Source: Desulfoscipio gibsoniae DSM 7213
Lineage (GTDB): Bacteria; Bacillota; Desulfotomaculia; Desulfotomaculales; Desulfallaceae
DNA: 64,000 nt
Assembly: GCF_000233715.2 (NCBI RefSeq)
Contig: NC_021184.1
Location: 3,000,001-3,064,000, forward strand
Direction of reading: 5' to 3'
A program made the position numbers and the translations under genes. This document shows positions 1 through 64,000 of the stretch, piece by piece. The notes under the pieces were generated by a model. It saw nothing but the letters and a program-made list of their open reading frames with translations. It had not been told where the DNA came from and did no database searches. Every line of letters starts with the position of its first letter. Within the stretch, counting starts at the first letter, position 1.

Positions 1-273
1 GCCGCTACAGCAGTAACGCTGCTCGGCGGGTGTCCGTTAAGGCAGTTGATAGCTGCCAGTGAAGGCAACACGGACTGCGTTATTACTATTTTGGGTTTAA
101 TAGCAGGCGCAGCTTTCGCCCATAATTTCGGCCTTGCAACAAGCCCGAATGGGGTGCCTGTGGCGGGCCAGTGGGCTGTAGTATTTAGCTTGATTCTGGT
201 TTTAGGACTTGGCTATTTGGGCAGCAAACAATTTTCTATTTCCGGGGGTGTAAATATTGAGCACAACAGTTGA
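1..273 (+). CDS. yedE: YedE-type selenium/sulfur transporter, C-terminal part
   Basis: The gene runs in from the left edge, so only the last 90 residues are visible. The visible part is hydrophobic: the YeeE/YedE motif GGCPLRQLI comes near the start, followed by two membrane stretches (LGLIAGAAFAHNFGL and VVFSLILVLGLGYLG). YeeE/YedE proteins are membrane transporters, and the YedE branch is linked to selenium metabolism. The stop overlaps the next gene, a TusA-like protein, by 17 bases. This is the usual YedE-YedF/TusA pairing and implies co-translation. Whether the substrate is selenium or a sulfur compound cannot be decided from this fragment. Confidence 0.8.
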   Translation, partial: AATAVTLLGGCPLRQLIAASEGNTDCVITILGLIAGAAFAHNFGLATSPNGVPVAGQWAVVFSLILVLGLGYLGSKQFSISGGVNIEHNS

Positions 274-469
274 TGCTAGGGGGTTGCTTTGTCCTGAGCC
301 CGTTTTACTTACTAAAAAAGCAATTGATCAATTACCAGGTGGTTCTGTAGAGGTTATTGTAGATAATCCGGCTGCCAAAGAAAACGTAACAAGATTATGT
401 GAAAACAAAGGGTGGAATGTTATGGTAAAACAACAAGGATTAGATTATGTACTTAAATTTTCTAAATAA
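257..469 (+). CDS. TusA/SirA-like sulfurtransferase
   Basis: A 70-residue protein with the TusA family signature near the N-terminus: DARGLLCPEPVLLTKKAI, with the conserved Cys-Pro (the Cys carries persulfide or selenide in this family) followed by the two-layer alpha/beta fold. It starts with TTG at 257, placed by the GGGGGTG ribosome site a few bases upstream, and it overlaps the end of the YedE gene. In YedE-YedF pairs this protein is thought to take over sulfur or selenium from the transporter. The second YedF domain is absent, so this is a single-domain TusA form. A hairpin at 496-535 ends the operon. Confidence 0.85.
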   Translation: MSTTVDARGLLCPEPVLLTKKAIDQLPGGSVEVIVDNPAAKENVTRLCENKGWNVMVKQQGLDYVLKFSK

Positions 470-495
470 TCCAAATGATTTTGGCATCACATTAC

Positions 496-535
496 GTAGA
501 AAAAGCTTCTTTAACTTTTAAGGAGCCTTTTCTAC
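496..535 (+). terminator. Hairpin terminator after yedE-tusA
   Basis: Inverted repeat GTAGAAAAAGCTTC / GGAGCCTTTTCTAC with a short loop, starting 27 bases after the TusA-like stop codon. The T-run after the stem is weak. Confidence 0.5.
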
Positions 536-767
536 ATTAAATGGCCAGCTGGCCTACAAGCCAGCAAGAGCACAGCCAAACAGCCATCTTCAACCCTATC
601 CAATACTTAACGTAACATTTGAAAACCATCCCGCAAAGAGACCACTCCTATACTGAGATTTATGGCCACCGTAATAAAATTTTGGAAATACGGTTTTTTA
701 TTTGAGGATTTTAAAAGAACATCTGATATCTTAGACTCTGTTCCTTTTTAACTAGTAAACGGAAATA

Positions 768-790
768 CCCCGAAATATCGGGGCTTTTTC
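768..790 (+). terminator. Short GC hairpin with T-run
   Basis: CCCCGA / TCGGGG stem with a four-base loop, followed by CTTTTT. It looks like a rho-independent terminator, but no gene directly upstream explains it. It may be left over from a lost gene. Confidence 0.5.
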
Positions 791-1041
791 AAGTGTCAGA
801 TATTCGGGGCATAGTTCACTAATACGAGTGCGCTTTTTTTAATTATTTTACCATAAACAGCTACTTAGAATTAAAATGGGAACCACCAGACATCCAGCGG
901 AAAATCCTTTAAAAGTTTGCTAAGTCAATACGATTTGATAAGTTGACAAATAAATATAAATGTTCCTTTTTTAGTAGGTTATCAGAAATAATAAAATGCA
1001 CCTATAAGTGTCAAACTTTTTAATGAATTCGAAGGCCGAGA

Positions 1042-1134
1042 ATGGCCTGGGCCACAATGACATGGGGAGTGTCCGAAGCAGCCGGGGTGTCCGTTGCAAC
1101 GCATTTAACAAACTTGTCATTGAGCCTGTTTTAA
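1042..1134 (+). CDS. Possible 30-residue peptide or gene remnant
   Basis: An ATG at 1042 with GAAGG six bases upstream opens a 30-codon frame (starts MAWATMTWGVSEAAG, ends LSLSLF). The residue mix is hydrophobic and looks like a piece of a membrane protein rather than random sequence. It sits upstream of a strong terminator (1220-1268) and the response regulator, so it could be a leader peptide or the remnant of a transporter gene. I do not recognise a family. Confidence 0.2.
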   Translation: MAWATMTWGVSEAAGVSVATHLTNLSLSLF

Positions 1135-1219
1135 GATAATATATAGGAAAGGAAATACACTACAAAACTTTAATGCGAGCAACGTCATCCATTTTATGGT
1201 GCCTATTTTAACGGCAAAG

Positions 1220-1268
1220 ATGCCCTTTTCCAGGTCTTCACAAGCCTGGATGTAGGGCATTTTTTTAT
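1220..1268 (+). terminator. Two-part hairpin terminator upstream of the response regulator
   Basis: Outer stem ATGCCC / GGGCAT and inner stem CCAGG / CCTGG, followed by a run of T. It lies only about 50 bases before the response regulator start, so it is either the end of an upstream transcript or an attenuator in the leader of the two-component operon. Confidence 0.6.
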
Positions 1269-1316
1269 TTTTCCGGCGTTATCGTACAAGCTCTCACTAA
1301 GAAAGGTGGCGGTACC

Positions 1317-2015
1317 ATGCTCAAGAGAATTCTGATCATAGACGACGAGCCCGAGATGGTGGAACTAATCGAGAAGTACCTCAAACGCGAGGGTTTTCAA
1401 GTTATTACCGGGAACACGGGCCGGGAGGCCATCCGACTTGCCAAAAGCCAAAAGCCGGACCTGATTATCCTGGATCTAATCATGCCGGAAATGGACGGAC
1501 TGGAAGCCTGCCAGGTTCTCCGGCGAGACAGCTTAACCCCCATCCTCCTGATCAGCGCCAAAGGTGACGACACCGACAAAGTCCTGGGGCTGGGACTGGG
1601 AGCGGACGATTACTTAACCAAACCATTTAGTTTAAACGAACTGGTGGCCCGGGTGAAGGCTCACTTGAGACGTTGCGATTACGCTAAAAAAGCGGCCCCC
1701 GATACCGGCTTGGACTTTATTGCCTGCGGCTCCCTGGAGATCAATACCAGGAGTCACGAGGTGCATATGGGGGGCAAACCGGTAATACTGACATCCAAGG
1801 AGTTTGAACTGTTGTATTACATGGTTCAAAACGCCAACCAAGTGTTCAACCGGGAGACCCTTTACGAAAAAATCTGGGGCTATGACTCCAGCGGAGACAG
1901 CCGAACAGTAATGGTACACATCCGGAGACTGCGGGAAAAGATTGAGGAGGATCCCAATAAGCCCAGATACCTTAAGACCATTTGGGGAACAGGCTATAAA
2001 TTTTGTGCAAACTAG
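1317..2015 (+). CDS. OmpR/PhoB-family response regulator
   Basis: A 232-residue two-domain regulator. The receiver domain (about 1-120) has the acidic pair D9/D10, the phosphoacceptor D53 (ILDLIMP), T/S in LLISAKG and K102 in TKPF. The C-terminal winged helix (about 135-230) has the typical LTSKEFELLYYM and RTVMVHIRRLREK segments and ends with the usual IWGTGYKF. ATG at 1317 follows GAAAGGTGG. The histidine kinase gene begins 10 bases after its stop, so the two form an operon. It is close to the YycF/ResD/PhoP type. The target genes cannot be told from sequence. Confidence 0.93.
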   Translation: MLKRILIIDDEPEMVELIEKYLKREGFQVITGNTGREAIRLAKSQKPDLIILDLIMPEMDGLEACQVLRRDSLTPILLISAKGDDTDKVLGLGLGADDYLTKPFSLNELVARVKAHLRRCDYAKKAAPDTGLDFIACGSLEINTRSHEVHMGGKPVILTSKEFELLYYMVQNANQVFNRETLYEKIWGYDSSGDSRTVMVHIRRLREKIEEDPNKPRYLKTIWGTGYKFCAN

Positions 2016-2025
2016 CAGGTGAAAT

Positions 2026-4299
2026 ATGAGAAAGAATCATCAACATCCGAGGTGCAAAAACTACGGAACAATCAGCAAGTTAATCCACTTGTTTGAGTCC
2101 AGCCTGCATTACAAACTGCTGCTGGTCATGGTCCTGATCACCATACCTCCCCTGGTGCTTTTAGGCGCTTACAGCCTCTACCAAACCACGGTGGAAATCA
2201 GCAGGGCCGTGGAAAGCACCAAGCAGAACCTGATCCAGAACACTTTAAACCTTCAGCAGGAAAACCTCAAAAGCCAGGCCGCTTTAATTGACGCCGGCCT
2301 GGAGAATGTGGTCAACAACATCAAAATTTTACAAAGCATCTCGGAGAACATATTTAACAATCCGGAGGAGTATAACCGGCCCGGCACCATCACGAATATT
2401 CTCACGGATTCTCAATATGGCTACTATTACTCACCCCCGGACCACCTGCCGGACACGGAGATTTCCAACGTTTTCATCAGCAATAAAACTAAAGTCACCC
2501 CGAAACTCCTGGCCGAGTTGGAAAGATTGAAGCACATGGAGCCCGTGATGCAAAGCTTTGTTTCTTCCAATGAAAACGTGGTGGCGGTATATTTTAACTT
2601 TAAAGAATCGGCGGCCAGGATTTATCCCAAGCTGGACTTTAAAAAGCTGGTGGAACTGCAGCTGTTCCCACCGGACTTGGAGGTGGGAAACTACGAGTTT
2701 TTCTACAGCGCCGATGAAAAGCACAACCCGGAAAAAGAGATCACCTGGACCAAGATCTACCGGGACATTACCGACCGGGGGCTGATGATCACCTGCAACG
2801 CCCCGGTCTACCTGGCCGGTGGAGAGCTGCGGGGCGTCCTGGGTGTAGACATAACCATGGCCAATATAATCAACAATATCCTGAACATTGAATTTGAGCA
2901 GCCCGGAGCCTACGCCGCCTTAATAACTGCTTCCGGGGAAGTAATAGCCAACCCGGAAAAGTTATCGCCGGACACCAACCCCAACCCCATCGCAAGCCTT
3001 TTAGGCAGGACGGATAACCCTGTTTTTAAGGAAATCGGCCAAAAGATTCGGGAGGGTGAATCGGGCTGCCGGGAAGTGGTTCTGTCCGGTGAGAGTAAGT
3101 ATTTGCTTTACGGTCCCATGGGAAATTCCGGCTGGGCCTTGATCTACGTTATTCCCGCCCATCAAATCACCGAGCCAATTGAAAAAGAAGCCCGAAGCCT
3201 GATCATTGAAAAGAACAGTGCCATCCTGTCCAAAATCAGCTTTGGCACTCTCTCCATCCTGCTGATTGTCACCGTCTTTTCCATCCTCTTATCAGGTAAC
3301 ATCACCAAGCCCGTCAAGGACCTGACCAGTGGAGCAACAGCCCTGGGAGAGGGCAACTTCGGCCATGTAGTTCCGGTTAACAGCAAGGATGAAATCGGTA
3401 CTTTATCCGTAGCCTTTAACACCATGTCCAAACAGCTGCAGGAAATGGTCCTAGCCCTGCAACAAAAAGCCATGGAGCAGCAGATCCTTAACACGGAACT
3501 GGCCGATTTGAATCAGGATTTGGAAAGTAAGGTTCTGGAAAGAACTTCCAGATTGGAAGAGGCCAACGCCAACCTGCAAGAAGCCCTGGACAGCATCAGC
3601 GCGGTGGAAAAGTCCAGACGGGAGCTGCTGGCCAATGTTTCCCACGAACTGAGGACACCGCTGATGAAAATCCAGGGCTACGTAGAAGCCGTCCGGGACG
3701 GCCTTTATAAAGACAATAAGGAGTTCCTCCGCTACCTGGAAACCATCTACCTGCATACCACCGGGATAAACAGACTGATCAACGACCTTTTCGACCTGTC
3801 CCAGCTGGATGCCAGACAGTCCATGCACTTTACGGTAACGGATTTAACACCGGTCTTTGAGCAGTACTTTGAGGAAGTCTCTTTGTTCCTGGAACAAAAA
3901 GAAATTAATTTTAGTTATTCTCTTGATAATACCCTACCACCGGTCAAGGTCGACCCGGACAGGATTATTCAGGTTCTGGAGAACCTGGTGTATAACGCTG
4001 CCAAGTACTCTCAGCCGGGGGGGCAGATTCAGATTTTTGTAAAGGCGCTTGCCGACGGAGTGCTGGTGGAAGTGACCGACAGCGGCCGGGGCATCCCCGC
4101 AAAGGACCTACCCTATATTTTTACCAGGTTTTTTAAAGGCCGGGGAGTAAATAACCCCAAATCAAACGGCGCCGGCCTGGGGCTGGCCATTGCCAAGGCT
4201 ATTGTAGAAGCCCACCAGGGCACTATTGGAGTGGAGAGTCAGCCTGGTAAAGGTTCCCGCTTCTTTTTCAATATTCCCGTTGTACCCAAAGGAAAATAG
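2026..4299 (+). CDS. Membrane sensor histidine kinase (Cache-like sensor, HAMP)
   Basis: A 757-residue sensor kinase. The first membrane helix is about residues 29-51 (KLLLVMVLITIPPLVLLGAY). A large extracellular sensor of roughly 350 residues follows, with the look of a double Cache domain (VLGVDITMANI, GWALIYVIP). The second helix is about 403-425, then HAMP, then a coiled coil. The HisKA box VSHELRTP has the phosphoacceptor His at 540. The ATPase domain shows N (NLVYNAAKYS), G1 (DSGRGIP) and G2 (GAGLGLAIAKA) boxes. It is translated with the upstream response regulator. The Cache-type sensor suggests a small extracellular ligand, but the signal is unknown. Confidence 0.92.
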   Translation: MRKNHQHPRCKNYGTISKLIHLFESSLHYKLLLVMVLITIPPLVLLGAYSLYQTTVEISRAVESTKQNLIQNTLNLQQENLKSQAALIDAGLENVVNNIKILQSISENIFNNPEEYNRPGTITNILTDSQYGYYYSPPDHLPDTEISNVFISNKTKVTPKLLAELERLKHMEPVMQSFVSSNENVVAVYFNFKESAARIYPKLDFKKLVELQLFPPDLEVGNYEFFYSADEKHNPEKEITWTKIYRDITDRGLMITCNAPVYLAGGELRGVLGVDITMANIINNILNIEFEQPGAYAALITASGEVIANPEKLSPDTNPNPIASLLGRTDNPVFKEIGQKIREGESGCREVVLSGESKYLLYGPMGNSGWALIYVIPAHQITEPIEKEARSLIIEKNSAILSKISFGTLSILLIVTVFSILLSGNITKPVKDLTSGATALGEGNFGHVVPVNSKDEIGTLSVAFNTMSKQLQEMVLALQQKAMEQQILNTELADLNQDLESKVLERTSRLEEANANLQEALDSISAVEKSRRELLANVSHELRTPLMKIQGYVEAVRDGLYKDNKEFLRYLETIYLHTTGINRLINDLFDLSQLDARQSMHFTVTDLTPVFEQYFEEVSLFLEQKEINFSYSLDNTLPPVKVDPDRIIQVLENLVYNAAKYSQPGGQIQIFVKALADGVLVEVTDSGRGIPAKDLPYIFTRFFKGRGVNNPKSNGAGLGLAIAKAIVEAHQGTIGVESQPGKGSRFFFNIPVVPKGK

Positions 4300-4419
4300 G
4301 TGTTTTAAATCAAGAGGTGGCTGTACAAGCCCCCTTATGCATATAACAATGATAATTCTTCTATTTAACAGTCCTGTCAAGTAAAATTAGAGTGTTCATA
4401 AAACAAAAACTTTCCTTTA

Positions 4420-4449
4420 TTCAATTACATTTCAATTACATTTCAATTA
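4420..4449. repeat. Short 11-base direct repeat
   Basis: TTCAATTACAT occurs twice in tandem, followed by a partial third copy, between two convergent genes (sensor kinase and superoxide dismutase). No function is evident. Confidence 0.5.
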
Positions 4450-4525
4450 TTATTTCACCGTTCCCTCTATTAAGCTTTAAATTTCTGTACCACTTTCCAG
4501 GTGAACCCTTTAAGGTAACTGTCCT

Positions 4526-5197
4526 TTAAGTCATTCCTATCACTAGCGGTAACTTACCCTGCATGGCCATAAGGAGTCTTCTTTCTACTTCAGTCCAGTT
4601 GACTAGCTTCCACCACGCCCTAACGTAGTCTTCCCGCCGGTTTTGGTAATCCAGGTAATAGGCGTGCTCCCAGGTGTCCAGCACCAGGATGGGAATCCCT
4701 CCCCACTGGGTCAGATCCTGGTGCTTTTCAGCCATTAGGATTTCCAGTCGGCCCCAGGCCGGGTGCCAGATCAGAACCGCCCAGCCGGATGCTTCGACCT
4801 TTATTGCGGCCTCACTGAACTGCTCCACGAAAGCCGAAACGCTGCCAAAATAGCCAAGGATCTGGTTTTGCGTTTGGGGACCGGGCTGCCCGCCGGTTCC
4901 GGGGGAAGTCATCACCGTCCAGTAGATGCTGTGCAAAATGTGGCCGGAACCGTTAAAGGCTATTTCTCGCTCCCAGTGTTTGATCAGGCTGAAATTCCTA
5001 TTGCGCCGCGCTTCCACCAACTCCAGTTCCGCTTTGTTCAAGCCTTCTACATAGGACTTGTGGTGCCGATCGTGGTGGATTGTCAGTGTGGTGGTACTAA
5101 TGACCGGTTCCAGAGCGCTATAAGGATATGGCAGCGGCGGCAATCGATGGCCGCCCGGCGGCACTGCCGGTTGGAACCAGAAATTTTTTGTATTCAT
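4526..5197 (-). CDS. sodA: Fe/Mn superoxide dismutase
   Basis: Converts superoxide to oxygen and peroxide. The 223-residue protein carries the family metal ligands: His in TIHHDRHHKSYV, His in SGHILHSIYW, and Asp and His in LDTWEHAYYLDY. The glycine-rich GGQPGP segment sits where the domain linker is expected. I place the start at ATG 5197 because GAAGGGGG lies just upstream. A longer in-frame reading to 5263 has no ribosome site. A Pro-rich N-terminal stretch precedes the SOD fold, and no signal peptide is seen. Iron and manganese forms cannot be told apart confidently by eye. In an anaerobe it would protect against accidental oxygen. Confidence 0.93.
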   Translation of the reverse strand: MNTKNFWFQPAVPPGGHRLPPLPYPYSALEPVISTTTLTIHHDRHHKSYVEGLNKAELELVEARRNRNFSLIKHWEREIAFNGSGHILHSIYWTVMTSPGTGGQPGPQTQNQILGYFGSVSAFVEQFSEAAIKVEASGWAVLIWHPAWGRLEILMAEKHQDLTQWGGIPILVLDTWEHAYYLDYQNRREDYVRAWWKLVNWTEVERRLLMAMQGKLPLVIGMT

Positions 5198-5250
5198 TTG
5201 AATCCCCCTTCTTGCAATACGTAACAATGGGTTTTGACGGATATTATACC

Positions 5251-5299
5251 TAAAAAGACCCAACCCCCGGCCGGCATTTATACCAAAACCAGGGGTTGA
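5251..5299 (-). terminator. Terminator after the tetraheme cytochrome operon
   Basis: On the minus strand a CAACCCC / GGGGTTG stem is followed by GGTCTTTTT. It lies between the cytochrome gene and the superoxide dismutase and separates the two transcripts. Confidence 0.6.
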
Positions 5300-5489
5300 G
5301 CTTGCAGCTGCATGGCGCCACTATTACTATATGCAGCTATTCTTTTTGATGTGCCAATAGAAGGCGATACTCCGGAAGTAACCTGCCGTAAGGTATCATT
5401 TGGGAAATACCGAAAACAAGTTTTAAACAGTTTGGCAGTATTGTCATATACAAATTGTCAGTCAAATTTATTCGTCATCTTGTCGAGAT

Positions 5490-5999
5490 CTAATTTGTTG
5501 GTATTACTTTTTCAATGCCAATATCCGTACTATGACCAACGTCTCTATGGCAATTTAAGCAACTCTCATCGTTTTTCGTTGATTTAAGATGGTCAAATTC
5601 CGCCCGGTCTAATTTAACCGTATCCGGATGTTCTTTGTTTAGATCAATATGACAAACAAAACAATTTCTTTCATTAATATAAGCTGCCTTAATCATCACA
5701 TCTGAAAAATCACCTGTTTTATCCATCAGGTAATAATTTAGTCCCCGGCTTTTAGAGTGAAGTTTAGCCAGAGGCCCGGAAGGTTCATGACATTGCAAGC
5801 AGTTAACATCTTTGTGCGACGTTTTTTCCCAAGACACCACGTAGCGTTTTACATAGTGACATTTGGCACAAAATTCCGGAGTAGAAGTGTATACATAAAC
5901 ACCCATAAATGCACTGTAGGCTATAATTATGACAATAATTATGCTCATTATGCTTATAAGAACGGTTTTCGCGAGTTTTCCTTTGGACAAGGCCATCAC
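5490..5999 (-). CDS. NapC/NirT-type tetraheme cytochrome c
   Basis: A 169-residue membrane-anchored multiheme cytochrome. One helix near the N-terminus (about residues 12-34, TVLISIMSIIIVIIIAYSAF) is followed by four CxxCH heme sites: CAKCH, CLQCH, CFVCH and CLNCH. This fits the NapC/NirT/NrfH family, which passes electrons from menaquinol to a periplasmic or outer-face reductase. Unlike the NrfH at 39.1 kb, the first heme site is followed by YV and not xM, so it is not a clear NrfH. No reductase gene is adjacent, and its partner is unknown. It follows the resB-ccsA pair on the same strand, which supplies the heme ligation machinery. Confidence 0.88.
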   Translation of the reverse strand: MMALSKGKLAKTVLISIMSIIIVIIIAYSAFMGVYVYTSTPEFCAKCHYVKRYVVSWEKTSHKDVNCLQCHEPSGPLAKLHSKSRGLNYYLMDKTGDFSDVMIKAAYINERNCFVCHIDLNKEHPDTVKLDRAEFDHLKSTKNDESCLNCHRDVGHSTDIGIEKVIPTN

Positions 6000-6091
6000 C
6001 TACGTTTTAATTGTTACATTATACTAGTCTTTTCTTATTAAAATTTTTTATGTGTCTGGCATTAAAGGAATTTTGATCTTGAGCAGTTATG

Positions 6092-6892
6092 CTAAATATA
6101 ACTATGAAGTCCAGGCATTAGCCAGGTTACCCCAAAAAGTGTAAAAATCACAGCTCCGAATCCCATAACCACCATCCAGGCCGAGTGTTTTCCCCTCCAC
6201 TGACGGCTAAAGTGTCCATGTAGATATATCGCATAAATCATCCAAGTGATTAACGCCCAGGTCTCTTTAGGGTCCCAACTCCACCAGGTGCCCCAAACCT
6301 GTTCTGCCCAGATTGAACCGGTTATCAATACTAAAGTCATGAAGGGAAAACCGAAAGCAATTGCTTTATTCATTAACTGTTCCACCATTAGTTCCCCTTT
6401 GCTATCCAGCATACGCCGCTTTCCTCTAAAAAGCAGCAAAAGCCCTGCACCAAAGGATACCGTAAAAGAGCCATAGGCCAATATGGCCACTGCTACATGA
6501 AGCTTTAACCAATAACTTTGCAAAGCAGGCATTATGGGTTGCGCCTCTTTATTCATGCTCCCGGTATAAATAAAAAGCGCTAGAATTACTAGCAGCACCG
6601 GGATGCCAAGAAAACTAACAGGGTAACGTTTCTGTAAGAATAAGAAAATTAATACTGTGCCCCAGGATAATAACAAGATAAATTCATATAGATTTGCCGC
6701 TGGTAGGCGGCCAATGGTCAGCATTCTGAAAAACATGGTTAATGTATGGGCTGCCAGCCCCAGACCGATAAATATTTTAGTTACCTTATTTAGGTTGGGC
6801 TGCCTGTTGAAAATAAGCAGTAAAATTAAGGTTAACGTATAAGCTACCAGAGTTAGATAATAAAAAAAGATTTCCGGATTAAACTGCGTCAT
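6092..6892 (-). CDS. ccsA: Cytochrome c biogenesis protein CcsA/ResC (copy 1)
   Basis: System II heme-handling membrane protein of 266 residues. The tryptophan-rich WWD motif is clear (WGTWWSWDPKETWALITW), and the protein has about eight hydrophobic helices and conserved histidines. It works with ResB to export heme and attach it to apocytochromes c. I place the start at ATG 6892, which overlaps the resB stop as ATGA with AGGGG upstream. A GTG three codons earlier is also possible. A second copy of the resB-ccsA pair lies at 36.3-38.4 kb. This copy sits with the NapC-type cytochrome, so it may serve that protein. Confidence 0.92.
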   Translation of the reverse strand: MTQFNPEIFFYYLTLVAYTLTLILLLIFNRQPNLNKVTKIFIGLGLAAHTLTMFFRMLTIGRLPAANLYEFILLLSWGTVLIFLFLQKRYPVSFLGIPVLLVILALFIYTGSMNKEAQPIMPALQSYWLKLHVAVAILAYGSFTVSFGAGLLLLFRGKRRMLDSKGELMVEQLMNKAIAFGFPFMTLVLITGSIWAEQVWGTWWSWDPKETWALITWMIYAIYLHGHFSRQWRGKHSAWMVVMGFGAVIFTLFGVTWLMPGLHSYI

Positions 6893-8262
6893 ACCATGCA
6901 CCCCTTTTTAAGCACGGACTTTTTATCAACGCCTACCATATTTGACATATAAGCTTCCAGATTATCTTTTAAGTCGTGGTCATGGTTGTTTTGACCTTGA
7001 CCGGCCAGGTGTATGGTAACACCATCCTCGTTAGGTGTAATTAATGCCCAAACATACCTGGGCTTTACGTAAAAATGCAGGCCAAGACCGCTCATTAAGA
7101 TGATAAAGCCAGCTAAAACCACCAAAAACCCCAGGTCTTTTTTAACTATCAACCCTGTATATAGATCATACCGGTCAAAGTATAGGGTCAGGTCTCCCAA
7201 CTGGATAGTCTCACCTAAACCGGCTACGCCCATTTCAATTAAAGTACTATTTTGATATAAAACATAAATCAGCTTTGGATTAAGTGGCTTTTCAGAACGG
7301 GATGCCGGGTGTCCTGTTTTATCCAGATAATAATCCGGGTAAAAACGAACTTGAAGGGCCAGCTCTTTTATTTGCGGCAATTGTATAAGACCGCCGTTTT
7401 CAACGGTAAAGTTATGTTTGATAGCCCCCTTCTCCAAGCTTCCTTTGATTAACCAGCCATAGGAAGCTTGATATACCTTAACTCCCTTGTAGCTCAACGG
7501 ATTATTTACGGATATGGTCTTTTGTACTTCTGTTTTGCCCATAACTACTGCACTTAAATTGCTTTGGTACTGGCTTGGGCTTCCGTCAGGGTAATAGTTA
7601 ACTTGAAAATCGTCTACCTTAAGGTTAAATGGATAGCCTTCTTGAGTGAGTTCAGCCATCCCGGACACCGGTACCTGGCAGCTAGTACTTTTACCATAGA
7701 CACCACTTAAAAAACTTCCGGCAATGATTACCACCAGCGCCAGATGCAAAAGCGGCGACCCCAAACAGCCGAATGTTCCACTGCAAGCTGTTAAAGCTGT
7801 GGCATTACTGTCTAACTTAGCAAAAACGCGGTAGTTGCTGCACTTAAAAACACGTTTTAATTCACCAGCCACAGCATTTACATTACCGCCCCGAACTTCA
7901 ATAGCCTGATAGAGATTGATATTTTTAAACTCATGGATATCTTTTTTCCACCCGGGGTTGGAGATCCTATGTATGCTTTTGAAAAGCTTTTGGCCGGCAC
8001 ACAGGCACAGGTTCAGCCCTATGGATATAGCTAAAATAATATACCAGCAGGAATAAAAAACGTTGGTAAAACCCAACTTTATTATAAGAGGGGCCATTAT
8101 TCCACCGTAAATAGCATAATAAACACCCGGGTCCTCCCGCTGGGGAATAAAGCTGCCTAAAATACTGACTATGGTTATAGCAGTTAAAAGTATAATTCCC
8201 AAACGCATGGACGCCCAGTAACGCAGCAAGTTTTTGCCGGTATTTTTTATTAGCCCCATCAT
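6889..8262 (-). CDS. resB: Cytochrome c biogenesis protein ResB (copy 1)
   Basis: A 457-residue ResB-like protein. The N-terminal hydrophobic helices include LGIILLTAITIVSILGSFIPQ, and PQRE is the usual ResB loop motif. A pair of helices near residue 165 (LLHLALVVIIAGSFLSG) precedes a long outside domain with VNNPLSYKGVKVYQASYGW, a ResB hallmark. A final helix is near 385 (LGFLVVLAGFIILMSGLGLHFYV). It forms the System II heme lyase with CcsA, whose gene overlaps its stop. The 32-residue peptide gene at 8446-8544 lies just upstream on the same strand. Confidence 0.92.
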   Translation of the reverse strand: MMGLIKNTGKNLLRYWASMRLGIILLTAITIVSILGSFIPQREDPGVYYAIYGGIMAPLIIKLGFTNVFYSCWYIILAISIGLNLCLCAGQKLFKSIHRISNPGWKKDIHEFKNINLYQAIEVRGGNVNAVAGELKRVFKCSNYRVFAKLDSNATALTACSGTFGCLGSPLLHLALVVIIAGSFLSGVYGKSTSCQVPVSGMAELTQEGYPFNLKVDDFQVNYYPDGSPSQYQSNLSAVVMGKTEVQKTISVNNPLSYKGVKVYQASYGWLIKGSLEKGAIKHNFTVENGGLIQLPQIKELALQVRFYPDYYLDKTGHPASRSEKPLNPKLIYVLYQNSTLIEMGVAGLGETIQLGDLTLYFDRYDLYTGLIVKKDLGFLVVLAGFIILMSGLGLHFYVKPRYVWALITPNEDGVTIHLAGQGQNNHDHDLKDNLEAYMSNMVGVDKKSVLKKGCMV

Positions 8263-8445
8263 TTTTCGGCATCACCCCCCTGGCGCGTTGCTATAGCATT
8301 TATTAAGTGCGTTTCCAGCAATTTTTATTATTTCCATATCCTCTTAAACTATGACAGGGAGTTTAGCTTTAATAAACAAGGACCATAATGTTTTTTTTGG
8401 AGATACAGATAATAAACCATTGCCAGGCAAATGTAGTTAAATCAC

Positions 8446-8544
8446 TTATTTTTTAATCTTTCCACGATAAGCAACCAGCCACCAGGCAACAGCCACCCCG
8501 GCTAATAGGGCTATGGCCAGCAGCGTGTCTTCCCAAAACTCCAT
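8446..8544 (-). CDS. 32-residue single-helix membrane peptide
   Basis: ATG at 8544 is preceded by GGGGGT at good spacing and opens a 32-codon gene. The peptide starts MEFWEDTLLAIALLAGV and continues into one hydrophobic helix, then a basic tail ending RGKIKK. It resembles the tiny membrane subunits that go with multiheme cytochrome or oxidase modules. It is 183 bases upstream of resB on the same strand and may be the first gene of that operon. I know no family name for it. The strong ribosome site and the clean helix-plus-basic-tail design make it a likely real gene. Confidence 0.6.
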   Translation of the reverse strand: MEFWEDTLLAIALLAGVAVAWWLVAYRGKIKK

Positions 8545-8680
8545 AACATTACCCCCATATTCACATTAAATTTATTTTGCCACCGGGTCGGAACCCGGTA
8601 ACCCAGGTCTACTAGGGTTTTGAGCAGTCGTTATTGTCCATTACTTTTTTAAATTACGCTGTAATATTAATTGGTTTGTA

Positions 8681-8708
8681 ACATTTTTTCTGGCAGCTAC
8701 ATACTTAT
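8681..8708 (+). promoter_or_regulatory. Sporulation-type promoter for tiny membrane gene 1
   Basis: AC, 17 bases, then CATACTTAT, about 34 bases before the start codon. It has the same spacing as the other island promoters, but the end of the -10 box is imperfect (AT instead of TA). Confidence 0.5.
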
Positions 8709-8741
8709 AACAGTATAAAAACAAAAAAGGAGGATTTCAAA

Positions 8742-8861
8742 ATGGGTTATGGTGGTGGAACTAACTTTGACGGAAGTTTTATCCTATTTCTTATCCTGAT
8801 TCTGCTGGTATTCGGCACCGGGTTCTTCGGTTACGGCGGAGCTTACAGCGCCGATAAATAA
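8742..8861 (+). CDS. Tiny membrane protein 1 (YjcZ-like)
   Basis: A 39-residue protein starting MGYGGGTNFDGSF, then a helix rich in Ile, Leu and Phe (ILFLILILLVFGTGFFG), and ending GGAYSADK. A Gly/Tyr-rich head, one helix and a short charged tail recall the YjcZ-type sporulation proteins of Bacillus. AAAGGAGG lies just upstream. It is the first of eight intact paralogs in this window. A role at the spore surface or mother-cell membrane is inferred from the promoter type and family resemblance. Confidence 0.8.
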   Translation: MGYGGGTNFDGSFILFLILILLVFGTGFFGYGGAYSADK

Positions 8862-8939
8862 TCCAGTTTTTTAAGAACTGAATAATGAAATCGTGCAGGA
8901 GGGGGCGGTAAGCCTCCATCTTCTTGCACCACCGCAATT

Positions 8940-8974
8940 GGAAAGAAGCGTTCATAACAGAGGCGCTTCTTTCC
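8940..8974 (+). terminator. Hairpin after tiny membrane gene 1
   Basis: GGAAAGAAGCG / CGCTTCTTTCC stem with a 13-base loop. A second imperfect hairpin (GGAGG / CCTCC within GTGCA / TGCAC) precedes it. Confidence 0.5.
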
Positions 8975-9073
8975 ACTTTAAGACAGCTAATGCGCTCATT
9001 TCTTTGGCAAGGGCAAAGAAATAATTACTGAAAACAGTCTGTCTTGCCCGCCTGTATATACTCTGAGGTAGGT

Positions 9074-9150
9074 ACGGAAACCTATTAATGGCCATCGTAA
9101 CCAGAACGGCGGAACAGATTATTGAAGAATTGTCTAAAGGAAAATTTTAA
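9074..9150 (+). pseudogene. Remnant of a GMC oxidoreductase C-terminus
   Basis: ATG at 9088 reads MAIVTRTAEQIIEELSKGKF and then stops. This matches the C-terminus of the intact GMC oxidoreductase at 21.4-23.1 kb (MAIAARTADHIIDEAKKGAF). Upstream, ACGGAAACC in another frame matches its NPTET codons, so a frameshift separates them. The rest of the gene is gone. As at 23.06 kb, the C-terminus is followed at once by a tiny membrane gene with its own promoter. Confidence 0.7.
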
Positions 9151-9183
9151 TGTAGATTCCAATTTATGTACCATTGACTTGTA

Positions 9184-9211
9184 ACATCTTCCTTGGCTGT
9201 TACATACTATA
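9184..9211 (+). promoter_or_regulatory. SigK/SigE-like promoter for tiny membrane gene 2
   Basis: AC, 17 bases, CATACTATA. This fits the mother-cell promoter pattern AC-N16/17-CATANNNTA. The start codon follows 33 bases later. Confidence 0.65.
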
Positions 9212-9243
9212 ACAGTGTAAAAACTGGAAAGGAGGATTTCTAT

Positions 9244-9378
9244 ATGGGTTACGGTGGTGGAGTATCTGTACCGGGTTACACAAACTTTGACGGTAGTTTC
9301 ATTCTGTTTCTTGTCCTGATCCTGTTGGTATTCGGCATGGGGTTCTTCAGATTCCCTTTTTGCAGCGTTGACAAATAA
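9244..9378 (+). CDS. Tiny membrane protein 2 (YjcZ-like)
   Basis: A 44-residue paralog starting MGYGGGVSVPGYTNFDGSF, followed by the same hydrophobic helix and the tail RFPFCSVDK. The start is ATG 9244 because GGAAAGGAGG lies nine bases upstream; an upstream in-frame TTG is not needed. The tail has a Cys not present in copy 1. It is nearly identical to copy 3 at 10148-10282, including the leader, which points to a recent duplication. Confidence 0.82.
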   Translation: MGYGGGVSVPGYTNFDGSFILFLVLILLVFGMGFFRFPFCSVDK

Positions 9379-9401
9379 ACATAAATAGGGCCGGGAAGTT
9401 C

Positions 9402-9455
9402 AAAAGCTAAAAACCCGTTCTCGTAAACCGAGAATTGGGTTTCTAGCTTTTGTTT
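9402..9455 (+). terminator. Island-type terminator, copy 1
   Basis: Long stem AAAAGCTAAAAACCC / GGGTTTCTAGCTTTT. The same terminator recurs after tiny membrane genes at 10474, 12663 and 46233. Confidence 0.75.
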
Positions 9456-9646
9456 ATAAATACATCTCTTTTATTTATACATACAAGGGCTGAGAAGTTC
9501 AGGAGTATGACAGTTGATTTTGCATTCTAATATGATTCTTAGAATCGGTAATATCATAAAACATTTTACAAAAAAAAACCGAAGTAACCTCTGGCAATAT
9601 TTTGGAGTATTATGGTATTAAATCTAGTATTTTAGAGGTAGCGTGG

Positions 9647-10027
9647 ATGATAAAAAAAGATATACCTACACTTATCTACAATGACCCTTTTAACCAGGAT
9701 CCGACCCCTGGATGGTATAACAAACAAATAGTTTATTATTTAAACCTGGGCCGCGTGTTTCTCGAACCTTCCATGAATATAGTAGCTGATATTTATCAAT
9801 TTGTATTTGGTTTTGATGATGTCGATAACCCCATAAGGGTACAACAGCAAAGTAATGTTATTGATGTTGTTCCCGGAGACCCGGGTTACACTCCTTTGTG
9901 GAGAATAGTATTTGTAGTAGTCCCACCTTACTTTGTGCCCCAATCTATTCGGTCTGTACAGGAAATTAGAATTGCTCAATTTCCTATTGTTGCCACCGAT
10001 ATTATTATTAATTGCCCCGTCTTATAA
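9647..10027 (+). CDS. Conserved hypothetical protein with PGDPGY motif
   Basis: A 126-residue protein with no signal peptide or helix. The middle shows VVPGDPGYTPLWRIVFVVVPPYFVPQSIRS, a pattern I associate with a DUF7482-type family of unknown role (recognition is tentative; only the two motifs PGDPGY and PLWRIV are clear). The start is ATG 9647, with AGAGGT seven bases upstream. A TTG at 9602 in the same frame has no ribosome site. It sits between two near-identical tiny membrane genes, and a terminator (10033-10060) follows. No function can be assigned. Confidence 0.7.
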   Translation: MIKKDIPTLIYNDPFNQDPTPGWYNKQIVYYLNLGRVFLEPSMNIVADIYQFVFGFDDVDNPIRVQQQSNVIDVVPGDPGYTPLWRIVFVVVPPYFVPQSIRSVQEIRIAQFPIVATDIIINCPVL

Positions 10028-10032
10028 AAAAG

Positions 10033-10060
10033 TACCTGGACTTTTTAGCCCAGGTATTCT
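10033..10060 (+). terminator. Terminator after the hypothetical gene
   Basis: TACCTGG / CCAGGTA stem, then TTCTTATT. A close relative lies at 13451-13482. Confidence 0.65.
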
Positions 10061-10087
10061 TATTAATTAATATACCATTGACTTGTA

Positions 10088-10115
10088 ACACCTTCCTTGG
10101 CTGTTACATACTATA
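10088..10115 (+). promoter_or_regulatory. SigK/SigE-like promoter for tiny membrane gene 3
   Basis: AC, 17 bases, CATACTATA. The leader is almost identical to the one at 9184. Confidence 0.65.
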
Positions 10116-10147
10116 ACAGTGTAAAAACTGGAAAGGAGGATTTCTAT

Positions 10148-10282
10148 ATGGGTTACGGTGGTGGAGTATCAGTACCGGGTTACACAAACTTTGACGGAAG
10201 CTTCATTCTGTTCCTAATCCTGATCCTGTTGGTATTCGGCATCGGGTTCTTCCGCTTCCCATTTTGCAGCGTTGACAAATAA
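10148..10282 (+). CDS. Tiny membrane protein 3 (YjcZ-like)
   Basis: A 44-residue near-copy of tiny protein 2, differing only by V/I and M/I swaps inside the helix and keeping the RFPFCSVDK tail. ATG 10148 follows GGAAAGGAGG. Tiny gene 4 begins 45 bases after its stop, and no terminator lies between them, so the two may be transcribed together. Confidence 0.82.
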   Translation: MGYGGGVSVPGYTNFDGSFILFLILILLVFGIGFFRFPFCSVDK

Positions 10283-10327
10283 AAACTGAATAGTTTATAT
10301 CATCAACAAACAAAAGGAGGATTTTAA

Positions 10328-10447
10328 ATGGCATTTGGTGGTGGTACTTTTTTTGACGGCAGCTTTATTCTGTTTTTGATTTTGATTCTGCTTGTATTCG
10401 GCATGGGCTTCTTTGGCTTTGGATTCGGTTACAGCGCCGACAAGTAA
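10328..10447 (+). CDS. Tiny membrane protein 4 (YjcZ-like)
   Basis: A 39-residue paralog of the MAFGGG subgroup: MAFGGGTFFDGSF, the shared helix, and the tail GFGFGYSADK. AAAGGAGG precedes ATG 10328. The leader carries AATAGTTTA like the promoters of copies 5 and 8, but lacks a correctly placed AC, so it may depend on the promoter at 10088. A strong terminator follows at 10474. Confidence 0.8.
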   Translation: MAFGGGTFFDGSFILFLILILLVFGMGFFGFGFGYSADK

Positions 10448-10473
10448 ACATAATAAACACTAGCAGGAAAGTG

Positions 10474-10527
10474 CAAAAGCTAGAAACCCGTTCTTATAAA
10501 CCGAGAATTGGGTTTCTAGCTTTTGTC
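10474..10527 (+). terminator. Island-type terminator, copy 2
   Basis: AAAAGCTAGAAACCC / GGGTTTCTAGCTTTT stem followed by T-rich sequence; the same family as at 9402. Confidence 0.8.
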
Positions 10528-10586
10528 TACGAATACATCTCATTTTATTGCATAATAGGTTTAAAATCTGTTGATGGGGGAAAAAT

Positions 10587-11630
10587 ATGCAACTTGAAGT
10601 TAAAAGGGTGAACAATGATAAAGTCATGCAAGCTTTTTTGGCTATACCTTCCCGGGTCTATGGCGAAATGGATATTCCGCCTTGGGCGGCCGCTTCCACA
10701 ATGAGAAGTATGTTTAATGTGCTGTTAAATCCGGGACTGAAGCACATAGAGTATGCCAACTTTGTGGCTTTTGACGGTAACCAGCCGGTGGGGCGAATAA
10801 CAGCGGCTATAGATAGTTTAAACCCCAGGATTGGGGAAGGTTTTTGGGGGAGTTTTGAGTGTATAGATAGTACAGAGGTGGCTGCCGAACTTCTGGAAAC
10901 AGCTGCCGGATGGCTAAGGGAAAAGAAAAAAAACGTTATGCTAGGGCCCGCCACTTTAAATACCAACCAGTATGTCGGCTTACTAATTAAAGGTTTTGAA
11001 TCCGAGGTATACAAAGAGATACCGTATAACCCGCCTTATTATCAAAATTTGGTGGAAAGTACAGGGCTGGTAAAGGCTCATGATCTTGAATGTTATAAAT
11101 GGCACCTTCCTGAAACTCTTCCAAATGCGTTACAAATGGGCCATAAGTTGGAAGGTGTGATTATACGCCCAATTAATTATTTTAACTTTATAAAGGAAGC
11201 AAAGATAATCCAGGAATTATATAATAAAATCTTTCCCAAAATGTGGGGGTTTTTACCGATAACACATGGAGACGCCCAGGCAATGGTGTTGGGGTTGGTA
11301 AATTCTGTGCCACCTGATCTTTTTCTCATAGCAGAGGTGCATAGAAAACCGGCCGGCATACATTTAGCCATTCCCCATAAAAAACCTCAGCGGGATAGAT
11401 CCGGTGGAAAGGTCAGACTGGCCATTGGAGGTGTAATGCCGGAGTTTAGAAAAAAGGGCCTGCACAGACTAATGTTAAAAGAATGTTATAAACAGTGCCG
11501 TAAACTTGGTCTTGTGACGGGAGAGGTCTCGCAAGTAACAGAAAGTAATGATGTAAAGTCAAAAATCATATCTCCAATTATTGGCAAAGAAATTACCAAA
11601 ATATACCGAGTATACAAGAAAGATTTATAA
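10587..11630 (+). CDS. GNAT-like acetyltransferase family protein (YghO-like), copy 1
   Basis: A 347-residue cytosolic protein with a paralog at 44392-45441. Shared segments include the N-terminal xxVKRVNN...MQAF, GSFECID, LGPATLNTNQYVGLLI, EIPYNPPYYQNLV and the C-terminal LAIGGVMPEFRKKGLHRLML, which looks like the acetyl-CoA loop of the GNAT fold (RxxGxx replaced by RKKGLH). It resembles the YghO group, whose substrates are unknown to me. ATG 10587 follows GATGGGGGAAAAAT. A terminator follows the stop at 11629. Both paralogs lie beside tiny membrane genes, which suggests a shared sporulation-linked role (inference). Confidence 0.7.
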   Translation: MQLEVKRVNNDKVMQAFLAIPSRVYGEMDIPPWAAASTMRSMFNVLLNPGLKHIEYANFVAFDGNQPVGRITAAIDSLNPRIGEGFWGSFECIDSTEVAAELLETAAGWLREKKKNVMLGPATLNTNQYVGLLIKGFESEVYKEIPYNPPYYQNLVESTGLVKAHDLECYKWHLPETLPNALQMGHKLEGVIIRPINYFNFIKEAKIIQELYNKIFPKMWGFLPITHGDAQAMVLGLVNSVPPDLFLIAEVHRKPAGIHLAIPHKKPQRDRSGGKVRLAIGGVMPEFRKKGLHRLMLKECYKQCRKLGLVTGEVSQVTESNDVKSKIISPIIGKEITKIYRVYKKDL

Positions 11631-11668
11631 CCCCTAAACTCCGTGATAATTCCGGAGTTTAGGGGTTT
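11629..11668 (+). terminator. Terminator after GNAT copy 1
   Basis: Long perfect stem AACCCCTAAACTCCG / CGGAGTTTAGGGGTT overlapping the stop codon. Confidence 0.75.
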
Positions 11669-11675
11669 GCTATTA

Positions 11676-11730
11676 ATCCGGATAGATTTTTGACGTCGGC
11701 ATAGTGGAACAACACACGGTGACCATGGGT
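11676..11730 (+). pseudogene. Fragment of a dxs gene
   Basis: About 52 bases match the inside of the intact dxs gene near 29117-29170 (the [17 protein letters not shown] region), with one deleted T and about four substitutions. The frame is broken. The flanks do not match, so this is a scrap left by recombination. Confidence 0.75.
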
Positions 11731-11766
11731 TAAGGAAAGTATACACAAAAAGGAGACTGGATCTGT

Positions 11767-11820
11767 AAAAGGGGGACAAGCACCGATTCACAAAACGAAT
11801 TGGAGCCAGTCCCCTTTTTA
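11767..11820. repeat. Palindromic element with GGGGAC ends
   Basis: AAAAGGGGGAC and GTCCCCTTTTT flank an imperfect palindrome containing CGATTC and GAATTG. It belongs to the same GGGGAC-type repeats seen at 12.9-13.1 kb and 41.6 kb. It could also act as a terminator. The bases from here to 12042 hold only a short ATG frame at 11924 and no convincing gene. Confidence 0.45.
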
Positions 11821-12042
11821 TTTTAGACAAGGATTAAAAATGAGCATTTATGTTAACAAATTTTCCGGGTAAAGAATAAAATAACATTAAAGTTAAAATA
11901 TAGAAAGGAGATTTGTAGAGTTATGATTACACACTCGGAGTTGGCCCTGGTTTTCTAAGGCTCTCGCAGTGACGCCGGGTATAATGAGCCGGTTTGTTAT
12001 TGTTAAATAAGTGTTCATTATTGTATAGGGAGTGATAACAAG

Positions 12043-12393
12043 ATGGCGTATGGTTTACAAAGCTCTTACTCAAATCCCTTAGGACAAATAACCCATGTTC
12101 ACGGCTATGCAAATAGAACAAGTGTTGATGAAGGACACTTGCATATCATGAGAGGCGACACCGGTCACACCATTAGGGTACCTGGTGATGATCACGTTCA
12201 CAGGGTGTTCGGAGTAACCAGTCTTGCGGTTGGGCACCGTCACTTTTATGCAGTCGTTAGCGGGCTGGAAATACCGACCAGTCCGGGTTTCCATGTCCAT
12301 CGCTATCAGGGTGTTGTAATGGTCGCCGGATCACCACCGCATATACACCGGTTCGAAGGGATAACGGCTCCAGCCCCTGATGATATTCCGTAA
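12043..12393 (+). CDS. ymaF: YmaF-family His-rich protein
   Basis: A 116-residue protein rich in histidine in repeated HVH/HxH patterns: ITHVHGYANRTS, GHLHIMRGDTGHT, DDHVHRVFG, GHRHFY, GFHVHRYQG, PHIHRFEGIT. This is the YmaF family of Bacillus and Clostridia, whose function is unknown. The repeated His pairs suggest metal binding (inference). ATG 12043 follows GGGAGTGATAAC. Two broken relatives lie at 23541-23768 and 50275-50337. The next gene is tiny membrane gene 5. Confidence 0.82.
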   Translation: MAYGLQSSYSNPLGQITHVHGYANRTSVDEGHLHIMRGDTGHTIRVPGDDHVHRVFGVTSLAVGHRHFYAVVSGLEIPTSPGFHVHRYQGVVMVAGSPPHIHRFEGITAPAPDDIP

Positions 12394-12459
12394 TTACATT
12401 TCTTGAAAAGCTTTTTATGGCTATTTGTGAATTTATAGTAAACAATCGTTTTGGCTGTA

Positions 12460-12487
12460 ACACATTTTCAATCAACTGAATAGTTTA
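12460..12487 (+). promoter_or_regulatory. SigK/SigE-like promoter for tiny membrane gene 5
   Basis: AC, 17 bases, AATAGTTTA (C to A at the first -10 position). The same -10 recurs at 46024 and, as a scrap, near 15952. Confidence 0.6.
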
Positions 12488-12516
12488 TATCATCCAAAAC
12501 AAAAGGAGGGCTTTAA

Positions 12517-12636
12517 ATGGCATTTGGTGGAACTAACTTTGACGGCAGCTTCATTCTGTTTTTAGTTTTGATTCTGCTTGTATTCGGCATGGGCTTCTTT
12601 GGCTTCGGATACGGCGGTTACAGTGCCGAGAAGTAA
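12517..12636 (+). CDS. Tiny membrane protein 5 (YjcZ-like)
   Basis: A 39-residue paralog: MAFGGTNFDGSF, the shared hydrophobic helix, and the tail GFGYGGYSAEK. AAAGGAGGG lies before ATG 12517. It is close to copies 4 and 8. It follows ymaF but has its own promoter, and the island-type terminator follows at 12663. Confidence 0.82.
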   Translation: MAFGGTNFDGSFILFLVLILLVFGMGFFGFGYGGYSAEK

Positions 12637-12662
12637 GCAGAATAAACCGGACTAGTAAAGTG

Positions 12663-12717
12663 CAAAAGCTAGAAACCCGTTCTCATAAACCAAGACTAGG
12701 GTTTCTAGTTTTTGTTT
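12663..12717 (+). terminator. Island-type terminator, copy 3
   Basis: AAAAGCTAGAAACCC / GGGTTTCTAGTTTTT stem and T-run. Confidence 0.75.
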
Positions 12718-12769
12718 CCGAATCTATCTCATGAACTTATACCTGCCATCAGCAGGGTTTATCAGCATG

Positions 12770-12900
12770 CTTCTATGCACTAGAATCGACTTCCGTCCTA
12801 TTTGGATCAAATCTTCTTTGGCCAGTTCATTCAGCACCACTGTTTACCGACTCGCGGGTCGAGCCAATCATGTTTGCCAATACATTAAGAGATTCCGATA
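12770..12900 (-). pseudogene. Remnant of a Crp/Fnr-family regulator, DNA-binding end
   Basis: On the minus strand SLNVLANMIGSTRESVN reads like the HTH recognition helix of Crp/Fnr regulators. After a frameshift, VLNELAKEDLIQIGRKSILV continues the winged helix. The N-terminal half of such a gene, also on the minus strand and also broken, lies about 3 kb away at 15970-16262. The middle of the protein (roughly 80 residues) is missing from both. Confidence 0.65.
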
Positions 12901-12906
12901 AAGAAG

Positions 12907-13112
12907 ACTTGGTTCAGGTGGGGTTTTGACCTGAACCTTAGTCGCACTTATTTCGAGCTTAAAGCCTGTTAATCCCCATTAGTTGGGGACATTCCTGTCC
13001 CCAGAGTAATATCAATTGGGGACATACCTTCGACCCTAATAGCTTTACCCGAAAAAGAGAAGGTGTGTCCCCTGACCGATTCCCTTCAGCAGGTGTGTCC
13101 CCTTTCCTTATG
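12907..13112. repeat. REP-like cluster with GGGGACA motifs
   Basis: Hairpin GGTTCAGGT / ACCTGAACC at 12911-12937, then several copies of TTGGGGACAT and GTGTGTCCCC up to 13112. The hairpin unit and the GGGGACA unit also occur together, inverted, at 41628-41690. Such palindromes often accompany Y1 transposases, but none is present here. Confidence 0.5.
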
Positions 13113-13174
13113 CGGGCGGAGTCTTACAGACTATGCGAAGATAATCCTCTGTCGGTGAACGACATCGTGTGGGA

Positions 13175-13348
13175 TTATATCCTTTTCCTGTAACTGAAGG
13201 TGAGCACTGGTTTGGGTATTCCGTACTCGTCCTTCTCGCTGCTCAGTGTTACCGTGGGGTTGATATCCGGCAGCACTCCGCCGACCATGGTGAATATAAG
13301 AAACATAATGAGACTTTCGTCAAAGCGTCCATCCTGACCATAACCCAT
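13175..13348 (-). pseudogene. Chimeric ORF: tiny membrane protein head fused to GMC oxidoreductase piece
   Basis: ATG 13348, with GGAAGGGGTG upstream, opens a 57-codon frame. Its first 19 residues (MGYGQDGRFDESLIMFLIF) align with the tiny membrane proteins (compare MGYGGGTNFDGSFILFLIL). From residue 21 it reads MVGGVLPDINPTVTLSSEKD and EYGIPKPVLTFSY, matching an internal stretch of the intact GMC oxidoreductase (TVGEVLPNNNNSVTLSAEKD, EYGMPRPVVTFGY). Further GMC-like residues appear past the stop in a shifted frame. It is therefore a fusion by recombination. Because start, ribosome site and frame are intact, it could still be expressed. Confidence 0.65.
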
Positions 13349-13450
13349 TTAGAAACACCCCTTCCTGGTTGTTATGCTGTTATATATTATGTAGCTGATT
13401 AGGAGATGTTATCGAAAAACACCATAATGTGTTAAGTATAAAGCCCAAAA

Positions 13451-13482
13451 AATACCTGGACTTTTCAGCCCAGGTATTTTTA
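13451..13482. terminator. Bidirectional terminator
   Basis: AATACCTGG / CCAGGTATT stem with A and T runs on either side, downstream of the Gly/Pro-rich gene on the minus strand. It is related to the one at 10033. Confidence 0.6.
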
Positions 13483-13533
13483 TTGCTTAATATATCGTTT
13501 GGCATATAATAGCACCGTAATTTTGTATCTTGC

Positions 13534-13740
13534 TTATTTCTTTTTCTTTTTGTAAGGGCCGAACCAGGGGAAAAACCAGGGGAAAAAACCAGGGCCGAAT
13601 CCCGGACGACCGTACCCCGGACCGTATCCGGGGCCATAACCAGGACCATAACCAGGGCCGTATCCCTTACCGGGACTATAACTAGAGTCTTTTTTCTTCT
13701 CGCCTTTTGCCGGTCTAGGACCACCGAAACCATATCCCAT
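13534..13740 (-). CDS. Gly/Pro/Tyr-rich spore-type protein
   Basis: A 68-residue low-complexity protein: MGYGFGGPRPAKGEKKK, then five tandem GYGP units (residues about 26-45), then GFGPGFFPWFFPWFGPY and a poly-Lys end. The composition recalls spore coat or exosporium proteins. ATG 13740 has AAAAAAGGAGTG upstream, and a sporulation-type promoter lies at 13765-13792. The related 23277 gene shares the MGYGF head and a GYGPGYFPGF segment but adds a hydrophobic helix. The function is not known, and the spore assignment is inference. Confidence 0.7.
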   Translation of the reverse strand: MGYGFGGPRPAKGEKKKDSSYSPGKGYGPGYGPGYGPGYGPGYGRPGFGPGFFPWFFPWFGPYKKKKK

Positions 13741-13764
13741 AGTAAATCACTCCTTTTTTGTTAC

Positions 13765-13792
13765 CACAATATTCCCAGCTAAGGGATTCTGT
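13765..13792 (-). promoter_or_regulatory. Sporulation-type promoter for the Gly/Pro-rich gene
   Basis: On the minus strand: AC, 17 bases, AATATTGTG. The spacing fits the island pattern; the -10 is off by two bases from CATANNNTA. Confidence 0.5.
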
Positions 13793-13825
13793 TACAAAAA
13801 AGTCAAACTATATATAATAAGTTAT

Positions 13826-13912
13826 TGAGGAAGCCCCTAAAGGAAATTTTTGATGTGAAACCCAATTTATATACCATTGAATTGTAATATCTTCTTGGCA
13901 GTTACATACAAT
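13826..13912 (+). pseudogene. GMC oxidoreductase C-terminal scrap with orphan tiny-gene leader
   Basis: VIEEAPKGNF and a stop at 13826-13858 match the last residues of the GMC oxidoreductase. The sequence continues as the leader of a tiny membrane gene (CCAATTTATATACCATTGAATTG, then CATACAATA at 13904-13912), as at 9.15 kb, but no tiny gene follows. It is a third trace of a GMC-then-tiny-gene unit. Confidence 0.6.
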
Positions 13913-14074
13913 AACAGTTCTTTATAAGCTATTATATTTAGCATGGATGCCATATGTTTAATTTTTTGAAAAATATTAACTGGTTAATTCGTAACGCATT
14001 TCAACATAATTGAATAATTTGATATTGTGGAAAATAAAAAAATAACGGTGGGAATAGTGAGGTGAAGTAAAAGA

Positions 14075-14143
14075 ATGAATCCCTTTTCCTTTTTTGTAAC
14101 CTTAAGTTTATTGCTTCTAAGTTCACAGCCCCAGGCAGGATAA
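14075..14143 (+). pseudogene. Truncated 22-residue relative of the 46343 protein
   Basis: ATG 14075 with GAGGTGAAG upstream reads MNPFSFFVTLSLLLLSSQPQAG and stops. It matches the start of the 74-residue protein at 46343 (MNPVSLFLVLNMLLLSSDPH). The remaining 50 or so residues are missing. A leader with AC, 17 bases, AATAATTTG lies near 13987-14014. The sequence between here and 14278 is the leader of the CrtC-like gene. Confidence 0.6.
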
Positions 14144-14224
14144 AAAATTAGAAGGGAAACCTGCTTTTAGAAATCACTCCCCAACATTTATAGATAATTA
14201 AGTCTATAACTAATTGGTTTTGTA

Positions 14225-14252
14225 ACCAAAAATTATATTTCCCCATATCTTA
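14225..14252 (+). promoter_or_regulatory. SigK/SigE-like promoter for the CrtC-like gene
   Basis: AC, 17 bases, CATATCTTA, an exact fit to the pattern, 26 bases before the start codon. The same promoter is duplicated at 19999-20026. Confidence 0.65.
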
Positions 14253-14278
14253 AAGGAATAACTTAAAAGGGTGATCTT

Positions 14279-15439
14279 ATGGGGAAATTTCAACAAAAGT
14301 TTAACTCCGGGAAAATTATGCTCCCCGAAGATGCGGGGCCACACCCGTCTTCCAACGTTGAATGGTGGTATTACTTCGCGTTTTTAAAAGGGGATAAGGG
14401 TGGGAATTATGCAACAATGGCATCTTTTTTCCGCATTGGAGAGCCAGGGTTGTTTAAAGGCCATTACTTAATTTTTTCCCTGGTAGATTTAGACAGGTAT
14501 ACACACAGGGCCTTTTCTCTTCTTGATAAAAAAGCAGCAGTTTACATGCTGTTCTTTATCCCCTACGATTTGCTTCTTGATCCCTTGGATAAGAGGATGT
14601 GGAAACTTGGTTATAATCTCTTGAAACGTAAGCTGCCCTATCCGCACAAGGAACTGGAAAATGTTGATGTACAAAAAATGCCAACCCGCCTTGTTTATGG
14701 TAACAATTGCTTAAATTTTGTTAACCGGTCGGAAGATTGTTTTGTTGTTCATTTAGCCGAAGAGGAAGTAACAATCGACCTCAATTTTGTCCCTCAAAAA
14801 CCCATTGCCTTAGTTGGTGGGGATGGGAAACCAAACCAACTGTTTTATTATTCCTTTCCGCATAACCAGGTGGAAGGGCGTATCAGAAACGGTCAGGTGG
14901 TAGAAAATGTAACAGGGACCGGGTGGTTTGACCACCAGTGGGGAAGAAGCCATACTTTAACCTTTAAAACAGGCTGGGACTGGTTTGGGATTCAGTTGAA
15001 TGACGGGCGAGAATTGCTGATGAACCGGTTTAATTCCATAAAAAATGGCCGTTCATTTCGTCCAATGGCCAACCTCATTGACTATAGCGGGAATGTTTTT
15101 TTCACCAGAGATGTTGAGTATTATCCCGTTAAGTACTGGAAGAGTCCCTTTACAAAAGCCGTTTATCCTTTGGAGTGGCAGATCGTTATTCCGGAGTTTT
15201 ACATGAAAATGAAGGTATCTTATTTTAGTATGCAGGAGGCGCCTATAATCGGGCCTTTACATGCCATTTGGGAAGGTGCTTGCTTTATATCAGGAGAAGA
15301 AATGATGATAAACCAAAAGGTGAGAGAAATTTTGGGAGTCGGGTATATGGAATTAGTGGGATACGCTAACGAAATAGATACCGGTATTCAGGTATTTCCG
15401 AGATTAGGAGTCGGAATTCGAAAATATTCGAGAAGATAA
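14279..15439 (+). CDS. CrtC/AttH lipocalin-like protein
   Basis: A 386-residue protein of the hydroxyneurosporene-synthase/AttH-like family. It shows the N-terminal HPSSNVEWWYYFAFL, the central GTGWFDHQWG and WDWFGIQLNDGRELLMNRF, and the C-terminal GVGYMELVGY, all typical for the family. Members include CrtC, which adds water to carotenoid double bonds, and proteins of unknown role. ATG 14279 has AAAAGGGTGATC upstream and a sporulation-type promoter just before it. Near the squalene-hopene-type cyclase and dxs, a role on an isoprenoid substrate is an attractive guess but not proven. Its 5' end is duplicated at 19927-20118. Confidence 0.82.
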   Translation: MGKFQQKFNSGKIMLPEDAGPHPSSNVEWWYYFAFLKGDKGGNYATMASFFRIGEPGLFKGHYLIFSLVDLDRYTHRAFSLLDKKAAVYMLFFIPYDLLLDPLDKRMWKLGYNLLKRKLPYPHKELENVDVQKMPTRLVYGNNCLNFVNRSEDCFVVHLAEEEVTIDLNFVPQKPIALVGGDGKPNQLFYYSFPHNQVEGRIRNGQVVENVTGTGWFDHQWGRSHTLTFKTGWDWFGIQLNDGRELLMNRFNSIKNGRSFRPMANLIDYSGNVFFTRDVEYYPVKYWKSPFTKAVYPLEWQIVIPEFYMKMKVSYFSMQEAPIIGPLHAIWEGACFISGEEMMINQKVREILGVGYMELVGYANEIDTGIQVFPRLGVGIRKYSRR

Positions 15440-15969
15440 ACCGTTCTCTCATTCCGATTCCTGATTTCTAACTCATGGCTCCTGAGTAGTTACGCAATCT
15501 ATTACGTATTGGCGTTAATGTTACTATTAAACGGTTTGTTCCAGTTGTCCTACCGATTTCAATTACGTACCGGGAGGCAGCCCTTGGGGAAAAGCATGTG
15601 TTGGGAACCTCAATCTATTTTTTTCCAAAAAGATATCCACAATATCCACACCTATAGAATGGCCGTCGTATTCCTTTTTTTAGCCACGTGAGAAAATAAG
15701 CCAAACCGCAGCAAAAATCAACAAAAATGTAAAGATACCCGGCCAATTCTTCAAACCTGGCCGGGTATCTTATCGTGCAAATACCCCGAGGCTTTCTGCA
15801 GGGTATATACGGAGCATATTGTTATTTCATACTATGACGAAAACCATATTTTTGTTAGTGCTTGCTTCGACATATTTATTTAAATAATGCGGTTAAATGT
15901 TAATTTATAGAAAAAATGTTTTTTGCTGTTGCACTTTTTCTACCAACTGAATAGTTTAAATCATCAACT
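15440..15969. other. Intergenic stretch with terminator and a tiny-gene leader scrap
   Basis: No convincing gene. A perfect hairpin (15734-15769) is followed by TATCTTATCGTG, a tail that also follows the hairpins at 24408 and near 50350. At 15900-15969 lies a scrap of a tiny membrane gene leader (CCAACTGAATAGTTTA and flanks, as at 12.46 and 46.03 kb) that ends exactly where the broken Crp/Fnr gene begins. Confidence 0.55.
15734..15769 (+). terminator. Terminator after the CrtC-like gene
   Basis: GATACCCGGCCA / TGGCCGGGTATC stem followed by a T-rich tail. Confidence 0.65.
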
Positions 15970-16262
15970 AACACGTTTCCACTGCCCAAGATAGCTAACG
16001 TAAACTGCTTTCCTTCCGAATTTATCTTATATAACCTCAATTTTCCTTTTTTCATAAAGTACAACCCCTTGCGAAATGTTTCCGGCGTCTGAATCAGCGT
16101 ATTTTTTCGCAACGTCGACATAGGGGCCATCCGGCCGATTTCCTTCAGATCATCCATCGGCAACGATTCAAATATTCTCAATGTCGACCGCGCTGTGAAA
16201 ACCATCCTGGAGCTATGCGAAGATAAATTTAAGCGTACCTCGTCTCTTACAAATAGATGCAA
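15970..16262 (-). pseudogene. Truncated Crp/Fnr-family regulator, N-terminal half
   Basis: The minus-strand frame from TTG 16262 reads a cyclic-nucleotide-binding-type fold: FESLPMDDLKEIGRMAPM, then LYFMKKGKLRLYKINSEGKQ and FTLAILGSGNVL. At 15970 it stops matching and runs into the reversed leader of a tiny membrane gene, which adds 23 foreign residues before a stop. The effector-binding domain is incomplete and the DNA-binding domain is missing, so it cannot act as a normal regulator. A matching C-terminal scrap lies at 12770-12900. Confidence 0.7.
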
Positions 16263-16402
16263 TATTATTTTAAGTCACACCAACCTCCCTTTCGGCATAC
16301 TCTAATGCAAAGCAAAAATCCATAATTTACCATTATATTTATCTGGAAAGGGTCTAATTCAGGGCGACTATGTTGAAGGCGTAATAAGTAAAAGCAGAGA
16401 GA

Positions 16403-17758
16403 GTGAGTGTAATGATTGCTGGTATCACAGATCGGGCCATGCGGTGGTTTGAAAACTACAACTGCTTACCCGGAATTGTAAACAAGACTGCGGGATTTGT
16501 CGTGAAACATATCAACAGCGGGAATAACCGCCGCGTTATCAGAAAAATTCAACTCCGGCGGTTGCGCAGCACAGTGCAATATGTTGCCGTTCATTCCCCT
16601 TTTTATAGGGAGATGTTTAAGCGGCTTGGAGTACGGCCGGGGGACATCCGCACGGTTGAAAACTTGCAAGAACTGCCCTTTACGACCGACGATGATATCC
16701 GAAACTGGAGGAAGTTTCTATGCGTCCCCCAGGACCGTCTTGCGGCCATCTTCGCGACATCAGGCACCACCGGGGAACCCAAAAGGGTTTATTTTAGCTA
16801 CCGGGAAATGCAAATGTTTACCAACCTTTACGCGTTGACCGCGCGCATGGGTCATGCGGGGAGAGTTGTCGGCTTCATCGCCCTTCCCACCCGGCACGGA
16901 TTGTGGATTGGGTCCGCCATCGCCCACCGCGCCGTTGAGCGTGCCGGAGGCCTTCCCATTCCAGCCGGGGCGGACAACACAGTGGAGACAATTCAGTGGA
17001 TGAAGCGTTTCGAGCCAAACATCATTTTTTCCTCGCCTTCTTACATGACGGCGTTAACCCGGAAGGCAGAGCAAGAAGGATACAGGCTGGAAATAGATAA
17101 GGTGTTGACGGGTGGGGAACTGCTGACTGAAGAGCATAAAAAATATTTCCACGAATACTGGAAGGCACAGGTATATGATAGCTATGGCTCGACGGAAATC
17201 GGCGGCGCTCTAACCATCGCACTGCCCGGTTGTTGCGCCTTTCATTTCAATGACCTCCATTTATTAACGGAAATCATCGACCCCGTTACCGGCAAGCCTG
17301 CTGAAGAAGGGGAGTTGGTATTTACAACGCTGCGCAGAGAAGCTATGCCCCTTTTGCGCTACCGGTCCGGTGACCGTGCCCGCTGGGTGGAATGCGGCTG
17401 TGGCCTACCGTTCGTCGCGGCCAAAGTTTTAGGGCGAACCGATAAGATGATGGTTGTAGGGGATATGAACCTATATGGCCGGGTGATTTTGGAAGCAATA
17501 TCGAAAATATCCGGTGCTACCGGTCGAATAGCCATAAAATTGTTAAAGAGTGGAATGACGGACAAAATGGTTTTACGGGTTGAAGGGGACGTCGGGGCCC
17601 AAGACGTACGGTTGGCCCTTCTGGAAGCCTACTCGGAGATGGAAACGAACATCGCCAATGGCAATTTAATCCTGGAAATTGAAACTGGAGCCGATCTGGG
17701 GTCCCAAATAAAGGCAATCAAAATATTAGATGATAGAAACATTTACTTTCAACAATAA
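16403..17758 (+). CDS. PaaK-like adenylate-forming enzyme (acyl-CoA ligase type)
   Basis: A 451-residue AMP-binding enzyme of the phenylacetate-CoA ligase/F390 synthetase group. It has the ATP loop FATSGTTGEPKRV, then DSYGSTEIGGA (motif A5), YRSGDRARW (motif A7) and GRTDKMMVVGDMNLYG (motif A8). These enzymes activate a carboxylic acid with ATP and usually pass it to CoA. The substrate is unknown. The start is either GTG 16403 or ATG 16412; neither has a strong ribosome site. CATAATTTA lies upstream near 16320 but lacks a well-placed AC. It is GC-richer than most island genes, with few signs of decay. Confidence 0.82.
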   Translation: MSVMIAGITDRAMRWFENYNCLPGIVNKTAGFVVKHINSGNNRRVIRKIQLRRLRSTVQYVAVHSPFYREMFKRLGVRPGDIRTVENLQELPFTTDDDIRNWRKFLCVPQDRLAAIFATSGTTGEPKRVYFSYREMQMFTNLYALTARMGHAGRVVGFIALPTRHGLWIGSAIAHRAVERAGGLPIPAGADNTVETIQWMKRFEPNIIFSSPSYMTALTRKAEQEGYRLEIDKVLTGGELLTEEHKKYFHEYWKAQVYDSYGSTEIGGALTIALPGCCAFHFNDLHLLTEIIDPVTGKPAEEGELVFTTLRREAMPLLRYRSGDRARWVECGCGLPFVAAKVLGRTDKMMVVGDMNLYGRVILEAISKISGATGRIAIKLLKSGMTDKMVLRVEGDVGAQDVRLALLEAYSEMETNIANGNLILEIETGADLGSQIKAIKILDDRNIYFQQ

Positions 17759-17898
17759 CAATCAAATAAGCGACATTATGGCGTATCCTTGCTATTTATT
17801 GGGGACATTCCTTATCAGGAGCCAAAAAAGAACGGTTTGTCGTCTCGAATTATTCTGACTTCTGACTGCTTAATTCTTAGTATGGGCGATTACAGGCA

Positions 17899-17983
17899 AT
17901 CAAATTAAAAAGTTCTCTTGGATTTTTGGCTATAAAATCCGGATTTTCCCTGGTAAGCAGCTCTATAGAATCATAGCCCCATG
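17899..17983. repeat. Scrap of the HAD-phosphatase gene 3' end, copy 1
   Basis: About 80 bases (TGGATTTTTGGCTATAAAAT and flanks) match the 3' end of the HAD gene near 46970-47050. The same scrap occurs at 33370-33450. It lies directly after the cyclase stop codon on the minus strand. The 140 bases before it contain one TTGGGGACATTC motif and no gene. Confidence 0.75.
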
Positions 17984-17993
17984 TGAATTTTAA

Positions 17994-19868
17994 CTAAATA
18001 CGTAAATAATGGCTTAGTGCCAACAAAGGCCAAATATAGCGATAGCTATGATAGTGGATATAAAAACCCCCGGGCAAACCTGCTCCTGTGGGATATGATG
18101 CTTCAATACCGTTTTTCTCTGTCAAGTGGAGAAGTGCCTCGATACCGCGTAAAACAGCCGGGCTTTCTTTCAATCCGGCAGCAATTAAGGCGTCAAGCGC
18201 CCAAGCTGTCTGTGACGGTGTGCTGAAGCCAAGGGGAGTATACTGCAGCACACTATCGCTCAAGCATGACTCGCCCCAGCCACCGTCTGGATTCTGGATA
18301 GACAGAAGCCAGTTGACCGCCTTTTTAACGGCATGGTGTTGCGGGGCAATGCCCACTGCCGTCAAACCTGTTACAGCCGCCCAGGTACCATAGATATAAA
18401 CGACCCCCCAGCGTCCGTACCACGAGCCGTCTGAACGCTGATCTTTAACCAACCATTGCACTGCCTTTTGAACCTGCTCCTGCCGGTGGGACATCCCAGC
18501 GTAATTACCCAAAAATTCAAGGGCGCGTCCGGTAAGGTCGGCTGCGGACGGATCGGTCAACACAGACTTTGCTTCAGGCATGGGTATAAGATCCGGCCAT
18601 TTTTTATTGGTGTTTTTCTCAAAAGCCGGCCAACCACCGTCATCGTTTTGCATAGATAACAGCCATTCAAGTCCGGCTCGCCACGCATGCCCGTAAGTTT
18701 CGGAATTGTTCATAGCTTGCCGGTAAAGAGCGCGCAGTGTATAGGCAGTATCGTCGACATCAGGATTAATGGTATTGGAATGGGAAAACCCCCATCCACC
18801 CGGACGTCCCTGTGGGTTATGTATTAGCCAGTCACCGTATTTGGTATGTTGTTTGGCCAACAGGTAAAGGGTAGCTTTTTCGATGGCCGGGTGATGAGGC
18901 GGTAAACCGGCTTCTTGTAAAGCATATGCTATCATCCCTGTATCCCAAATTGTGGAAGTTGCCGTCTGCAGGTGATAAATTGTACGGCAAGCCATTGCTT
19001 TTAAACCTTTTACTGCCTTGGTGATTACCGGATGCCTTTTGTCATACCCCAGGGCCAGCAGGGCAAAAATCATTGGCAAGGTGGTGGTAAAATAACTATA
19101 AAGGGTCCCGTCCCATTCCAGTCTGGCCAGCATAAACCGTTCCAATTCTTTGATAGCCAAATCACGAATTTCGTTAAGCGGCAACGGTATTTTTTTTATA
19201 TGTTTTTCTATTGCTTTTAGCAATGAGCGTGGCGGTTTAAAAGAGGGAACCTGTTTTGATGAAGAAGGGAAAAGATCGGAAAGGTCGGCATCACCCGGCA
19301 ACTTATGGGCGTAGTTTTTACTGGCACAGATTGAAATGGGTGCCACATGAACTCTGGCATAGCCGTTAAAATCAAAAAAGTTGATTGGTGCCCAGGTAGG
19401 AAGCAGCACCATTTCCACCGGCAAATATGGCGCATTCCCCCATGGATAATGCCCGGTGATGGCCAGCATCACCTTGGTATACGAACCCGCTGCCGATAGA
19501 CCGCCTTTGGCCAAAATAAATTCCCTGGCCCTGATCATCTCCGGGTCGGTTTTTTTCTTGTAACCTGCCAGCAGCAGGGCATAATAGCACTCAATGGTTG
19601 CAGATAAATTACCCTCCGGCTCATCGTAAAAAACTTTCCATGCGCCGGTTGGCTCTTGTTTAGAAGCTATTCTGTACGCAAGTTTGTGAATAAGTGTTTC
19701 ATCGTTCATGCTTAAATGGCGCAATAGAATAATCATGTAAGCATCGGTCAACAATCCGGCTTCAAAACAGTAATACCAGGCCCCGTCTTTTTCCTGGCTA
19801 TTTACCAGTAAATCGGTTAAATCCCGGATTCTTAACAATACTTTTTCTTGCAAGTTAAGCCCAAGCAA
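17994..19868 (-). CDS. Squalene-hopene/sporulenol-type terpene cyclase
   Basis: A 624-residue class II terpene cyclase. The catalytic acid motif DVDDTA (DxDD, residues 370-373) starts the proton-driven cyclisation. Several QW repeats are visible (QNDDGGWPAF, DQRSDGSWYGRWG, QNPDGGWGESC), as is GRPGGWGFSHSNTINPD. It is close in plan to the hopene and tetraprenyl-curcumene (sporulenol) cyclases. The start is TTG 19868, set by GGGAGTAATTACA. CATAGTTTA at 19904-19912 on the minus strand fits a sporulation -10 box, but the AC element is not seen. With dxs and a cis-prenyltransferase in the same island, a spore-specific cyclic isoprenoid is plausible (inference). Confidence 0.9.
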   Translation of the reverse strand: MLGLNLQEKVLLRIRDLTDLLVNSQEKDGAWYYCFEAGLLTDAYMIILLRHLSMNDETLIHKLAYRIASKQEPTGAWKVFYDEPEGNLSATIECYYALLLAGYKKKTDPEMIRAREFILAKGGLSAAGSYTKVMLAITGHYPWGNAPYLPVEMVLLPTWAPINFFDFNGYARVHVAPISICASKNYAHKLPGDADLSDLFPSSSKQVPSFKPPRSLLKAIEKHIKKIPLPLNEIRDLAIKELERFMLARLEWDGTLYSYFTTTLPMIFALLALGYDKRHPVITKAVKGLKAMACRTIYHLQTATSTIWDTGMIAYALQEAGLPPHHPAIEKATLYLLAKQHTKYGDWLIHNPQGRPGGWGFSHSNTINPDVDDTAYTLRALYRQAMNNSETYGHAWRAGLEWLLSMQNDDGGWPAFEKNTNKKWPDLIPMPEAKSVLTDPSAADLTGRALEFLGNYAGMSHRQEQVQKAVQWLVKDQRSDGSWYGRWGVVYIYGTWAAVTGLTAVGIAPQHHAVKKAVNWLLSIQNPDGGWGESCLSDSVLQYTPLGFSTPSQTAWALDALIAAGLKESPAVLRGIEALLHLTEKNGIEASYPTGAGLPGGFYIHYHSYRYIWPLLALSHYLRI

Positions 19869-19926
19869 TGTAATTACTCCCTTCTATTCCTCTCCTTCTT
19901 TCTTAAACTATGCAACTTAAAGAAAA

Positions 19927-20118
19927 AGGGAAACCTGCTTTTAGAAATCACTCCCCAACATTTATAGATAATTAAGTCTATAACTAATTGGTTTTGTAAC
20001 CAAAAATTATATTTTCCCATATCTTAAAGGAATAACTTAAAAGGGTGATCTCATGGGGAAATTTCAACAAAAGTTTAACTCCGGAAAATTATGCTCCCCG
20101 AAGATGCGGGGCCACACC
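19927..20118 (+). repeat. Duplicate of the CrtC-like gene leader and 5' end
   Basis: Nearly identical to 14153-14345: it carries the promoter (19999-20026), the ribosome site and the first codons. It ends inside the 20th codon or so and then runs into unrelated sequence. Confidence 0.85.
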
Positions 20119-20310
20119 TTGTTCAAATATTTCTTTATCCAAGAATCCCGTTTCCTTGTTTTTATTTTTAAAATCCCGAAGAAATTTTGTGTACAAATAA
20201 AAAAAATAACCATCACAAGTAATGGCTTCAAAATATATATAAAATGGCATACGGTGCGAACGATGACTTATGTTTTCTTAACCATATTATGCATAATGCA
20301 AGGTAAATGA
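20053..20310 (+). pseudogene. Truncated CrtC-like gene fused to other scraps
   Basis: Starts MGKFQQKFNSGK like the intact gene, but one G is missing (CCGGAAAATT instead of CCGGGAAAATT), which shifts the frame into CSPKMRGHT. The duplicated part ends at 20118. Just after it, a stretch near 20144 reads NPVSLFLFLK in another frame, a scrap of the 46343 protein. The mixed frame runs on without a known domain. The sequence to 20443 holds no other gene. Confidence 0.7.
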
Positions 20311-20443
20311 CACACCATAATTTCAAAAACGGCGGAAAATTATGATGGTTAGATCAAGTTTAAGCCTAAAAGGAAGATTTTAAAAAAAATATAATTTTCC
20401 CCTCTGGGAATTAATAATAGCAAAAATAGAAGGAGGATTTAAC

Positions 20444-20836
20444 ATGTGGAACGGCTGGCCAATAGCCCGCATTTTACTACTTTTTACCGGCTTGGCCTTA
20501 TTAATGATCTCCCTACAGGTTACTATTTTTCACTACCGGCAAAATTTCAGGCACTGGGCCATGTACGGGCCGGTGATTGGCGGTCCGGTACTCGGGGTTG
20601 GTGCGATATTATTATCCTTTTATAATTTGCCTGTGCTGCGCGGTTTAATGGCGGTTTTATTTTTTGCCGGATTGGCTTTGGGGGTAACCGGTTCCGTATT
20701 GCATGTCAATGGTATTGGACAGCGAGTTGGCGGTTACGGTGAATCGCAAAACTTCTTGATCGGGCCGCCCCTGACATTACCGGCAATGGTAGCGGCCATG
20801 AGCATCCTGGGTCTAATTGCCTTGTACTGGAGGTAA
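20444..20836 (+). CDS. Four-helix membrane protein of the oxidoreductase operon
   Basis: A 130-residue protein with four hydrophobic segments: ARILLLFTGLALLMISLQV, VLGVGAILLSFYNL, LMAVLFFAGLALGVTGSVL and LPAMVAAMSILGLIALYW. ATG 20444 follows AGAAGGAGGATTTAAC. The next gene (gluconate 2-dehydrogenase subunit 3-like) starts four bases after its stop, and the GMC subunit overlaps that one, so the three form a tight operon. It may anchor the oxidoreductase in the membrane or connect it to the quinone pool in place of the usual cytochrome subunit. That role is inference; I know no name for the family. Confidence 0.8.
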   Translation: MWNGWPIARILLLFTGLALLMISLQVTIFHYRQNFRHWAMYGPVIGGPVLGVGAILLSFYNLPVLRGLMAVLFFAGLALGVTGSVLHVNGIGQRVGGYGESQNFLIGPPLTLPAMVAAMSILGLIALYWR

Positions 20837-20840
20837 CAGC

Positions 20841-21449
20841 ATGCGAGAAAACAGGACAAGATACCCCGGTTATGACGTGCTTAAAGAGCAGGAGCACTGG
20901 GATGACCATAGCCGCGAAATTGTGCTTACAAGATTGGGGCCGTTTCCTAAGCACGGGTTTCTTAATAAGCATGAAGCAGAGTTGATTTACAACATAGCCC
21001 AACACATTGTTTATGACAATAGAAAAGAAATATTAGATTATGTACTGTATCACATTGATAATACCCTTGCTTCACCCACCGGTGAAGATCAGCGCAAAGT
21101 TGGTGCACCGGAACAGAAAACCCTTGTCCGCCAGGGATTGAGGGCTATTGACCAACTGGCCCGAAAACAGTACGGGGCACCCTTTTTAGAGATTGACGCG
21201 CAGCAGCAACTGGCCATTTTAAGCACCCTGCATACGGGAAAAGCCGCGCCGTTGGATGAATGGCAAACCATACCCCAGAAGGAGTTGTTTAAAAAGCTGG
21301 CTACGGAAATCACCAGCGCTTATTACTCCCACCCCATCGTCTGGTCGGAAATAGGATACGGCGGCCCGGCTTACCCCCGTGGTTACGTGCGCGTGGAAAA
21401 AGGACTTACTGACCCCTGGGAGGCGAAAAGAGATGCCAACGAATCATGA
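20841..21449 (+). CDS. Gluconate 2-dehydrogenase subunit 3-like protein
   Basis: A 202-residue protein resembling the small subunit of gluconate 2-dehydrogenase-type enzymes: FLNKHEAELIYNIAQHIVYD near the start, then a helical body with LVRQGLRAIDQLARKQYG. In known enzymes this subunit is needed for export or stability of the FAD subunit. No Tat or Sec signal is visible here. ATG 20841 has GGAGGTAACAGC upstream; an in-frame TTG at 20817 is less likely. Its last 17 bases overlap the GMC subunit start. The C-terminal YSHPIVWSEIGYGGPAYPRG is typical of the family. Confidence 0.82.
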   Translation: MRENRTRYPGYDVLKEQEHWDDHSREIVLTRLGPFPKHGFLNKHEAELIYNIAQHIVYDNRKEILDYVLYHIDNTLASPTGEDQRKVGAPEQKTLVRQGLRAIDQLARKQYGAPFLEIDAQQQLAILSTLHTGKAAPLDEWQTIPQKELFKKLATEITSAYYSHPIVWSEIGYGGPAYPRGYVRVEKGLTDPWEAKRDANES

Positions 21450-23064
21450 TTATGTGCAGCATGATTGTGACCATTATACCGGTCACCGGTATAACCATTT
21501 AAACAAGAGGAAGTACGGTGACGGGGCGGATATATGCATTGTCGGCGCCGGCGCTGCCGGCGGGGTGCTGGCTTACGAGCTAAGCAAGGCGGGTTTTAAG
21601 GTGGTGGTTATCGAAGCAGGGCCTTTTTGGAATCCACAGACCGACTTTGCCAGCGATGAACTTACCATGCAAAACCTGGCCTGGAACGACACCAGGTTGG
21701 TGGCGGGCAACGACCCGCTGGCGATGGGGCATAACAATTCCGGGCGCGGCGTAGGCGGCGGCACCGTGCATTTCACGGGTGTGTTTTATAGGTTTCACGA
21801 AAGTGACTTTAGGGTAAAAACCCTGGACGGCGTGGCAGATGACTGGCCCATTAAGTATCAGGACCTGGAACCATACTACGATAAAATAGAAAAAGATATC
21901 GCGGTTTCCGGCCCCAAACATTTCCCCTGGGGGTCATTTCAAGGTCCCTATCCCTACCCCCAGCGGGAACCAATCAGCGCCAATGCGCAGATTTTTCGCG
22001 AGGGATGCGCCAAGCTGGGCATCAAAAGCACGGTGGCACCGCTGGCCATACTTTCCGCACCCTTTGATGGGCGTCCGCCCTGCATCAACCGGGGGTTTTG
22101 CAACCAGGGCTGTAAGCCCAACGCCAAGTTCAGCACTCTGATCCACCATATCCCCAAGGCCATCGGACACGGAGCGGAAGTGCTTAGCGACTGTATGGTG
22201 ACTCATGTTGTCCCGGATAACAGCGGTAAAGTTGCGGGTATTACCTTTGTGCATGATGGTAAGGAATATTTCCAGAAAGCCAAAGTGACTATAATTTCGG
22301 CTTTCTGTATTGAAACGCCCAGGCTCTTGCTGCATTCGGCCTGCCCCCAATTCCCCAATGGGCTGGCCAATAGCAGCGGCATGGTGGGTAAAGCACTGAT
22401 GCCCCACAGCGGTCATGATATCTTCGCCAAATTCCACGATGAAGTACGCCTGTACAAGGGCACTCCGGTGCTGGCGGTCTCCCAGGACTTCTATGAAACG
22501 GATCAAGCACGGGGGTTTGTGCGGGGCTATACTTTCAACGCCCACGGGACAAGACCGCTGGGGCTGGCCAAGAACCTTGTTTCAAAGGCGGGCATTTGGG
22601 GCCAAAAACTTTATGACATTATGCGCGATTATAATTTTTATGCCCAAATCACTACGGTAGGAGAAGTACTGCCCAACAACAATAATTCAGTAACTTTAAG
22701 CGCTGAGAAGGACGAATATGGGATGCCCAGGCCCGTGGTAACTTTCGGTTACGGTGAAAACGATAATAAAATGATTGCCCACGCAGTTCAGAAAGCCAAC
22801 GAAATATTGGAGGCCGTAGGCGGCGAGCCTGCTTTTGTCATTGCCGATACCGGCCACCTACTGGGTACCTGTCGAATGGGCAATGACCCGTCCACTTCCG
22901 TGGTCAATGGTTTTTGCCGCAGCCACGATTTACCGAACCTGTATATATGCAGCGCCGCCGTTTTTGTTACTTCCGGGGGATGCAACCCCACGGAAACGGT
23001 GATGGCCATCGCCGCCAGAACGGCGGACCATATTATTGATGAAGCAAAAAAAGGTGCCTTTTAG
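21433..23064 (+). CDS. GMC-family FAD oxidoreductase (gluconate dehydrogenase-like)
   Basis: The 543-residue catalytic subunit. The N-terminal FAD-binding motif is ADICIVGAGAAGGVLAYELS, followed by GRGVGGGTVHFTGVFYRF and a Cys-rich stretch (CINRGFCNQGCKPNAK). The C-terminal GMC domain has DTGHLLGTCRMGNDPSTSVV and VTSGGCNPTETVMAIAARTA, with the conserved His and Asn. It oxidises an alcohol or sugar; the substrate is unknown. ATG 21433 has GGGAGGCGAAAAG upstream and overlaps the small subunit gene. Pieces of the same kind of gene occur at 9074, 13175 and 13826. A decayed tiny membrane gene follows at once. Confidence 0.88.
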   Translation: MPTNHDYVQHDCDHYTGHRYNHLNKRKYGDGADICIVGAGAAGGVLAYELSKAGFKVVVIEAGPFWNPQTDFASDELTMQNLAWNDTRLVAGNDPLAMGHNNSGRGVGGGTVHFTGVFYRFHESDFRVKTLDGVADDWPIKYQDLEPYYDKIEKDIAVSGPKHFPWGSFQGPYPYPQREPISANAQIFREGCAKLGIKSTVAPLAILSAPFDGRPPCINRGFCNQGCKPNAKFSTLIHHIPKAIGHGAEVLSDCMVTHVVPDNSGKVAGITFVHDGKEYFQKAKVTIISAFCIETPRLLLHSACPQFPNGLANSSGMVGKALMPHSGHDIFAKFHDEVRLYKGTPVLAVSQDFYETDQARGFVRGYTFNAHGTRPLGLAKNLVSKAGIWGQKLYDIMRDYNFYAQITTVGEVLPNNNNSVTLSAEKDEYGMPRPVVTFGYGENDNKMIAHAVQKANEILEAVGGEPAFVIADTGHLLGTCRMGNDPSTSVVNGFCRSHDLPNLYICSAAVFVTSGGCNPTETVMAIAARTADHIIDEAKKGAF

Positions 23065-23066
23065 TA

Positions 23067-23159
23067 ACACCTTCCATCCGGGTTACATAGGATAAACCGT
23101 TTATCCTGCTGGTGTTTGGCACAGGGTTCTTTGGATATGGCGGAGTTTATGATAAATAA
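23067..23159 (+). pseudogene. Tiny membrane gene with internal deletion
   Basis: A good promoter (AC, 17 bases, CATAGGATA at 23067-23094) is followed directly by the second half of a tiny membrane protein (ILLVFGTGFFGYGGVYDK, stop at 23157). Ribosome site, start codon and head are missing, so no protein can be made. It shows that a tiny gene once followed the intact GMC gene. Confidence 0.75.
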
Positions 23160-23173
23160 TTAATTTTTGGGCA

Positions 23174-23197
23174 AGCGCTCCGTAAGGGGCGCTTTTA
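23174..23197 (+). terminator. Terminator AGCGCTCC type
   Basis: AGCGCTCC-GTAA-GGGGCGCT and TTTT. The same short terminator follows tiny genes at 31063 and 46918 and occurs near 33337. Confidence 0.7.
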
Positions 23198-23208
23198 ACG
23201 TAACGGTA

Positions 23209-23236
23209 ACATTTAGCATGATTGTTGAATATTATA
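23209..23236 (+). promoter_or_regulatory. Sporulation-type promoter for the 23277 gene
   Basis: AC, 17 bases, AATATTATA, 41 bases before the start codon. Confidence 0.6.
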
Positions 23237-23276
23237 ATTTATAATTCTATAAACTTGTGAACGGAGGTATTGTTTT

Positions 23277-23429
23277 ATGGGTTACGGTTTTAGACCTGGA
23301 AAGCCCGGATACGGTCCTGGATATTTTCCAGGTTTTGGGTTTGGGGGATTTCTTCCCTTGCTATTGCTGTTTTTGTTTTTCGGTTTCCCGTTCTTTGGCG
23401 GCTTTTATGGAAGCAAGAAACAAAAATAA
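23277..23429 (+). CDS. 50-residue Gly/Pro-rich membrane protein
   Basis: Starts MGYGFRPGKPGYGPGYFPGF, then a hydrophobic helix (GGFLPLLLLFLFFGFPFFGG), then the tail FYGSKKQK. It links the Gly-rich protein at 13534 (same head) and the tiny membrane family (head, helix, charged tail). ATG 23277 has ACGGAGG upstream. A sporulation-type promoter and a terminator (23459-23489) frame it. The 3' end is duplicated as a scrap at 50074-50120. A spore envelope role is inferred from promoter and composition. Confidence 0.75.
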   Translation: MGYGFRPGKPGYGPGYFPGFGFGGFLPLLLLFLFFGFPFFGGFYGSKKQK

Positions 23430-23458
23430 TAATTTGATGATTAGTACTCTCCTGTTTA

Positions 23459-23489
23459 ACACCCCCTTAACGGGGTGTTTACTTTTTTA
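23459..23489 (+). terminator. Terminator after the 23277 gene
   Basis: AACACCCC / GGGGTGTT stem then ACTTTTTTAA. Its copy at 50145-50175 has lost part of the stem. Confidence 0.7.
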
Positions 23490-23540
23490 ATAGATTACCT
23501 AAATTTGCAGCATGAAAACCTATCAATATATGTAACAATT

Positions 23541-23768
23541 TCCCTTTATCCAGCAGGGCAACGCACCCATGTCCACCAGTATTATAATAAGACCAGTTTT
23601 GATGACGGACACACCCATAGCTACAAAGTATTTACCAGCCTGGAAATACCAACCAAACCCGGTTTCCATGTACACCGTTATTAGGGCATCGTTATGTTAG
23701 CCGGGGACCCCTTGCATATACACAGATTTGTGGGGATAACAGCCCCGGCGCCGGATGACGTCAATTAG
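23541..23768 (+). pseudogene. Broken YmaF-family gene
   Basis: SLYPAGQRTHVHQYYNKTSF and GFHVHRY match the YmaF protein at 12043, but a TAG replaces the next Gln codon at 23682-23684. After the stop the match goes on to the end (HIHRFVGITAPAPDDVN). An inner block of about 45 residues is missing. The start codon, ribosome site and -10 box, kept in the copy at 50224-50337, are deleted here. Confidence 0.75.
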
Positions 23769-23769
23769 C

Positions 23770-24372
23770 TTATTTCCACATGCAAATGGTAAAATCGCCC
23801 GGTAGATAATTGCAGTCCAGAATATGCTTTGAAGTTAAGGTATCACAGTATTTATCCATAGCAAAAGGGTCAAAATAGCAATATTGAGGGTTTTTAAATA
23901 AGGAGTAAAAACTTAGCATATTAAATGAAAAGCCATAAATACATTTGTTAAAAAGTTTTCTAATCGCGCTTTTAATTTTTTCCGTATGATTTTGACCCCA
24001 GGGTATCGTAAAGGCCCCACTGGCAAAAATAAAACCATATTTTTTTTTATTATTAAAGAAATTTTGGCTTGTTAAGAACTGGTTTTCAGGAAAACGGGAC
24101 CGGTTTTGTTCCAGGAATTCTTCTATGATATCCACGCCGGTATAATTATTACTATAGCCTTTCTCTTGCAGCCATATTAAGAAGTGAGCAAGACCACAAC
24201 CAAAATCGACGATACTTTCTTTTTTTAATAATTGTTTATCGAAATCTTTTGTTAGTGCTTCAAACCTTTTTAATTGTTCTTTAGAAGAATTCCACCCAAG
24301 CGATTGGATGCTATTACCAAAAGTATAATACCGTGATTTATAAAAGGATTTTACATGCTGGTAATTATCCAT
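23770..24372 (-). CDS. SAM-dependent methyltransferase
   Basis: A 200-residue class I methyltransferase-like protein: motif I SIVDFGCGLAHFLIWL near residue 53, then YTGVDIIEEFLEQ, which ends in the usual acidic residue for the SAM ribose. Later motifs are less clear, and the substrate is unknown. ATG 24372 has AAAAGGAG upstream. It is visibly AT-rich compared with the oxidoreductase operon, and Lys, Asn and Phe are frequent, which suggests a separate origin. Its 3' end abuts the broken ymaF copy. The matching region at 50.3 kb lacks this gene entirely. Confidence 0.78.
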   Translation of the reverse strand: MDNYQHVKSFYKSRYYTFGNSIQSLGWNSSKEQLKRFEALTKDFDKQLLKKESIVDFGCGLAHFLIWLQEKGYSNNYTGVDIIEEFLEQNRSRFPENQFLTSQNFFNNKKKYGFIFASGAFTIPWGQNHTEKIKSAIRKLFNKCIYGFSFNMLSFYSLFKNPQYCYFDPFAMDKYCDTLTSKHILDCNYLPGDFTICMWK

Positions 24373-24395
24373 AAAAATCTCCTTTTTAGGTAAGT

Positions 24396-24735
24396 TAATT
24401 GATAAAAATACCTGGGTAAATTAATTTTACCCAGGTATCTTATCGTGAAAATACCCTTATTTTTATACCATAATACGTAAAATAAGCAATTTTGCTACAT
24501 GTTTTTTATCTTGCAAAAAATGATTTCACCCTTATTTGTATAATCTCTGAGGCTTTGGGATCACTTAATATCAGCAAGATTAGGATCAGGAATAATAAGA
24601 AGGGATTAGCTTGTAAACTTGGCAACACTGATCACCCCCATAAGGAATTTACACTAATAGATAGCTTTTTTTATGTTATTTCAATCAAATGTTATTTGTT
24701 ACTAGTAATTGCTAATTTTGATCCTAATCTTTACT
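24396..24735. repeat. Duplicated segment, copy A (partner 50336-50690)
   Basis: About 340 bases nearly identical to 50336-50690. It starts with the hairpin at 24408-24438 and TATCTTATCGTG, and contains an open frame from about 24486 (includes EALGSLN and KKGLACKLGNTDHPH). In the first 48 codons of this frame most differences between the copies fall at third positions, which hints at a once-coding sequence. No ribosome site or known family is seen. Confidence 0.75.
24408..24438. terminator. Bidirectional hairpin upstream of the methyltransferase
   Basis: ATACCTGGGTAAA / TTTTACCCAGGTAT, nearly perfect. It is duplicated near 50350-50380. Confidence 0.6.
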
Positions 24736-24831
24736 CACCAGCCGGTCCGGTCAGGTTTAATTCATGTCCCTCAAAATAGATAAGCCTACTTTGGGACATG
24801 CTAACTATAATAGCAACACGGGGAGTGAAAT

Positions 24832-25932
24832 ATGATGCATAAGCTTAAAGTAGGCATTATTGGCGTGGGCATGGCCTTTGAGCGATTACACTATCCAGCT
24901 TACAAACAGCTGGCGGACCGTTATGAAATTGTTGCCCTTTGTGATCTGGATAAGGAAAAAGCCCTTAACTGGGCAAATCGCCTAAATTTACAACAGGACA
25001 GCGTATATACCGATTTTCAAGAAATGCTGACCAGGAAAGATTTAGATGTTATAGACATCATGATGCCCATAGAGCTAAACTATGAAGTCACCGAGGCCGC
25101 AGCTAAACGTATGGCTGGTCAGCGAAAAGGAATCATCTGTGAAAAACCGCTTGCTCCTACCCTGGAACAAGCTATGCGTGCCAAAGAATTGGCCCCAAAA
25201 TATAATATTCCGATTATGATTGCAGAAAACTTCCGGTATAACCAGGAAATTGATCTAATCAGAGACTTGGTACGCACCAAGCGTGTTGGTGACGTCTGGT
25301 ATTTCGTGCAAAACCGAGTGGTGAATTTTCCGGAGGATATGCTAAAAAACAAGTTTCCAGCCAAAGAATGGCGTCAGCATCCCGAATTTCCGGGCGGCGC
25401 TTTTACTGACACCGGGGTGCACGATTTGGCTGGTTTACGACATATTTTCGGCCCTATTGACAGCTTACAGGCCTTTGGGCGCCCCCAGACCGCTGATTTT
25501 GCACCCTATGCCGTTATTAATGCTAATCTGCTCTTTAAAAGCGGGGTTACCGGAAACTTTAACTTTTTCTGCGCCGGCAAGGAAATGCAGCACCCGTTGA
25601 TTGGCCTGCGAATATTCGGCACCCAGGGTATGATCTACCTGGAAGAAAGGGATTGCGGCACTATTAATTTAGCCTTTAACGACGGTCGTCAGGAACAAAT
25701 TCCATACGAGGTGCAAAAGGGTTATTACAACGAGTTGCTAAACTTTTATAACGCTCTCACCGGCATCGAGCCGATTAGCGTAACGCCGGAGATGGAATAC
25801 GGCGATTTAAAGACTGTTCACGATGTCCTCAAATCTATTCAAGAAAAAAGAATTATTTCAGTAGACGATAGTGACAGCTACCATCCGCCTTACCAGCAAC
25901 CTCCAGTTAACCAGGCACATATCCTGCAATAA
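24832..25932 (+). CDS. Gfo/Idh/MocA-family oxidoreductase
   Basis: A 366-residue NAD(P)-dependent enzyme. The N-terminal Rossmann fold has KVGIIGVGMAFERLHYPAY. The family motif EKPLAPT holds the catalytic Lys (near residue 104), and the C-terminal domain has GGAFTDTGVHDLAGL with the catalytic His. These enzymes oxidise or reduce sugars, inositols or similar compounds, and the substrate is not evident. The start is ATG 24832 (or 24835), after CGGGGAGTG. A hairpin (TGTCCC / GGGACA, about 24764-24799) lies in its leader. A terminator follows at 25987. It appears to be a single-gene unit. Confidence 0.86.
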   Translation: MMHKLKVGIIGVGMAFERLHYPAYKQLADRYEIVALCDLDKEKALNWANRLNLQQDSVYTDFQEMLTRKDLDVIDIMMPIELNYEVTEAAAKRMAGQRKGIICEKPLAPTLEQAMRAKELAPKYNIPIMIAENFRYNQEIDLIRDLVRTKRVGDVWYFVQNRVVNFPEDMLKNKFPAKEWRQHPEFPGGAFTDTGVHDLAGLRHIFGPIDSLQAFGRPQTADFAPYAVINANLLFKSGVTGNFNFFCAGKEMQHPLIGLRIFGTQGMIYLEERDCGTINLAFNDGRQEQIPYEVQKGYYNELLNFYNALTGIEPISVTPEMEYGDLKTVHDVLKSIQEKRIISVDDSDSYHPPYQQPPVNQAHILQ

Positions 25933-25986
25933 AGGAGAAACCTGTTAATAACAAGATGAAATGCTCCCTCGTAAACAAATAGTCAA

Positions 25987-26030
25987 AAGAAGTTCGGTTG
26001 TTGAAAGCTTTATAACCACCGAACTTCTTT
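25987..26030 (+). terminator. Terminator after the Gfo/Idh/MocA gene
   Basis: AAGAAGTTCGGTTG / AACCACCGAACTTCTTT stem with a loop containing GAAAGC. Confidence 0.7.
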
Positions 26031-26063
26031 CAGGTAAAAAGCTAACTTTGAAGCAAGTTCTTA

Positions 26064-26097
26064 ATTCAGGGGGAGATTAAACTCCCCCTGAATTTTA
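26064..26097. terminator. Strong GC hairpin between convergent genes
   Basis: ATTCAGGGGGAG / CTCCCCCTGAAT with TTTTA on one side and A-rich sequence on the other; probably ends transcripts from both sides. Confidence 0.65.
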
Positions 26098-26113
26098 GAA
26101 CTGCAAAATGCAT

Positions 26114-26172
26114 GACTTAGTTGGCGTTGTACTCCCACTTATAGAAGTGGGAGACTTACGCCAAGTTAGTCA
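26114..26172. mobile_element. Possible IS200/IS605-type end remnant (hairpin)
   Basis: Inner hairpin CTCCCACTT / AAGTGGGAG inside outer arms GACTTAGTTGGCGT and ACGCCAAGTTAGTC. Hairpins with CTCCCAC/GTGGGAG are common at ends of IS200/IS605 elements. No transposase or TnpB is nearby, so this is at most a scar. Confidence 0.35.
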
Positions 26173-26174
26173 GG

Positions 26175-27761
26175 TTAAATAAAACCAGGCTTATAGTCGC
26201 TTGAAATAACATCTACTATAACAGGCCGTTCAATCGCCATTGCTTTAATAAGCGCATCCTGGAGCATTTCCGGCTCTTCCACTCTGATTCCCTCAGCCCC
26301 GCACGTCACGGCAAATGCGGCAAAGTCAGGCGCTTTAACATCCACTCCAAAAGGCTTCATCCGCGCCTTTTCCATTCGATGCTTCTCCAGTGCATACGTT
26401 CCGTTATTAAAAATGATTATAATTATAGGTAAAGAATAGCGAACAGCAGTTATTATTTCTTGCATGGTCATTATAAAGCCGCCTTCGCCCGTTAAAACTA
26501 TAACCTTTTTATTAGGATAAGCTACCTGTGCACCCAAACCAAATGGTAATCCGCCGCCCATGCAGCGCCAATAGTCAGAAATGATTACCTGCTGCCCCCG
26601 GGAAATAAATCCCCGGTCAAACCAGTGCATAAACGCGCCTGAATCAATGGTAATAATGGCGTCTTCCGGAATAATATCATTTAAAATCGACACCGTTTTT
26701 TGCGGTGGAATAGGCTTTCCTAAAAGATTTCCTTCCTTTCTGATCATATCCAAATAGGTATCATGGCATTTTATTATTTCTTGCTGCCAGAGAATATCCG
26801 GTATAGAGTTAGACAACCCTTCCAATAGTTTGTCCAAAATTAAGGCCATGTCTCCTGTTAGAGGGACCGGTCTTAGCTGGTGGGCCAGATTCTGTGGACG
26901 GGTATCAATTTGCACAATTTGGATATTGGGCGGTATAAAACTATGTTCGTAGGGGCTGGCCCCGATTAGCAACACGCAGTCAGCCTGATTTAAAATGGGA
27001 GGGATATGAGCTTCACCCAGCCCGCCCGGCAGGAGATTTTCTGCGCCTGGATAAATTCCCCCGGCCCCTTGGGCCGGGATAATTCCCGCCCCGATGCGAC
27101 CTGCCAATTGAAAAACCTTGTCTTTAAAAGGAATGGCAGTTCTACCAGCAATAATAACCGTTTTTTTACAGGAACCTATTACACTTAGTGCTTCTTCTAT
27201 GTTTCCGGAGATACCCGGCGGATAAGGGCGGCCAAGTTTAGGAATGTCACTAACGTTAGCAGGGCTTAAAAATATATCTTTGGGTATGGAAACATGGCAG
27301 GGCGTGTTATCGCCAACAGCCTTTTCCATAGCAACTTTAAAAACTTCCACTACTGACTCCGGCCTGGTGAGCAGCATAGTAAAACCGGTAATAGAAGCAA
27401 AAAGCTGCTGCTGGTCAAAGTATTGCTTAACATTGGTAGAGATTTTGGCAGTCTCAACCTGGCCCGTGATGACCAGCATGGGCACGCCGTCCCGGTAAGC
27501 GTCCGCCATGCCGTTTACCAGGTTTAACGCACCCGGACCTTCGGTGGCCAGGCATACACCCGGCCTGCCCGTGACCCTGGCCTCTCCGCAGGCCATAAAA
27601 GCAGCCCCCTGCTCGTGGGCCGTGCTATAGAATTTTATCCGGTTCTGGTGGTTAAGAGCATGCATAAATGGCAGTATAGCATCTCCCGAAACGCCGTAAA
27701 TGTTCTTAATACCCCAGTTAGCCAGTGCTTTTAGGATCAAGGTGGCAACTGTTTCACCCAT
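26175..27761 (-). CDS. Thiamine-diphosphate enzyme (acetolactate synthase/pyruvate oxidase-like)
   Basis: A 528-residue ThDP enzyme with three domains: N-terminal pyrimidine-binding part with the catalytic Glu in AHEQGAAFMACGEAR, a central domain, and a C-terminal diphosphate part with LTGEGGFIMTMQEIITAVRY. The metal-binding motif is normally GDG; here it reads GEG, which is unusual though conservative. The end NNGTYALEKH fits the family. It is probably a 2-oxo acid decarboxylase or carboligase; no small acetolactate synthase subunit is nearby. The start is ATG 27761 with GGAGGG upstream; a TTG five codons earlier is less likely. It is divergent from dxs. Confidence 0.85.
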   Translation of the reverse strand: MGETVATLILKALANWGIKNIYGVSGDAILPFMHALNHQNRIKFYSTAHEQGAAFMACGEARVTGRPGVCLATEGPGALNLVNGMADAYRDGVPMLVITGQVETAKISTNVKQYFDQQQLFASITGFTMLLTRPESVVEVFKVAMEKAVGDNTPCHVSIPKDIFLSPANVSDIPKLGRPYPPGISGNIEEALSVIGSCKKTVIIAGRTAIPFKDKVFQLAGRIGAGIIPAQGAGGIYPGAENLLPGGLGEAHIPPILNQADCVLLIGASPYEHSFIPPNIQIVQIDTRPQNLAHQLRPVPLTGDMALILDKLLEGLSNSIPDILWQQEIIKCHDTYLDMIRKEGNLLGKPIPPQKTVSILNDIIPEDAIITIDSGAFMHWFDRGFISRGQQVIISDYWRCMGGGLPFGLGAQVAYPNKKVIVLTGEGGFIMTMQEIITAVRYSLPIIIIIFNNGTYALEKHRMEKARMKPFGVDVKAPDFAAFAVTCGAEGIRVEEPEMLQDALIKAMAIERPVIVDVISSDYKPGFI

Positions 27762-27893
27762 AGACAAACCCTCCAAGGTAATGAAGTATTATGTTAAGTT
27801 AAATGGGTAATAATTTCTTATTTAATATTTCCAAGGATGGTTTATTCTAACCAGTGCTTTTAAGTATATGGATTTTGCATACTGTAAATGGTA

Positions 27894-27921
27894 ACATCTT
27901 CAACTTCATTTGAATACTATG
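27894..27921 (+). promoter_or_regulatory. Sporulation-type promoter upstream of dxs
   Basis: AC, 17 bases, AATACTATG. If used, the transcript begins about 30 bases before an in-frame ATG at 27955. Confidence 0.5.
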
Positions 27922-28050
27922 AACTATGTTAATTTTAAGCAGGAATGAATCAAAATGACACCTGTACCAATTAGGAGAGATTTTTTTACCGGGTACGGAT
28001 GTGTTTTTAAAACACGGTGCATGTACAAGGAAGTTATGGAAGGTGAAATA

Positions 28051-29943
28051 GTGGCAGGTATATTGCAAACAATTACTTCTCCCCGGGATTTAGGCAACCT
28101 TTCCCTGCGGGAAATGGAACAACTGGCCCGGGAAATCAGAGAGGAAATTATATATACGGTTTCCAAAAACGGAGGACACCTCGCCTCAAATCTCGGAGTA
28201 ATTGAACTTACCCTGGCCTTGCACCGGGTTTTTTCTTCTCCCCGGGATAAGCTAATCTGGGACGTTGGCCACCAGTGCTACACCCATAAGCTTCTTACCC
28301 AACGCCGGGATCAGTTCCATACCCTGCGTCAATTCGGAGGTATCAGCGGTTTTCCCAGACCACAAGAAAGTGAACACGACGCTTTTGGAACCGGACACGC
28401 CAGTACCAGCATTTCTGCCGGTATAGGCATGGCCATAGCTAGAGACTTGGATGGGGAAGATTACACAGTAGTACCGATTATCGGGGACGGTGCCATGACC
28501 GGGGGCATGGCCTTTGAGGCCCTCAACCATGCCGGTCACTTAAAGAAAAACTTAATTATCGTATTAAATGACAATGAAATGAGCATCTCTCCGAATATAG
28601 GCGGCTTAGCCTGTTATTTTAACCGCTTGAGAACCGACCCCATGTACTACAGGAGTAGAGACGAAATCGAGCAGCTTTTACGAAAAATACCCCCTATCGG
28701 CAATACTATCCTCAAAGTTATGGACAGATTAAAGGACAGCCTAAAATACCTTGTTGTTCCCGGTATGCTTTTTGAGGAATTAGGTTTTATATATTTAGGT
28801 CCGGTTGACGGGCACGACCTGAAAAGCCTTATCTACACCTTAAAACAGGCAAAGTCTGTTAAGGGGCCGGTGCTGGTTCATGTCATTACCCGTAAAGGAA
28901 AGGGATACCGCCCCGCTGAAGAAGACGCCGATAAATTTCACGGCATAACCTCTTTTAACGTATCCGACGGTAAAACTACGCCAAGCAACAATATCCTTAC
29001 ATACACGGAAGTTCTTGGAAAAACTCTTTTAGAAGAAGCAGCTAAAAACAATAAAATAGTGGCCATAACCGCTGCCATGAGCAGCGGAACCGGCTTAAAA
29101 GAATTCTCCGTACAGTACCCGGATAGATTTTTTGACGTCGGCATAGCGGAACAACACGCAGTGACTATGGCGGCGGGCATGGCCCGGAGGGGTTATAAAC
29201 CGGTTGTAGCAATTTATTCAACCTTCTTGCAAAGAGCCTATGATCAGATTTTACACGATGTTTGCCTGCAAAATCTCCCTGTGGTTTTTGCCATTGACCG
29301 GGCGGGCTTGGTCGGGGATGACGGGCCTACCCACCACGGTCTGTTTGACTATGCTTATCTTCGCCCAATACCGAACATGACGATAATGGCAGCCAAGGAC
29401 GAAGATGAGCTGCGCAGTATGTTTAAAACGGCGCTGCAACACCAGGGTCCTTGTGCCATTCGTTACCCGCGGGGAGCAGGTATCGGTGTTCCCTTGCATA
29501 AAGAGCCCCCGGTAATCCCCATTGGCAAAGCAGAAGTTTTAAGGGAAGGCCAAGACATTGTATTAATTGCCGCGGGAAACTGCACCTACCTGGCGGAAAG
29601 GGCGGCCCAAAACCTGGCTTCCTTGGAAGTTAGGGCCACGGTAATCAATGCTCGTTTTATTAAGCCACTGGATGCTGAATGCATTTTACATTACTGCACC
29701 TGGACGGGCAAAGTGATAACGGTGGAAGAACACGTGCTGGGCGGCGGGTTCGGGAGCGCCGTATTGGAATTGCTTAACGAGTCCAATGCGGGAAGCATTA
29801 AACTGGAAAGGATAGGTATACCGGATTGCTTTGTAGAACACGGCCATTCGGAAAAACTAAGAACTAAATACGGGTTAACCGTGGATTACCTTGTAAGCAG
29901 GACCCTGAACATGTTAGGTGTTCGCAAGGGCCGTTCAAAATGA
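28051..29943 (+). CDS. dxs: 1-deoxy-D-xylulose-5-phosphate synthase
   Basis: First step of the MEP pathway: pyruvate and glyceraldehyde 3-phosphate give DXP. The roughly 630-residue ThDP enzyme has [33 protein letters not shown], the cofactor motif [18 protein letters not shown] with ND in [10 protein letters not shown], and the transketolase-like [15 protein letters not shown] and [18 protein letters not shown] prefer GTG 28051 (AAGGTGA just upstream; gives the usual N-terminus), but ATG 28036 or ATG 27955 would add 5 or 32 residues, and the promoter at 27894 allows the longest. A cis-prenyltransferase follows. A scrap of a dxs gene lies at 11676. Confidence 0.92.
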
Positions 29944-30009
29944 TTTTTTGATTCTGAATGTTGGAATTCTTAAATGGTCAATTAAAATATTAGTGAGGCG
30001 TGTATCTTT

Positions 30010-30789
30010 ATGAATAATAAAATTGCTAATTTAACGCAAGCCGTTCAACTGAATGAGCAGGATTTATTGGCATCTATCGATCGGCAAAAATTGCCCGGGC
30101 ATATTGCTATTATTATGGACGGTAACGGCAGGTGGGCGCTTAAGCGGGGACTCCCCCGCTCTTTGGGGCACCTTGCCGGGATGGAATCCCTCAAAGATAT
30201 AGTGAATATTTGTTGTGATTTAAAAATCAAGGTGTTGACAGTTTACGGGTTCTCCACGGAAAACTGGAAAAGACCTCAGCAAGAAATAAATTATCTGATG
30301 AATCTGACAGTTGAATATTTAAATAAAGAAATTAATGAATTATGTGAAAAAGGAGTAAAGGTTAACTCCATCGGCATTTTAAAAGAATTGCCTCAATCAG
30401 TTCAGGACATAATAGCTAATTCTGTTGAGCGAAGCTGTAATAATAGTGGATTAATTTTTAACTTGGCCCTGAACTATGGAGGGCGTGTAGAAATAACTGA
30501 TGCAGTTCGCGCTATCGCCGCAGCTGTTGAAATGGGATGTTTAAAAGCCAGCCAGGTTGATATCCAGACGATAACAGATCACCTGTATACCGCCGGCCAG
30601 CCAGATCCGGACCTGTTAATCCGGACCGCCGGTGATTGTAGGATCAGCAACTTTTTACTTTGGCAGTTGGCTTATAGCGAAATCTGGTTTACTAACGTAC
30701 TGTGGCCGGATTTTCGACGTCAGCATTTACTAAGCGCTCTGGTTGATTATCAACGGCGGGAGCGTCGCTTCGGAGGTTTACAAAAATAA
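30010..30789 (+). CDS. uppS: Isoprenyl (undecaprenyl) diphosphate synthase, cis-type
   Basis: A 259-residue cis-prenyltransferase that lengthens an allylic diphosphate with IPP. The motifs are in order: HIAIIMDGNGRWA with the essential Asp, GHLAGMESL, TVYGFSTENWKRP, ALNYGGRVEI, and DLLIRTAGDCRISNFLLWQ. The last motif usually reads RTSGE or RTAGE; here the metal-binding Glu is Asp. Gene order dxs-uppS suggests a dedicated isoprenoid module rather than the housekeeping copy next to cdsA and dxr. A tiny membrane gene with its own promoter follows. The 3' end and that gene are duplicated, in decayed form, at 46585-46960. Confidence 0.88.
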   Translation: MNNKIANLTQAVQLNEQDLLASIDRQKLPGHIAIIMDGNGRWALKRGLPRSLGHLAGMESLKDIVNICCDLKIKVLTVYGFSTENWKRPQQEINYLMNLTVEYLNKEINELCEKGVKVNSIGILKELPQSVQDIIANSVERSCNNSGLIFNLALNYGGRVEITDAVRAIAAAVEMGCLKASQVDIQTITDHLYTAGQPDPDLLIRTAGDCRISNFLLWQLAYSEIWFTNVLWPDFRRQHLLSALVDYQRRERRFGGLQK

Positions 30790-30841
30790 AGAGTAAGACA
30801 ATTTTGGGGCGAAATGTAACAAAGTTTAATGATATATGGTA

Positions 30842-30869
30842 ACAGTTTCCTAACTGGTTTCATATTATA
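30842..30869 (+). promoter_or_regulatory. SigK/SigE-like promoter for tiny membrane gene 6
   Basis: AC, 17 bases, CATATTATA, 43 bases before the start. It is conserved in the duplicate at 46701-46728. Confidence 0.65.
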
Positions 30870-30911
30870 AACTGGGAAAAATAAAAACCCTAAAAAGGAG
30901 GGCATGTATTA

Positions 30912-31043
30912 ATGGGTTATGGTGGTGGAGTATCTGTACCGGGCTATACAAACTTTGATGGTAGTTTCATTTTATTCTTGATCCTGATATTGCTGGTATT
31001 CGGCATGGGGTTCTTTGGATTTGGTGGAGTTTACAGCAAGTAA
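30912..31043 (+). CDS. Tiny membrane protein 6 (YjcZ-like)
   Basis: A 43-residue paralog: MGYGGGVSVPGYTNFDGSF, helix ILFLILILLVFGMGFFG, tail FGGVYSK. AAAGGAGGG precedes ATG 30912. The tail lacks the usual Asp before Lys. The terminator at 31063 follows. This copy has a near-twin at 46769 that lost its start codon. Confidence 0.82.
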   Translation: MGYGGGVSVPGYTNFDGSFILFLILILLVFGMGFFGFGGVYSK

Positions 31044-31062
31044 TTAATACTTGCCGACATAG

Positions 31063-31085
31063 GCGCTCCGTAAGGAGCGCTTTTG
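31063..31085 (+). terminator. Terminator GCGCTCC type
   Basis: GCGCTCC-GTAA-GGAGCGC followed by TTTTGTTTTA. Confidence 0.75.
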
Positions 31086-31179
31086 TTTTACTTTAATTTA
31101 AACGTAATAGCCTTTGCATAATTTCCCAATGGCAACATTTAGTATTATAAAAGCTATGTCTCAGCTTAGCTTAGAAGGG

Positions 31180-31207
31180 ACATTGCCGGTTTGACTAACA
31201 TAACATT
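31180..31207 (+). promoter_or_regulatory. Candidate sporulation promoter for the 31257 gene
   Basis: AC, 17 bases, CATAACATT. The spacing fits; the end of the -10 box is TT instead of TA. Confidence 0.4.
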
Positions 31208-31256
31208 ATACAAACAAGAGCGATAAGCTTAAAAATAATAATGTTTTGGTGATATA

Positions 31257-31856
31257 GTGGGTAAATTCCGAAGGTTATGGCAAAAATTTTTTAGTTCTGG
31301 CCTCGAAGTCGGCGAAATTGAAAAAAGGTTGTTCACATTAGAGGAGCGTTTGCGACTCCTCGAAGATCAATGCGGACAAGATCGGGACGGGTCTGAATCT
31401 CCTCCGGTGATAGTAGAGCGGCTTTGTATTGATAAGTTGATAGTAGATAAAGTGGAATTGAACAATAACATCGGATCCGTGGAGATAAAGGAACTGGGAG
31501 GGGCGCTTAATATCGGGGCTAATTATGGTTGGGGGTTTTCGCCCCCGGGAAACGGACCGGGGGAAAAATCGATGTATCAGTCCGGAAACAGCGAAGTAAA
31601 AAAAAGGCCGGCCAAAGGGGCGGAGCGGGAGCAGGTGGCAAGATCCAACAAAAAAGAAAAAAAACGGGGTTCAGGAACACCGGATAGCGAACATGAATGG
31701 AAAGGAGAGTCGGGATCGTCGCACCGGGAAGACGGAACGTGTCGGTGGGAATCATTCCCGCCTGCCGAACCAGGAAATAAAAAGTACCCCCCGCATGGGG
31801 CCGGCCCCAAATATAATATTATTTTTAAGGAATTAAAAACAGAGACTAGAAAGTAA
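31257..31856 (+). CDS. GerPC-like spore protein with hydrophilic tail
   Basis: A 199-residue protein. The N-terminus has a short coiled coil (EIEKRLFTLEERLRLLEDQ, about 21-39), then VIVERLCIDKLIVDKVELNN and GGALNIGANYG, a pattern like the conserved part of GerPC-type germination proteins. From about residue 95 to the end it is low complexity, rich in Lys, Glu, Gly, Ser and Pro. The start is GTG 31257 with GGTGATATA upstream. Three GerPA/GerPF-like genes lie next to it. GerP proteins help germinants cross the coat of spores. The assignment is moderate because the tail is unlike known members. Confidence 0.6.
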   Translation: MGKFRRLWQKFFSSGLEVGEIEKRLFTLEERLRLLEDQCGQDRDGSESPPVIVERLCIDKLIVDKVELNNNIGSVEIKELGGALNIGANYGWGFSPPGNGPGEKSMYQSGNSEVKKRPAKGAEREQVARSNKKEKKRGSGTPDSEHEWKGESGSSHREDGTCRWESFPPAEPGNKKYPPHGAGPKYNIIFKELKTETRK

Positions 31857-31885
31857 TCCTTTGGCATCAGAAGACCAATCTAAAG

Positions 31886-32107
31886 TCAGGCATCCGGTGC
31901 TTCGGACCACATGTCAAAGATATCAGGGTCGTTGACAAAATTAAAGCGACTGGCAATGGTATTTCGGTCGCCGTTGATCCGCCCCAGGGCAGCATTGGAT
32001 TTGCTGCGGGTTTTCCAGCCTTCAACGCTGTTTTCTCCGTAAAAAACCCCCGCGTTTTGCTGGATAGCTGATATGATAACTTTTCCCAGGCATATTTCCG
32101 TTCTCAT
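31886..32107 (-). CDS. GerPA/GerPF-like spore germination protein 1
   Basis: A 73-residue protein of the GerPA/GerPF family: short beta-rich fold with NAGVFYGENSVEGWKTRSKS, NAALGRINGDRNTIASRF and NDPDIFD. The N-terminal hydrophobic patch and the central SN/KxNxGxG pattern recur in the proteins at 32157 and 33019. Members are made late in the mother cell and sit in the spore coat. ATG 32107 has AGGAGGTCC upstream. It converges with the GerPC-like gene. Confidence 0.75.
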   Translation of the reverse strand: MRTEICLGKVIISAIQQNAGVFYGENSVEGWKTRSKSNAALGRINGDRNTIASRFNFVNDPDIFDMWSEAPDA

Positions 32108-32156
32108 CGTGGACCTCCTTCTTATTCAGACAGCCTGTGTTACTGGGAACCGTCTG

Positions 32157-32378
32157 TTACTTGGTACAGTTCATGTCTTGCCAGTCAGAATCGTTAACGT
32201 TAAACGATGCTTCAGTCAGGGTACTGCCATCACCGTTTAGTCGTCCGAAACCGCTGTTCATTTTATGATAAGTTTTCCAATCAATAAAATAATTATTGCC
32301 GATAGCTACTGCCGATCCTGTATCCACTTCTGCGATCCGTATGGAATGTATGTTGATTTGCATAGCAAAACCAGACAC
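32157..32378 (-). CDS. GerPA/GerPF-like spore germination protein 2
   Basis: A 73-residue member: MSGFAMQINIHSIRIAEVDT, then GSAVAIGNNYFIDWKTYHKM, NSGFGRLNGDGSTL, and NDSDWQD. It starts at ATG 32378 after GGAAGGGG. A sporulation-type promoter lies upstream at 32412-32439, which agrees with the known SigK control of gerP genes in Bacillus. The gene at 31886 follows 49 bases downstream on the same strand and may share the transcript. Confidence 0.78.
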   Translation of the reverse strand: MSGFAMQINIHSIRIAEVDTGSAVAIGNNYFIDWKTYHKMNSGFGRLNGDGSTLTEASFNVNDSDWQDMNCTK

Positions 32379-32411
32379 GTTTTATCCCCTTCCTTATTGT
32401 TTTCCCTACTT

Positions 32412-32439
32412 CATACTATGCCTTGTTTGAAGCAACTGT
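32412..32439 (-). promoter_or_regulatory. SigK-like promoter for the GerPF-like gene
   Basis: On the minus strand: AC, 17 bases, CATAGTATG, 34 bases before the start codon of the 32157-32378 gene. Confidence 0.6.
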
Positions 32440-32551
32440 GTCCGGCGAAGCCCAATGTGTTCGTATATATATTCAATGTCAAAAACGTCTCCGAAAGTGC
32501 TTCCGGTGACTAACAACTGCATATATTGTTACTAGCAAGGAGGTATGGTTA

Positions 32552-33016
32552 ATGGGCGACAAACACGATCCTTTTGAAGTTTTAAAGCACTTTCCCCAAT
32601 TTGATGAAAACTTTTTGCGGGACCTCGCTAGTTCTGGCTGGAATAACCCGGTAGACGTTTTAAAAAACTTGGGCCGTGGCAAATGGCCCCCTGTTGATAT
32701 AGTTGAAACCCTCAACGAAATAATAATAACCGTTGATATACCGGGTCTAAAAAGGACCGACGACGTGAGGGTGGAAGTTAGGGGGAATAATTTGACACTG
32801 AATGGAGACAAGGTTACGGACACCGGAACCTTGTCGAATAGCAGGATACATAGGCAGGAGAGACAGTACGGCAGGTTCAGCCGCACCATCTCACTGCCGG
32901 TAGCGGTAAACGGTAAATACGGCCGGGCTACTTACCGACAGGGTGTTATGGAGATCAGGTTCTCCAAGCTTTCCGACGACCAGGCGGAGACATTGAAAGT
33001 TAACTTTTACGAGTAG
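32552..33016 (+). CDS. Hsp20/alpha-crystallin-family protein
   Basis: A 154-residue small heat shock protein. After a variable N-terminus (PFEVLKHFPQFDENFLRDL), the alpha-crystallin domain runs from about 50 to 150: PPVDIVETLNEIIITVDIPG, then GNNLTLNGDK, RQERQYGRFSRTISLPVAV, and GVMEIRFSK. The C-terminal IxI motif is not clear. In Bacillus relatives such as CotM/CotP are spore coat proteins, and its place between GerP-like genes fits this (inference). ATG 32552 has AAGGAGG upstream. CATATATTG near 32520 resembles a sporulation -10 box, without the AC element. Confidence 0.82.
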   Translation: MGDKHDPFEVLKHFPQFDENFLRDLASSGWNNPVDVLKNLGRGKWPPVDIVETLNEIIITVDIPGLKRTDDVRVEVRGNNLTLNGDKVTDTGTLSNSRIHRQERQYGRFSRTISLPVAVNGKYGRATYRQGVMEIRFSKLSDDQAETLKVNFYE

Positions 33017-33018
33017 CG

Positions 33019-33288
33019 TTAAATAACTTCTAGATTGGAACCGGCAGTATCTCCCCCTAAGATAGAATTGGTTTGAGGAGCGTCTATGAGATCCGGGTCG
33101 TTGATAATATTGGACCCTGAAGGAACCCAGTTCAAGTTGCCGCTGATCTGTCCTACCGAATGATTACTTTTGGCAATGAAGCTCCAGCCGTTGGTAACGT
33201 TTTTGCCCTGACTCATAAAGGAGTTGTTGCGAAGGCTGTTCACTTTTATAATACCACCGTTGAAAATGGTTACAGCCATCTGAGTCAT
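33019..33288 (-). CDS. GerPA/GerPF-like spore germination protein 3
   Basis: An 89-residue member with NGGIIKVNSLRNNSFMSQGK, GWSFIAKSNHSVGQISG, and NIINDPDLIDAPQ, longer at its C-terminus than the other two. The start is ATG 33288 (or ATG 33279), with AAAGGGG upstream. CATAAATTA lies just upstream near 33309-33317 on the minus strand, without the AC element. It converges with the Hsp20 gene, two bases apart. Confidence 0.75.
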   Translation of the reverse strand: MTQMAVTIFNGGIIKVNSLRNNSFMSQGKNVTNGWSFIAKSNHSVGQISGNLNWVPSGSNIINDPDLIDAPQTNSILGGDTAGSNLEVI

Positions 33289-33369
33289 CCCCTTTCTTTT
33301 TTAATATTAATTTATGCTCTAACCTTAAGATTTGACTCTTGCTCCGTAAGGGGCGCTTTTATTTTACTT

Positions 33370-33455
33370 TAATTTAAACGCAATTATATTAAAGATTTCT
33401 CTTGGATTTTTGGCTATAAAATCCGGGTTTTCCCTGGTAAGTACTATAATCCAGG
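33370..33455. repeat. Scrap of the HAD-phosphatase gene 3' end, copy 2
   Basis: About 80 bases match 46955-47025, including the sequence just outside the HAD stop codon and the GCTCCGTAAGGGGCGC terminator before it (33337-33360). The flank after 33455 differs. No gene lies between here and 33559. Confidence 0.75.
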
Positions 33456-33559
33456 GGTTTCATGCGTTATCACCGGATATTCCGGTCGGTGACTTCGGCG
33501 TTACGCCTTCAATCAAGATTTAAATGATTATTTTACCGCCTTGGTGTCTCCTTTCCTTA

Positions 33560-34030
33560 TTAATCTAAAAAATACTTCATGCTACTCTTTTTCAATTCCC
33601 TGGTGCTGAACAGCAGCTTATATTCCTTGATACCTGTTTCGGCAGCCAATTTAGCCGCTGTTTTTTCGCAATCCTCCCGGCTCTGACCGTGGAGCACGGT
33701 AAAAATGGTATAGGGCCAGTCCGGCCGGCGCGGCCGCTGGTAGCAGTGAGAGACCTGTTCGTAGGCGGCCATAGTACGGCCTACCTCGGGCGCCTTGTTC
33801 TCGGGCACGTCCCATACCACCATGGCGTTGGCGGTGAAACCCAGATCCTGGTGCTTTAAAGCAGCGCCGAAACGCCGGATAATCCCTCGCCGGATCATGA
33901 CCTTAATGGCATCTATTAATTCTTCCTCGGCCAGACCCACTCGCCGGGCTATCTCCAGGTAGGGCATTTCCACAAGCGGCAGGCCGGCCTGCAGTTCCCT
34001 TACTATTTTTATCTCCAGGTCGCTTAACAT
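33560..34030 (-). CDS. ahbB: Siroheme decarboxylase subunit (AhbB-like)
   Basis: A 156-residue Lrp/AsnC-type protein of the NirD/G/H/L and AhbA/B family. It has an HTH part (about 1-60: PYLEIARRVGLAEEELIDAI) and a ferredoxin-like domain with VSHCYQRPRRPDWPYTIFTVLHG. The HCYxR...WPYxxFxxxHG stretch is the signature of siroheme decarboxylases. With AhbA it removes two carboxyl groups from siroheme to give 12,18-didecarboxysiroheme on the alternative heme pathway. It lies downstream of ahbA and ahbC on one strand. Confidence 0.88.
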   Translation of the reverse strand: MLSDLEIKIVRELQAGLPLVEMPYLEIARRVGLAEEELIDAIKVMIRRGIIRRFGAALKHQDLGFTANAMVVWDVPENKAPEVGRTMAAYEQVSHCYQRPRRPDWPYTIFTVLHGQSREDCEKTAAKLAAETGIKEYKLLFSTRELKKSSMKYFLD

Positions 34031-34101
34031 GACGTACTCCTTAAAGTGAGTGTCCTAATTTCGCAATATAACCCAAATTTTACCGATTTTCAAACACATT
34101 G

Positions 34102-34554
34102 TCAAAGGTTGAAGTTCACCCGTACCTTGAACAGGTTTACCGCTGGTAGATTTAAAATTTGGGTGATGCCGGTCTTCTGCCTAATCTCGGTCAGCAATTC
34201 ATCCAGCTTGTTTTCCGATTCCGCCAGCATGGTGAACCACATGTTATATTCATGGTTGCGCAGGTAGTTGTGGGTTACACCGTGGTACTCGTTGATGATA
34301 CCTGCTACCCTTTCGATATCCTCATGAGGTACCCGCAGAGCGCACAGGGTTCCGGTGTAGCCCAGCTTGCGGGAGTTGAACAGCCCCCCCAAACGGCGGA
34401 TTAAGCCCTCCTCCTGCATGCGTCCAATGCGTTCCAGCACTTCCCCTTCTGAAATGCCCACGGATTCTGCGACCTGCAGGTAAGGCCTTTCCATAAGCGG
34501 GAAATCCGATTGGATGACCTGCAGTATTTTTCTGTCGATCCGGTCCAGGTTCAT
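34102..34554 (-). CDS. ahbA: Siroheme decarboxylase subunit (AhbA-like)
   Basis: A 150-residue partner of the gene at 33560 with the same fold: an HTH part (PYLQVAESVGISEGEVLERI) and GVTHNYLRNHEYNMWFTMLA, which is the AhbA version of the family signature. The two subunits form the decarboxylase. It is 71 bases upstream of ahbB. The sequence between it and ahbC (34555-34729) holds small repeats of CCAAGTCCAAG type and no gene. Confidence 0.88.
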   Translation of the reverse strand: MNLDRIDRKILQVIQSDFPLMERPYLQVAESVGISEGEVLERIGRMQEEGLIRRLGGLFNSRKLGYTGTLCALRVPHEDIERVAGIINEYHGVTHNYLRNHEYNMWFTMLAESENKLDELLTEIRQKTGITQILNLPAVNLFKVRVNFNL

Positions 34555-34729
34555 TGTGTCTTAACCCTTTCTTTCCCGGTACAGGCACCAGGGTTCTTCA
34601 GCCATATAATCTTGATGGTAGAAATAAGCCCTGGCCCGGCAGCCGCCACAAATCTTTCAGTCCAAGGTCCAAGTCCAAGATTAAAAGGTCACATAAAAGG
34701 ACTTTCGACTTTTGACCTTCGACTATTTT

Positions 34730-35899
34730 TTACTTTATCTCTTCGCCGGTCAGGTAGCAGGCGGGGTCTGAAGCCCAGAAATCGCCGTATACCGCTTCCG
34801 CCCGGGCCCGGAAATTTCCGTTGCACACGGCCAGCCAGCGACAGGCGGCGCAGCGCCCCGTAAGCAAGGGCTTGCGGTTTTTCAACCCGCGCAGCACGGG
34901 ATGGCCGGTATCCTGCCAGATCTCGGCGAACGGCCTCTCCCGTACGCTGCCCAGCACGTGATTGCGGGTGAACTGGTCGGGATGTACGTTGCCGGCCCAG
35001 TCCACCGCCCCGATGGCCACCCCGGAGCGATTACCCCCGTTCATCAGGAGCAACTCGCGCACCCGCTCGGCCCTCTCGGGGTCTGAACGCAGCAGTGAAA
35101 GGTAAATATAGACTCCGTCGGCGTGGTTATCCACAGTGAGGATTTCCTTGTTCAGACCTCGGAGGTAAAAATCCCTGGTTTTTTCAATGATCAAGTTCAT
35201 GGCGGCGCGGGTCTCCTCGTGGGAGATATCCTCGTCGCGCATTTTGCTGCCCCGGCCGCTGTAAACCAAGTGGTAAAAGCAAATCCGGGGGATGTCTTCT
35301 TCTTCGATTAACTTAAAAATGTCCGGTAGTTGGTCGTAGTTATGCCGGTTGATGGTAAAGCGCAGTCCCACTCGCTGGTCAATGGCCCGGCAGGCGCGGA
35401 TCCCTTCCAGGGCGGCGTCGAACGCGCCCTGGCGGCCCCGGAACCGGTCGTTTTCGGAACCGATGCCGTCCAGGCTGACGCCCACGTAACCGATGCCCAG
35501 GCATTTGATGTCCCGGGCCACATCCCGGGTGATTAACGTGCCGTTGGTGGATAAAGTGGCCCGGATGCCCTTGCCCCTGGCATACCCCGCCAGGTTAAAA
35601 AAATCTTCCCTGATCAAGGGCTCGCCGCCGGAAAAAAGGAGCACCGGCACATTAAAATCCACCAGCCCGTCAATGAAATGTTTCGCCTCTTTGGTGGTCA
35701 ACTGGCCGGGGTCCACCCGCTCGTCGGAACCGGCGTAGCAGTGCAGGCAGCGCAGGTTACAGGTACGGGTCATATTCCATACCACCACCGGACCGTGTCC
35801 CGCAGTGGTGCCGTGTCGTTGGACGCCCGAGTCCGCTTTGTAACGGAGCGAGTCGCCGTAAAACTTGGCTCCGCAGAGCAATCTGCTAACGCTGATCAT
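34730..35899 (-). CDS. ahbC: Radical SAM protein AhbC-like (12,18-didecarboxysiroheme deacetylase)
   Basis: A 389-residue radical SAM enzyme. The cluster motif is CNLRCLHC (C47, C51, C54), followed by LLFSGGEPLIRED. The C-terminus has further cysteines (CAACRWLAVCNGN, DPAC) for an extra iron-sulfur cluster. The N-terminal SRLLCG start and the company of ahbA and ahbB point to AhbC, which removes acetate side chains to make Fe-coproporphyrin III. AhbD is a similar protein that does the last step, so exchange of names is possible. It is GC-richer than the island to its left. No ahbD is in view. Confidence 0.8.
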   Translation of the reverse strand: MISVSRLLCGAKFYGDSLRYKADSGVQRHGTTAGHGPVVVWNMTRTCNLRCLHCYAGSDERVDPGQLTTKEAKHFIDGLVDFNVPVLLFSGGEPLIREDFFNLAGYARGKGIRATLSTNGTLITRDVARDIKCLGIGYVGVSLDGIGSENDRFRGRQGAFDAALEGIRACRAIDQRVGLRFTINRHNYDQLPDIFKLIEEEDIPRICFYHLVYSGRGSKMRDEDISHEETRAAMNLIIEKTRDFYLRGLNKEILTVDNHADGVYIYLSLLRSDPERAERVRELLLMNGGNRSGVAIGAVDWAGNVHPDQFTRNHVLGSVRERPFAEIWQDTGHPVLRGLKNRKPLLTGRCAACRWLAVCNGNFRARAEAVYGDFWASDPACYLTGEEIK

Positions 35900-35957
35900 G
35901 TTAATTCTCCTTGCTGTATTCTAAGATGGCCTTTAGTAGGCCGTCGATGGTGTATTC

Positions 35958-36090
35958 CTATGCCCGCTTTTTTTCTATTAAATTATTGTCTACCACGTTT
36001 TGCAGGGCATCGATATCGTACAGGGAAACACCGGGCACCAGGCGCACATCGGGCTCGATGTCCCTGGGCACAGCAATGTCGATCATTATA
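35958..36090 (-). pseudogene. Remnant of glutamyl-tRNA reductase (hemA)
   Basis: On the minus strand [20 protein letters not shown] and [20 protein letters not shown] match a core stretch of HemA (typically [12 protein letters not shown]...LYDIDDL). It ends at a stop after KKRA, well before the normal C-terminus. Upstream to about 36280 only faint traces may remain (for example GRTRTAN). It sits between ccsA and ahbC, where hem genes are common. A working hemA must lie elsewhere. Confidence 0.7.
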
Positions 36091-36282
36091 GAACTTGCCT
36101 CCCAGCAGGCAGAAGTTGGGGGGCGCAGGCGCTTACCCCGGCGCTTACCTTATCGGGCACCCCGGTAAATGTTTCCTGCAGCGGGATGCCCAAAACTTAT
36201 TCGATGGAGTGGCGCAAATTTGCTGTTCTGGTTCTCCCCTGTTCACGGCACTTAAAAACCCGCGGATTCAGGGACCCTTTAT

Positions 36283-37110
36283 TCAAACGTAGCTGTGCAG
36301 ACCTGATAACAGCAGATTAACTCCAAAATACGTAAAAAGAACCGCTAGAAATCCAGTGATTGACATCCAGGCTACCCGGTGGCCCTTCCAACCATAGGTA
36401 TACCGGGCATGGAGATATACGGCGTAAATGATCCAGGTGATGAGCGCCCAAACCTCCTTTGGATCCCAGCTCCAGTAAGCGCCCCAGGCACGCTCGGCCC
36501 ATATGGCCCCGGTGATGAGAACCAGGGTCATAAAAGGAAAGGCAAAGGCTATGGCTCCGTAGTTCAGATCATCCAGCACCTTCAGACCGGGTAACAGTTG
36601 AGCAACGCCACCCGGGGCTTTACCTGAAGCCTCCTTTTTCTCCCTGATCAGATACATCACTGCAACCCCGAAGGAAACGCCGAAACCACCATAGGCCAAG
36701 ATGGCAGTTATAACATGAATTTGCAGCCAGTAACTTTGTAACGCCGGCATCAGCGGCGTAATTTCCTTTGGGAGAACGGAGGCATAGCCGATTAAAACAA
36801 AGATCAGTGGCGTAATAAAGGCACCCAAAGCTTTAACGGCATAACGGCGTTCGATAAACAAGAAGACCAAAGCAATACCCCAGGCAAAGAGAGAAGTGAA
36901 TTCGTACATATTGCTGAAAGGCAACCGCCCGGCGCAGGCAGTGCGAACAATCATGGCCGCGGTCTGGATAGCAAAAGCCAGCGCGGTTACCCAAAAGGCC
37001 GGTCCGGTTTTTTCCCGTCGCTGGATGGTGTAAACGAAATAAAGAACCATAGCAACCAGGTATAATACTACAGCCAAACCCAAGAGATTATTTTCTAATT
37101 GACTGATCAT
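36283..37110 (-). CDS. ccsA: Cytochrome c biogenesis protein CcsA/ResC (copy 2)
   Basis: A 275-residue System II protein with several helices and the WWD motif WGAYWSWDPKEVWALITW. It shares the plan of copy 1 at 6092 but is clearly diverged. The start is ATG 37110, chosen because GCGAGGTGA lies six bases upstream; a GTG three codons earlier would overlap that site. It overlaps the resB stop by 23 bases. Close to nrfHA, it is the likely maturation system for nitrite reductase, while copy 1 goes with another cytochrome. Confidence 0.92.
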   Translation of the reverse strand: MISQLENNLLGLAVVLYLVAMVLYFVYTIQRREKTGPAFWVTALAFAIQTAAMIVRTACAGRLPFSNMYEFTSLFAWGIALVFLFIERRYAVKALGAFITPLIFVLIGYASVLPKEITPLMPALQSYWLQIHVITAILAYGGFGVSFGVAVMYLIREKKEASGKAPGGVAQLLPGLKVLDDLNYGAIAFAFPFMTLVLITGAIWAERAWGAYWSWDPKEVWALITWIIYAVYLHARYTYGWKGHRVAWMSITGFLAVLFTYFGVNLLLSGLHSYV

Positions 37111-38440
37111 TTTTTTCACCTCGCTGCAGCTCTTCCAATAATTCTTGAATCTCCTCCGTAAGGCGGGCCGGAAAACGGTGAGCGGCTCCGGCTATCAAGA
37201 CCCGGCAACCTCCGGGGTCAGGAGTGACCATGGCCCAGATACGCCGCGGAAAGACATAGAAGCTTAATAAAAGTCCCAGCACCATCAGGGCGGAGCCCGT
37301 ATAGACGATGGGAATCCCCGGATCCCTGGCAATTTGCAAACCGGTGTACTGGCGGTAGCCGTTAAAGGTAACCGTTATGTTATCATTAACCTTTACCGGT
37401 TTGCCCAACTCGGCTACATCGTATTTCAGGGCTTGGTGTCCCTGATAGAGGGCATAAACCACCCGTGGGTTTTGGGGCAGAGGACTGCGCGTTCTGGGAT
37501 GACCCGTGGCGTCGCTGGTATAGTCAGGGTAAAAAAGGGTCGTAATACTCAAGTCATCCCCTACCGGGGCCGCTTCCCGGTCCAGTGAACTAAACCTGGT
37601 TTCTTTTCCCAGGTTGGTCAGCACGCCGTCTACGACCCACCCGTAGCTGGTCTGATAAAAGGTGACCCCTTGATAGGTTAACGGGTCGTTGACGGAGATA
37701 ACCTTGTTCATTACCTCCTGATCGCCATGCATGACTTGCAAATCGCTGTAGTACTGCTTAGGCATGTAATCATCGTAATAGTCAATATGAAAATCATTTA
37801 CCCGTACAGAAAACCCGGCTTTCTGGATAGCAAAGCTCTCACCTTCGGAGATATTGGCGTAGCTTTTAAATCCCGTCAGCCCGCCGTAAAGGGCACCGAT
37901 CACAATTACCACCAGGCTCAGGTGAGTGATCAAAGAGCCAAAAGGCCCGAACCGTCCCCGGTCGGCATAGAAATAAAACCGGCCCTGCTTCTCTTCTAAG
38001 AATACGCGATAACGCCGCTGCCGGTAGCGCTGGAATAAACCATCGGCCGTTTCCCCGGCACTCTTGGGAGAGAAGGTCTTTCCTTTAATTGGAGCGCCGG
38101 AATAGGACTCCTCCTCGTAGCGGTACTGAAGAGTGGTGGCTTGACGCCAAAGGGGCAACAGGCGCTTCAGACTGCAGGCCAAAAGGCTTACAGTTAATAA
38201 AAAAACAAGGGTAAAAAACCACCAGGAATGGTATACGTCATGCAAATGAAATAACTGGATAAAATTTGCACGCAGGGGCCCGTAAGACTGGTTATAAAAG
38301 GCCGGCCCCTCCCCTTGCGGGACGACGGAGCCAAATACGGCCAGGCCGGCAATAATGAGCAGTAGAAATAGGTTCAGCCGCATGGAGGTAAGCCATTTCC
38401 ATACTTGTTGAGGATAGGTTATATTGGTTGCTTCCGGCAT
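37088..38440 (-). CDS. resB: Cytochrome c biogenesis protein ResB (copy 2)
   Basis: A 450-residue ResB-like protein: early helix MRLNLFLLLIIAGLAVFGSV followed by VPQGEG, second helix FFTLVFLLTVSLLAC, third LITHLSLVVIVIGALYGGL, then the outside domain with VNDPLTYQGVTFYQTSYGW and a last helix near residue 380. ATG 38440 has only a weak ribosome site. Gene order resB-ccsA is the same as in copy 1. Transcription runs on through the hemA remnant toward ahbC, so c-type cytochrome assembly and heme synthesis are probably in one operon. Confidence 0.92.
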   Translation of the reverse strand: MPEATNITYPQQVWKWLTSMRLNLFLLLIIAGLAVFGSVVPQGEGPAFYNQSYGPLRANFIQLFHLHDVYHSWWFFTLVFLLTVSLLACSLKRLLPLWRQATTLQYRYEEESYSGAPIKGKTFSPKSAGETADGLFQRYRQRRYRVFLEEKQGRFYFYADRGRFGPFGSLITHLSLVVIVIGALYGGLTGFKSYANISEGESFAIQKAGFSVRVNDFHIDYYDDYMPKQYYSDLQVMHGDQEVMNKVISVNDPLTYQGVTFYQTSYGWVVDGVLTNLGKETRFSSLDREAAPVGDDLSITTLFYPDYTSDATGHPRTRSPLPQNPRVVYALYQGHQALKYDVAELGKPVKVNDNITVTFNGYRQYTGLQIARDPGIPIVYTGSALMVLGLLLSFYVFPRRIWAMVTPDPGGCRVLIAGAAHRFPARLTEEIQELLEELQRGEKNDQSIRK

Positions 38441-39147
38441 TTTATTGCGCCGTACCCCTGCTTAAATGCAGAGACTAAATTCCGGGCAAGAAAGCAGTTA
38501 CACAGGTTTGCCCGGGTGGGTGAAGGGGAAGGCGCTCCCTCCTTTCTAAAACTTAAAAGTTATCGTATTTTTGTCCAAATTCATGGTTAGCCAGTTATAT
38601 TCCTTTTAAAAAATCAAACTGGATAAAAAAAAACTCCCGTTTAGATTCCCCCGACAGTCCCTCCCGGCCCCGGCATCGTTGAAATCCCCGTTCCGTAGGC
38701 ACCTCCCTGCTTTCAATAATTTATAGTTCTGCATGTACAACAATAACAAACTATTCTTAACTAAAAATAAATAAATTATTAATCAATTATTTCATTCCTA
38801 TATAAATAGTAACGCCAGCGTAAAAATACTGGTCTTTCAACCGGCCAGTTATATTTCTGTAATTTTTTATTTATTTCCCTGTAAGATTTCTCTGTTAAGC
38901 TTAAGTTAAGTAGTCGGTCGTCAGTGGTCAAAATAGGTTGAATATTCGGTGGACATTCTTAAAAGACCCGAACGACCGAAGACTGGTGCAAGACAACCAA
39001 ATAGCCAGGGCGAAGGATTAAAGTACATATAAGCGCGCGCTAAGGAAACTGAGCAAAGCGCGCTTTGTTATATATAGCACACCTTTGCGGCCGTATCTGT
39101 TGAACTTGACCTTGAGGCGGAGGTTCCGGGGAAAGGAGGTGGATATA
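38441..39147. other. Divergent control region between resB and nrfH
   Basis: No gene seen. A CCGGGCAA / TTGCCCGG hairpin lies at 38482-38515 in the resB leader. The middle (38750-38900) is AT-rich and should hold promoters for both sides. A strong AAGCGCGC / GCGCGCTT hairpin sits at 39031-39065 about 80 bases before nrfH and might control it. An open frame from 39085 is only an extension of nrfH. Confidence 0.5.
39031..39065 (+). terminator. Hairpin in the nrfH leader
   Basis: AAGCGCGC / GCGCGCTT stem with a 19-base loop and flanking TATA / TATA that can extend it. There is only a short T-stretch, so terminator, attenuator or mRNA stabiliser are all possible. Confidence 0.4.
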
Positions 39148-39693
39148 TTGAAAGAAAGCCTTCAAGATGCTGAAGCCGGGAGTGACATGGCGTATGATGC
39201 AGAAACAAAGGGAACTGGTGGTAAGGATAACAAAAAACAGCCTCCGGCCGGCAAGGGCTGGTTTGAGCGCTGGCGACCACGTCTTCCTTTTTTACTGGGG
39301 GGACTGCTGGTACTGGCTGTGCTATCCGTTTGGGGAGCAAAGGTCACGTTAGCCAAAACGGACAGCCCTGAGTATTGCCTCAGCTGTCACGTTATGGAGA
39401 ATCACTATGAAAGTTGGTTCCACTCAGCCCATCATATGGCGGCGACCTGCAGTGACTGCCATGTCCCACATCAAAACACGGCAACCAAGTTAGTAGCCAA
39501 GGGGATCGACGGTATGCGGGACGCATACTACTTTTACACCAACCAGGTACCGGACCCCATCCAGCTCAGTGACCGCGGCAGTAAGATCGTGCGCGAAAAC
39601 TGTCTGAGGTGTCATGGCAACCTAATGGAAGAAGTAGAAAATGAAGACAGGGATTGTTGGGAATGCCACCGTTCAGTGCCCCATGGTTACTAA
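39148..39693 (+). CDS. nrfH: Cytochrome c nitrite reductase small subunit NrfH
   Basis: A 181-residue membrane cytochrome that oxidises menaquinol and feeds NrfA. After a hydrophilic N-terminus there is one helix (FLLGGLLVLAVLSVWG), then four heme sites: CLSCH, CSDCH, CLRCH and CWECH. The first is followed by VM, giving the CxxCHxM pattern whose Met ligates heme 1 in known NrfH. The start is TTG 39148 because AAAGGAGGTG lies upstream; a longer frame from 39085 has no ribosome site. The 50 or so residues before the helix are longer than usual. nrfA follows 73 bases later. Confidence 0.92.
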   Translation: MKESLQDAEAGSDMAYDAETKGTGGKDNKKQPPAGKGWFERWRPRLPFLLGGLLVLAVLSVWGAKVTLAKTDSPEYCLSCHVMENHYESWFHSAHHMAATCSDCHVPHQNTATKLVAKGIDGMRDAYYFYTNQVPDPIQLSDRGSKIVRENCLRCHGNLMEEVENEDRDCWECHRSVPHGY

Positions 39694-39766
39694 TGTTCGC
39701 TGTTAAAAGGAAGCGTCGATTCCCGGCAGCTTATTTTTTAACGTTTAACGAAGGAGGGAGTTTTTC

Positions 39767-41176
39767 TTGAAAAGATACTGGTGGGTCTGGATACTGGCCC
39801 TTTTTACTCTGGCATTAGCCAGCTGTGCCCCACCAAAAGCTGAGCGCGTAGAAACAGTTTCCATTCCCCCCGGGGAAATTGACCCTGCCGTCTGGGGCAA
39901 GGTTTATCCCCATGAATATGACAGCTTTATGAAAACGCAGGAAGGGGGCCTGGGACAGAGCAAGTATAATGGTTCTGAGCCCAGGGATAAATTAAGCAAG
40001 TTCCCCTATCAACTGGTGCTGCTGGACGGTTGGGGTTTCGGCGTTGAATTCAATGAACCCCGCGGTCACGTGAACATGCTCTCGGACCAGCTGGACATTG
40101 GCCCGTCCCGGCGCAAGTCGGGAGGAGTTTGCTTGACCTGCAAAACACCTTACGCGTCGCAATTGAAGGACGAGATGGGGGTGGATTACTACAAGCTTCC
40201 TTATGATGAGGTACACGCCCAGATTCCGGAGGAGCACGCTGAACAAGGATTATCCTGCATCGACTGCCACGACCCTGAAACCATGGATCTGGAGATTAGT
40301 CGTTGGTTCTTAAACGATGCTCTGGAAGTCATCGGCAAGGATCCTGATAACTTGACCAGACAGGAAAAACGGAGCCTGGTTTGCGCCCAGTGTCATAATA
40401 CTTACAGTATTGTCAAGGATGAAGACATGAAATCGGTCGGGATATACCTGCCCTGGCAGAATTCTGAGTGGGGTAATATTACCATTGAAAACATTGAAGC
40501 CCAATACGAAGCCGACCCATCCGTCCTGGAGTGGACGAATGCCCCCACCGGCATTAAGCTGGCCCAGGCTCGCCATCCGGAATTTGAACTTTATTCCAAC
40601 GACAGTATTCACTGGAATTCAGGTGTATCCTGTGCGGATTGTCATATGCCTTACGAGCGGGCCGGAAGCAGCAAAATCTCTTCCCATCATGTACAAAGCC
40701 CGCTTAAAGATGACATGAAAGCCTGTCTCCAATGCCACAACCAGGAACCGGAGTGGCTGCGGGAGCAGGTAATAGGCATCCAGGACCGCACCAATAACAT
40801 GGCTACCCGGGCCGGCAATCAGGCTGCTCAAGCTGCCAAAGCTATCGAACTGGCTAACGAAACCGCTAATATTGACCAGCAACTGTTAAATGATGCCAAA
40901 GAGTTTTACAAAAAGGCTTACTACCGGATAGACTTCGTGACCGCGGAAAACAGCATGGGTTTCCATAACCCACCGGAAGCCCTGCGCGTTTTGGGCGACT
41001 CACTATTTTACGCCGACCAGTCCCTGGCAAAGGCACGGGAGGCTTTGATCAAGGCCGGTGTATCGATACCTGACAAATTTGACCTTGAGCTCGAAAAGTA
41101 TGACAAACGGGGAAGTAACGAAGTTCCTTATGACCCGGAACTGAACATGGAATTTACCTTTGACGGAACAAAGTAA
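39767..41176 (+). CDS. nrfA: Pentaheme cytochrome c nitrite reductase NrfA (lipoprotein)
   Basis: Reduces nitrite to ammonium with six electrons. The 469-residue protein has the catalytic heme site CLTCK (Lys-ligated, the NrfA mark) and four CxxCH sites: CIDCH, CAQCH, CADCH and CLQCH. The signal peptide ends in the lipobox LASC with Cys at 20, so the mature enzyme is lipid-anchored, as expected for a Gram-positive. The start is TTG 39767 with AAGGAGGGAG upstream. It forms an operon with nrfH. A strong terminator follows at 41184, and a sensor kinase with its own heme site lies downstream. Confidence 0.96.
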   Translation: MKRYWWVWILALFTLALASCAPPKAERVETVSIPPGEIDPAVWGKVYPHEYDSFMKTQEGGLGQSKYNGSEPRDKLSKFPYQLVLLDGWGFGVEFNEPRGHVNMLSDQLDIGPSRRKSGGVCLTCKTPYASQLKDEMGVDYYKLPYDEVHAQIPEEHAEQGLSCIDCHDPETMDLEISRWFLNDALEVIGKDPDNLTRQEKRSLVCAQCHNTYSIVKDEDMKSVGIYLPWQNSEWGNITIENIEAQYEADPSVLEWTNAPTGIKLAQARHPEFELYSNDSIHWNSGVSCADCHMPYERAGSSKISSHHVQSPLKDDMKACLQCHNQEPEWLREQVIGIQDRTNNMATRAGNQAAQAAKAIELANETANIDQQLLNDAKEFYKKAYYRIDFVTAENSMGFHNPPEALRVLGDSLFYADQSLAKAREALIKAGVSIPDKFDLELEKYDKRGSNEVPYDPELNMEFTFDGTK

Positions 41177-41183
41177 ACACGCG

Positions 41184-41250
41184 AAAAAAAATGGCCGTTT
41201 TTCCACAGCCCCCAAGAAACAGGCGCTGGTGAAAAACGGCCATTTTTTTG
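41184..41250 (+). terminator. Terminator after nrfHA
   Basis: Long stem AAAAAATGGCCGTTTTTC / GAAAAACGGCCATTTTTT ending in T7. Confidence 0.9.
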
Positions 41251-41627
41251 TCATTTTGAAAGGAGTACAAGATGGCCTGTAAACGGCCGCCCTTTCTTGA
41301 TCTGGAATAACCAGCGGGTTCCACCGTGGTGGAACCCTTCCCAGTGTTGGGGACATTTTGTAAATCTTAACGCTCATAAGCCATTTTTGCCGCAGGAATT
41401 GCGGTTATTGCGGTAGAGGTGTTTTTTTTATATTTTGACCATTAGTTGACGGGTTCATTTTTCCGAAGGAATTTGTAAATTTTAATTGAATTACTAGAAA
41501 GAATGGTTTAGCATGCTTCTCTAGAAGTCTGTGGTAAAATCAATATCTCTGGCAGTGTTTGGATTTCTCCAATTACTTTTTATCCGATAGCTTAGCGCCA
41601 CTAATACTCCCGCTTCAAATAAGGAAA

Positions 41628-41690
41628 GGGGACACACCTCTTCGAGGAATGTCCCCAACTGATGGGTTAAAACCCCACCTGAATCAAGAA
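41628..41690. repeat. REP-like element with GGGGACA ends
   Basis: GGGGACACACCTC / GAGGAATGTCCCC hairpin joined to GATGGGTTAAAACCCCACCT; the same two units as at 12907-13112, inverted. The rest of 41251-41729 holds no gene. Confidence 0.5.
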
Positions 41691-41729
41691 TCTGTTTATC
41701 GCTGCACCTGGCAAAATCGAGGTGTTTTT

Positions 41730-43505
41730 ATGAACCGGGATCTGCTCGGCTTCCAGCGGCTTTTTGCCTTGCTTAAAGTCCGGCTCAAGACCTTGGCCGG
41801 CCTTTTACGGGCGGGCAAAGCTGCCGGACAGAGCTTTATCAACGGTCTGTCTCTCAGCACCCGGCTTCTTTGGGGCATGAGTATCGTCATTGTTGCCTTT
41901 ACTACCCTCAGCGTGGCCTGGGACATTTATGACATCCGCCGGGAGGCTGAAACAGAGATGCTTCATCGTTCCCGGGTGGTTGCCCAGGAATTAATCTCAC
42001 TACGGGCTGTAATCGCTCTTAACCAGGAGAAAATCAATACTGACCCCGTGACCGGGAATGTTATGTTCAAACACTTAAACCCTGCTTCTGTCGGACGCCA
42101 GGTGGCTGAAATATTTAATGAGACTACGAGTTTCTCCCTTAAGCAAACGCGGCTTGGCGCAAGAAATCCGGTTAACCAGCCCGATTTCATCGAAACCAAA
42201 ATGTTGAACCAGTTAGCGGACGACCCCGGAATATCCGAGGTATGGCAGGAAGAATCCCTGGAAGGACGCTGGTACTTCCGTTATATGCTCCCGCTAAGAG
42301 CCGAAGAATCATGCCTGATCTGCCACGGTGAGCCGGCCGGCGAAATGGATATTGCCGGTTACCCCATGGAAGGACTTAAACTTGGGGATCTGGCCGGAGC
42401 CATCAGCCTGAGAATTCCTATGGACAGCTTTCAGGAAGCTTTACGGATGCGAATCTGGGGAAGAATAATCATTGCCATATTTTTTGTCATTATTACCCGG
42501 TGGATCAGTGCCCACCTGGCCAAACGGATGGTAGCCGGACCTTTGGGGAATCTGACCGCTATGGCCAGGCGCCTTGGAGAGGGAGACTGGGAAGCGGTTC
42601 GTTCTGTGGCCGGTACGGGTGAAATCAGGGTTTTGTCCCAGGTTTTCGAGCAGGTTGCCCGGCAGCTTAAGGAGTCCCATAATATTTTGGAGGAAAAGGT
42701 AAGGAAACGGACCATGGAACTTTCAAATGCCAATAAGGAATTGGAGCGGGCCAACCGTTTCAAATCCGATGTGCTGGCCAACGTCTCCCACGAATTGCGG
42801 ACACCCCTTACTGCCGTCATTGCCTTTACCGAGATGCTCCAGGATCCGGCTACCGGTAAACTGAACAAGAAACAGCGGGAATACCTTGAGGACATCGCTG
42901 ACAGCAGCAGGCAGCTTTTAATGGAAGTGACGGATTTATTGCAAATGGCCCGCCTGGAAGCGGGAAAACTGGAAATTTCCCCGGAACCGCTAGATCTGGT
43001 TGAGGTGATCGGCGAAAGTCTTTCCATGTTGGATCCTCTTGCCAGGAAGAAGAATATCAAAATTGTTTTTCCGTCCGAAACAGGTGAGTGGTGGGTCCTA
43101 GCCGACCGGGCCAAGGTCAGGCATATTCTGAATAACCTGGTGAACAACTCGATTAAGTTCACGCAAAAGGGTGGAAAAGTCGTTATTTCTGTGGAACGAA
43201 GTTGCGGCAGACATTGTCTTCCGCCTGACCTGCTACAAGAGGAATCCGGCGTCCCATCCGGTGAACAATTAGATTGCCTGTTGGTCGGCGTTGCCGACAA
43301 CGGTATCGGTATTGCACCCGGGGATAAGCAGAACATTTTTGAAAAGTTTCATCAACTGGGCCAACCCGGACAGGGGGCGGGTTTGGGCCTGGCCCTGGTC
43401 AAAGAGCTGGTGTTGCTTCATGGGGGAAAGATCTGGGTGGAAAGTGTGCCCGGTTGCGGGAGTACCTTCTATTTTACACTTCCATTAAAAGAACAAATGC
43501 TGTAA
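41730..43505 (+). CDS. Sensor histidine kinase with heme-motif (DUF3365/Tll0287-like) sensor
   Basis: A 591-residue kinase. Helix 1 is about residues 48-66 (LLWGMSIVIVAFTTLSVAW). The sensor (about 67-245) resembles DUF3365/Tll0287-like domains and contains a CxxCH site, ESCLICHGEP (C195-H199). Helix 2 is near 247-265, then HAMP and a coiled coil. The HisKA box VSHELRTP has His at 354. ATPase boxes are NLVNNSIKFT, DNGIGIAPGD and GAGLGLALVKELV. The start is ATG 41730, with GAGGTG five bases upstream; an in-frame extension to 41559 runs through a repeat. The site downstream of nrfHA suggests a redox, NO or nitrite-linked signal (inference). Confidence 0.92.
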   Translation: MNRDLLGFQRLFALLKVRLKTLAGLLRAGKAAGQSFINGLSLSTRLLWGMSIVIVAFTTLSVAWDIYDIRREAETEMLHRSRVVAQELISLRAVIALNQEKINTDPVTGNVMFKHLNPASVGRQVAEIFNETTSFSLKQTRLGARNPVNQPDFIETKMLNQLADDPGISEVWQEESLEGRWYFRYMLPLRAEESCLICHGEPAGEMDIAGYPMEGLKLGDLAGAISLRIPMDSFQEALRMRIWGRIIIAIFFVIITRWISAHLAKRMVAGPLGNLTAMARRLGEGDWEAVRSVAGTGEIRVLSQVFEQVARQLKESHNILEEKVRKRTMELSNANKELERANRFKSDVLANVSHELRTPLTAVIAFTEMLQDPATGKLNKKQREYLEDIADSSRQLLMEVTDLLQMARLEAGKLEISPEPLDLVEVIGESLSMLDPLARKKNIKIVFPSETGEWWVLADRAKVRHILNNLVNNSIKFTQKGGKVVISVERSCGRHCLPPDLLQEESGVPSGEQLDCLLVGVADNGIGIAPGDKQNIFEKFHQLGQPGQGAGLGLALVKELVLLHGGKIWVESVPGCGSTFYFTLPLKEQML

Positions 43506-43520
43506 TTCGGAGGTGGGAAA

Positions 43521-44213
43521 ATGCCCTACAAAATCCTGGTGGTTGAAGACGATCCCAAGATCCAGAAGATCATTGTTGATTCCCTACTCAAGGAGGGATA
43601 TCTGGTTTCTGCCAGTTCCAACGGACGGGATGCGCTGCAGAAAGCTCAGTCTGAGTTTCCCGACCTGGTGATCCTTGATCTGCGTCTGCCTGAAATCGAT
43701 GGTCTGGAGGTCTGTTTTCGTTTGCGCAAGACAAGATCGGTGCCGGTAATCATTGTTTCCGCCCGCGGTGAGGAGGCCGACAAGGTGGCCGGTTTCACCC
43801 TGGGGGCTGACGATTACATCACCAAGCCCTTTAGCCCTACTGAACTACTCTTGCGAGTTAAGGCAGTCATGCGCCGGGTACGGGAGCACACGGAAGGAAT
43901 GGATCAGGACCGGGTTTCAGCACACGGTTTGGACATTGATCGCGTATGCCGTTCGGTAAAGTTAGAAGGGAAAACTGTGGAACTGACCGCAAGAGAATTT
44001 GATCTGCTCTGGATCCTGGCCACCCATCCCAATCGCGTTTTCAGTCGCGATCAGCTTCTTAACCTGGTTTGGAAGGATGAGTTCGAAGCTGATCCGGCCA
44101 CCGTAACTGTTTTAATTCGCCGCCTGAGGCAGAAGCTGGAGAAAAAACCGGAAAATCCTGACATTATTAAAACGGTCTGGGGTGTTGGCTACAAATTCCA
44201 ATCTTTTAGTTAA
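43521..44213 (+). CDS. OmpR-family response regulator, partner of the heme-motif kinase
   Basis: A 230-residue regulator: receiver with acidic pair D10/D11, D53 in ILDLRLP and TKPF lysine, and a winged-helix DNA-binding domain with LTAREFDLLWIL and VTVLIRRLRQKLE, ending VWGVGYKF. It starts 15 bases after the kinase stop with CGGAGGTGGG. It is similar in plan to the regulator at 1317. nrfHA and the cytochrome assembly genes are plausible targets. Confidence 0.93.
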   Translation: MPYKILVVEDDPKIQKIIVDSLLKEGYLVSASSNGRDALQKAQSEFPDLVILDLRLPEIDGLEVCFRLRKTRSVPVIIVSARGEEADKVAGFTLGADDYITKPFSPTELLLRVKAVMRRVREHTEGMDQDRVSAHGLDIDRVCRSVKLEGKTVELTAREFDLLWILATHPNRVFSRDQLLNLVWKDEFEADPATVTVLIRRLRQKLEKKPENPDIIKTVWGVGYKFQSFS

Positions 44214-44334
44214 ATAGGGTGAACTTGATTTCGCCATTCAGGACCTTCACATAATATTTGAGATTTCCCCAACATTTTCATAGCATGGCAGAAGCTAAGA
44301 TTTTTGGACATGGCCCAGGTAACATTTATTAATT

Positions 44335-44362
44335 ACTTTCGAGTAGTTAACGGCATAATATA
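44335..44362 (+). promoter_or_regulatory. SigK/SigE-like promoter for GNAT copy 2
   Basis: AC, 17 bases, CATAATATA, an exact fit, 29 bases before the start codon. Confidence 0.65.
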
Positions 44363-44391
44363 AACCATTAACTGATTAATGGAGGTTTGAT

Positions 44392-45441
44392 ATGCAATAT
44401 ACTGTTACCAGGGTGAATAACCCCGCCGCCATGCAGGCGTTTATGCAGATACCCCGGATGGTTTACCAGGGCGGCAAAATACCGCCGGCCAATGCCGGCG
44501 GCACCAACTGGATGCGCTTTACGCCCCTGGCCAACCCGACCTTGCAGCATGTCAGGTTCGCCAACTTTGTGGCCCTGGAAGGCAATCAGCCCGTGGGGCG
44601 GATAACCGCCTCGTATGACCTGCTGAACCCCCGTCCTGAGGAAGGGTTTTGGGGTAGTTTCGAATGTGTTGAACGCCCGGAAGTGGCCAGGCTTCTACTG
44701 GACGCGGCTGCCGGGTGGCTGAACAAGCAGGGTAAGACCGTTATGATCGGCCCGGCCACTTTAAATACCAATCAACAGGTCGGCTTGTTAATTGAGGGTT
44801 TTGAGTATGAGCCACAGGCAGAGATACCATATAATCCACCGTATTACAAGGATCTGTTGGCTGAATCCGGATTGGAAAAGCTGCATGACCTGGAATGTTT
44901 TGAATGGCGCCTGCCCGACGAGTTACCACCAAAACTGCGGGACGCCACAGCGCCTCCCGGCCTTACGATCCGTCCGGTGAATTACCGGGCATTAAATAAC
45001 GAGGCCGGGATTGTCATGGAAGTTCATAACAAGTCCATGTCCAGAATATGGGGTTTTATTCCCATGACCATCGAAGAAGCCAGTGGTTTTTTGCAAAGCT
45101 TGGCTGCCAGCGTTCCCCCGGATCTGTTTCTTATATTTGAGATGGGCGGCGAGCCGGCCGGCATGTTACTATCCATACCCATCAGGCGACCGAGTCCGGG
45201 TGGAAATGATGGGCTGGTTAGATTGGCTATCGGGGGCGTAGTGCCGAAATTCCAACACAGGGGTATACACTGGTATATTTTAAAGGAGACCTATGAGCGT
45301 TGCAGAAAACTTGGCTACACCAGCGGCGAGGCCTCGCAGGTTGCCGAAAGTAATGATGTGGTAAAAAGAAGAGTTATAAAACCCCTGTTTGGTGGTAAGG
45401 TGATCAAGTTATACCGTGTTTATAAGCGGGATATTGGTTAG
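44392..45441 (+). CDS. GNAT-like acetyltransferase family protein (YghO-like), copy 2
   Basis: A 349-residue paralog of the 10587 protein, with the same landmarks: VTRVNN start, GFWGSFECVERP, GPATLNTNQQVGLLI, AEIPYNPPYY, and LAIGGVVPKFQHRGIHWYIL at the likely acetyl-CoA loop, here with the more usual RG. It is GC-richer than copy 1 and differs at many positions, so the duplication is old. ATG 44392 follows AATGGAGG and has a sporulation-type promoter. A small GTATC-TTCG-GATAC hairpin follows the stop, then tiny membrane gene 7. Confidence 0.75.
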   Translation: MQYTVTRVNNPAAMQAFMQIPRMVYQGGKIPPANAGGTNWMRFTPLANPTLQHVRFANFVALEGNQPVGRITASYDLLNPRPEEGFWGSFECVERPEVARLLLDAAAGWLNKQGKTVMIGPATLNTNQQVGLLIEGFEYEPQAEIPYNPPYYKDLLAESGLEKLHDLECFEWRLPDELPPKLRDATAPPGLTIRPVNYRALNNEAGIVMEVHNKSMSRIWGFIPMTIEEASGFLQSLAASVPPDLFLIFEMGGEPAGMLLSIPIRRPSPGGNDGLVRLAIGGVVPKFQHRGIHWYILKETYERCRKLGYTSGEASQVAESNDVVKRRVIKPLFGGKVIKLYRVYKRDIG

Positions 45442-45607
45442 ACCAAGCATAAATAGTATCTTCGGATACAATTTTATTTAACCCCATACTCCGGTGGAAA
45501 GCAGAGCTGTTTAAGCAGGAACCTTAACGAGTATCTTGGATTTAGGTTTTATTGTAACACTTCTCTTTGATAATATGGAACAAATTATCAAGAGAGGAGG
45601 TTTAATA

Positions 45608-45721
45608 ATGGGATATGGTGGTGGCGGTCTCCGTGGAAGCGGTATTCTGTTTCTTGTTCTGATACTGCTTGTCTTTGGCACAGGCTTCTTCGGTTTCCCT
45701 TTTTATAGCGCCGACAAATAA
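45608..45721 (+). CDS. Tiny membrane protein 7 (YjcZ-like)
   Basis: A 37-residue, most divergent paralog: MGYGGGGLRGSG, helix ILFLVLILLVFGTGFFG, tail FPFYSADK. The NFDGSF block of the others is replaced by LRGSG. AGAGGAGG precedes ATG 45608. Its leader keeps TTGTAACACTTCT but the -10 box is unclear. A perfect terminator follows at 45747. Confidence 0.78.
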   Translation: MGYGGGGLRGSGILFLVLILLVFGTGFFGFPFYSADK

Positions 45722-45746
45722 TCAGGTAGAAAATACTTATGTGAAT

Positions 45747-45785
45747 GAAATAGGAACCTACTCTTATTTGGTAGGTTCCTATTTC
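45747..45785 (+). terminator. Terminator after tiny membrane gene 7
   Basis: GAAATAGGAACCTAC / GTAGGTTCCTATTTC perfect stem. A decayed copy lies at 47649-47688, upstream of the condensation-domain gene's end. Confidence 0.75.
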
Positions 45786-45799
45786 ACATTGACATGGAT

Positions 45800-45990
45800 G
45801 TCATCAGTAAAGCGTAAATGAATAAAAATTGATATTGCTTTTTCCCGGGCAAAATTTATTACTACATCTAACCCCGGCGAAGTGCACTCAAAGCTTTTGG
45901 TACACTGATGCAGTTAATATACCCTTAAAACCCCAGGAGTTAAACTTTTCATGCAAAATAGCTTCTATTTGATTTGAACTGGGGTCAGCC
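45800..45990 (-). pseudogene. Fragment of the amidohydrolase gene
   Basis: About 190 bases match 49487-49663, inside the intact amidohydrolase gene at 49156-49977, with many substitutions and several small indels that break the frame. Nothing else of the gene remains. The leader of tiny gene 8 follows directly. Confidence 0.75.
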
Positions 45991-46023
45991 GTCAATTTAT
46001 GGTAAACAATAGTTCAGGCTGTA

Positions 46024-46051
46024 ACATATTTTCAACCAACTGAATAGTTTA
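46024..46051 (+). promoter_or_regulatory. Sporulation-type promoter for tiny membrane gene 8
   Basis: AC, 17 bases, AATAGTTTA; nearly the same leader as at 12460. Confidence 0.6.
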
Positions 46052-46082
46052 TTATTGAACAACAAAAAAAGGAGGGTTTTAA

Positions 46083-46205
46083 ATGCCAGCTGGTGGTACT
46101 TTTTTTGACGGCAGCTTTATCCTGTTTCTGGTTCTGATTCTGCTTGTATTCGGCATGGGCTTCTTTGGCTTCGGATATGGCGGTATTTGTAGCACCGATA
46201 AGTAA
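46083..46205 (+). CDS. Tiny membrane protein 8 (YjcZ-like)
   Basis: A 40-residue paralog: MPAGGTFFDGSF, the shared helix, tail GYGGICSTDK with a Cys. AAAGGAGGG precedes ATG 46083. The head differs (PA instead of AF or GY). The island-type terminator follows at 46233. Confidence 0.8.
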   Translation: MPAGGTFFDGSFILFLVLILLVFGMGFFGFGYGGICSTDK

Positions 46206-46232
46206 AAAAAGAATAAACTAGGCCAGTAAGGT

Positions 46233-46285
46233 GTAAAAGCTAGAAACTCGTTCTTATAGACTGGGAATTGGGTTTCTAGCTTTTA
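46233..46285 (+). terminator. Island-type terminator, copy 4
   Basis: AAAAGCTAGAAACTC / GGGTTTCTAGCTTTT stem. Confidence 0.7.
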
Positions 46286-46342
46286 TTTCCGAACCTCTCA
46301 TAATAATAGGAACAGAATAAAATGCAAGCGAGGTGAATTTAA

Positions 46343-46567
46343 TTGAATCCCGTTTCCTTGTTTTTAGTTTTAAATATGCTATTACTTAGCTCAGACCCTC
46401 ATGCAGATAAAAGACTGGAATTTACTCGCGAATTTATAGAACAGTTAAGGCACTCGGTATATTCTATTCAAGAAGGTGTTCAAGCTATGCATTCAGGTAT
46501 GGAAAACTTTAGAACTATGATCATGCCACAATATGACCTACAAGATGATCAAAGAACTGAAACGTAG
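46343..46567 (+). CDS. 74-residue protein with hydrophobic N-terminus, unknown
   Basis: Starts MNPVSLFLVLNMLLLSS, a short hydrophobic segment that may be a membrane anchor, then a helical, charged part (FTREFIEQLRHSVYSIQEGV) and an acidic end. TTG 46343 has GCGAGGTGAATT upstream. I recognise no family. Short relatives of its head occur at 14075 and as a scrap near 20144, so it belongs to the set of island genes that have been copied and broken. Possibly spore-related by context only. Confidence 0.6.
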   Translation: MNPVSLFLVLNMLLLSSDPHADKRLEFTREFIEQLRHSVYSIQEGVQAMHSGMENFRTMIMPQYDLQDDQRTET

Positions 46568-46584
46568 GATACCAAATAAAAAGA

Positions 46585-46965
46585 AGATTTGAGCGCTTTG
46601 GTTGATTATCAACGGCGGGAGCGTCGCTTCGGAGGTTTACAAAAGTAAAGAGGAAGACAATTTTGGGGCGAAATGTAACAAAGTTTAATGATATATGGTA
46701 ACACTTTCCTAACTGGTTTCATATTATAAACTGGGACAAACAAAAACCTTAAAAAGGGGCATGTATTAATAGGTTACGGTGGTGGAGTATCTGTACCGGG
46801 CTATACAAACTTTGATGGTAGTTTCATTTTAATCTTGATCCTGATATTGCTGGTATTCGGCATGGGGTTCTTTGGATATGGTGGAGTATACAACAAGTAA
46901 TTAGCATTTGCAGGCAGAAGCGCTCCGTAAGGAGCACTTCTGTTTTACTTTAATTTAAACGCGAT
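46585..46965 (+). repeat. Decayed duplicate of the uppS 3' end and tiny gene 6
   Basis: Matches 30735-31110: the last 17 or so codons of uppS (LVDYQRRERRFGGLQK), the leader with its promoter, the tiny gene and its terminator. It joins the HAD gene 3' end. Confidence 0.85.
46769..46900 (+). pseudogene. Tiny membrane gene 9 with ATA in place of ATG
   Basis: The reading frame of 43 codons is intact and close to tiny protein 6 (GYGGGVSVPGYTNFDGSF ... GGVYNK), but the start codon is ATA (46769-46771) and the ribosome site is reduced from GGAGGG to GGGG. The promoter at 46701-46728 (AC, 17 bases, CATATTATA) is intact. No other start codon is in frame near the head. It is probably silent or very weakly translated. 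Confidence 0.75.
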
Positions 46966-47580
46966 TATATTAAAGATTTCCCGTGGATTTTTGGCTATAA
47001 AATCCGGATTTTCCCTGGTAAGTAGCTCTATAGAATCATAACCCCATGATACGGAAATAATTTTGATATTATTTTTTCTGCAAGCAACAATATCCCGGCA
47101 CTCATCTCCAATATAGATAACATCTTTCCCATTAAGTTTATGTTTTCTTAAAAAAGCATTTAGCGCCTTGTCCTTGCCAAAATAGTTTCTTGAAGAATAA
47201 ATACTGTCAAAGATATCTAAATTATTTTTTCTTAAAAATTTATTAATGTTATCAACTGAGTTAGAAGAAATGATACTAAGTTCAAAGCCTTTTTCTTTAA
47301 GTCCCCTAATCAGTTCCTTAACACCCATAAATACTTGTAAATGACTTGTAGATGCTTGATATTTTCGTCTTAATTCACTATAAATTATCGGGATTACATA
47401 AACAGGTACATGAATAGCTTTACATCTTTGCATAATAGATAAGGAGCGGAAATGTTCAAATTCTTTTTCTTTAATTTTACGAAATCCATATTTTTCAGCC
47501 AATTGATTTAATAATTCAACAGCTAAATATCTAGATTCAACAATTGTGCCGTCAAAATCGAAAACTACATGTTTTATCAT
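46945..47580 (-). CDS. HAD-family phosphatase
   Basis: A 211-residue haloacid dehalogenase-type hydrolase of the phosphoglycolate phosphatase-like group. Motif I VFDFDGTIVES carries the two Asp (8 and 10), motif II ISSNS, motif III Lys in GKDKALNAF, and motif IV VIYIGDECRDIVACRKN. A helical cap lies between motifs I and II. The substrate is unknown. ATG 47580 has AAGGGTGAT upstream. It is AT-rich. Pieces of its last 25 or so codons occur at 17899 and 33370, each next to other gene ends. Confidence 0.86.
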   Translation of the reverse strand: MIKHVVFDFDGTIVESRYLAVELLNQLAEKYGFRKIKEKEFEHFRSLSIMQRCKAIHVPVYVIPIIYSELRRKYQASTSHLQVFMGVKELIRGLKEKGFELSIISSNSVDNINKFLRKNNLDIFDSIYSSRNYFGKDKALNAFLRKHKLNGKDVIYIGDECRDIVACRKNNIKIISVSWGYDSIELLTRENPDFIAKNPREIFNIIAFKLK

Positions 47581-47648
47581 TTATCACCCTTCTTTAAATT
47601 AAAGAATTTAATTAAGTTAGATTGCCTTGTTTTTTCTAAAAGTGTATG

Positions 47649-47688
47649 TGTTAGGAATCCACTCTTATTTAATGGGTTCCTATTTCAT
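47649..47688. terminator. Decayed hairpin between the HAD and condensation-domain genes
   Basis: Related to the terminator at 45747 (TAGGAATCCA-CTCTTATTTA-TGGGTTCCTA). Confidence 0.45.
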
Positions 47689-47735
47689 TTTGACATTTCA
47701 ATACTGCTTAAATGGTATATACTATGATATGGGTC

Positions 47736-49028
47736 TCATGTAATAGCGTTACATAAATCTTGCAGCATTATATCAAGGAATTGCTCAACTTTATCCTGTG
47801 GTGTGCTGGGCTTATAATAACTTACGGTAAAGGTTAAATAGTTGTTATATTTACAAACTCCCAGCATAAATCCCGGAGCATATATGGCAGGGCTAACCTG
47901 ATAAGCATCAACAACAGGTATTTTATCAAACCAAATGGTTGACTGACTGATACTCCCAACATTAGACAGTACGGGTGAACACTTACCGGTTTGCATCAGC
48001 CATTTTTTTATACCGCACACAAAATTAAGGTTTTGCTCATAGCTTAATAGCGATAAAAATCCAAAAAGAACAGCTACGTGTACACCGGGTAGTTTTCTTT
48101 TTATTTGGGTCGTTTCTGCAGAAACTCTCGCTAAGGTTTTCTCAAAAGACTCTCCGGGTACCCGAGCGATTCTGGCGGATACTGCGCTGGATAAATTATT
48201 GATCACATTAGCCTTAGCATCCCGCAAATAACGGCGTAAATCCACCGTGATTAAAATCTCCCTGGGCTTTCCGGGTGGTGGCTCCAGCATTTTAAACAGA
48301 GCCCTATAAAAAGCCGTTAGAATTAAATCATTCATAGAGGCTCCTCTTTTATGGGCATAGATGGAAAGTACTTCAACATATTTACCGGGTAACCTGCGGA
48401 TAGCAATTAGTTGTTCCTCAGGTTTACAGGTGTTAAAAGGAAGGGCCCAAGTTGGCTGCAGGGGGGCATGTTGGGGTTCCCAGGCTTTTATCAAATTTAC
48501 TATTCCCAGTTTCCTAAAAAGATAGTTCTGATCTTTTCTCCCTCCCATATTTAATCCTAGGTCATAATCTTGATCATTGCTAAGTTGAGTATATATTCCA
48601 GCCAAAATCTGTTGATATGCCTTGAGGCCACCACCGTCACAACAAGCATGGCTAATTTTGATACACAAAGTGTCGTTCTCTCTGGAACGGATTAGTTTTG
48701 CCTTAACTTGCTGTTCATGCTCATTGTTCAGCGGAGTCGTGAGAAACCTATTTATCGCTTTTTGCTTAACCCGGGCTTCCTCCAAGGAAAACCATTCAAT
48801 GCTATCTAAATCGGTAAACCGCTGCCAGTAGGGGTGATGTTTTTTCTCGATAAAGCGACTGCCAAGAATTGGTTCGGCTTCTATAGAAATCCTTACGGCT
48901 TGTGCCAACCTATTTTCGTTCAATCTTCCCTTAAATTCCAGTACCGCCTGATTTTGCGGGTTTAAAAGTCTATTTCGCGCCGCATAAATAAGCCGATCTT
49001 GTACGTTGGCAGATAGTCTAACAGGCAT
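47736..49028 (-). CDS. Condensation-domain acyltransferase-like protein
   Basis: A 430-residue stand-alone protein of the chloramphenicol acetyltransferase-like/condensation superfamily. The active-site HxxxD(G) motif is ISHACCDGGGL, near residue 128. A later SNVGSIS and VDLRRYLRD fit this fold and resemble alcohol acetyltransferases and PapA-type proteins. It probably moves an acyl group to a hydroxyl or amine; the substrate is unknown. ATG 49028 follows AAAGGGAGTG. CATAGGATA at 49071-49079 on the minus strand matches a sporulation -10 box, but the AC element is missing. Confidence 0.78.
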   Translation of the reverse strand: MPVRLSANVQDRLIYAARNRLLNPQNQAVLEFKGRLNENRLAQAVRISIEAEPILGSRFIEKKHHPYWQRFTDLDSIEWFSLEEARVKQKAINRFLTTPLNNEHEQQVKAKLIRSRENDTLCIKISHACCDGGGLKAYQQILAGIYTQLSNDQDYDLGLNMGGRKDQNYLFRKLGIVNLIKAWEPQHAPLQPTWALPFNTCKPEEQLIAIRRLPGKYVEVLSIYAHKRGASMNDLILTAFYRALFKMLEPPPGKPREILITVDLRRYLRDAKANVINNLSSAVSARIARVPGESFEKTLARVSAETTQIKRKLPGVHVAVLFGFLSLLSYEQNLNFVCGIKKWLMQTGKCSPVLSNVGSISQSTIWFDKIPVVDAYQVSPAIYAPGFMLGVCKYNNYLTFTVSYYKPSTPQDKVEQFLDIMLQDLCNAIT

Positions 49029-49155
49029 ATCTAATCACTCCCTTTAAAGCAATGAGGTGTATGTTTTACTTATCCTATGCAGCATGGAATGAAATGCGAC
49101 GCTGATCATTTTTGGTAAAAAAATTTCGCACTACAAGAACCGGATATTTGAAAGG

Positions 49156-49977
49156 TTATAATTTTAATATTCTCTGGAGATTTCCCCCCAAAATTAATTC
49201 TTTTTCACGGTCGCTTATGTTAAGTTGAGTAACTTTTTCTATATTCTTTCTAAGATTGTCTTTGCCAAATGGCGTATCCGAACCCAAAATTACTTTACCT
49301 GCTCCGAAATGATCAATTGCCATGTATATTCTTTTTAAACTGATTAAAGGTGCAGGGGATATTTCAAAGTATAAATTGTTAAGTATCGTTTTATGCTTAA
49401 TAAAACTTTCCAAACCAATCAGATGAGCGATTATAAAATTGACTTTTGAATATTTTCTTGCAATATCTATAAATTTTAGGATGTTACCAGTAGAGCGTAA
49501 GTGAATAAAAATTGGTATTTCTTTTTCCCGGGCAAAATTTATTATAACTTCCAATCCTGGTGAAGCGTACTCAAAGCTTTGGGTACATTGATGTAGCTTA
49601 ATACCATTAAAACCCCAGGAGTTAAACTTTTCATGTAAATCAGTATCTATTTGATTTGAACTGGGATCAGCCAAAAAAAACTGAATTATTCTGTCAGGAT
49701 ACTTTAAGTATAAAGAATAAACATATTCGTTCCTTTGCATAATATCATCCGGCTGCTGAATTTTTGACAGTAACTTGATAATCTTATTTGCGCTAAGCAG
49801 AATATCCGTGGTACTAAAAATTTTAGCTAACCCCGGTATATAATTATAATTCTTTGGCCCATTATTAACCCCGGGGCAAAGCACTACTTTGTCCACATTT
49901 AGCTCATTTAATTTGGCAATAATTTTTTCCGATGCGAAGAATTCACCGCAGGAATGGGCATGACCATCAATAATCAT
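49156..49977 (-). CDS. Amidohydrolase-family protein
   Basis: A 273-residue TIM-barrel-type hydrolase of the Amidohydro_2 (PF04909) kind. It starts MIIDGHAHSCGEF with the HxH metal motif, later has GFNGIKLHQ, IPIFIHLRSTG, NFIIAHLIG and LGSDTPFG with the conserved Asp. The family includes decarboxylases and hydrolases; the substrate is unknown. The start is ATG 49977 with GGGGGTC upstream; a longer frame to 50058 has no ribosome site. It is AT-rich. A 190-base fragment of the same gene lies at 45800. Confidence 0.8.
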   Translation of the reverse strand: MIIDGHAHSCGEFFASEKIIAKLNELNVDKVVLCPGVNNGPKNYNYIPGLAKIFSTTDILLSANKIIKLLSKIQQPDDIMQRNEYVYSLYLKYPDRIIQFFLADPSSNQIDTDLHEKFNSWGFNGIKLHQCTQSFEYASPGLEVIINFAREKEIPIFIHLRSTGNILKFIDIARKYSKVNFIIAHLIGLESFIKHKTILNNLYFEISPAPLISLKRIYMAIDHFGAGKVILGSDTPFGKDNLRKNIEKVTQLNISDREKELILGGNLQRILKL

Positions 49978-50036
49978 TTCCGAGACCCCCACTCTTAATA
50001 AATTAGTAGTTATTACCATATCCAACAATCGGTTTA

Positions 50037-50120
50037 TAACATTTTTTCTTACAACCACATACTTATAACGGCGGTTTCCAGTTCTTCGGCGGCTTTTATG
50101 GAAGCAAGAAAAAAAATAGT
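50037..50120 (+). pseudogene. Tiny-gene leader fused to the 3' end of a 23277-type gene
   Basis: 50037-50073 matches the leader of tiny gene 1 (TAACATTTTTTCT ... ACATACTTATAAC). At about 50074 it switches to the 3' half of the Gly/Pro-rich membrane gene (FFGGFYGSKKK). There is no start codon between them. Its terminator follows at about 50145-50175 in decayed form. Confidence 0.65.
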
Positions 50121-50223
50121 AATTTGATGATTAGTACTCTCCTGTTTAACGCCCCCTGCGGGGTTTTTACTTTTTGATAGATTACCCAAACTTTTCAGCA
50201 TGAAAACTCAACCAATATATGTA

Positions 50224-50337
50224 ACATTTACCTTTTATAAGAATAATATAATAATAAATTTAGGGGTGGTTGTTATGGGATATGGTTTATTTAGAGCTTT
50301 TTCCCTTTATCCAGCAGGGCAACGTACCCATGTGTAA
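50224..50337 (+). pseudogene. 5' part of a YmaF-type gene
   Basis: Keeps what the 23541 copy lost: AC at 50224, AATAATATA (16-base spacing), the ribosome site TAGGGGTGG and ATG 50275. It reads MGYGLFRAFSLYPAGQRTHV and stops, because after ACCCATGT about 800 bases present in the 23.6-24.4 kb copy are missing. Confidence 0.7.
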
Positions 50338-50690
50338 GTTAATTGATAAAAATACCTGGGTAATTAATTTTACCCAGGTATCTTATCGTGAAAATACCCT
50401 TATTTTTATACCATAATACGTAAAATAAGCAATTTTGCTACATGTCTTTTATCTTGCGAAAAATGATTTCACCCTCATTCGTATAATCTCTGAGGCTTTG
50501 GGATCACTTAATATCAACAAGATCAGGATTAGGAATAATAAAAAGGGATTAGCTTGTAAACTTGGCAACACTGATCACCCCCATAATAATTTTACATAAT
50601 AAATGACTTTTTTTATGTTATTTCAGTTAAATGTTATTTGTTACTAATAATTGCTATTTTTGGCTCTAATCTTTTGCCGTTTTTTAAACG
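50336..50690. repeat. Duplicated segment, copy B (partner 24396-24735)
   Basis: Near-identical to 24396-24735, including the hairpin and the possible coding frame, which here ends early at a TAA after DHPHNNFT. From 50690 to 50800 no gene is seen. Confidence 0.75.
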
Positions 50691-50806
50691 CTAGTATAAC
50701 CTTAGAACCTCTTTCCCCCACCGGCATCATGCCTGATCTTGAACGGGTTAGGTGACAGGATTTCTTTCACCCCATTGGCTCGGCAGACATGCCGGACAAA
50801 CTAAAA

Positions 50807-50842
50807 AATGCGCCCGGACTATACCCAGCGCATTCTATTTAC
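50807..50842 (-). terminator. Terminator after cysK
   Basis: On the minus strand AATGCGC / GCGCATT stem followed by TTTTTTAG (extends to about 50800). Confidence 0.75.
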
Positions 50843-50877
50843 TTTTATACTTATGCCGAACTACAGTAATTGAAGCA

Positions 50878-51822
50878 TCAACCTTCGAACACCGGGGTGC
50901 TAAGGTACCGCTCGCCGGTATCGGGCAAAATTGTGAGTACAGTTTTACCCGGTCCCAGTTTTCGACCTACGGTTACCGCAGCATGTACAGCAGCACCACC
51001 GGAAAAACCCACCAGCAATCCTTCTTCCCTGGCTAAACGCCTGGTCATGTTAAACGCATCTTCATCGGATACGGCAAAAGGCGCATCCACCAGTGATAGA
51101 TCCAGGTTAGCAGGTACAAAACCGTCCCCTATACCCTGAATACCGTGGCGTCCCGGTTCACCCCCGGATAGCACCGCTGACTTCTTAGGCTCTACAGCAT
51201 AAACTTTAATTTTAGGAAACTTATCTTTCAACACCCGGGCCACTCCTGTAAGGGTACCGCCCGTGCCTACACCGGCCACATAAGCGTCAATGTCACCATC
51301 AACCTGCTCCAATATTTCCTTGGCCGTGGTTTGTTCGTGGAACGCCGGGTTATCCGGGTTAGTAAACTGGTCGGGCATCCAAGCCCCGGGTATTTGCTTG
51401 ACTATTTCCCGGGCCTTTTGCACAGCCCCGTCAACATCCTCAGCGGCAGGTGTCAGCACCACCTCAGCCCCGTAAGCACGGGCCAGTTTTCTCCTCTCCT
51501 CGCTCATTGAATCAGGCATGACAACAATCACCCGGTAACCTTTAACCGCGCCCACCATGGCCAGTGCAATGCCCTGGTTTCCGCTGGTAGGCTCCACAAT
51601 AACGGTGCCCGGCTGGATTATCCCCGCCTTTTCAGCGGCAACGACCATGCCCAGTGCCGCCCTGGCCTTGGCGCTACCGCTGGGATTGACCATCTCAAGC
51701 TTGGCTAGTATTTGAGCCCCGCAGCCATTAATCACTTTGCTTAACCTAACCACCGGGGTGTGGCCCACGATTTCCAGGACATTGTTAAAAATATTGCCCA
51801 CTATCTGATTCTTCCCTTCCAT
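50878..51822 (-). CDS. cysK: Cysteine synthase (O-acetylserine sulfhydrylase)
   Basis: A 314-residue PLP enzyme making cysteine from O-acetylserine and sulfide. PLP Lys is K52 in NPSGSAKARAAL; the usual motif is SVKDR, so the Asp after the Lys is Ala here. The phosphate loop GTGGTLTG, the asparagine loop EPTSGNQGIALAM and GIGDGFVPANLDL are present. The start is ATG 51822 without a clear ribosome site; GTG in QIVGN is an alternative. It is divergent from a MarR-type regulator that may control it. The motif change might mean another nucleophile or substrate (inference). Confidence 0.9.
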   Translation of the reverse strand: MEGKNQIVGNIFNNVLEIVGHTPVVRLSKVINGCGAQILAKLEMVNPSGSAKARAALGMVVAAEKAGIIQPGTVIVEPTSGNQGIALAMVGAVKGYRVIVVMPDSMSEERRKLARAYGAEVVLTPAAEDVDGAVQKAREIVKQIPGAWMPDQFTNPDNPAFHEQTTAKEILEQVDGDIDAYVAGVGTGGTLTGVARVLKDKFPKIKVYAVEPKKSAVLSGGEPGRHGIQGIGDGFVPANLDLSLVDAPFAVSDEDAFNMTRRLAREEGLLVGFSGGAAVHAAVTVGRKLGPGKTVLTILPDTGERYLSTPVFEG

Positions 51823-51829
51823 TTATTTG

Positions 51830-51859
51830 TTGACAGATGCTCACAGTGCTATTTACAAT
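51830..51859 (+). promoter_or_regulatory. SigA promoter for the MarR-type gene
   Basis: TTGACA (51830-51835), 18 bases, TACAAT (51854-51859). Confidence 0.7.
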
Positions 51860-51878
51860 CTATATGGAGGTATTTACA

Positions 51879-52334
51879 TTGTCTAATAACAATCCTAACG
51901 ATGCTTATTTGGCTATTAGAACCATCATTGAAATCACCAGGACATATGATACGCTGGAAGATATAATGGGCCGGCACTTTGCCCGCTTTGGCCTGTCCCA
52001 GCCCAAGTTTAACGCCATGATGCAAATGCGCCAGGCTGGTGACCAGGGTCTCGCTTTGTCCGAACTGGGTGAGCGCATGCTGGTAACCAGAGCCAACATC
52101 ACCGGACTAATCGACCGCATGGAAAGGGATGGGCTTGTTGTACGGGAAGCCGACCCCAAAGACCGGCGCGTATACAGAGCCAGACTTACAGTCAAGGCGA
52201 CCAACCTGCTGAATGACATACTACCCATACATGCAGATTTTACCCGCCAGGTGATGTCGGTTTTAAGCATAGCTGAAAAAACTAAATTAACCGAATTATT
52301 ACACAAGCTACGTATAGAAATGGAAAAAATATAA
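51879..52334 (+). CDS. MarR-family transcriptional regulator
   Basis: A 151-residue winged-helix regulator with the MarR core: ALSELGERMLVTRANITGLIDRMERDGLV, then the wing ADPKDRRVYRARLT. A helical dimer part flanks it. The start is TTG 51879 with TGGAGG eight bases upstream; a longer frame from 51837 includes the promoter. It is divergent from cysK and may respond to a thiol, oxidant or antimicrobial, as usual for the family. A hairpin shared with coaBC follows. Confidence 0.87.
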   Translation: MSNNNPNDAYLAIRTIIEITRTYDTLEDIMGRHFARFGLSQPKFNAMMQMRQAGDQGLALSELGERMLVTRANITGLIDRMERDGLVVREADPKDRRVYRARLTVKATNLLNDILPIHADFTRQVMSVLSIAEKTKLTELLHKLRIEMEKI

Positions 52335-52338
52335 TATA

Positions 52339-52372
52339 ACGCAGCAAATTAATCTGCTGCGTCTATTTTTTT
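52339..52372. terminator. Terminator shared by marR and coaBC
   Basis: ACGCAGCA / TGCTGCGT stem followed by TTTTTT on the plus strand; it overlaps the last codons of coaBC. Confidence 0.75.
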
Positions 52373-53566
52373 GCCTGCCTTTAATTGTAGCACTTTATCC
52401 CAGATAACCTCACTAAGTGCCAGCTTGTCCATAAGCGGTAGTGGCTCCACCGAACCATCGGGATATAATATATTTACAACATTGGTATCTGATCCAAACC
52501 CGGCACCTGTCTTGGTGACATCGTTGGCTACCAGCATATCCAAATTCTTTTTATTTATTTTCTCTCGAGCGTTGTTGATTAAATCCTCGGTTTCGGCAGC
52601 AAATCCCACCAGTAGTTGGTGCTTTTTTTGTTTGCCCAGCTCCATTAAAATGTCCGGGTTTTTTTCCAGCTCCAGCACCAAATCGGCATTATTTTTTTTA
52701 ATTTTCTGTGCGGCCACGACCCTGGGACGGTAGTCAGCAACAGCGGCCGCCTTAATCACCACGTCCATCCGGGGATATAGGTCCATGACCGCCTGGTACA
52801 TTTGCTCCGCTGTTTCCACGTTAATTATATTGACTCCGTCTGGCACCGCCAGCCGGGTGGGAGCAGACACCAGGTAAACTTCGGCCCCCCTGTTAGAAGC
52901 CGTTTCAGCCAGCGCATAGCCCATTTTTCCGGAACTGCGATTGCTAATATACCTTACCGGGTCTATTGGCTCGCGGGTCCCTCCGGCAGTAACCAGAACT
53001 TTACTCCAGGCCAAATCTTTGTTCGGTTTCAGTACATTCTTAATCTGTTCCATTATCACCGCCACATCTGCCAACCGTCCCGGACCCTCATCCCCGCAGG
53101 CCTGACGTCCCACAGCAGGATCCACCACCTTAAAGCCCAACCGGCGCAGTTGATTAAGGTTATCCTGCACCACCCGGTTACGGTACATGTACACATTCAT
53201 TGCAGGACAAACCAGCACGGGGCAAACCATGGCCAGCACCGTAGTAGTAAGCAAATCATCGGCCAGACCACAAGCAATTTTGGCTATGATATTGGCGGTG
53301 GCTGGCACTATTAGTGCCATGTCCGCCCGGCGGGCCAGTTCAAGGTGCGGGTAGCGCCAGCCCGGCGGAGTTTCAAAGGTATCGACGTGCACGCGGTGGC
53401 CTGATATGGCTTCAAATGCCAGCGGTTTGACAAATTGCTGTGCCCCTGCGGTCATGATTACATGCACCTCGGCACCGGCCTTGACCAGACCGCTTACCAG
53501 ATCCAAAGCCCGGTATGCGGCAATACCACCGGTAACTCCAATAACAAAAAACTTACCCGCAAGCAT
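52349..53566 (-). CDS. coaBC: Bifunctional phosphopantothenoylcysteine synthetase/decarboxylase
   Basis: A 405-residue coenzyme A enzyme. The N-terminal CoaC flavoprotein (about 1-180) has GVTGGIAAYRALDL, CPAMNVYMYRN and the catalytic Cys in QACGDEGPGRL. The C-terminal CoaB part (about 190-400) has VTAGGTREPIDPVRYISNRS and SGKMGYALAE. It joins cysteine to phosphopantothenate and decarboxylates the product. It follows rpoZ, gmk, remA and yloC in the usual Firmicutes order. Confidence 0.95.
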   Translation of the reverse strand: MLAGKFFVIGVTGGIAAYRALDLVSGLVKAGAEVHVIMTAGAQQFVKPLAFEAISGHRVHVDTFETPPGWRYPHLELARRADMALIVPATANIIAKIACGLADDLLTTTVLAMVCPVLVCPAMNVYMYRNRVVQDNLNQLRRLGFKVVDPAVGRQACGDEGPGRLADVAVIMEQIKNVLKPNKDLAWSKVLVTAGGTREPIDPVRYISNRSSGKMGYALAETASNRGAEVYLVSAPTRLAVPDGVNIINVETAEQMYQAVMDLYPRMDVVIKAAAVADYRPRVVAAQKIKKNNADLVLELEKNPDILMELGKQKKHQLLVGFAAETEDLINNAREKINKKNLDMLVANDVTKTGAGFGSDTNVVNILYPDGSVEPLPLMDKLALSEVIWDKVLQLKAGKKIDAAD

Positions 53567-53578
53567 GAGTCACCCCCA

Positions 53579-53806
53579 TTATTTTATCCCCTGCTTGGTT
53601 CTCCGGTACGTTATATTTCCCCGGACAACTTCATGCAGCGCCGCAGAAACAGGCTTACCGGAGACCCAGGATTCTTCTTGTTGATCCTGTTGTTGTAGAG
53701 CTATTTCCGTTATTTGACGCGCCCGCTTGGCCGATATCACCACAAGGGTATACCGGCTGTCTACCTTATCCATTAAATCATCCAGAGAAGGTCTATTCAT
53801 GGCCAT
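53579..53806 (-). CDS. rpoZ: RNA polymerase omega subunit
   Basis: A 75-residue omega subunit. It shows RPSLDDLMDKVDSRYTLVVI and SAKRARQI, the conserved core, and ends with the KPVSAALHEVVRGNITYRR segment common in Firmicutes. It stabilises the beta-prime subunit. coaBC starts 12 bases downstream. Confidence 0.93.
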   Translation of the reverse strand: MAMNRPSLDDLMDKVDSRYTLVVISAKRARQITEIALQQQDQQEESWVSGKPVSAALHEVVRGNITYRRTKQGIK

Positions 53807-53998
53807 CGGAGCTTAAACCTCCAGTATTATTATTGTATTTTTAGAATATGCTACTACTGATATTTTAAGTATATACCCAGTGAATAGGATATTATTATGT
53901 AGATGTGCTAAACGTTAATAAACCGCTGTTTGCTGTAATCATAACGCACATATATATTTTTGATGCATTTTATCTAATTGATATTTTTAGGACTTGGT

Positions 53999-54604
53999 TT
54001 AGTATTTTTGTAGTAACGAATCAATATCAAAAACCCTGGGGCGGCACCTTTCCGCAGTGATTATAGCACATACCCTTTTAGTAGCAGCAACCAGGTCATC
54101 ATTAATGACCAAATAATCATATTTGTGCACTTCTTTAATTTCCTTTTCGGCCCATTGCAACCGGTGTTCAATTTCCCCGGCGCTATCCGTGCCCCTGTTT
54201 GTCAGGCGCATTTCCAGTTCAGCTCGGGAAGGTGGAATTAAGAATATCAGCACACAATGGGGATACTTACTTTTTACGTTCAGCGCACCTTGGACATCAA
54301 TTTCCAAAATTACGTCCAGGCCACGGTTGACAGCATCTATAACAGGCTGCTGCGGTGTCCCATAATAATTTCCATATACATTGGCCCATTCCAACAATTG
54401 GTCTCCGGCAATCATCGATTTAAATTGTTCCCTGGTCAAAAAATAATAGTCTACGCCATGACGTTCCTCGCCACGAGGATTTCTTGTCGTTGCTGAAATA
54501 GAAAGATGCAGATTATCCAATTCTCTAAATAAGCCCTGGCAGACCGTACCTTTGCCAGACCCGGACGGTCCGGATATCACTATCAAATTTCCTTTGGTTT
54601 TCAT
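53999..54604 (-). CDS. gmk: Guanylate kinase
   Basis: A 201-residue enzyme converting GMP to GDP with ATP. P-loop SGPSGSGKGTVCQGL, then TTRNPRGEERHGVDYYFL for GMP binding, and the lid region RLTNRGTDSAGEIEHRL. It follows remA by 12 bases. The 190 bases to rpoZ hold no gene. Confidence 0.95.
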   Translation of the reverse strand: MKTKGNLIVISGPSGSGKGTVCQGLFRELDNLHLSISATTRNPRGEERHGVDYYFLTREQFKSMIAGDQLLEWANVYGNYYGTPQQPVIDAVNRGLDVILEIDVQGALNVKSKYPHCVLIFLIPPSRAELEMRLTNRGTDSAGEIEHRLQWAEKEIKEVHKYDYLVINDDLVAATKRVCAIITAERCRPRVFDIDSLLQKY

Positions 54605-54616
54605 GAACGTGCCCAG

Positions 54617-54886
54617 TTAATCTTCATCATTTCCAGCAGAACTATCCTTATTGACCAGACGGTGGGCCACCGTTTCAGGCTGCACTGCTGATAATATAAC
54701 GTGATCACTGTCTGTTATTATTACCGCTCTGGTACGGCGGCCATAGGTAGCATCCACCAGCATACCCCTGTCCCTGGCCTCAGTAATGATTCTCTTAATT
54801 GGTGCCGATTCAGGACTTACGATGGCAATTATCCGATTGGCTGAAACAATATTGCCAAATCCAATATTAATTAATTTTATTTCCAT
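54617..54886 (-). CDS. remA: RemA-family regulator (DUF370)
   Basis: An 89-residue protein with the RemA core: [40 protein letters not shown] and [20 protein letters not shown]. RemA is a ring-forming DNA-binding protein that activates biofilm matrix genes in Bacillus; in Clostridia its role is less known. ATG 54886 has GGGGAGGCAGGG upstream; a frame starting at 54910 overlaps the ribosome site. Confidence 0.93.
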
Positions 54887-54902
54887 TTCCCTGCCTCCCC
54901 TA

Positions 54903-55781
54903 TTATTCAATATTTTGGACTTGTTCCCTTATTTTTTCCAATTCACTTTTCACTTCCACAACGGTACGGTTGATAATTAGATCAGAAGATTTTGAGGCGA
55001 TGGTATTGATTTCCCTGTTCAGCTCCTGTAGTAAAAAATCCAGTTTTCTACCCACCGAAGTGTTTAGCTCCATACAATCCGCCAACTGTGCAAGGTGACT
55101 TTTCAGCCGTACAATTTCCTCTGCGATACTGGATCGCTCGGCAAATATCACCACTTCAGTCTCTAGCCGGGCCTGGTCCTGTGGTCCAGCCTCCAGCAGA
55201 TCGTGCAAACGCTGGCGCAGCCGTTCGCGATATTCCTCCACAACTACCGGAGAACGCCCTGCGATTTCGGTAACAAATGCTGCAATACGTTTTGTCCTTT
55301 CCTTGATATCAGCGGCCAGCAATTGTCCCTCATTGATACGCATGTCCATTAATCCGCCCAGGGCCTGTTCCAATGCTTCATTCAGTTGAGGCCACCATTG
55401 CTCCATATCCTCTTCGGGCTCTTCTAGAGTAAATACACCTGGCAACTGCAGCAGTTCCGTAACAGTTGCCTCCCCTTTCAATGGCAATTTGTTTTTAAGC
55501 TCTTGCACCGCCTGCACATATGAAGCGGCTAGAGACTCATCCACTTTTACCGATACCCTGTTTACGCCGCAGGCGACCACATTTACATATACATCCACCC
55601 TGCCGCGGGCAATTTTCTGTTGTATTACCCTCTTGATACGGTCTTCCAAGATATTCATAGACCTGGGCATACGCAGAAAAATTTCACAATAGCGATGGTT
55701 TACCGACTTTATTTCAATATTTATTTTTAATATATCCGATATTGTTTCTCCTCGCCCGAACCCTGTCATGCTTTTTATCAA
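54903..55781 (-). CDS. yloC: YicC/YloC-family endoribonuclease
   Basis: A 292-residue protein: SMTGFGRGE at the start, [15 protein letters not shown], and the C-terminal [17 protein letters not shown] and [20 protein letters not shown], all typical for the YicC family, which are endoribonucleases. The start is TTG 55781 with GGTGGTGG upstream. It is the first gene of the remA-gmk-rpoZ-coaBC operon. Confidence 0.93.
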
Positions 55782-55970
55782 TATTCCACCACCCAGACTT
55801 GTTTAGTTGTATATATAGTATTGACTCTGGATACTAAAAATAATTTTTCTACCTAAAAAAAGAAATTCCTTTTAAAAAAAAGAAAATCAATGATATTCTT
55901 TAATCCTCATGCCAAATATAATATTTTTGCGCATACTGATGTTAAAACCATGTCACCTGGTATAGATTTA

Positions 55971-56006
55971 AAAAACGCGCCAGGGTATATAACCACGACG
56001 CGTTTT
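55971..56006 (-). terminator. Terminator after the aspartate aminotransferase gene
   Basis: On the minus strand AAAACGCG / CGCGTTTTTT with an 18-base loop. Confidence 0.7.
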
Positions 56007-56062
56007 GCAAACCGCTAATAGCATGGTGCTTTGTGCTTGGTTATCAAGTATTGTTTTAAATG

Positions 56063-57256
56063 CTATTGGAGTTCTTTAAGCACCTTTTCAATACGATCCA
56101 GCCCCTCACGGATATTATCCATAGAAGTGGCATAGGAAAGGCGGAAACAGTTGTCATCACCAAAGGCCACACCGGGCACTATAGCCACATGTTCTTTTTC
56201 CAAAAGCACACCGGCCAGGTCAGAGGCACCTTTTATAGTCATACCGTCATAACTTTTGCCTAACAAAGGCTTTATCTCCGGAAACACATAAAATGCCCCG
56301 CCCGGGCGATTGCACTTGACGCCGGGAATAGAGCTCAATCTTTCCACCATGTAATCCCGCCGCTTGACAAATTCGGCAACCATTTGACGCACGGGTTCCT
56401 GGGTGCCGCTCAGCGCTTCCAGGCTGGCAGCCTGGGCTATGGAAGTTGGATTGGAGGTGGAGTGACTCTGCAAGTCGGCCATAGCTTTGGCCACCGGCAG
56501 CGGCGCGGCAGCGTAGCCAATACGCCAGCCGGTCATGGCATAAGATTTAGAAACCCCGTTAATCACCACTGTTAAGTCCTTCAAGGCCGGACTTAAAGAA
56601 GCAATGCTAACATGCCGACCGCCATCATAAATTAATTTCTCATATATTTCATCCGAAATAATGGCTATATTATTTTTTTCCAATATCTCTCCCAGGGCCG
56701 CCAGTTCATCTTGAGTATACACCGCACCCGTAGGGTTGCTGGGGCTGTTCAATATAATCAACCGGCTCTTGGGAGTGATGACGCTTTGCAGCTGGGCAGG
56801 CGTCAGCTTGAAGTTATTTTCCACTGTGGTAGGTACGATTACCGGTTTTGCACCCGTCAATTTTATTTGCTCCAGGTAGCTAACCCAATAAGGGGCGGGC
56901 AAAATTACTTCGTCCCCTTCCTGACATAGTACTTGAAAAGCGTTATACAGCGAATGTTTGGCTCCAGCGGAAACTACTATTTGTCCGGGTTCATACTGTA
57001 GGCCGTTATCATCAGCCAGTTTTTTCGCAATGGCCTTACGCAGCGGTTCTATTCCGGCCACCGGGGTGTACTTAGTCATACCATCAGCTATGGCCTTTAC
57101 TGCGGCCTGCTTAATATTCTCCGGGGTATCGAAATCCGGCTCACCAACACCGAAGTTAATCACCTTGATTCCCCCGGCCATCATTTTTTTGGCCTGAGCA
57201 TCAATTGAAAGGGTAGGGGAAGGGCTGATATTTTGAGCCCGCTCTGCTAAACGCAT
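56063..57256 (-). CDS. aspB: Pyridoxal-phosphate aminotransferase, aspartate type
   Basis: A 397-residue class I aminotransferase: NFGVGEPDFDTPENI near the N-terminus, NSPSNPTGAVYTQDEL, ISDEIYEKLIYDG, and the PLP Lys in VINGVSKSYAMTGWRIGYAA. Most like the aspartate/prephenate aminotransferases of Firmicutes; keto acid partner not certain. The gene downstream of a dapL and dapF pair on the same strand suggests a role in aspartate-family amino acids. Confidence 0.9.
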   Translation of the reverse strand: MRLAERAQNISPSPTLSIDAQAKKMMAGGIKVINFGVGEPDFDTPENIKQAAVKAIADGMTKYTPVAGIEPLRKAIAKKLADDNGLQYEPGQIVVSAGAKHSLYNAFQVLCQEGDEVILPAPYWVSYLEQIKLTGAKPVIVPTTVENNFKLTPAQLQSVITPKSRLIILNSPSNPTGAVYTQDELAALGEILEKNNIAIISDEIYEKLIYDGGRHVSIASLSPALKDLTVVINGVSKSYAMTGWRIGYAAAPLPVAKAMADLQSHSTSNPTSIAQAASLEALSGTQEPVRQMVAEFVKRRDYMVERLSSIPGVKCNRPGGAFYVFPEIKPLLGKSYDGMTIKGASDLAGVLLEKEHVAIVPGVAFGDDNCFRLSYATSMDNIREGLDRIEKVLKELQ

Positions 57257-57435
57257 TTTTTATCCCGGTTTCTTATACCTGATCTAATATAACAGCAGGT
57301 TTTTCACCATCCGACAATGGGCGGTAGCCCTAAATAACTTAAGCTAAGGACCACCTAAGAAACCAGGGTTTCACTCCTCTCATAATAAAATCTTTAGGGA
57401 CATTTTTTTTAGGGGCAAATATAAACCAGCTACGG

Positions 57436-58620
57436 TTAAAATTTAACCGGGCCTATATTCTTCTTCAATCGCTCCAGGGCCTCTACCATCCGCTCCCTTT
57501 CCACCGTCAGGGCAATGCGGAAAAAGCCTGCGCCATTGTTACCATACCCTGTACCCGGAGTAATAACCACACCAGCTTTATCCAAAACCAACTCGGCAAA
57601 GGATTCCGAGGTATGTCCGGCAGGCACCGGTGCCCATACATAAAACGTAGCCTTGGGTTTTTCCAGCTGCCAGCCCATACTGTTCAGAGCATCCACCAGT
57701 ATATCCCGCCGCTCTTGGTATACTTTTTGCATTTGAAACACGGCGTCCTGAGGTCCGGTAAGACCTTGAATAGCTGCATACTGAATAGCCTGGAACTGGC
57801 CTGAATCAATGTTTGACTTGAGCCTGCCCAGCGCATCCACCACTTGGGGATGTCCGGCGGCCCAGCCAATACGCCAACCGGTCATATTATAGGTTTTAGA
57901 CACGGAGTGGAATTCAATACCAACTTCCTTGGCCCCGGGAAACTGCAAAAAACTAGGCGGCTTGTAGCCGTCATAGGCCATTTCCGAATAGGGAGCATCG
58001 TGACAAATTAAAATATTGTACTCCCTGGCAAAGGAGATCACTTCCCGGTAAAACTCATCGCCTGCCACAGCACCGGTAGGATTATTAGGATAATTAATAA
58101 ACATCATTTTAGCCCGGTTGGCAACATCAGTAGGAATGGCGCTTAAATCGGGCAAAAATCCCTTCTCCGCCGTCAATGGCACATAATAAGGCTCAGCACC
58201 GGCCAAAATGGCTCCTCCAGCGTACACCGGGTACCCGGGGTCAGGCACTATAACAACATCACCGGGGTTCAAATAGCAAAAAGATATGTGCGCAATCCCC
58301 TCTTTGGAGCCGATAAGCGAAACCACTTCACTGGCAGCGTCAAGTTCTACACCGAAGCGGTTGCTATACCACTGGGCCACTGCCTGGCGGTAAGCCAGCA
58401 TGCCCACTGAAGAGGGATACTGGTGATTAACCCTGTATTCAGCTTGTTTTTGCAATTCCTCAATAATATAACCCGGGGTGGGCATATCAGGATCGCCAAT
58501 GCCCAGGCTGATGATATCCACTCCAGCCGCCCGCTTTTCTTCAACTAATTTTTCAATACGAGCAAACAAGTAAGGTGGCAGATTTTTTACTCTTTGTGCC
58601 TGTTCAAATTGCAAGTTCAA
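57436..58620 (-). CDS. dapL: LL-diaminopimelate aminotransferase
   Basis: A 394-residue aminotransferase that makes LL-diaminopimelate from tetrahydrodipicolinate in one step. [50 protein letters not shown] and [20 protein letters not shown] (PLP Lys) fit DapL. The start is TTG 58620 with AGGAGGG upstream. It is next to dapF, the following enzyme in the pathway, which supports the assignment over a general aminotransferase. DAP is needed for lysine, the cell wall and, via dipicolinate precursors, the spore. Confidence 0.92.
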
Positions 58621-58696
58621 AACAAGACCCTCCTATTTAGCACAACATTGTTTTGTAATGTAATTAATTTTATATATTGTCTAAAGGTGCTTTGTC

Positions 58697-59536
58697 TTAC
58701 CCGATTGGATAATTACCGGTAAAAACCTGCTCGGCAGGGCCGGTCATATAAACATGATTATCTGTCGCCCACTCTATGTCCAGTGCCCCAGCGTACAGGT
58801 GTACCCGTACAGTTCTGCCGGTATATCCGTTGAGTACCGCCGCCACTGCAGTGGCACATGCACCGGTGCCGCAGGCCAAAGTGGGACCGGCACCTCGCTC
58901 CCAAACCCGCATGCGTACCTCTTTCTCATTTAAAACCTGGACAAACTCCACATTGGTTTTACGTGTAAAGGCCGGATGCGTTTCGACACGCGTTCCCCAA
59001 TGCTCAAGAGGTACCGCAGCAACATCGGGCACAAATATTACGCAGTGTGGGTTGCCCATGGATACCGCGGTAATATTGAAAACATCATTATCAACCGCCA
59101 GGGGCTCATTAATCACCTGACCCGCAGGCCCGGCCATGGGAATCTGTTCTCTTTCCAAGTAAGGTGTACCCATATCCACCCGCACTGCTATAACTGCACC
59201 ATTTTCCATAACCAGTTCGGGCACCATAATACCGGCCCCTGTTTCCACGGCCATTTTAGTTTTGCGCACCAGCCCCTGCTCATATGCAAATTTAGCCACG
59301 CAGCGAATAGCGTTGCCGCACATTTCTGCCTCGCTGCCGTCGGAATTAATTATCTGCATCGCAATGTCGGCTTCTTTACCAGGCTCTATCAGAACCAATC
59401 CGTCCGCGCCCACTCCGAAATTACGGTGGCAAACCTTAATGGCCAGCCCGGCCAGATCACCGGGCAAGTTCTTTTCCTCGTTCTTGTTAACTAAAACAAA
59501 ATCGTTACCTAATCCATGTACTTTAGTAAAAAGCAA
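58697..59536 (-). CDS. dapF: Diaminopimelate epimerase
   Basis: A 279-residue racemase-type enzyme with no cofactor. Both catalytic Cys are visible: [10 protein letters not shown] (general base on one face) and [11 protein letters not shown] (other face). [15 protein letters not shown] is the usual N-terminus. It converts LL- to meso-diaminopimelate. The start is TTG 59536 with GGAGGAGG ten bases upstream. dapL follows 76 bases downstream. Confidence 0.95.
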
Positions 59537-59844
59537 AACAATATTTCCTCCTCCGACCTTTTTCTCCCGTTTATTTTATACTATACTTCCCTACCAGTCT
59601 AATCTTTCCTGCCGATAATTTTTCATGTATACAGGATATCTTTTGAACATAAGTCGTATCGCTGCAAATAAGCGAGCATCGCAAAAAGCCGAGCCAACGC
59701 AAAAATTCAAAGTAGGTCTCATACAACTTTTCGAATAGACTCTAAAAAAAGCCCTTGAAGTTATTGTTAAACTTCAAGGGCTTGGTGCTTTGGGTGCCAG
59801 TGTTGAATATTGAAAGATGGTTAGATAGAAACTTGGAAACAAAG
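59537..59844. other. Intergenic stretch between dapF and the P-type ATPase
   Basis: Apart from the terminator at 59744-59783 I see nothing. No gene or repeat stands out. Confidence 0.6.
59744..59783 (-). terminator. Terminator after the P-type ATPase gene
   Basis: On the minus strand GCCCTTGAAGTTT / AACTTCAAGGGC stem followed by T7. Confidence 0.85.
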
Positions 59845-62589
59845 TTAAACCTTTATATAAGTCACCTTTTCCCGCAAGCGGCCACTCAACTGAACCTGGA
59901 TGATACCGGCCAGGGTTGGCAATAGAGCTACGCCAACAACAGTCAGCCATTGGTGCAAGCTAAGTGGCACCGTGTGGAAAATCGGCTGTAAAAATGGCAG
60001 ATAATTAACGCCCATTTGCAGAGTAGTGGAAATAAGCACCGCCCATACCAGGTGCGGGTTGGACATTACCCCAAGCTCCCGAATGGTTAGATGTTCCGAC
60101 CGGCAAGAGAATACAAAAAACAGCTGTAAGAAAACCAGTGTGTTAAACGCCATAGTGCGGGCCAAATCCAGGTTATGCCCATCAGCGTAAGCCAGGCCGA
60201 ATACCACCAGGGTCAACACCGCTATAACCATGCCGCTGCTGACAATGCGCCGGCCAAGCGCGTGGGAAAATATACTTTCCTGTGGGTCCCGGGGCGGTCG
60301 GCGCATAATATCACGGTCGATGGGATCAAGCCCCAGCGCCATGGCCGGCAAACCATCGGTGACCAGGTTCATCCACAGTATTTGAATGGGCAACAAGGGT
60401 AATGGCATTCCTCCCAGCACAGCCAGAAACATGACCAATACTTCCCCCACATTGCAGGAAAGCAGGTAACGGATAAATTTACGGATATTGTCGTAAATTC
60501 CCCTGCCTTCTTCCACCGCCGCCACAATGGAAGTGAAATTATCATCTGTTAACACCATAGCCGACGCTTCTCTGGTAACGTCGGTACCCGTTATGCCCAT
60601 GGCAATACCAATGTCCGCTTCTTTGATGGCAGGGGCATCATTAACCCCATCACCGGTCATGGCTACCACATGCCCGTTGTGCTTTAATGCCCTGACAATC
60701 CTAAGTTTATGTCTTGGCGAAACCCGGGCATAAACACATACATCATCAGCTACACTGGCCAGTTCCTCGTCACTCATTTGCTCCAATTGTTCTCCAGTGA
60801 GCACCTTGCTGTCACGACCCGCAATACCCATTTCCCTGGCCACCGCCTGTGCGGTCAACTGATGATCACCGGTAATCATGGCCACCCGGATACCCGCCCG
60901 CCGGCAGGTGCGCACCGCGCTGATGGCCGACGGCCGTGGTGGATCGATCATCCCAGCCAACCCTACAAAAACCAATTTACGCTCAATTTCTTCAGCATCA
61001 AGCTGCTCGATACTGATCCCGGACGGTAGTTCGCGGTAAGCCAGTCCCAGCACCCGCAGTGCGCCATCTGCCATAGAGGAGTTAGCCTCCAAAACAGCAT
61101 TCCGGGTACGGGTATCCAGCGGCACCGCATGTCCATCCCGTAAATAATGGGTGCACAATTTCAGCACAATATCTGGTGCCCCTTTGACCAGAGCCTCAGT
61201 TTTCCCACCTTCTCGATAGATGACCGTCATACGCTTGCGTTCCGAATCAAAGGGTATTTCAGCCAGGCGACGCGCTTTTTTTTCCAAACGTTCCCGCCAA
61301 GAACCGGCCTTGGCCGCCAGCACAAGCAGCGCCCCCTCGGTGGGATCTCCCTCAACATGCCATGATGTATCTTTACCCTTCCCTAACTTTCTAAACAAAC
61401 CGCCAACGGAAATATTATCTTTATACAGGGTAGCATTATTGCATAAAGCCGCCACGCTCATTAATTTATCGAAGTCCGGCCCATCAGACCCGGTTTCACC
61501 TGAAAATTTACCTTTAGGATCATAACCTTCCCCGCTAACTTCCAATTCACCGCTGGCAAGGTACACACGGCGCACGGTCATTTCGTTTTTCGTCAAGGTA
61601 CCGGTCTTGTCGGAGCAAATAAATGTAGCACAGCCCAGGGTTTCAACGGCGGGCAGACGCCTAATAATGGCATGCCTTCTAATCATCCGCTGCACCCCGA
61701 TGGCCAAAGCTACAGTTACAATGGCGGGCAAACCCTCGGGGATAGCCGCCACTGCCAGGCTGACACCGGTAAGGAACATTTGGTAAACCGCTTCACCTCG
61801 CAGTACACCAACCACGACCACCATGGCACATACGGCCAGGCAAAAAAACACCAGCCCGCGGCCCAGTTGAGCTAATCTTTTTTGCAGCGGCGTGGGCTCC
61901 TGTTCAGCTTCCTGAATCATTCCGGCAATTTGACCCATCTCGCTGGCCATACCTGTAGCCACTACAATACCCTTGCCGCGCCCCCTGGTCAGCGCCGTAC
62001 CCATGAACACCATATTGCCCGCGTCCGCAGGACCTGCTGCATTTTCCAGCGGGCGAGTATGCTTACGCACCGGTGTTGATTCACCCGTCAAAACAGCCTC
62101 AACGGCTTCCAGATCCATTGTCTGTATTAATCGGATATCCGCCGGCACCCGATCCCCCGCTTCCAGCAAAACAATGTCCCCCGGCATTAGCTCGGCAGCG
62201 GGTATTTTTCTTTCCATGCGGTTCCGAATTACCCTGGCCTCGGGTGAGGCCAGTTCCCTAAGTGCTTCCATGGAACGTTCGGCCCGGTATTCCTGCACCA
62301 CTCCCAATATTGCATTAAGTAATACAATTATAGAGATAGTGACGGCATCGGACCATTCACCCAAAAATCCACTTATAGCCGTGGCAGCCAGCAGTACTAA
62401 TACCATAAAGTCCTTGAACTGGTTCAAAAACATCTGCCACATGGCCATATCAGGGCCTCTTTCTAATACATTGGGGCCCACTCGTTCCATGCGGCTGTGA
62501 GCTTCACCGTCAGTTAATCCCCTGACAGTATCCACTTCTAAGCGTAAAGCCGTTTCTTCAGCGCTAAGTGTTTGCCAAATTTCAGGCAT
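59845..62589 (-). CDS. P-type cation ATPase (calcium type, P2A)
   Basis: A 914-residue pump. TGES in AVLTGESTPVRK, the helix 4 site VAAIPEGLPAIVTVALAIG, the phosphorylation site SDKTGTLTKNE (D327), KGAPD in the nucleotide domain, TGDGVNDAPAIKEADIGIAM hinge, and a full set of C-terminal helices. The PEGLP sequence and the helix 6 NLVTDGLPAMALG fit Ca2+-transporting SERCA-like pumps of bacteria. ATG 62589 is followed by the usual N-terminal cation ATPase domain. It is transcribed away from rqcH. Confidence 0.93.
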   Translation of the reverse strand: MPEIWQTLSAEETALRLEVDTVRGLTDGEAHSRMERVGPNVLERGPDMAMWQMFLNQFKDFMVLVLLAATAISGFLGEWSDAVTISIIVLLNAILGVVQEYRAERSMEALRELASPEARVIRNRMERKIPAAELMPGDIVLLEAGDRVPADIRLIQTMDLEAVEAVLTGESTPVRKHTRPLENAAGPADAGNMVFMGTALTRGRGKGIVVATGMASEMGQIAGMIQEAEQEPTPLQKRLAQLGRGLVFFCLAVCAMVVVVGVLRGEAVYQMFLTGVSLAVAAIPEGLPAIVTVALAIGVQRMIRRHAIIRRLPAVETLGCATFICSDKTGTLTKNEMTVRRVYLASGELEVSGEGYDPKGKFSGETGSDGPDFDKLMSVAALCNNATLYKDNISVGGLFRKLGKGKDTSWHVEGDPTEGALLVLAAKAGSWRERLEKKARRLAEIPFDSERKRMTVIYREGGKTEALVKGAPDIVLKLCTHYLRDGHAVPLDTRTRNAVLEANSSMADGALRVLGLAYRELPSGISIEQLDAEEIERKLVFVGLAGMIDPPRPSAISAVRTCRRAGIRVAMITGDHQLTAQAVAREMGIAGRDSKVLTGEQLEQMSDEELASVADDVCVYARVSPRHKLRIVRALKHNGHVVAMTGDGVNDAPAIKEADIGIAMGITGTDVTREASAMVLTDDNFTSIVAAVEEGRGIYDNIRKFIRYLLSCNVGEVLVMFLAVLGGMPLPLLPIQILWMNLVTDGLPAMALGLDPIDRDIMRRPPRDPQESIFSHALGRRIVSSGMVIAVLTLVVFGLAYADGHNLDLARTMAFNTLVFLQLFFVFSCRSEHLTIRELGVMSNPHLVWAVLISTTLQMGVNYLPFLQPIFHTVPLSLHQWLTVVGVALLPTLAGIIQVQLSGRLREKVTYIKV

Positions 62590-62779
62590 GTCCTCACCCC
62601 TCGGAGTTGATTTCCATAATTATCTAAAAACATATTCAACCAGCAAAGAAAAAATTACACAAGTTTGGACATACCTTAATTTTGGTATAGTCCTTATTTG
62701 GTTTATAGTTATCAGTTATCTGATTACCTGGTTTAACTAGTTTGTCTGGTGGTCAGCTCATGAGTTCGTTAAGTTAAGC

Positions 62780-62824
62780 TAGGTTAGGTTGGGTTGGGTT
62801 GGGTTAGGTTGGATAAGGCTAGGT
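62780..62824 (+). repeat. G-tract repeat AGGTTGGGTTGGGTT
   Basis: Tandem GGTT/GGGTT units: three GGG runs separated by TT with GG runs on both sides, in the shared upstream region of the ATPase and rqcH. It could form a two- or three-layer G-quadruplex. Confidence 0.7.
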
Positions 62825-62905
62825 TTGAGTTGGCTCAGTTGGCTAGTTGTTAGGTGGTTAAAAGAAATTGGTTTAATGCATATTTTTTCATGCGCTAAAG
62901 ACTGT

Positions 62906-62935
62906 TTGACCCCCTTTAAGCCCCGGTGTTATACT
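62906..62935 (+). promoter_or_regulatory. SigA promoter for rqcH
   Basis: TTGACC (62906-62911), 18 bases, TATACT (62930-62935). Confidence 0.7.
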
Positions 62936-62985
62936 GTAAGCGTTACATAAAAGTACAGTAGAACCAAAGCCGGAGGTAAACCGCC

Positions 62986-64000
62986 ATGCCCTTTGACGGT
63001 CTTTTTTTATACAATGTATGTCATGAGTTAAACGATAATTTGCGCCAGGCGCGCATTGAAAAAATTTATCAGCCCGCCCGGGAGGAGATAGTTTTAATCG
63101 TTAGCAGACCCGGGATGAAATACCGTTTACTTATCAATGCCAATGCCCAAAACGCCCGGGTACACCTAACCCGGGAGTCCGCACCCAACCCCACCATGCC
63201 GCCCATGTTTTGCATGCTGCTGCGCAAGCACCTGGAGGGCGGTAAAATCAGCGGATTTTACCAGCCCGGCTTGGACCGGGTACTTGATATAAGGGTGGAC
63301 TGCCGCGATGAGCTGGGCCGCCCGACCGAAAAATCGCTAATCTGCGAGATAATGGGGCGCCACAGCAACATCATACTGGTAACTCGTCCCGATAACACCA
63401 TACTGGACGGCATCAGGAGGTACGGCCATGCCGTTAGCCGCCACCGGGAAGTGCTTCCCGGTCAACTTTATATACCCCCGCCTGAAACCCATAAGGCCAA
63501 CCCACTGGCAGTTTCGGAGGAAGCTTTCCGGGAAGTCATCATTGGCGGCGAGTTAGACGACAGCCTGGCCGTGGCCATGCAAAAATCGCTGGATGGGTTC
63601 AGTATTCCCACCTGCAGGGAACTCGTCAAACTTGCAGGCTTAAAGCCCAATACCCTTTTAGACCACTGCGGCGAACATGAGCTGCGCACCCTCTGGCAGA
63701 CCTGGCAGCAGATAGCCTCTGACGCCAGGGAGCATACATTGCAGTCAATGCTGGTTTGCAATCGCAAAGGCGAGCCCGTGGAATTTTTCCCACTGCCCGT
63801 GATCACGGATGAAACATCTACCTACACAACCGGCCGGGCCAACGAAATAGCCGGTGCCTTTTTCTCCCGTAAAATGGCCCGGGAAGCCGTAAATAAACAA
63901 AGGAACCAACTGCTGGGCATCATTAAAAAAGAAGCCAGGCGCATTCAAAGAAAACTGGCACTGCAGAAAAAAAGCGTTGCCGAGGCTGAGGAATCCGACC
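62986..64000 (+). CDS. rqcH: RqcH/NFACT family protein (fibronectin-binding A-like), partial
   Basis: The gene runs off the right edge with 338 codons visible. ATG 62986 has CCGGAGGTAAA upstream. MPFDGLFLYNVCHELND and ARIEKIYQPAREEIVLIV are the NFACT-N start; later MPPMFCMLLRKHLEGGKISG, EIMGRHSNIILV and DGIRRYGHAVSRHREVLPG are typical, and the visible part ends at the start of the coiled-coil region (FFSRKMAREAVNKQRNQLLG). RqcH works in ribosome quality control, adding alanine tails to stalled chains on the 50S subunit. Older names are FbpA or YloA. Confidence 0.92.
   Translation, partial: MPFDGLFLYNVCHELNDNLRQARIEKIYQPAREEIVLIVSRPGMKYRLLINANAQNARVHLTRESAPNPTMPPMFCMLLRKHLEGGKISGFYQPGLDRVLDIRVDCRDELGRPTEKSLICEIMGRHSNIILVTRPDNTILDGIRRYGHAVSRHREVLPGQLYIPPPETHKANPLAVSEEAFREVIIGGELDDSLAVAMQKSLDGFSIPTCRELVKLAGLKPNTLLDHCGEHELRTLWQTWQQIASDAREHTLQSMLVCNRKGEPVEFFPLPVITDETSTYTTGRANEIAGAFFSRKMAREAVNKQRNQLLGIIKKEARRIQRKLALQKKSVAEAEESD

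Follow-up and report, generated by a model that had tools for sequence, protein, structure and literature searches.

The chimeric frame and its two parents

The window analysed here is a stretch of 64,000 nt (bases 3000001-3064000) of the single-contig genome of Desulfoscipio gibsoniae (4,855,529 bp), a spore-forming sulfate reducer formerly placed in Desulfotomaculum. Its minus strand carries an open frame of 57 codons, with the ATG at 13348 and the stop at 13177-13175, in which the beginning of a tiny membrane-protein gene is fused to an internal piece of a GMC oxidoreductase gene (Table 1). Residues 20-53 of the encoded protein agree in 23 of 34 positions with residues 425-458 of the GMC protein of the same window (E 2e-12 in a search within the window) and in up to 26 of 34 with GMC proteins of other genomes; the other intact GMC proteins ranged from 20 to 26, with 17 and 15 for the distant L040 and L041. 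The same relationship is visible in the DNA, where 13178-13309 aligns with 22765-22628 of the window's GMC gene (67% over 138 nt, E 2e-11), and the segment 8794-8694 to which the leader and head align belongs to the tiny membrane-protein gene at 8742. When profiles of the two parent proteins were run on the frame, the tiny profile matched residues 1-18 (E 0.0017) and the GMC profile residues 18-54 (E 1.2e-10), so that the two meet at residue 18 in the same frame. The junction falls within codons ~17-20, and a short stretch near it, TTTCT, is by eye common to both parents. The matches of both halves are far beyond chance, and the in-frame join alone is a one-in-three event.

These alignments confirm that the chimera is real, the front of a tiny membrane-protein gene being fused to a mid-GMC piece with its initiation signals intact. 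The original prediction, made from the letters of the sequence, had proposed a product of recombination with a head from the tiny family, a tail from the interior of the GMC protein, an in-frame join and an intact start and ribosome site. Both parents were recovered when the halves were aligned against the window, and the proposed split agrees with a tiny-type head of ~18 codons followed by GMC interior codons 20-53. The 57-aa protein had no Pfam or NCBIfam match over a cut-off; even with E values as high as 10 allowed, neither GMC_oxred_N nor GMC_oxred_C nor any other GMC model matched it. On the plus strand the same segment is also open in that frame; this reading was rejected, as it returned only sub-threshold Pfam matches, to eukaryotic families.

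Table 1. Features of the window that bear on the chimera (window coordinates)
Feature	Position	Strand	Remarks
Tiny membrane-protein gene	8742..8861	plus	Leader and head are the highest-scoring DNA match to those of the chimera
GMC C-terminal scrap with stop	9074..9150	plus	Directly before the leader of tiny gene 9244; 80% over 56 nt, nhmmer E 2.7e-5
GMC-derived DNA	13160..13295	minus	nhmmer E 6.1e-19; continues for 15 nt after the stop, across gaps of 1 nt and 6 nt
Chimeric open frame, 57 codons	13175..13348	minus	Tiny-gene head (codons 1-~18), GMC interior (codons ~20-53), RKRI-stop
Tiny-gene-derived leader and head	13296..13397	minus	76% over 104 nt to 8794-8694, E 4e-13
Leader end with strong Shine-Dalgarno	13349..13368	minus	-14.7 kcal/mol; 3 of 2000 random 20-mers equally strong
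Sigma-K-like promoter motif AC-N16-CATAATATA	13383..13409	minus	Ends 34 nt before the ATG
Strong hairpin upstream of the chimera	13437..13492	.	Resembles the hairpin before the tiny gene at 10148; not listed as a terminator in a consensus scan
Probable GMC C-terminal scrap, VIEEAPKGNF-stop	13822..13852	plus	A leader remnant of a tiny gene follows, up to 13918; 83% over 98 nt to 9119-9216
Gluconate-2-dehydrogenase subunit 3 gene	20817-21449		Precedes the GMC gene; Gluconate_2-dh3
Intact GMC dehydrogenase gene	21379..23064	plus	Start may be ATG 21433; GMC_oxred_N/C
Headless tiny-gene remnant	23091..23156	plus	Directly after the intact GMC gene; sigma-K-like motif at 23067

The tiny membrane-protein family

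The parent of the head is an unnamed family of ~40-residue membrane proteins with the nearly invariant core FDGSFILFL(I/V)LILLVFG, whose genes lie in the window at 8742, 9244, 10148, 10328, 12517, 30912, 45608, 46089 and 46775 (+). The family was matched in 48 of 113 genomes of the order, often in several copies. The gene at 8742 gave the highest DNA score with the chimera, and two other tiny leaders reached a higher percentage over fewer columns. Like these genes, the chimera has the leader, the promoter-like motif, the ribosome site, the MGYG start and the hydrophobic stretch at the same position; unlike them, it carries the core FDESLIMFLIF and lacks the second half of the protein (LILLVFG and the glycine-rich tail). 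Among the window's intact tiny proteins, no model was matched over its cut-off by the six of nine scanned in Pfam or the four of nine scanned in NCBIfam, and no YjcZ or tiny-membrane-protein model matched these proteins or the chimera in either collection. In size and in their glycine/tyrosine plus hydrophobic make-up they presumably resemble the YjcZ-type tiny sporulation proteins of Bacillus. Two further small glycine/tyrosine-rich frames with an MGYGF start, at 13534-13740 (-) near the chimera and at 23277-23429 (+) near the intact GMC gene, had no family match over a cut-off.

The GMC gene and the donor of the tail

The tail is homologous to GMC oxidoreductases of the fructose/gluconate/glucose dehydrogenase large-subunit type (PF00732/PF05199), and the solved structures nearest the window's GMC protein are fructose and glucose dehydrogenases. 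Within that protein the counterpart of the tail sits at the start of the GMC_oxred_C domain (432-545). Unlike GMC oxidoreductases, the chimera has only ~34 of ~543 residues, with no FAD-binding N-terminus, no C-terminal part and a probable frameshift at its end. Over its 34 codons the tail DNA is 67.6% identical to the window's GMC gene, 73.5% to L007 and 71.6% to L004, whereas the window's gene shares 74.5-77.5% of the same codons' DNA with its five closest orthologues. These figures suggest that the donor was probably another GMC copy, now lost, rather than the window's gene. The earlier assignment of the tail to the inside of the GMC protein thus holds for the family and probably not for the window's own gene as the source.

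The history of the tail was followed with a codon model on 15 of the 18 GMC genes kept after removal of five duplicates (L040, L041 and the truncated L042 were left out). It gave a long branch to the chimera with an omega of ~0.05 at the best placement, like the rest (2dL 0.01), the branch lengths being rough at 34 codons. Neutral change of the tail (omega = 1) was disfavoured, with a 2dL of 3.9 to 10.3 over the six best placements. The placement itself differs between methods: the full-gene DNA tree sets the tail beside L036/L037 (support 0.63) and the codon model beside L004 or L033. On the simplest reading of these data, the piece evolved for most of its past within a functional GMC gene other than the window's and was excised afterwards; selection acting on the fusion would leave an identical signal.

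Expression signals upstream of the chimera

The leader of the chimera carries a motif that resembles the sigma-K consensus, given as KCACM / GCATANNNTA in a table passage of PMC3416734. The pattern AC-N16/17-CATANNNTA occurs in four of the nine leaders of the window's tiny genes, in eight of the 33 leaders taken from relatives and in 45 of 5000 random sequences of 100 nt; it was picked after the leaders had been seen, so that the relatives offer the fairer test, although their leaders are not all independent. Across the window it matches 15 times, compared with 3.5 times on average and 7 at most in 20 shuffles. The distance to the ATG in the chimera lies within the range of the four tiny genes of the window that have the motif (32-46 nt), and the genome contains a sigma-K gene (TIGR02846, 334 bits, over the cut-off). 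Near the leader, sites of the sigma-70 type showed no excess, three being found and 2.0 expected in 12640-13800. The pairing energy of the Shine-Dalgarno sequence was computed with what we take to be the 16S end. The resemblance to tiny genes extends further upstream, since the leader together with the preceding hairpin also aligns with 10159-10028 (65% over 146 nt). The chimera plausibly inherited a late-sporulation promoter and a good ribosome site, either of which may be in use, and its expression is possible.

Signs of decay in the head and at the end of the tail

A DNA profile built from 13 of the 18 GMC genes extends the GMC similarity beyond the stop codon of the chimera. Because this similarity passes the stop through small gaps, the RKRI-stop is most simply read as GMC DNA out of frame, and the C-terminus of the chimera is probably frameshifted GMC DNA. 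A frameshift-tolerant protein test for GMC sequence beyond the tail was borderline, its scores being equalled by 5 of 100 and by 7 of 100 shuffles. In the head, FDESLIMFL stands in place of the FDGSFILFL of the collected tiny proteins, so that three of nine near-invariant core residues are lost and the (I/V)LILLVFG segment that follows is absent. Among the 40 collected tiny proteins, 34 are identical at all nine sites, and the residues changed in the chimera are F at site 5 (40/40), G at site 3 (37/40) and L at site 7 (37/40); these figures are somewhat too high, since the collection was made with a text pattern that only seven of the nine tiny genes of the window passed. Those failing it were 45608, with the core RGSGILFL, and 46775, which has no ATG at the place and the core FDGSFILIL.

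The codon differences point the same way. Between the chimera head and its seven paralogs in the window, 24 differences change the amino acid and 18 are silent, and among the paralogs the numbers are 12 and 101, the summed comparisons not being independent. Within this single fused sequence omega is low over the tail and constraint on the head is relaxed. The best 19-residue hydropathy is 1.67 in the chimera versus 2.53 and 2.84 in two intact tiny proteins. The head had earlier been called anchor-like; its descent from the tiny membrane family holds, with near-invariant residues lost and a lower hydropathy. The persistence of the open frame is weak evidence for function, because such frames often survive neutral drift: in trials with substitutions only, a fraction of 0.52 stayed open at 10% divergence and 0.27 at 20%. 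With a probable out-of-frame end, a head that has lost core residues and a frame of a kind that commonly survives neutrally, the description of the locus as a clear case of a new small gene finds no support.

GMC scraps and tiny-gene remnants

Two further probable GMC C-terminal scraps adjoin tiny-gene DNA elsewhere in the window. The scrap at 9074-9150 reached a frameshift-tolerant score of 63, against a null maximum of 31. That at 13822-13852 is weak taken alone, as 2 of 100 shuffles were as good and the DNA profile missed it, and the leader remnant behind it lacks the full sigma-K-like pattern. Together with the headless remnant after the intact GMC gene, these places display a recurring order of GMC end, leader with promoter motif and tiny gene, which is complete at 9074-9378 save for the GMC body and damaged at the two other places.

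The GMC protein found matches in 17 of the 113 genomes of the order; those in G084 and G016 are distant (38-39%). Two of the three scorable GMC scraps in other genomes of the order adjoin a tiny gene, at ~75 and ~95 nt. The first, L042 of genome G042, is a partial GMC gene covering residues 104-440 of the window protein; at the DNA level it shares 90% identity with the intact copy in the same genome, above any other gene compared, and therefore looks like a lineage-specific copy. The second, in G064 (L134), is a GMC C-terminal part with stops. The third, a partial copy in G012 (L133), has no tiny gene in 8.5 kb, and a partial copy in G109 stops at the contig end, which makes it unscorable for a tiny-gene neighbour. 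No tiny gene lies within 1 kb of any of the 17 distinct intact GMC loci of other genomes, a set that does not include the window's own intact gene with its headless neighbour; L038 has less than 200 nt on its 3' side, the tiny gene of L139 is 4.4 kb off and an eight-residue tiny match in L032 (E 0.27) was counted as noise. Two further intact loci with shorter flanks, L126 and L127, had no tiny gene either. Another rearrangement scar was seen at L133 4069-4278 (genome G012), where a 41-nt inverted match to the GMC interior directly precedes a GMC C-terminus.

The fused form in other genomes

The complete fused form was found in none of 99 genomes, none of 112 other genomes of the order and none of 397 others from an even sample of the phylum, these sets overlapping; a class-level search likewise gave none in 112. 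A search run to E 1 returned weak matches that are not intact GMC genes, some of which span both halves at about 29-38% identity. At 19 loci of such matches, an ordinary tiny gene in L015 was all that the tiny and GMC profiles detected at E 0.05; the weak matches G040:C87 and G068:C151 had no locus and were left out of this check. A conserved family of complete relatives, which would have spoken against a recent chimera, was thus absent from the order and phylum samples, and the reading of the frame as a member of such a family was rejected. An origin from a mobile element is likewise unsupported, with no match in phage records and none in viral contigs; plasmid records gave one partial match, to a Gluconobacter GMC gene.

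Origin of the chimera

Chimeric pseudogenes, or gene-fragment fusions, arise when two unrelated gene pieces are joined by rearrangement, one parent being duplicated and decaying. The chimera has the marks of this class, namely two joined gene pieces, frame damage and no conserved orthologue, the damage lying at the extreme 3' end and resting on the DNA profile. It differs from chimeric pseudogenes in general in that the join keeps a promoter-like motif, a ribosome site and the frame. We consider it probable that the chimera is a recombination scar among GMC/tiny gene units, which has retained a usable-looking promoter and start and is most likely jobless and decaying. This reading is favoured because both parents are identified at the DNA and protein levels and the GMC similarity passes the stop out of frame, because the head has changed at core sites and differs from its paralogs by more amino-acid-changing than silent codon differences, and because GMC scraps adjoin tiny DNA in the window, at 9074-9150 and more weakly at 13822-13918, with a headless tiny gene after the intact GMC gene. 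It is further favoured by the closeness of scraps to tiny genes elsewhere (two of three, against none of the 17 intact loci), by the absence of the fused form from the other genomes searched and by the 314 pseudogenes reported in the genome paper on Desulfotomaculum gibsoniae Groll (PMC4148979), which also gives a coding share of 81%. Against it stand the survival of the open frame, start, Shine-Dalgarno and promoter-like motif, the lack of relaxed constraint on the GMC-derived tail and the borderline outcome of the protein-level test beyond the stop.

The events could have been as follows. Tiny genes are present here as dispersed similar copies, some of which had GMC DNA alongside in the order GMC end, sigma-K-like promoter and tiny gene. 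Through copying and deletion among these units, a second GMC gene may have been broken and its middle attached to the start of one tiny gene, comprising promoter, ribosome site and the first ~18 codons. In an array of GMC/tiny units, exactly such a chimera would arise if a deletion ran from a tiny head into the following GMC gene. Its product lacks the FAD-binding and C-terminal catalytic parts and retains just half of the membrane segment of the tiny protein; should the inherited signals still be active, a short peptide might be made in the mother cell during sporulation.

Alternatively, the chimera could be a young functional gene, in which the sporulation promoter, ribosome site and membrane head of a tiny gene display a GMC-derived tail and selection keeps the whole. 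The main point for this is the low omega over the tail, to which the placement of the sigma-K-like motif, the strong Shine-Dalgarno, the intact frame and the sigma-K gene of the genome can be added; set against the lost core residues, the shortened membrane segment, the probably frameshifted C-terminus and the lack of any relative with the fusion, they leave it unlikely. A broader version, about as unlikely, holds that the dispersed tiny sporulation-type genes are a recombination hot spot that repeatedly captures and shreds GMC genes in the order, that the joins can be expressed from the outset, since many tiny genes bring along a sigma-K-type promoter, a ribosome site and a membrane head, and that the chimera is a live young mother-cell gene.

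It is quite improbable that the tail was copied recently from the window's own GMC gene and that the fusion is a young local event. The two lie in the same window, 9 kb apart, and share 23 of 34 residues; the tail is nevertheless closer to L007 and L004 than to that gene, which is itself closer to its five nearest orthologues, and the long branch with mostly silent change led us to reject this reading. Chance similarity of an unrelated open frame, which a short frame with no family match might invite, has a negligible probability and is excluded by the independent DNA matches of the halves (E 4e-13 and 2e-11) and by the GMC profile (E 6e-19).

As found, the chimera, read as a recombination scar, is one more gene-fragment fusion in a pseudogene-rich genome. 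If it is expressed, small families of promoter-plus-start units would offer a simple route from broken genes to new small proteins. The tiny family may outweigh the chimera in worth, being nearly invariant, present in multiple copies in many genomes, partly behind a sigma-K-like motif and free of any family model in the scans made.

Other repeats and remnants in the window

Several other segments of the window are repeated or broken. The YmaF-family gene at 12043-12393 (PF12788) has a decayed second copy, with 23592-23758 matching 12217-12383 at 69% over 167 nt and stops seen by eye. A direct repeat of ~200 nt (97%) occupies 14145-14345 and 19919-20118 and includes the start of a CrtC/lipocalin-type gene at 14279. 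Another repeat, of 88% over 171 nt, links 23381-23549 with 50072-50238, and weak tiny-profile matches occur near its copies, at 24509-24631 and 50452-50574. A segment at 12727-12840 that by eye looks like the end of a Crp-type regulator matched nothing in Pfam. The short frame at 15900-16262 (-), whose cyclic-nucleotide-binding match falls just short of the cut-off, resembles a truncated Crp-type gene. Finally, the genes at 10571-11618 and 44376-45426 are related, aligning at 61% over 1062 nt, and both show weak acetyltransferase (GNAT) matches; each adjoins tiny genes, and this pair suggests an old duplication of that part of the window.
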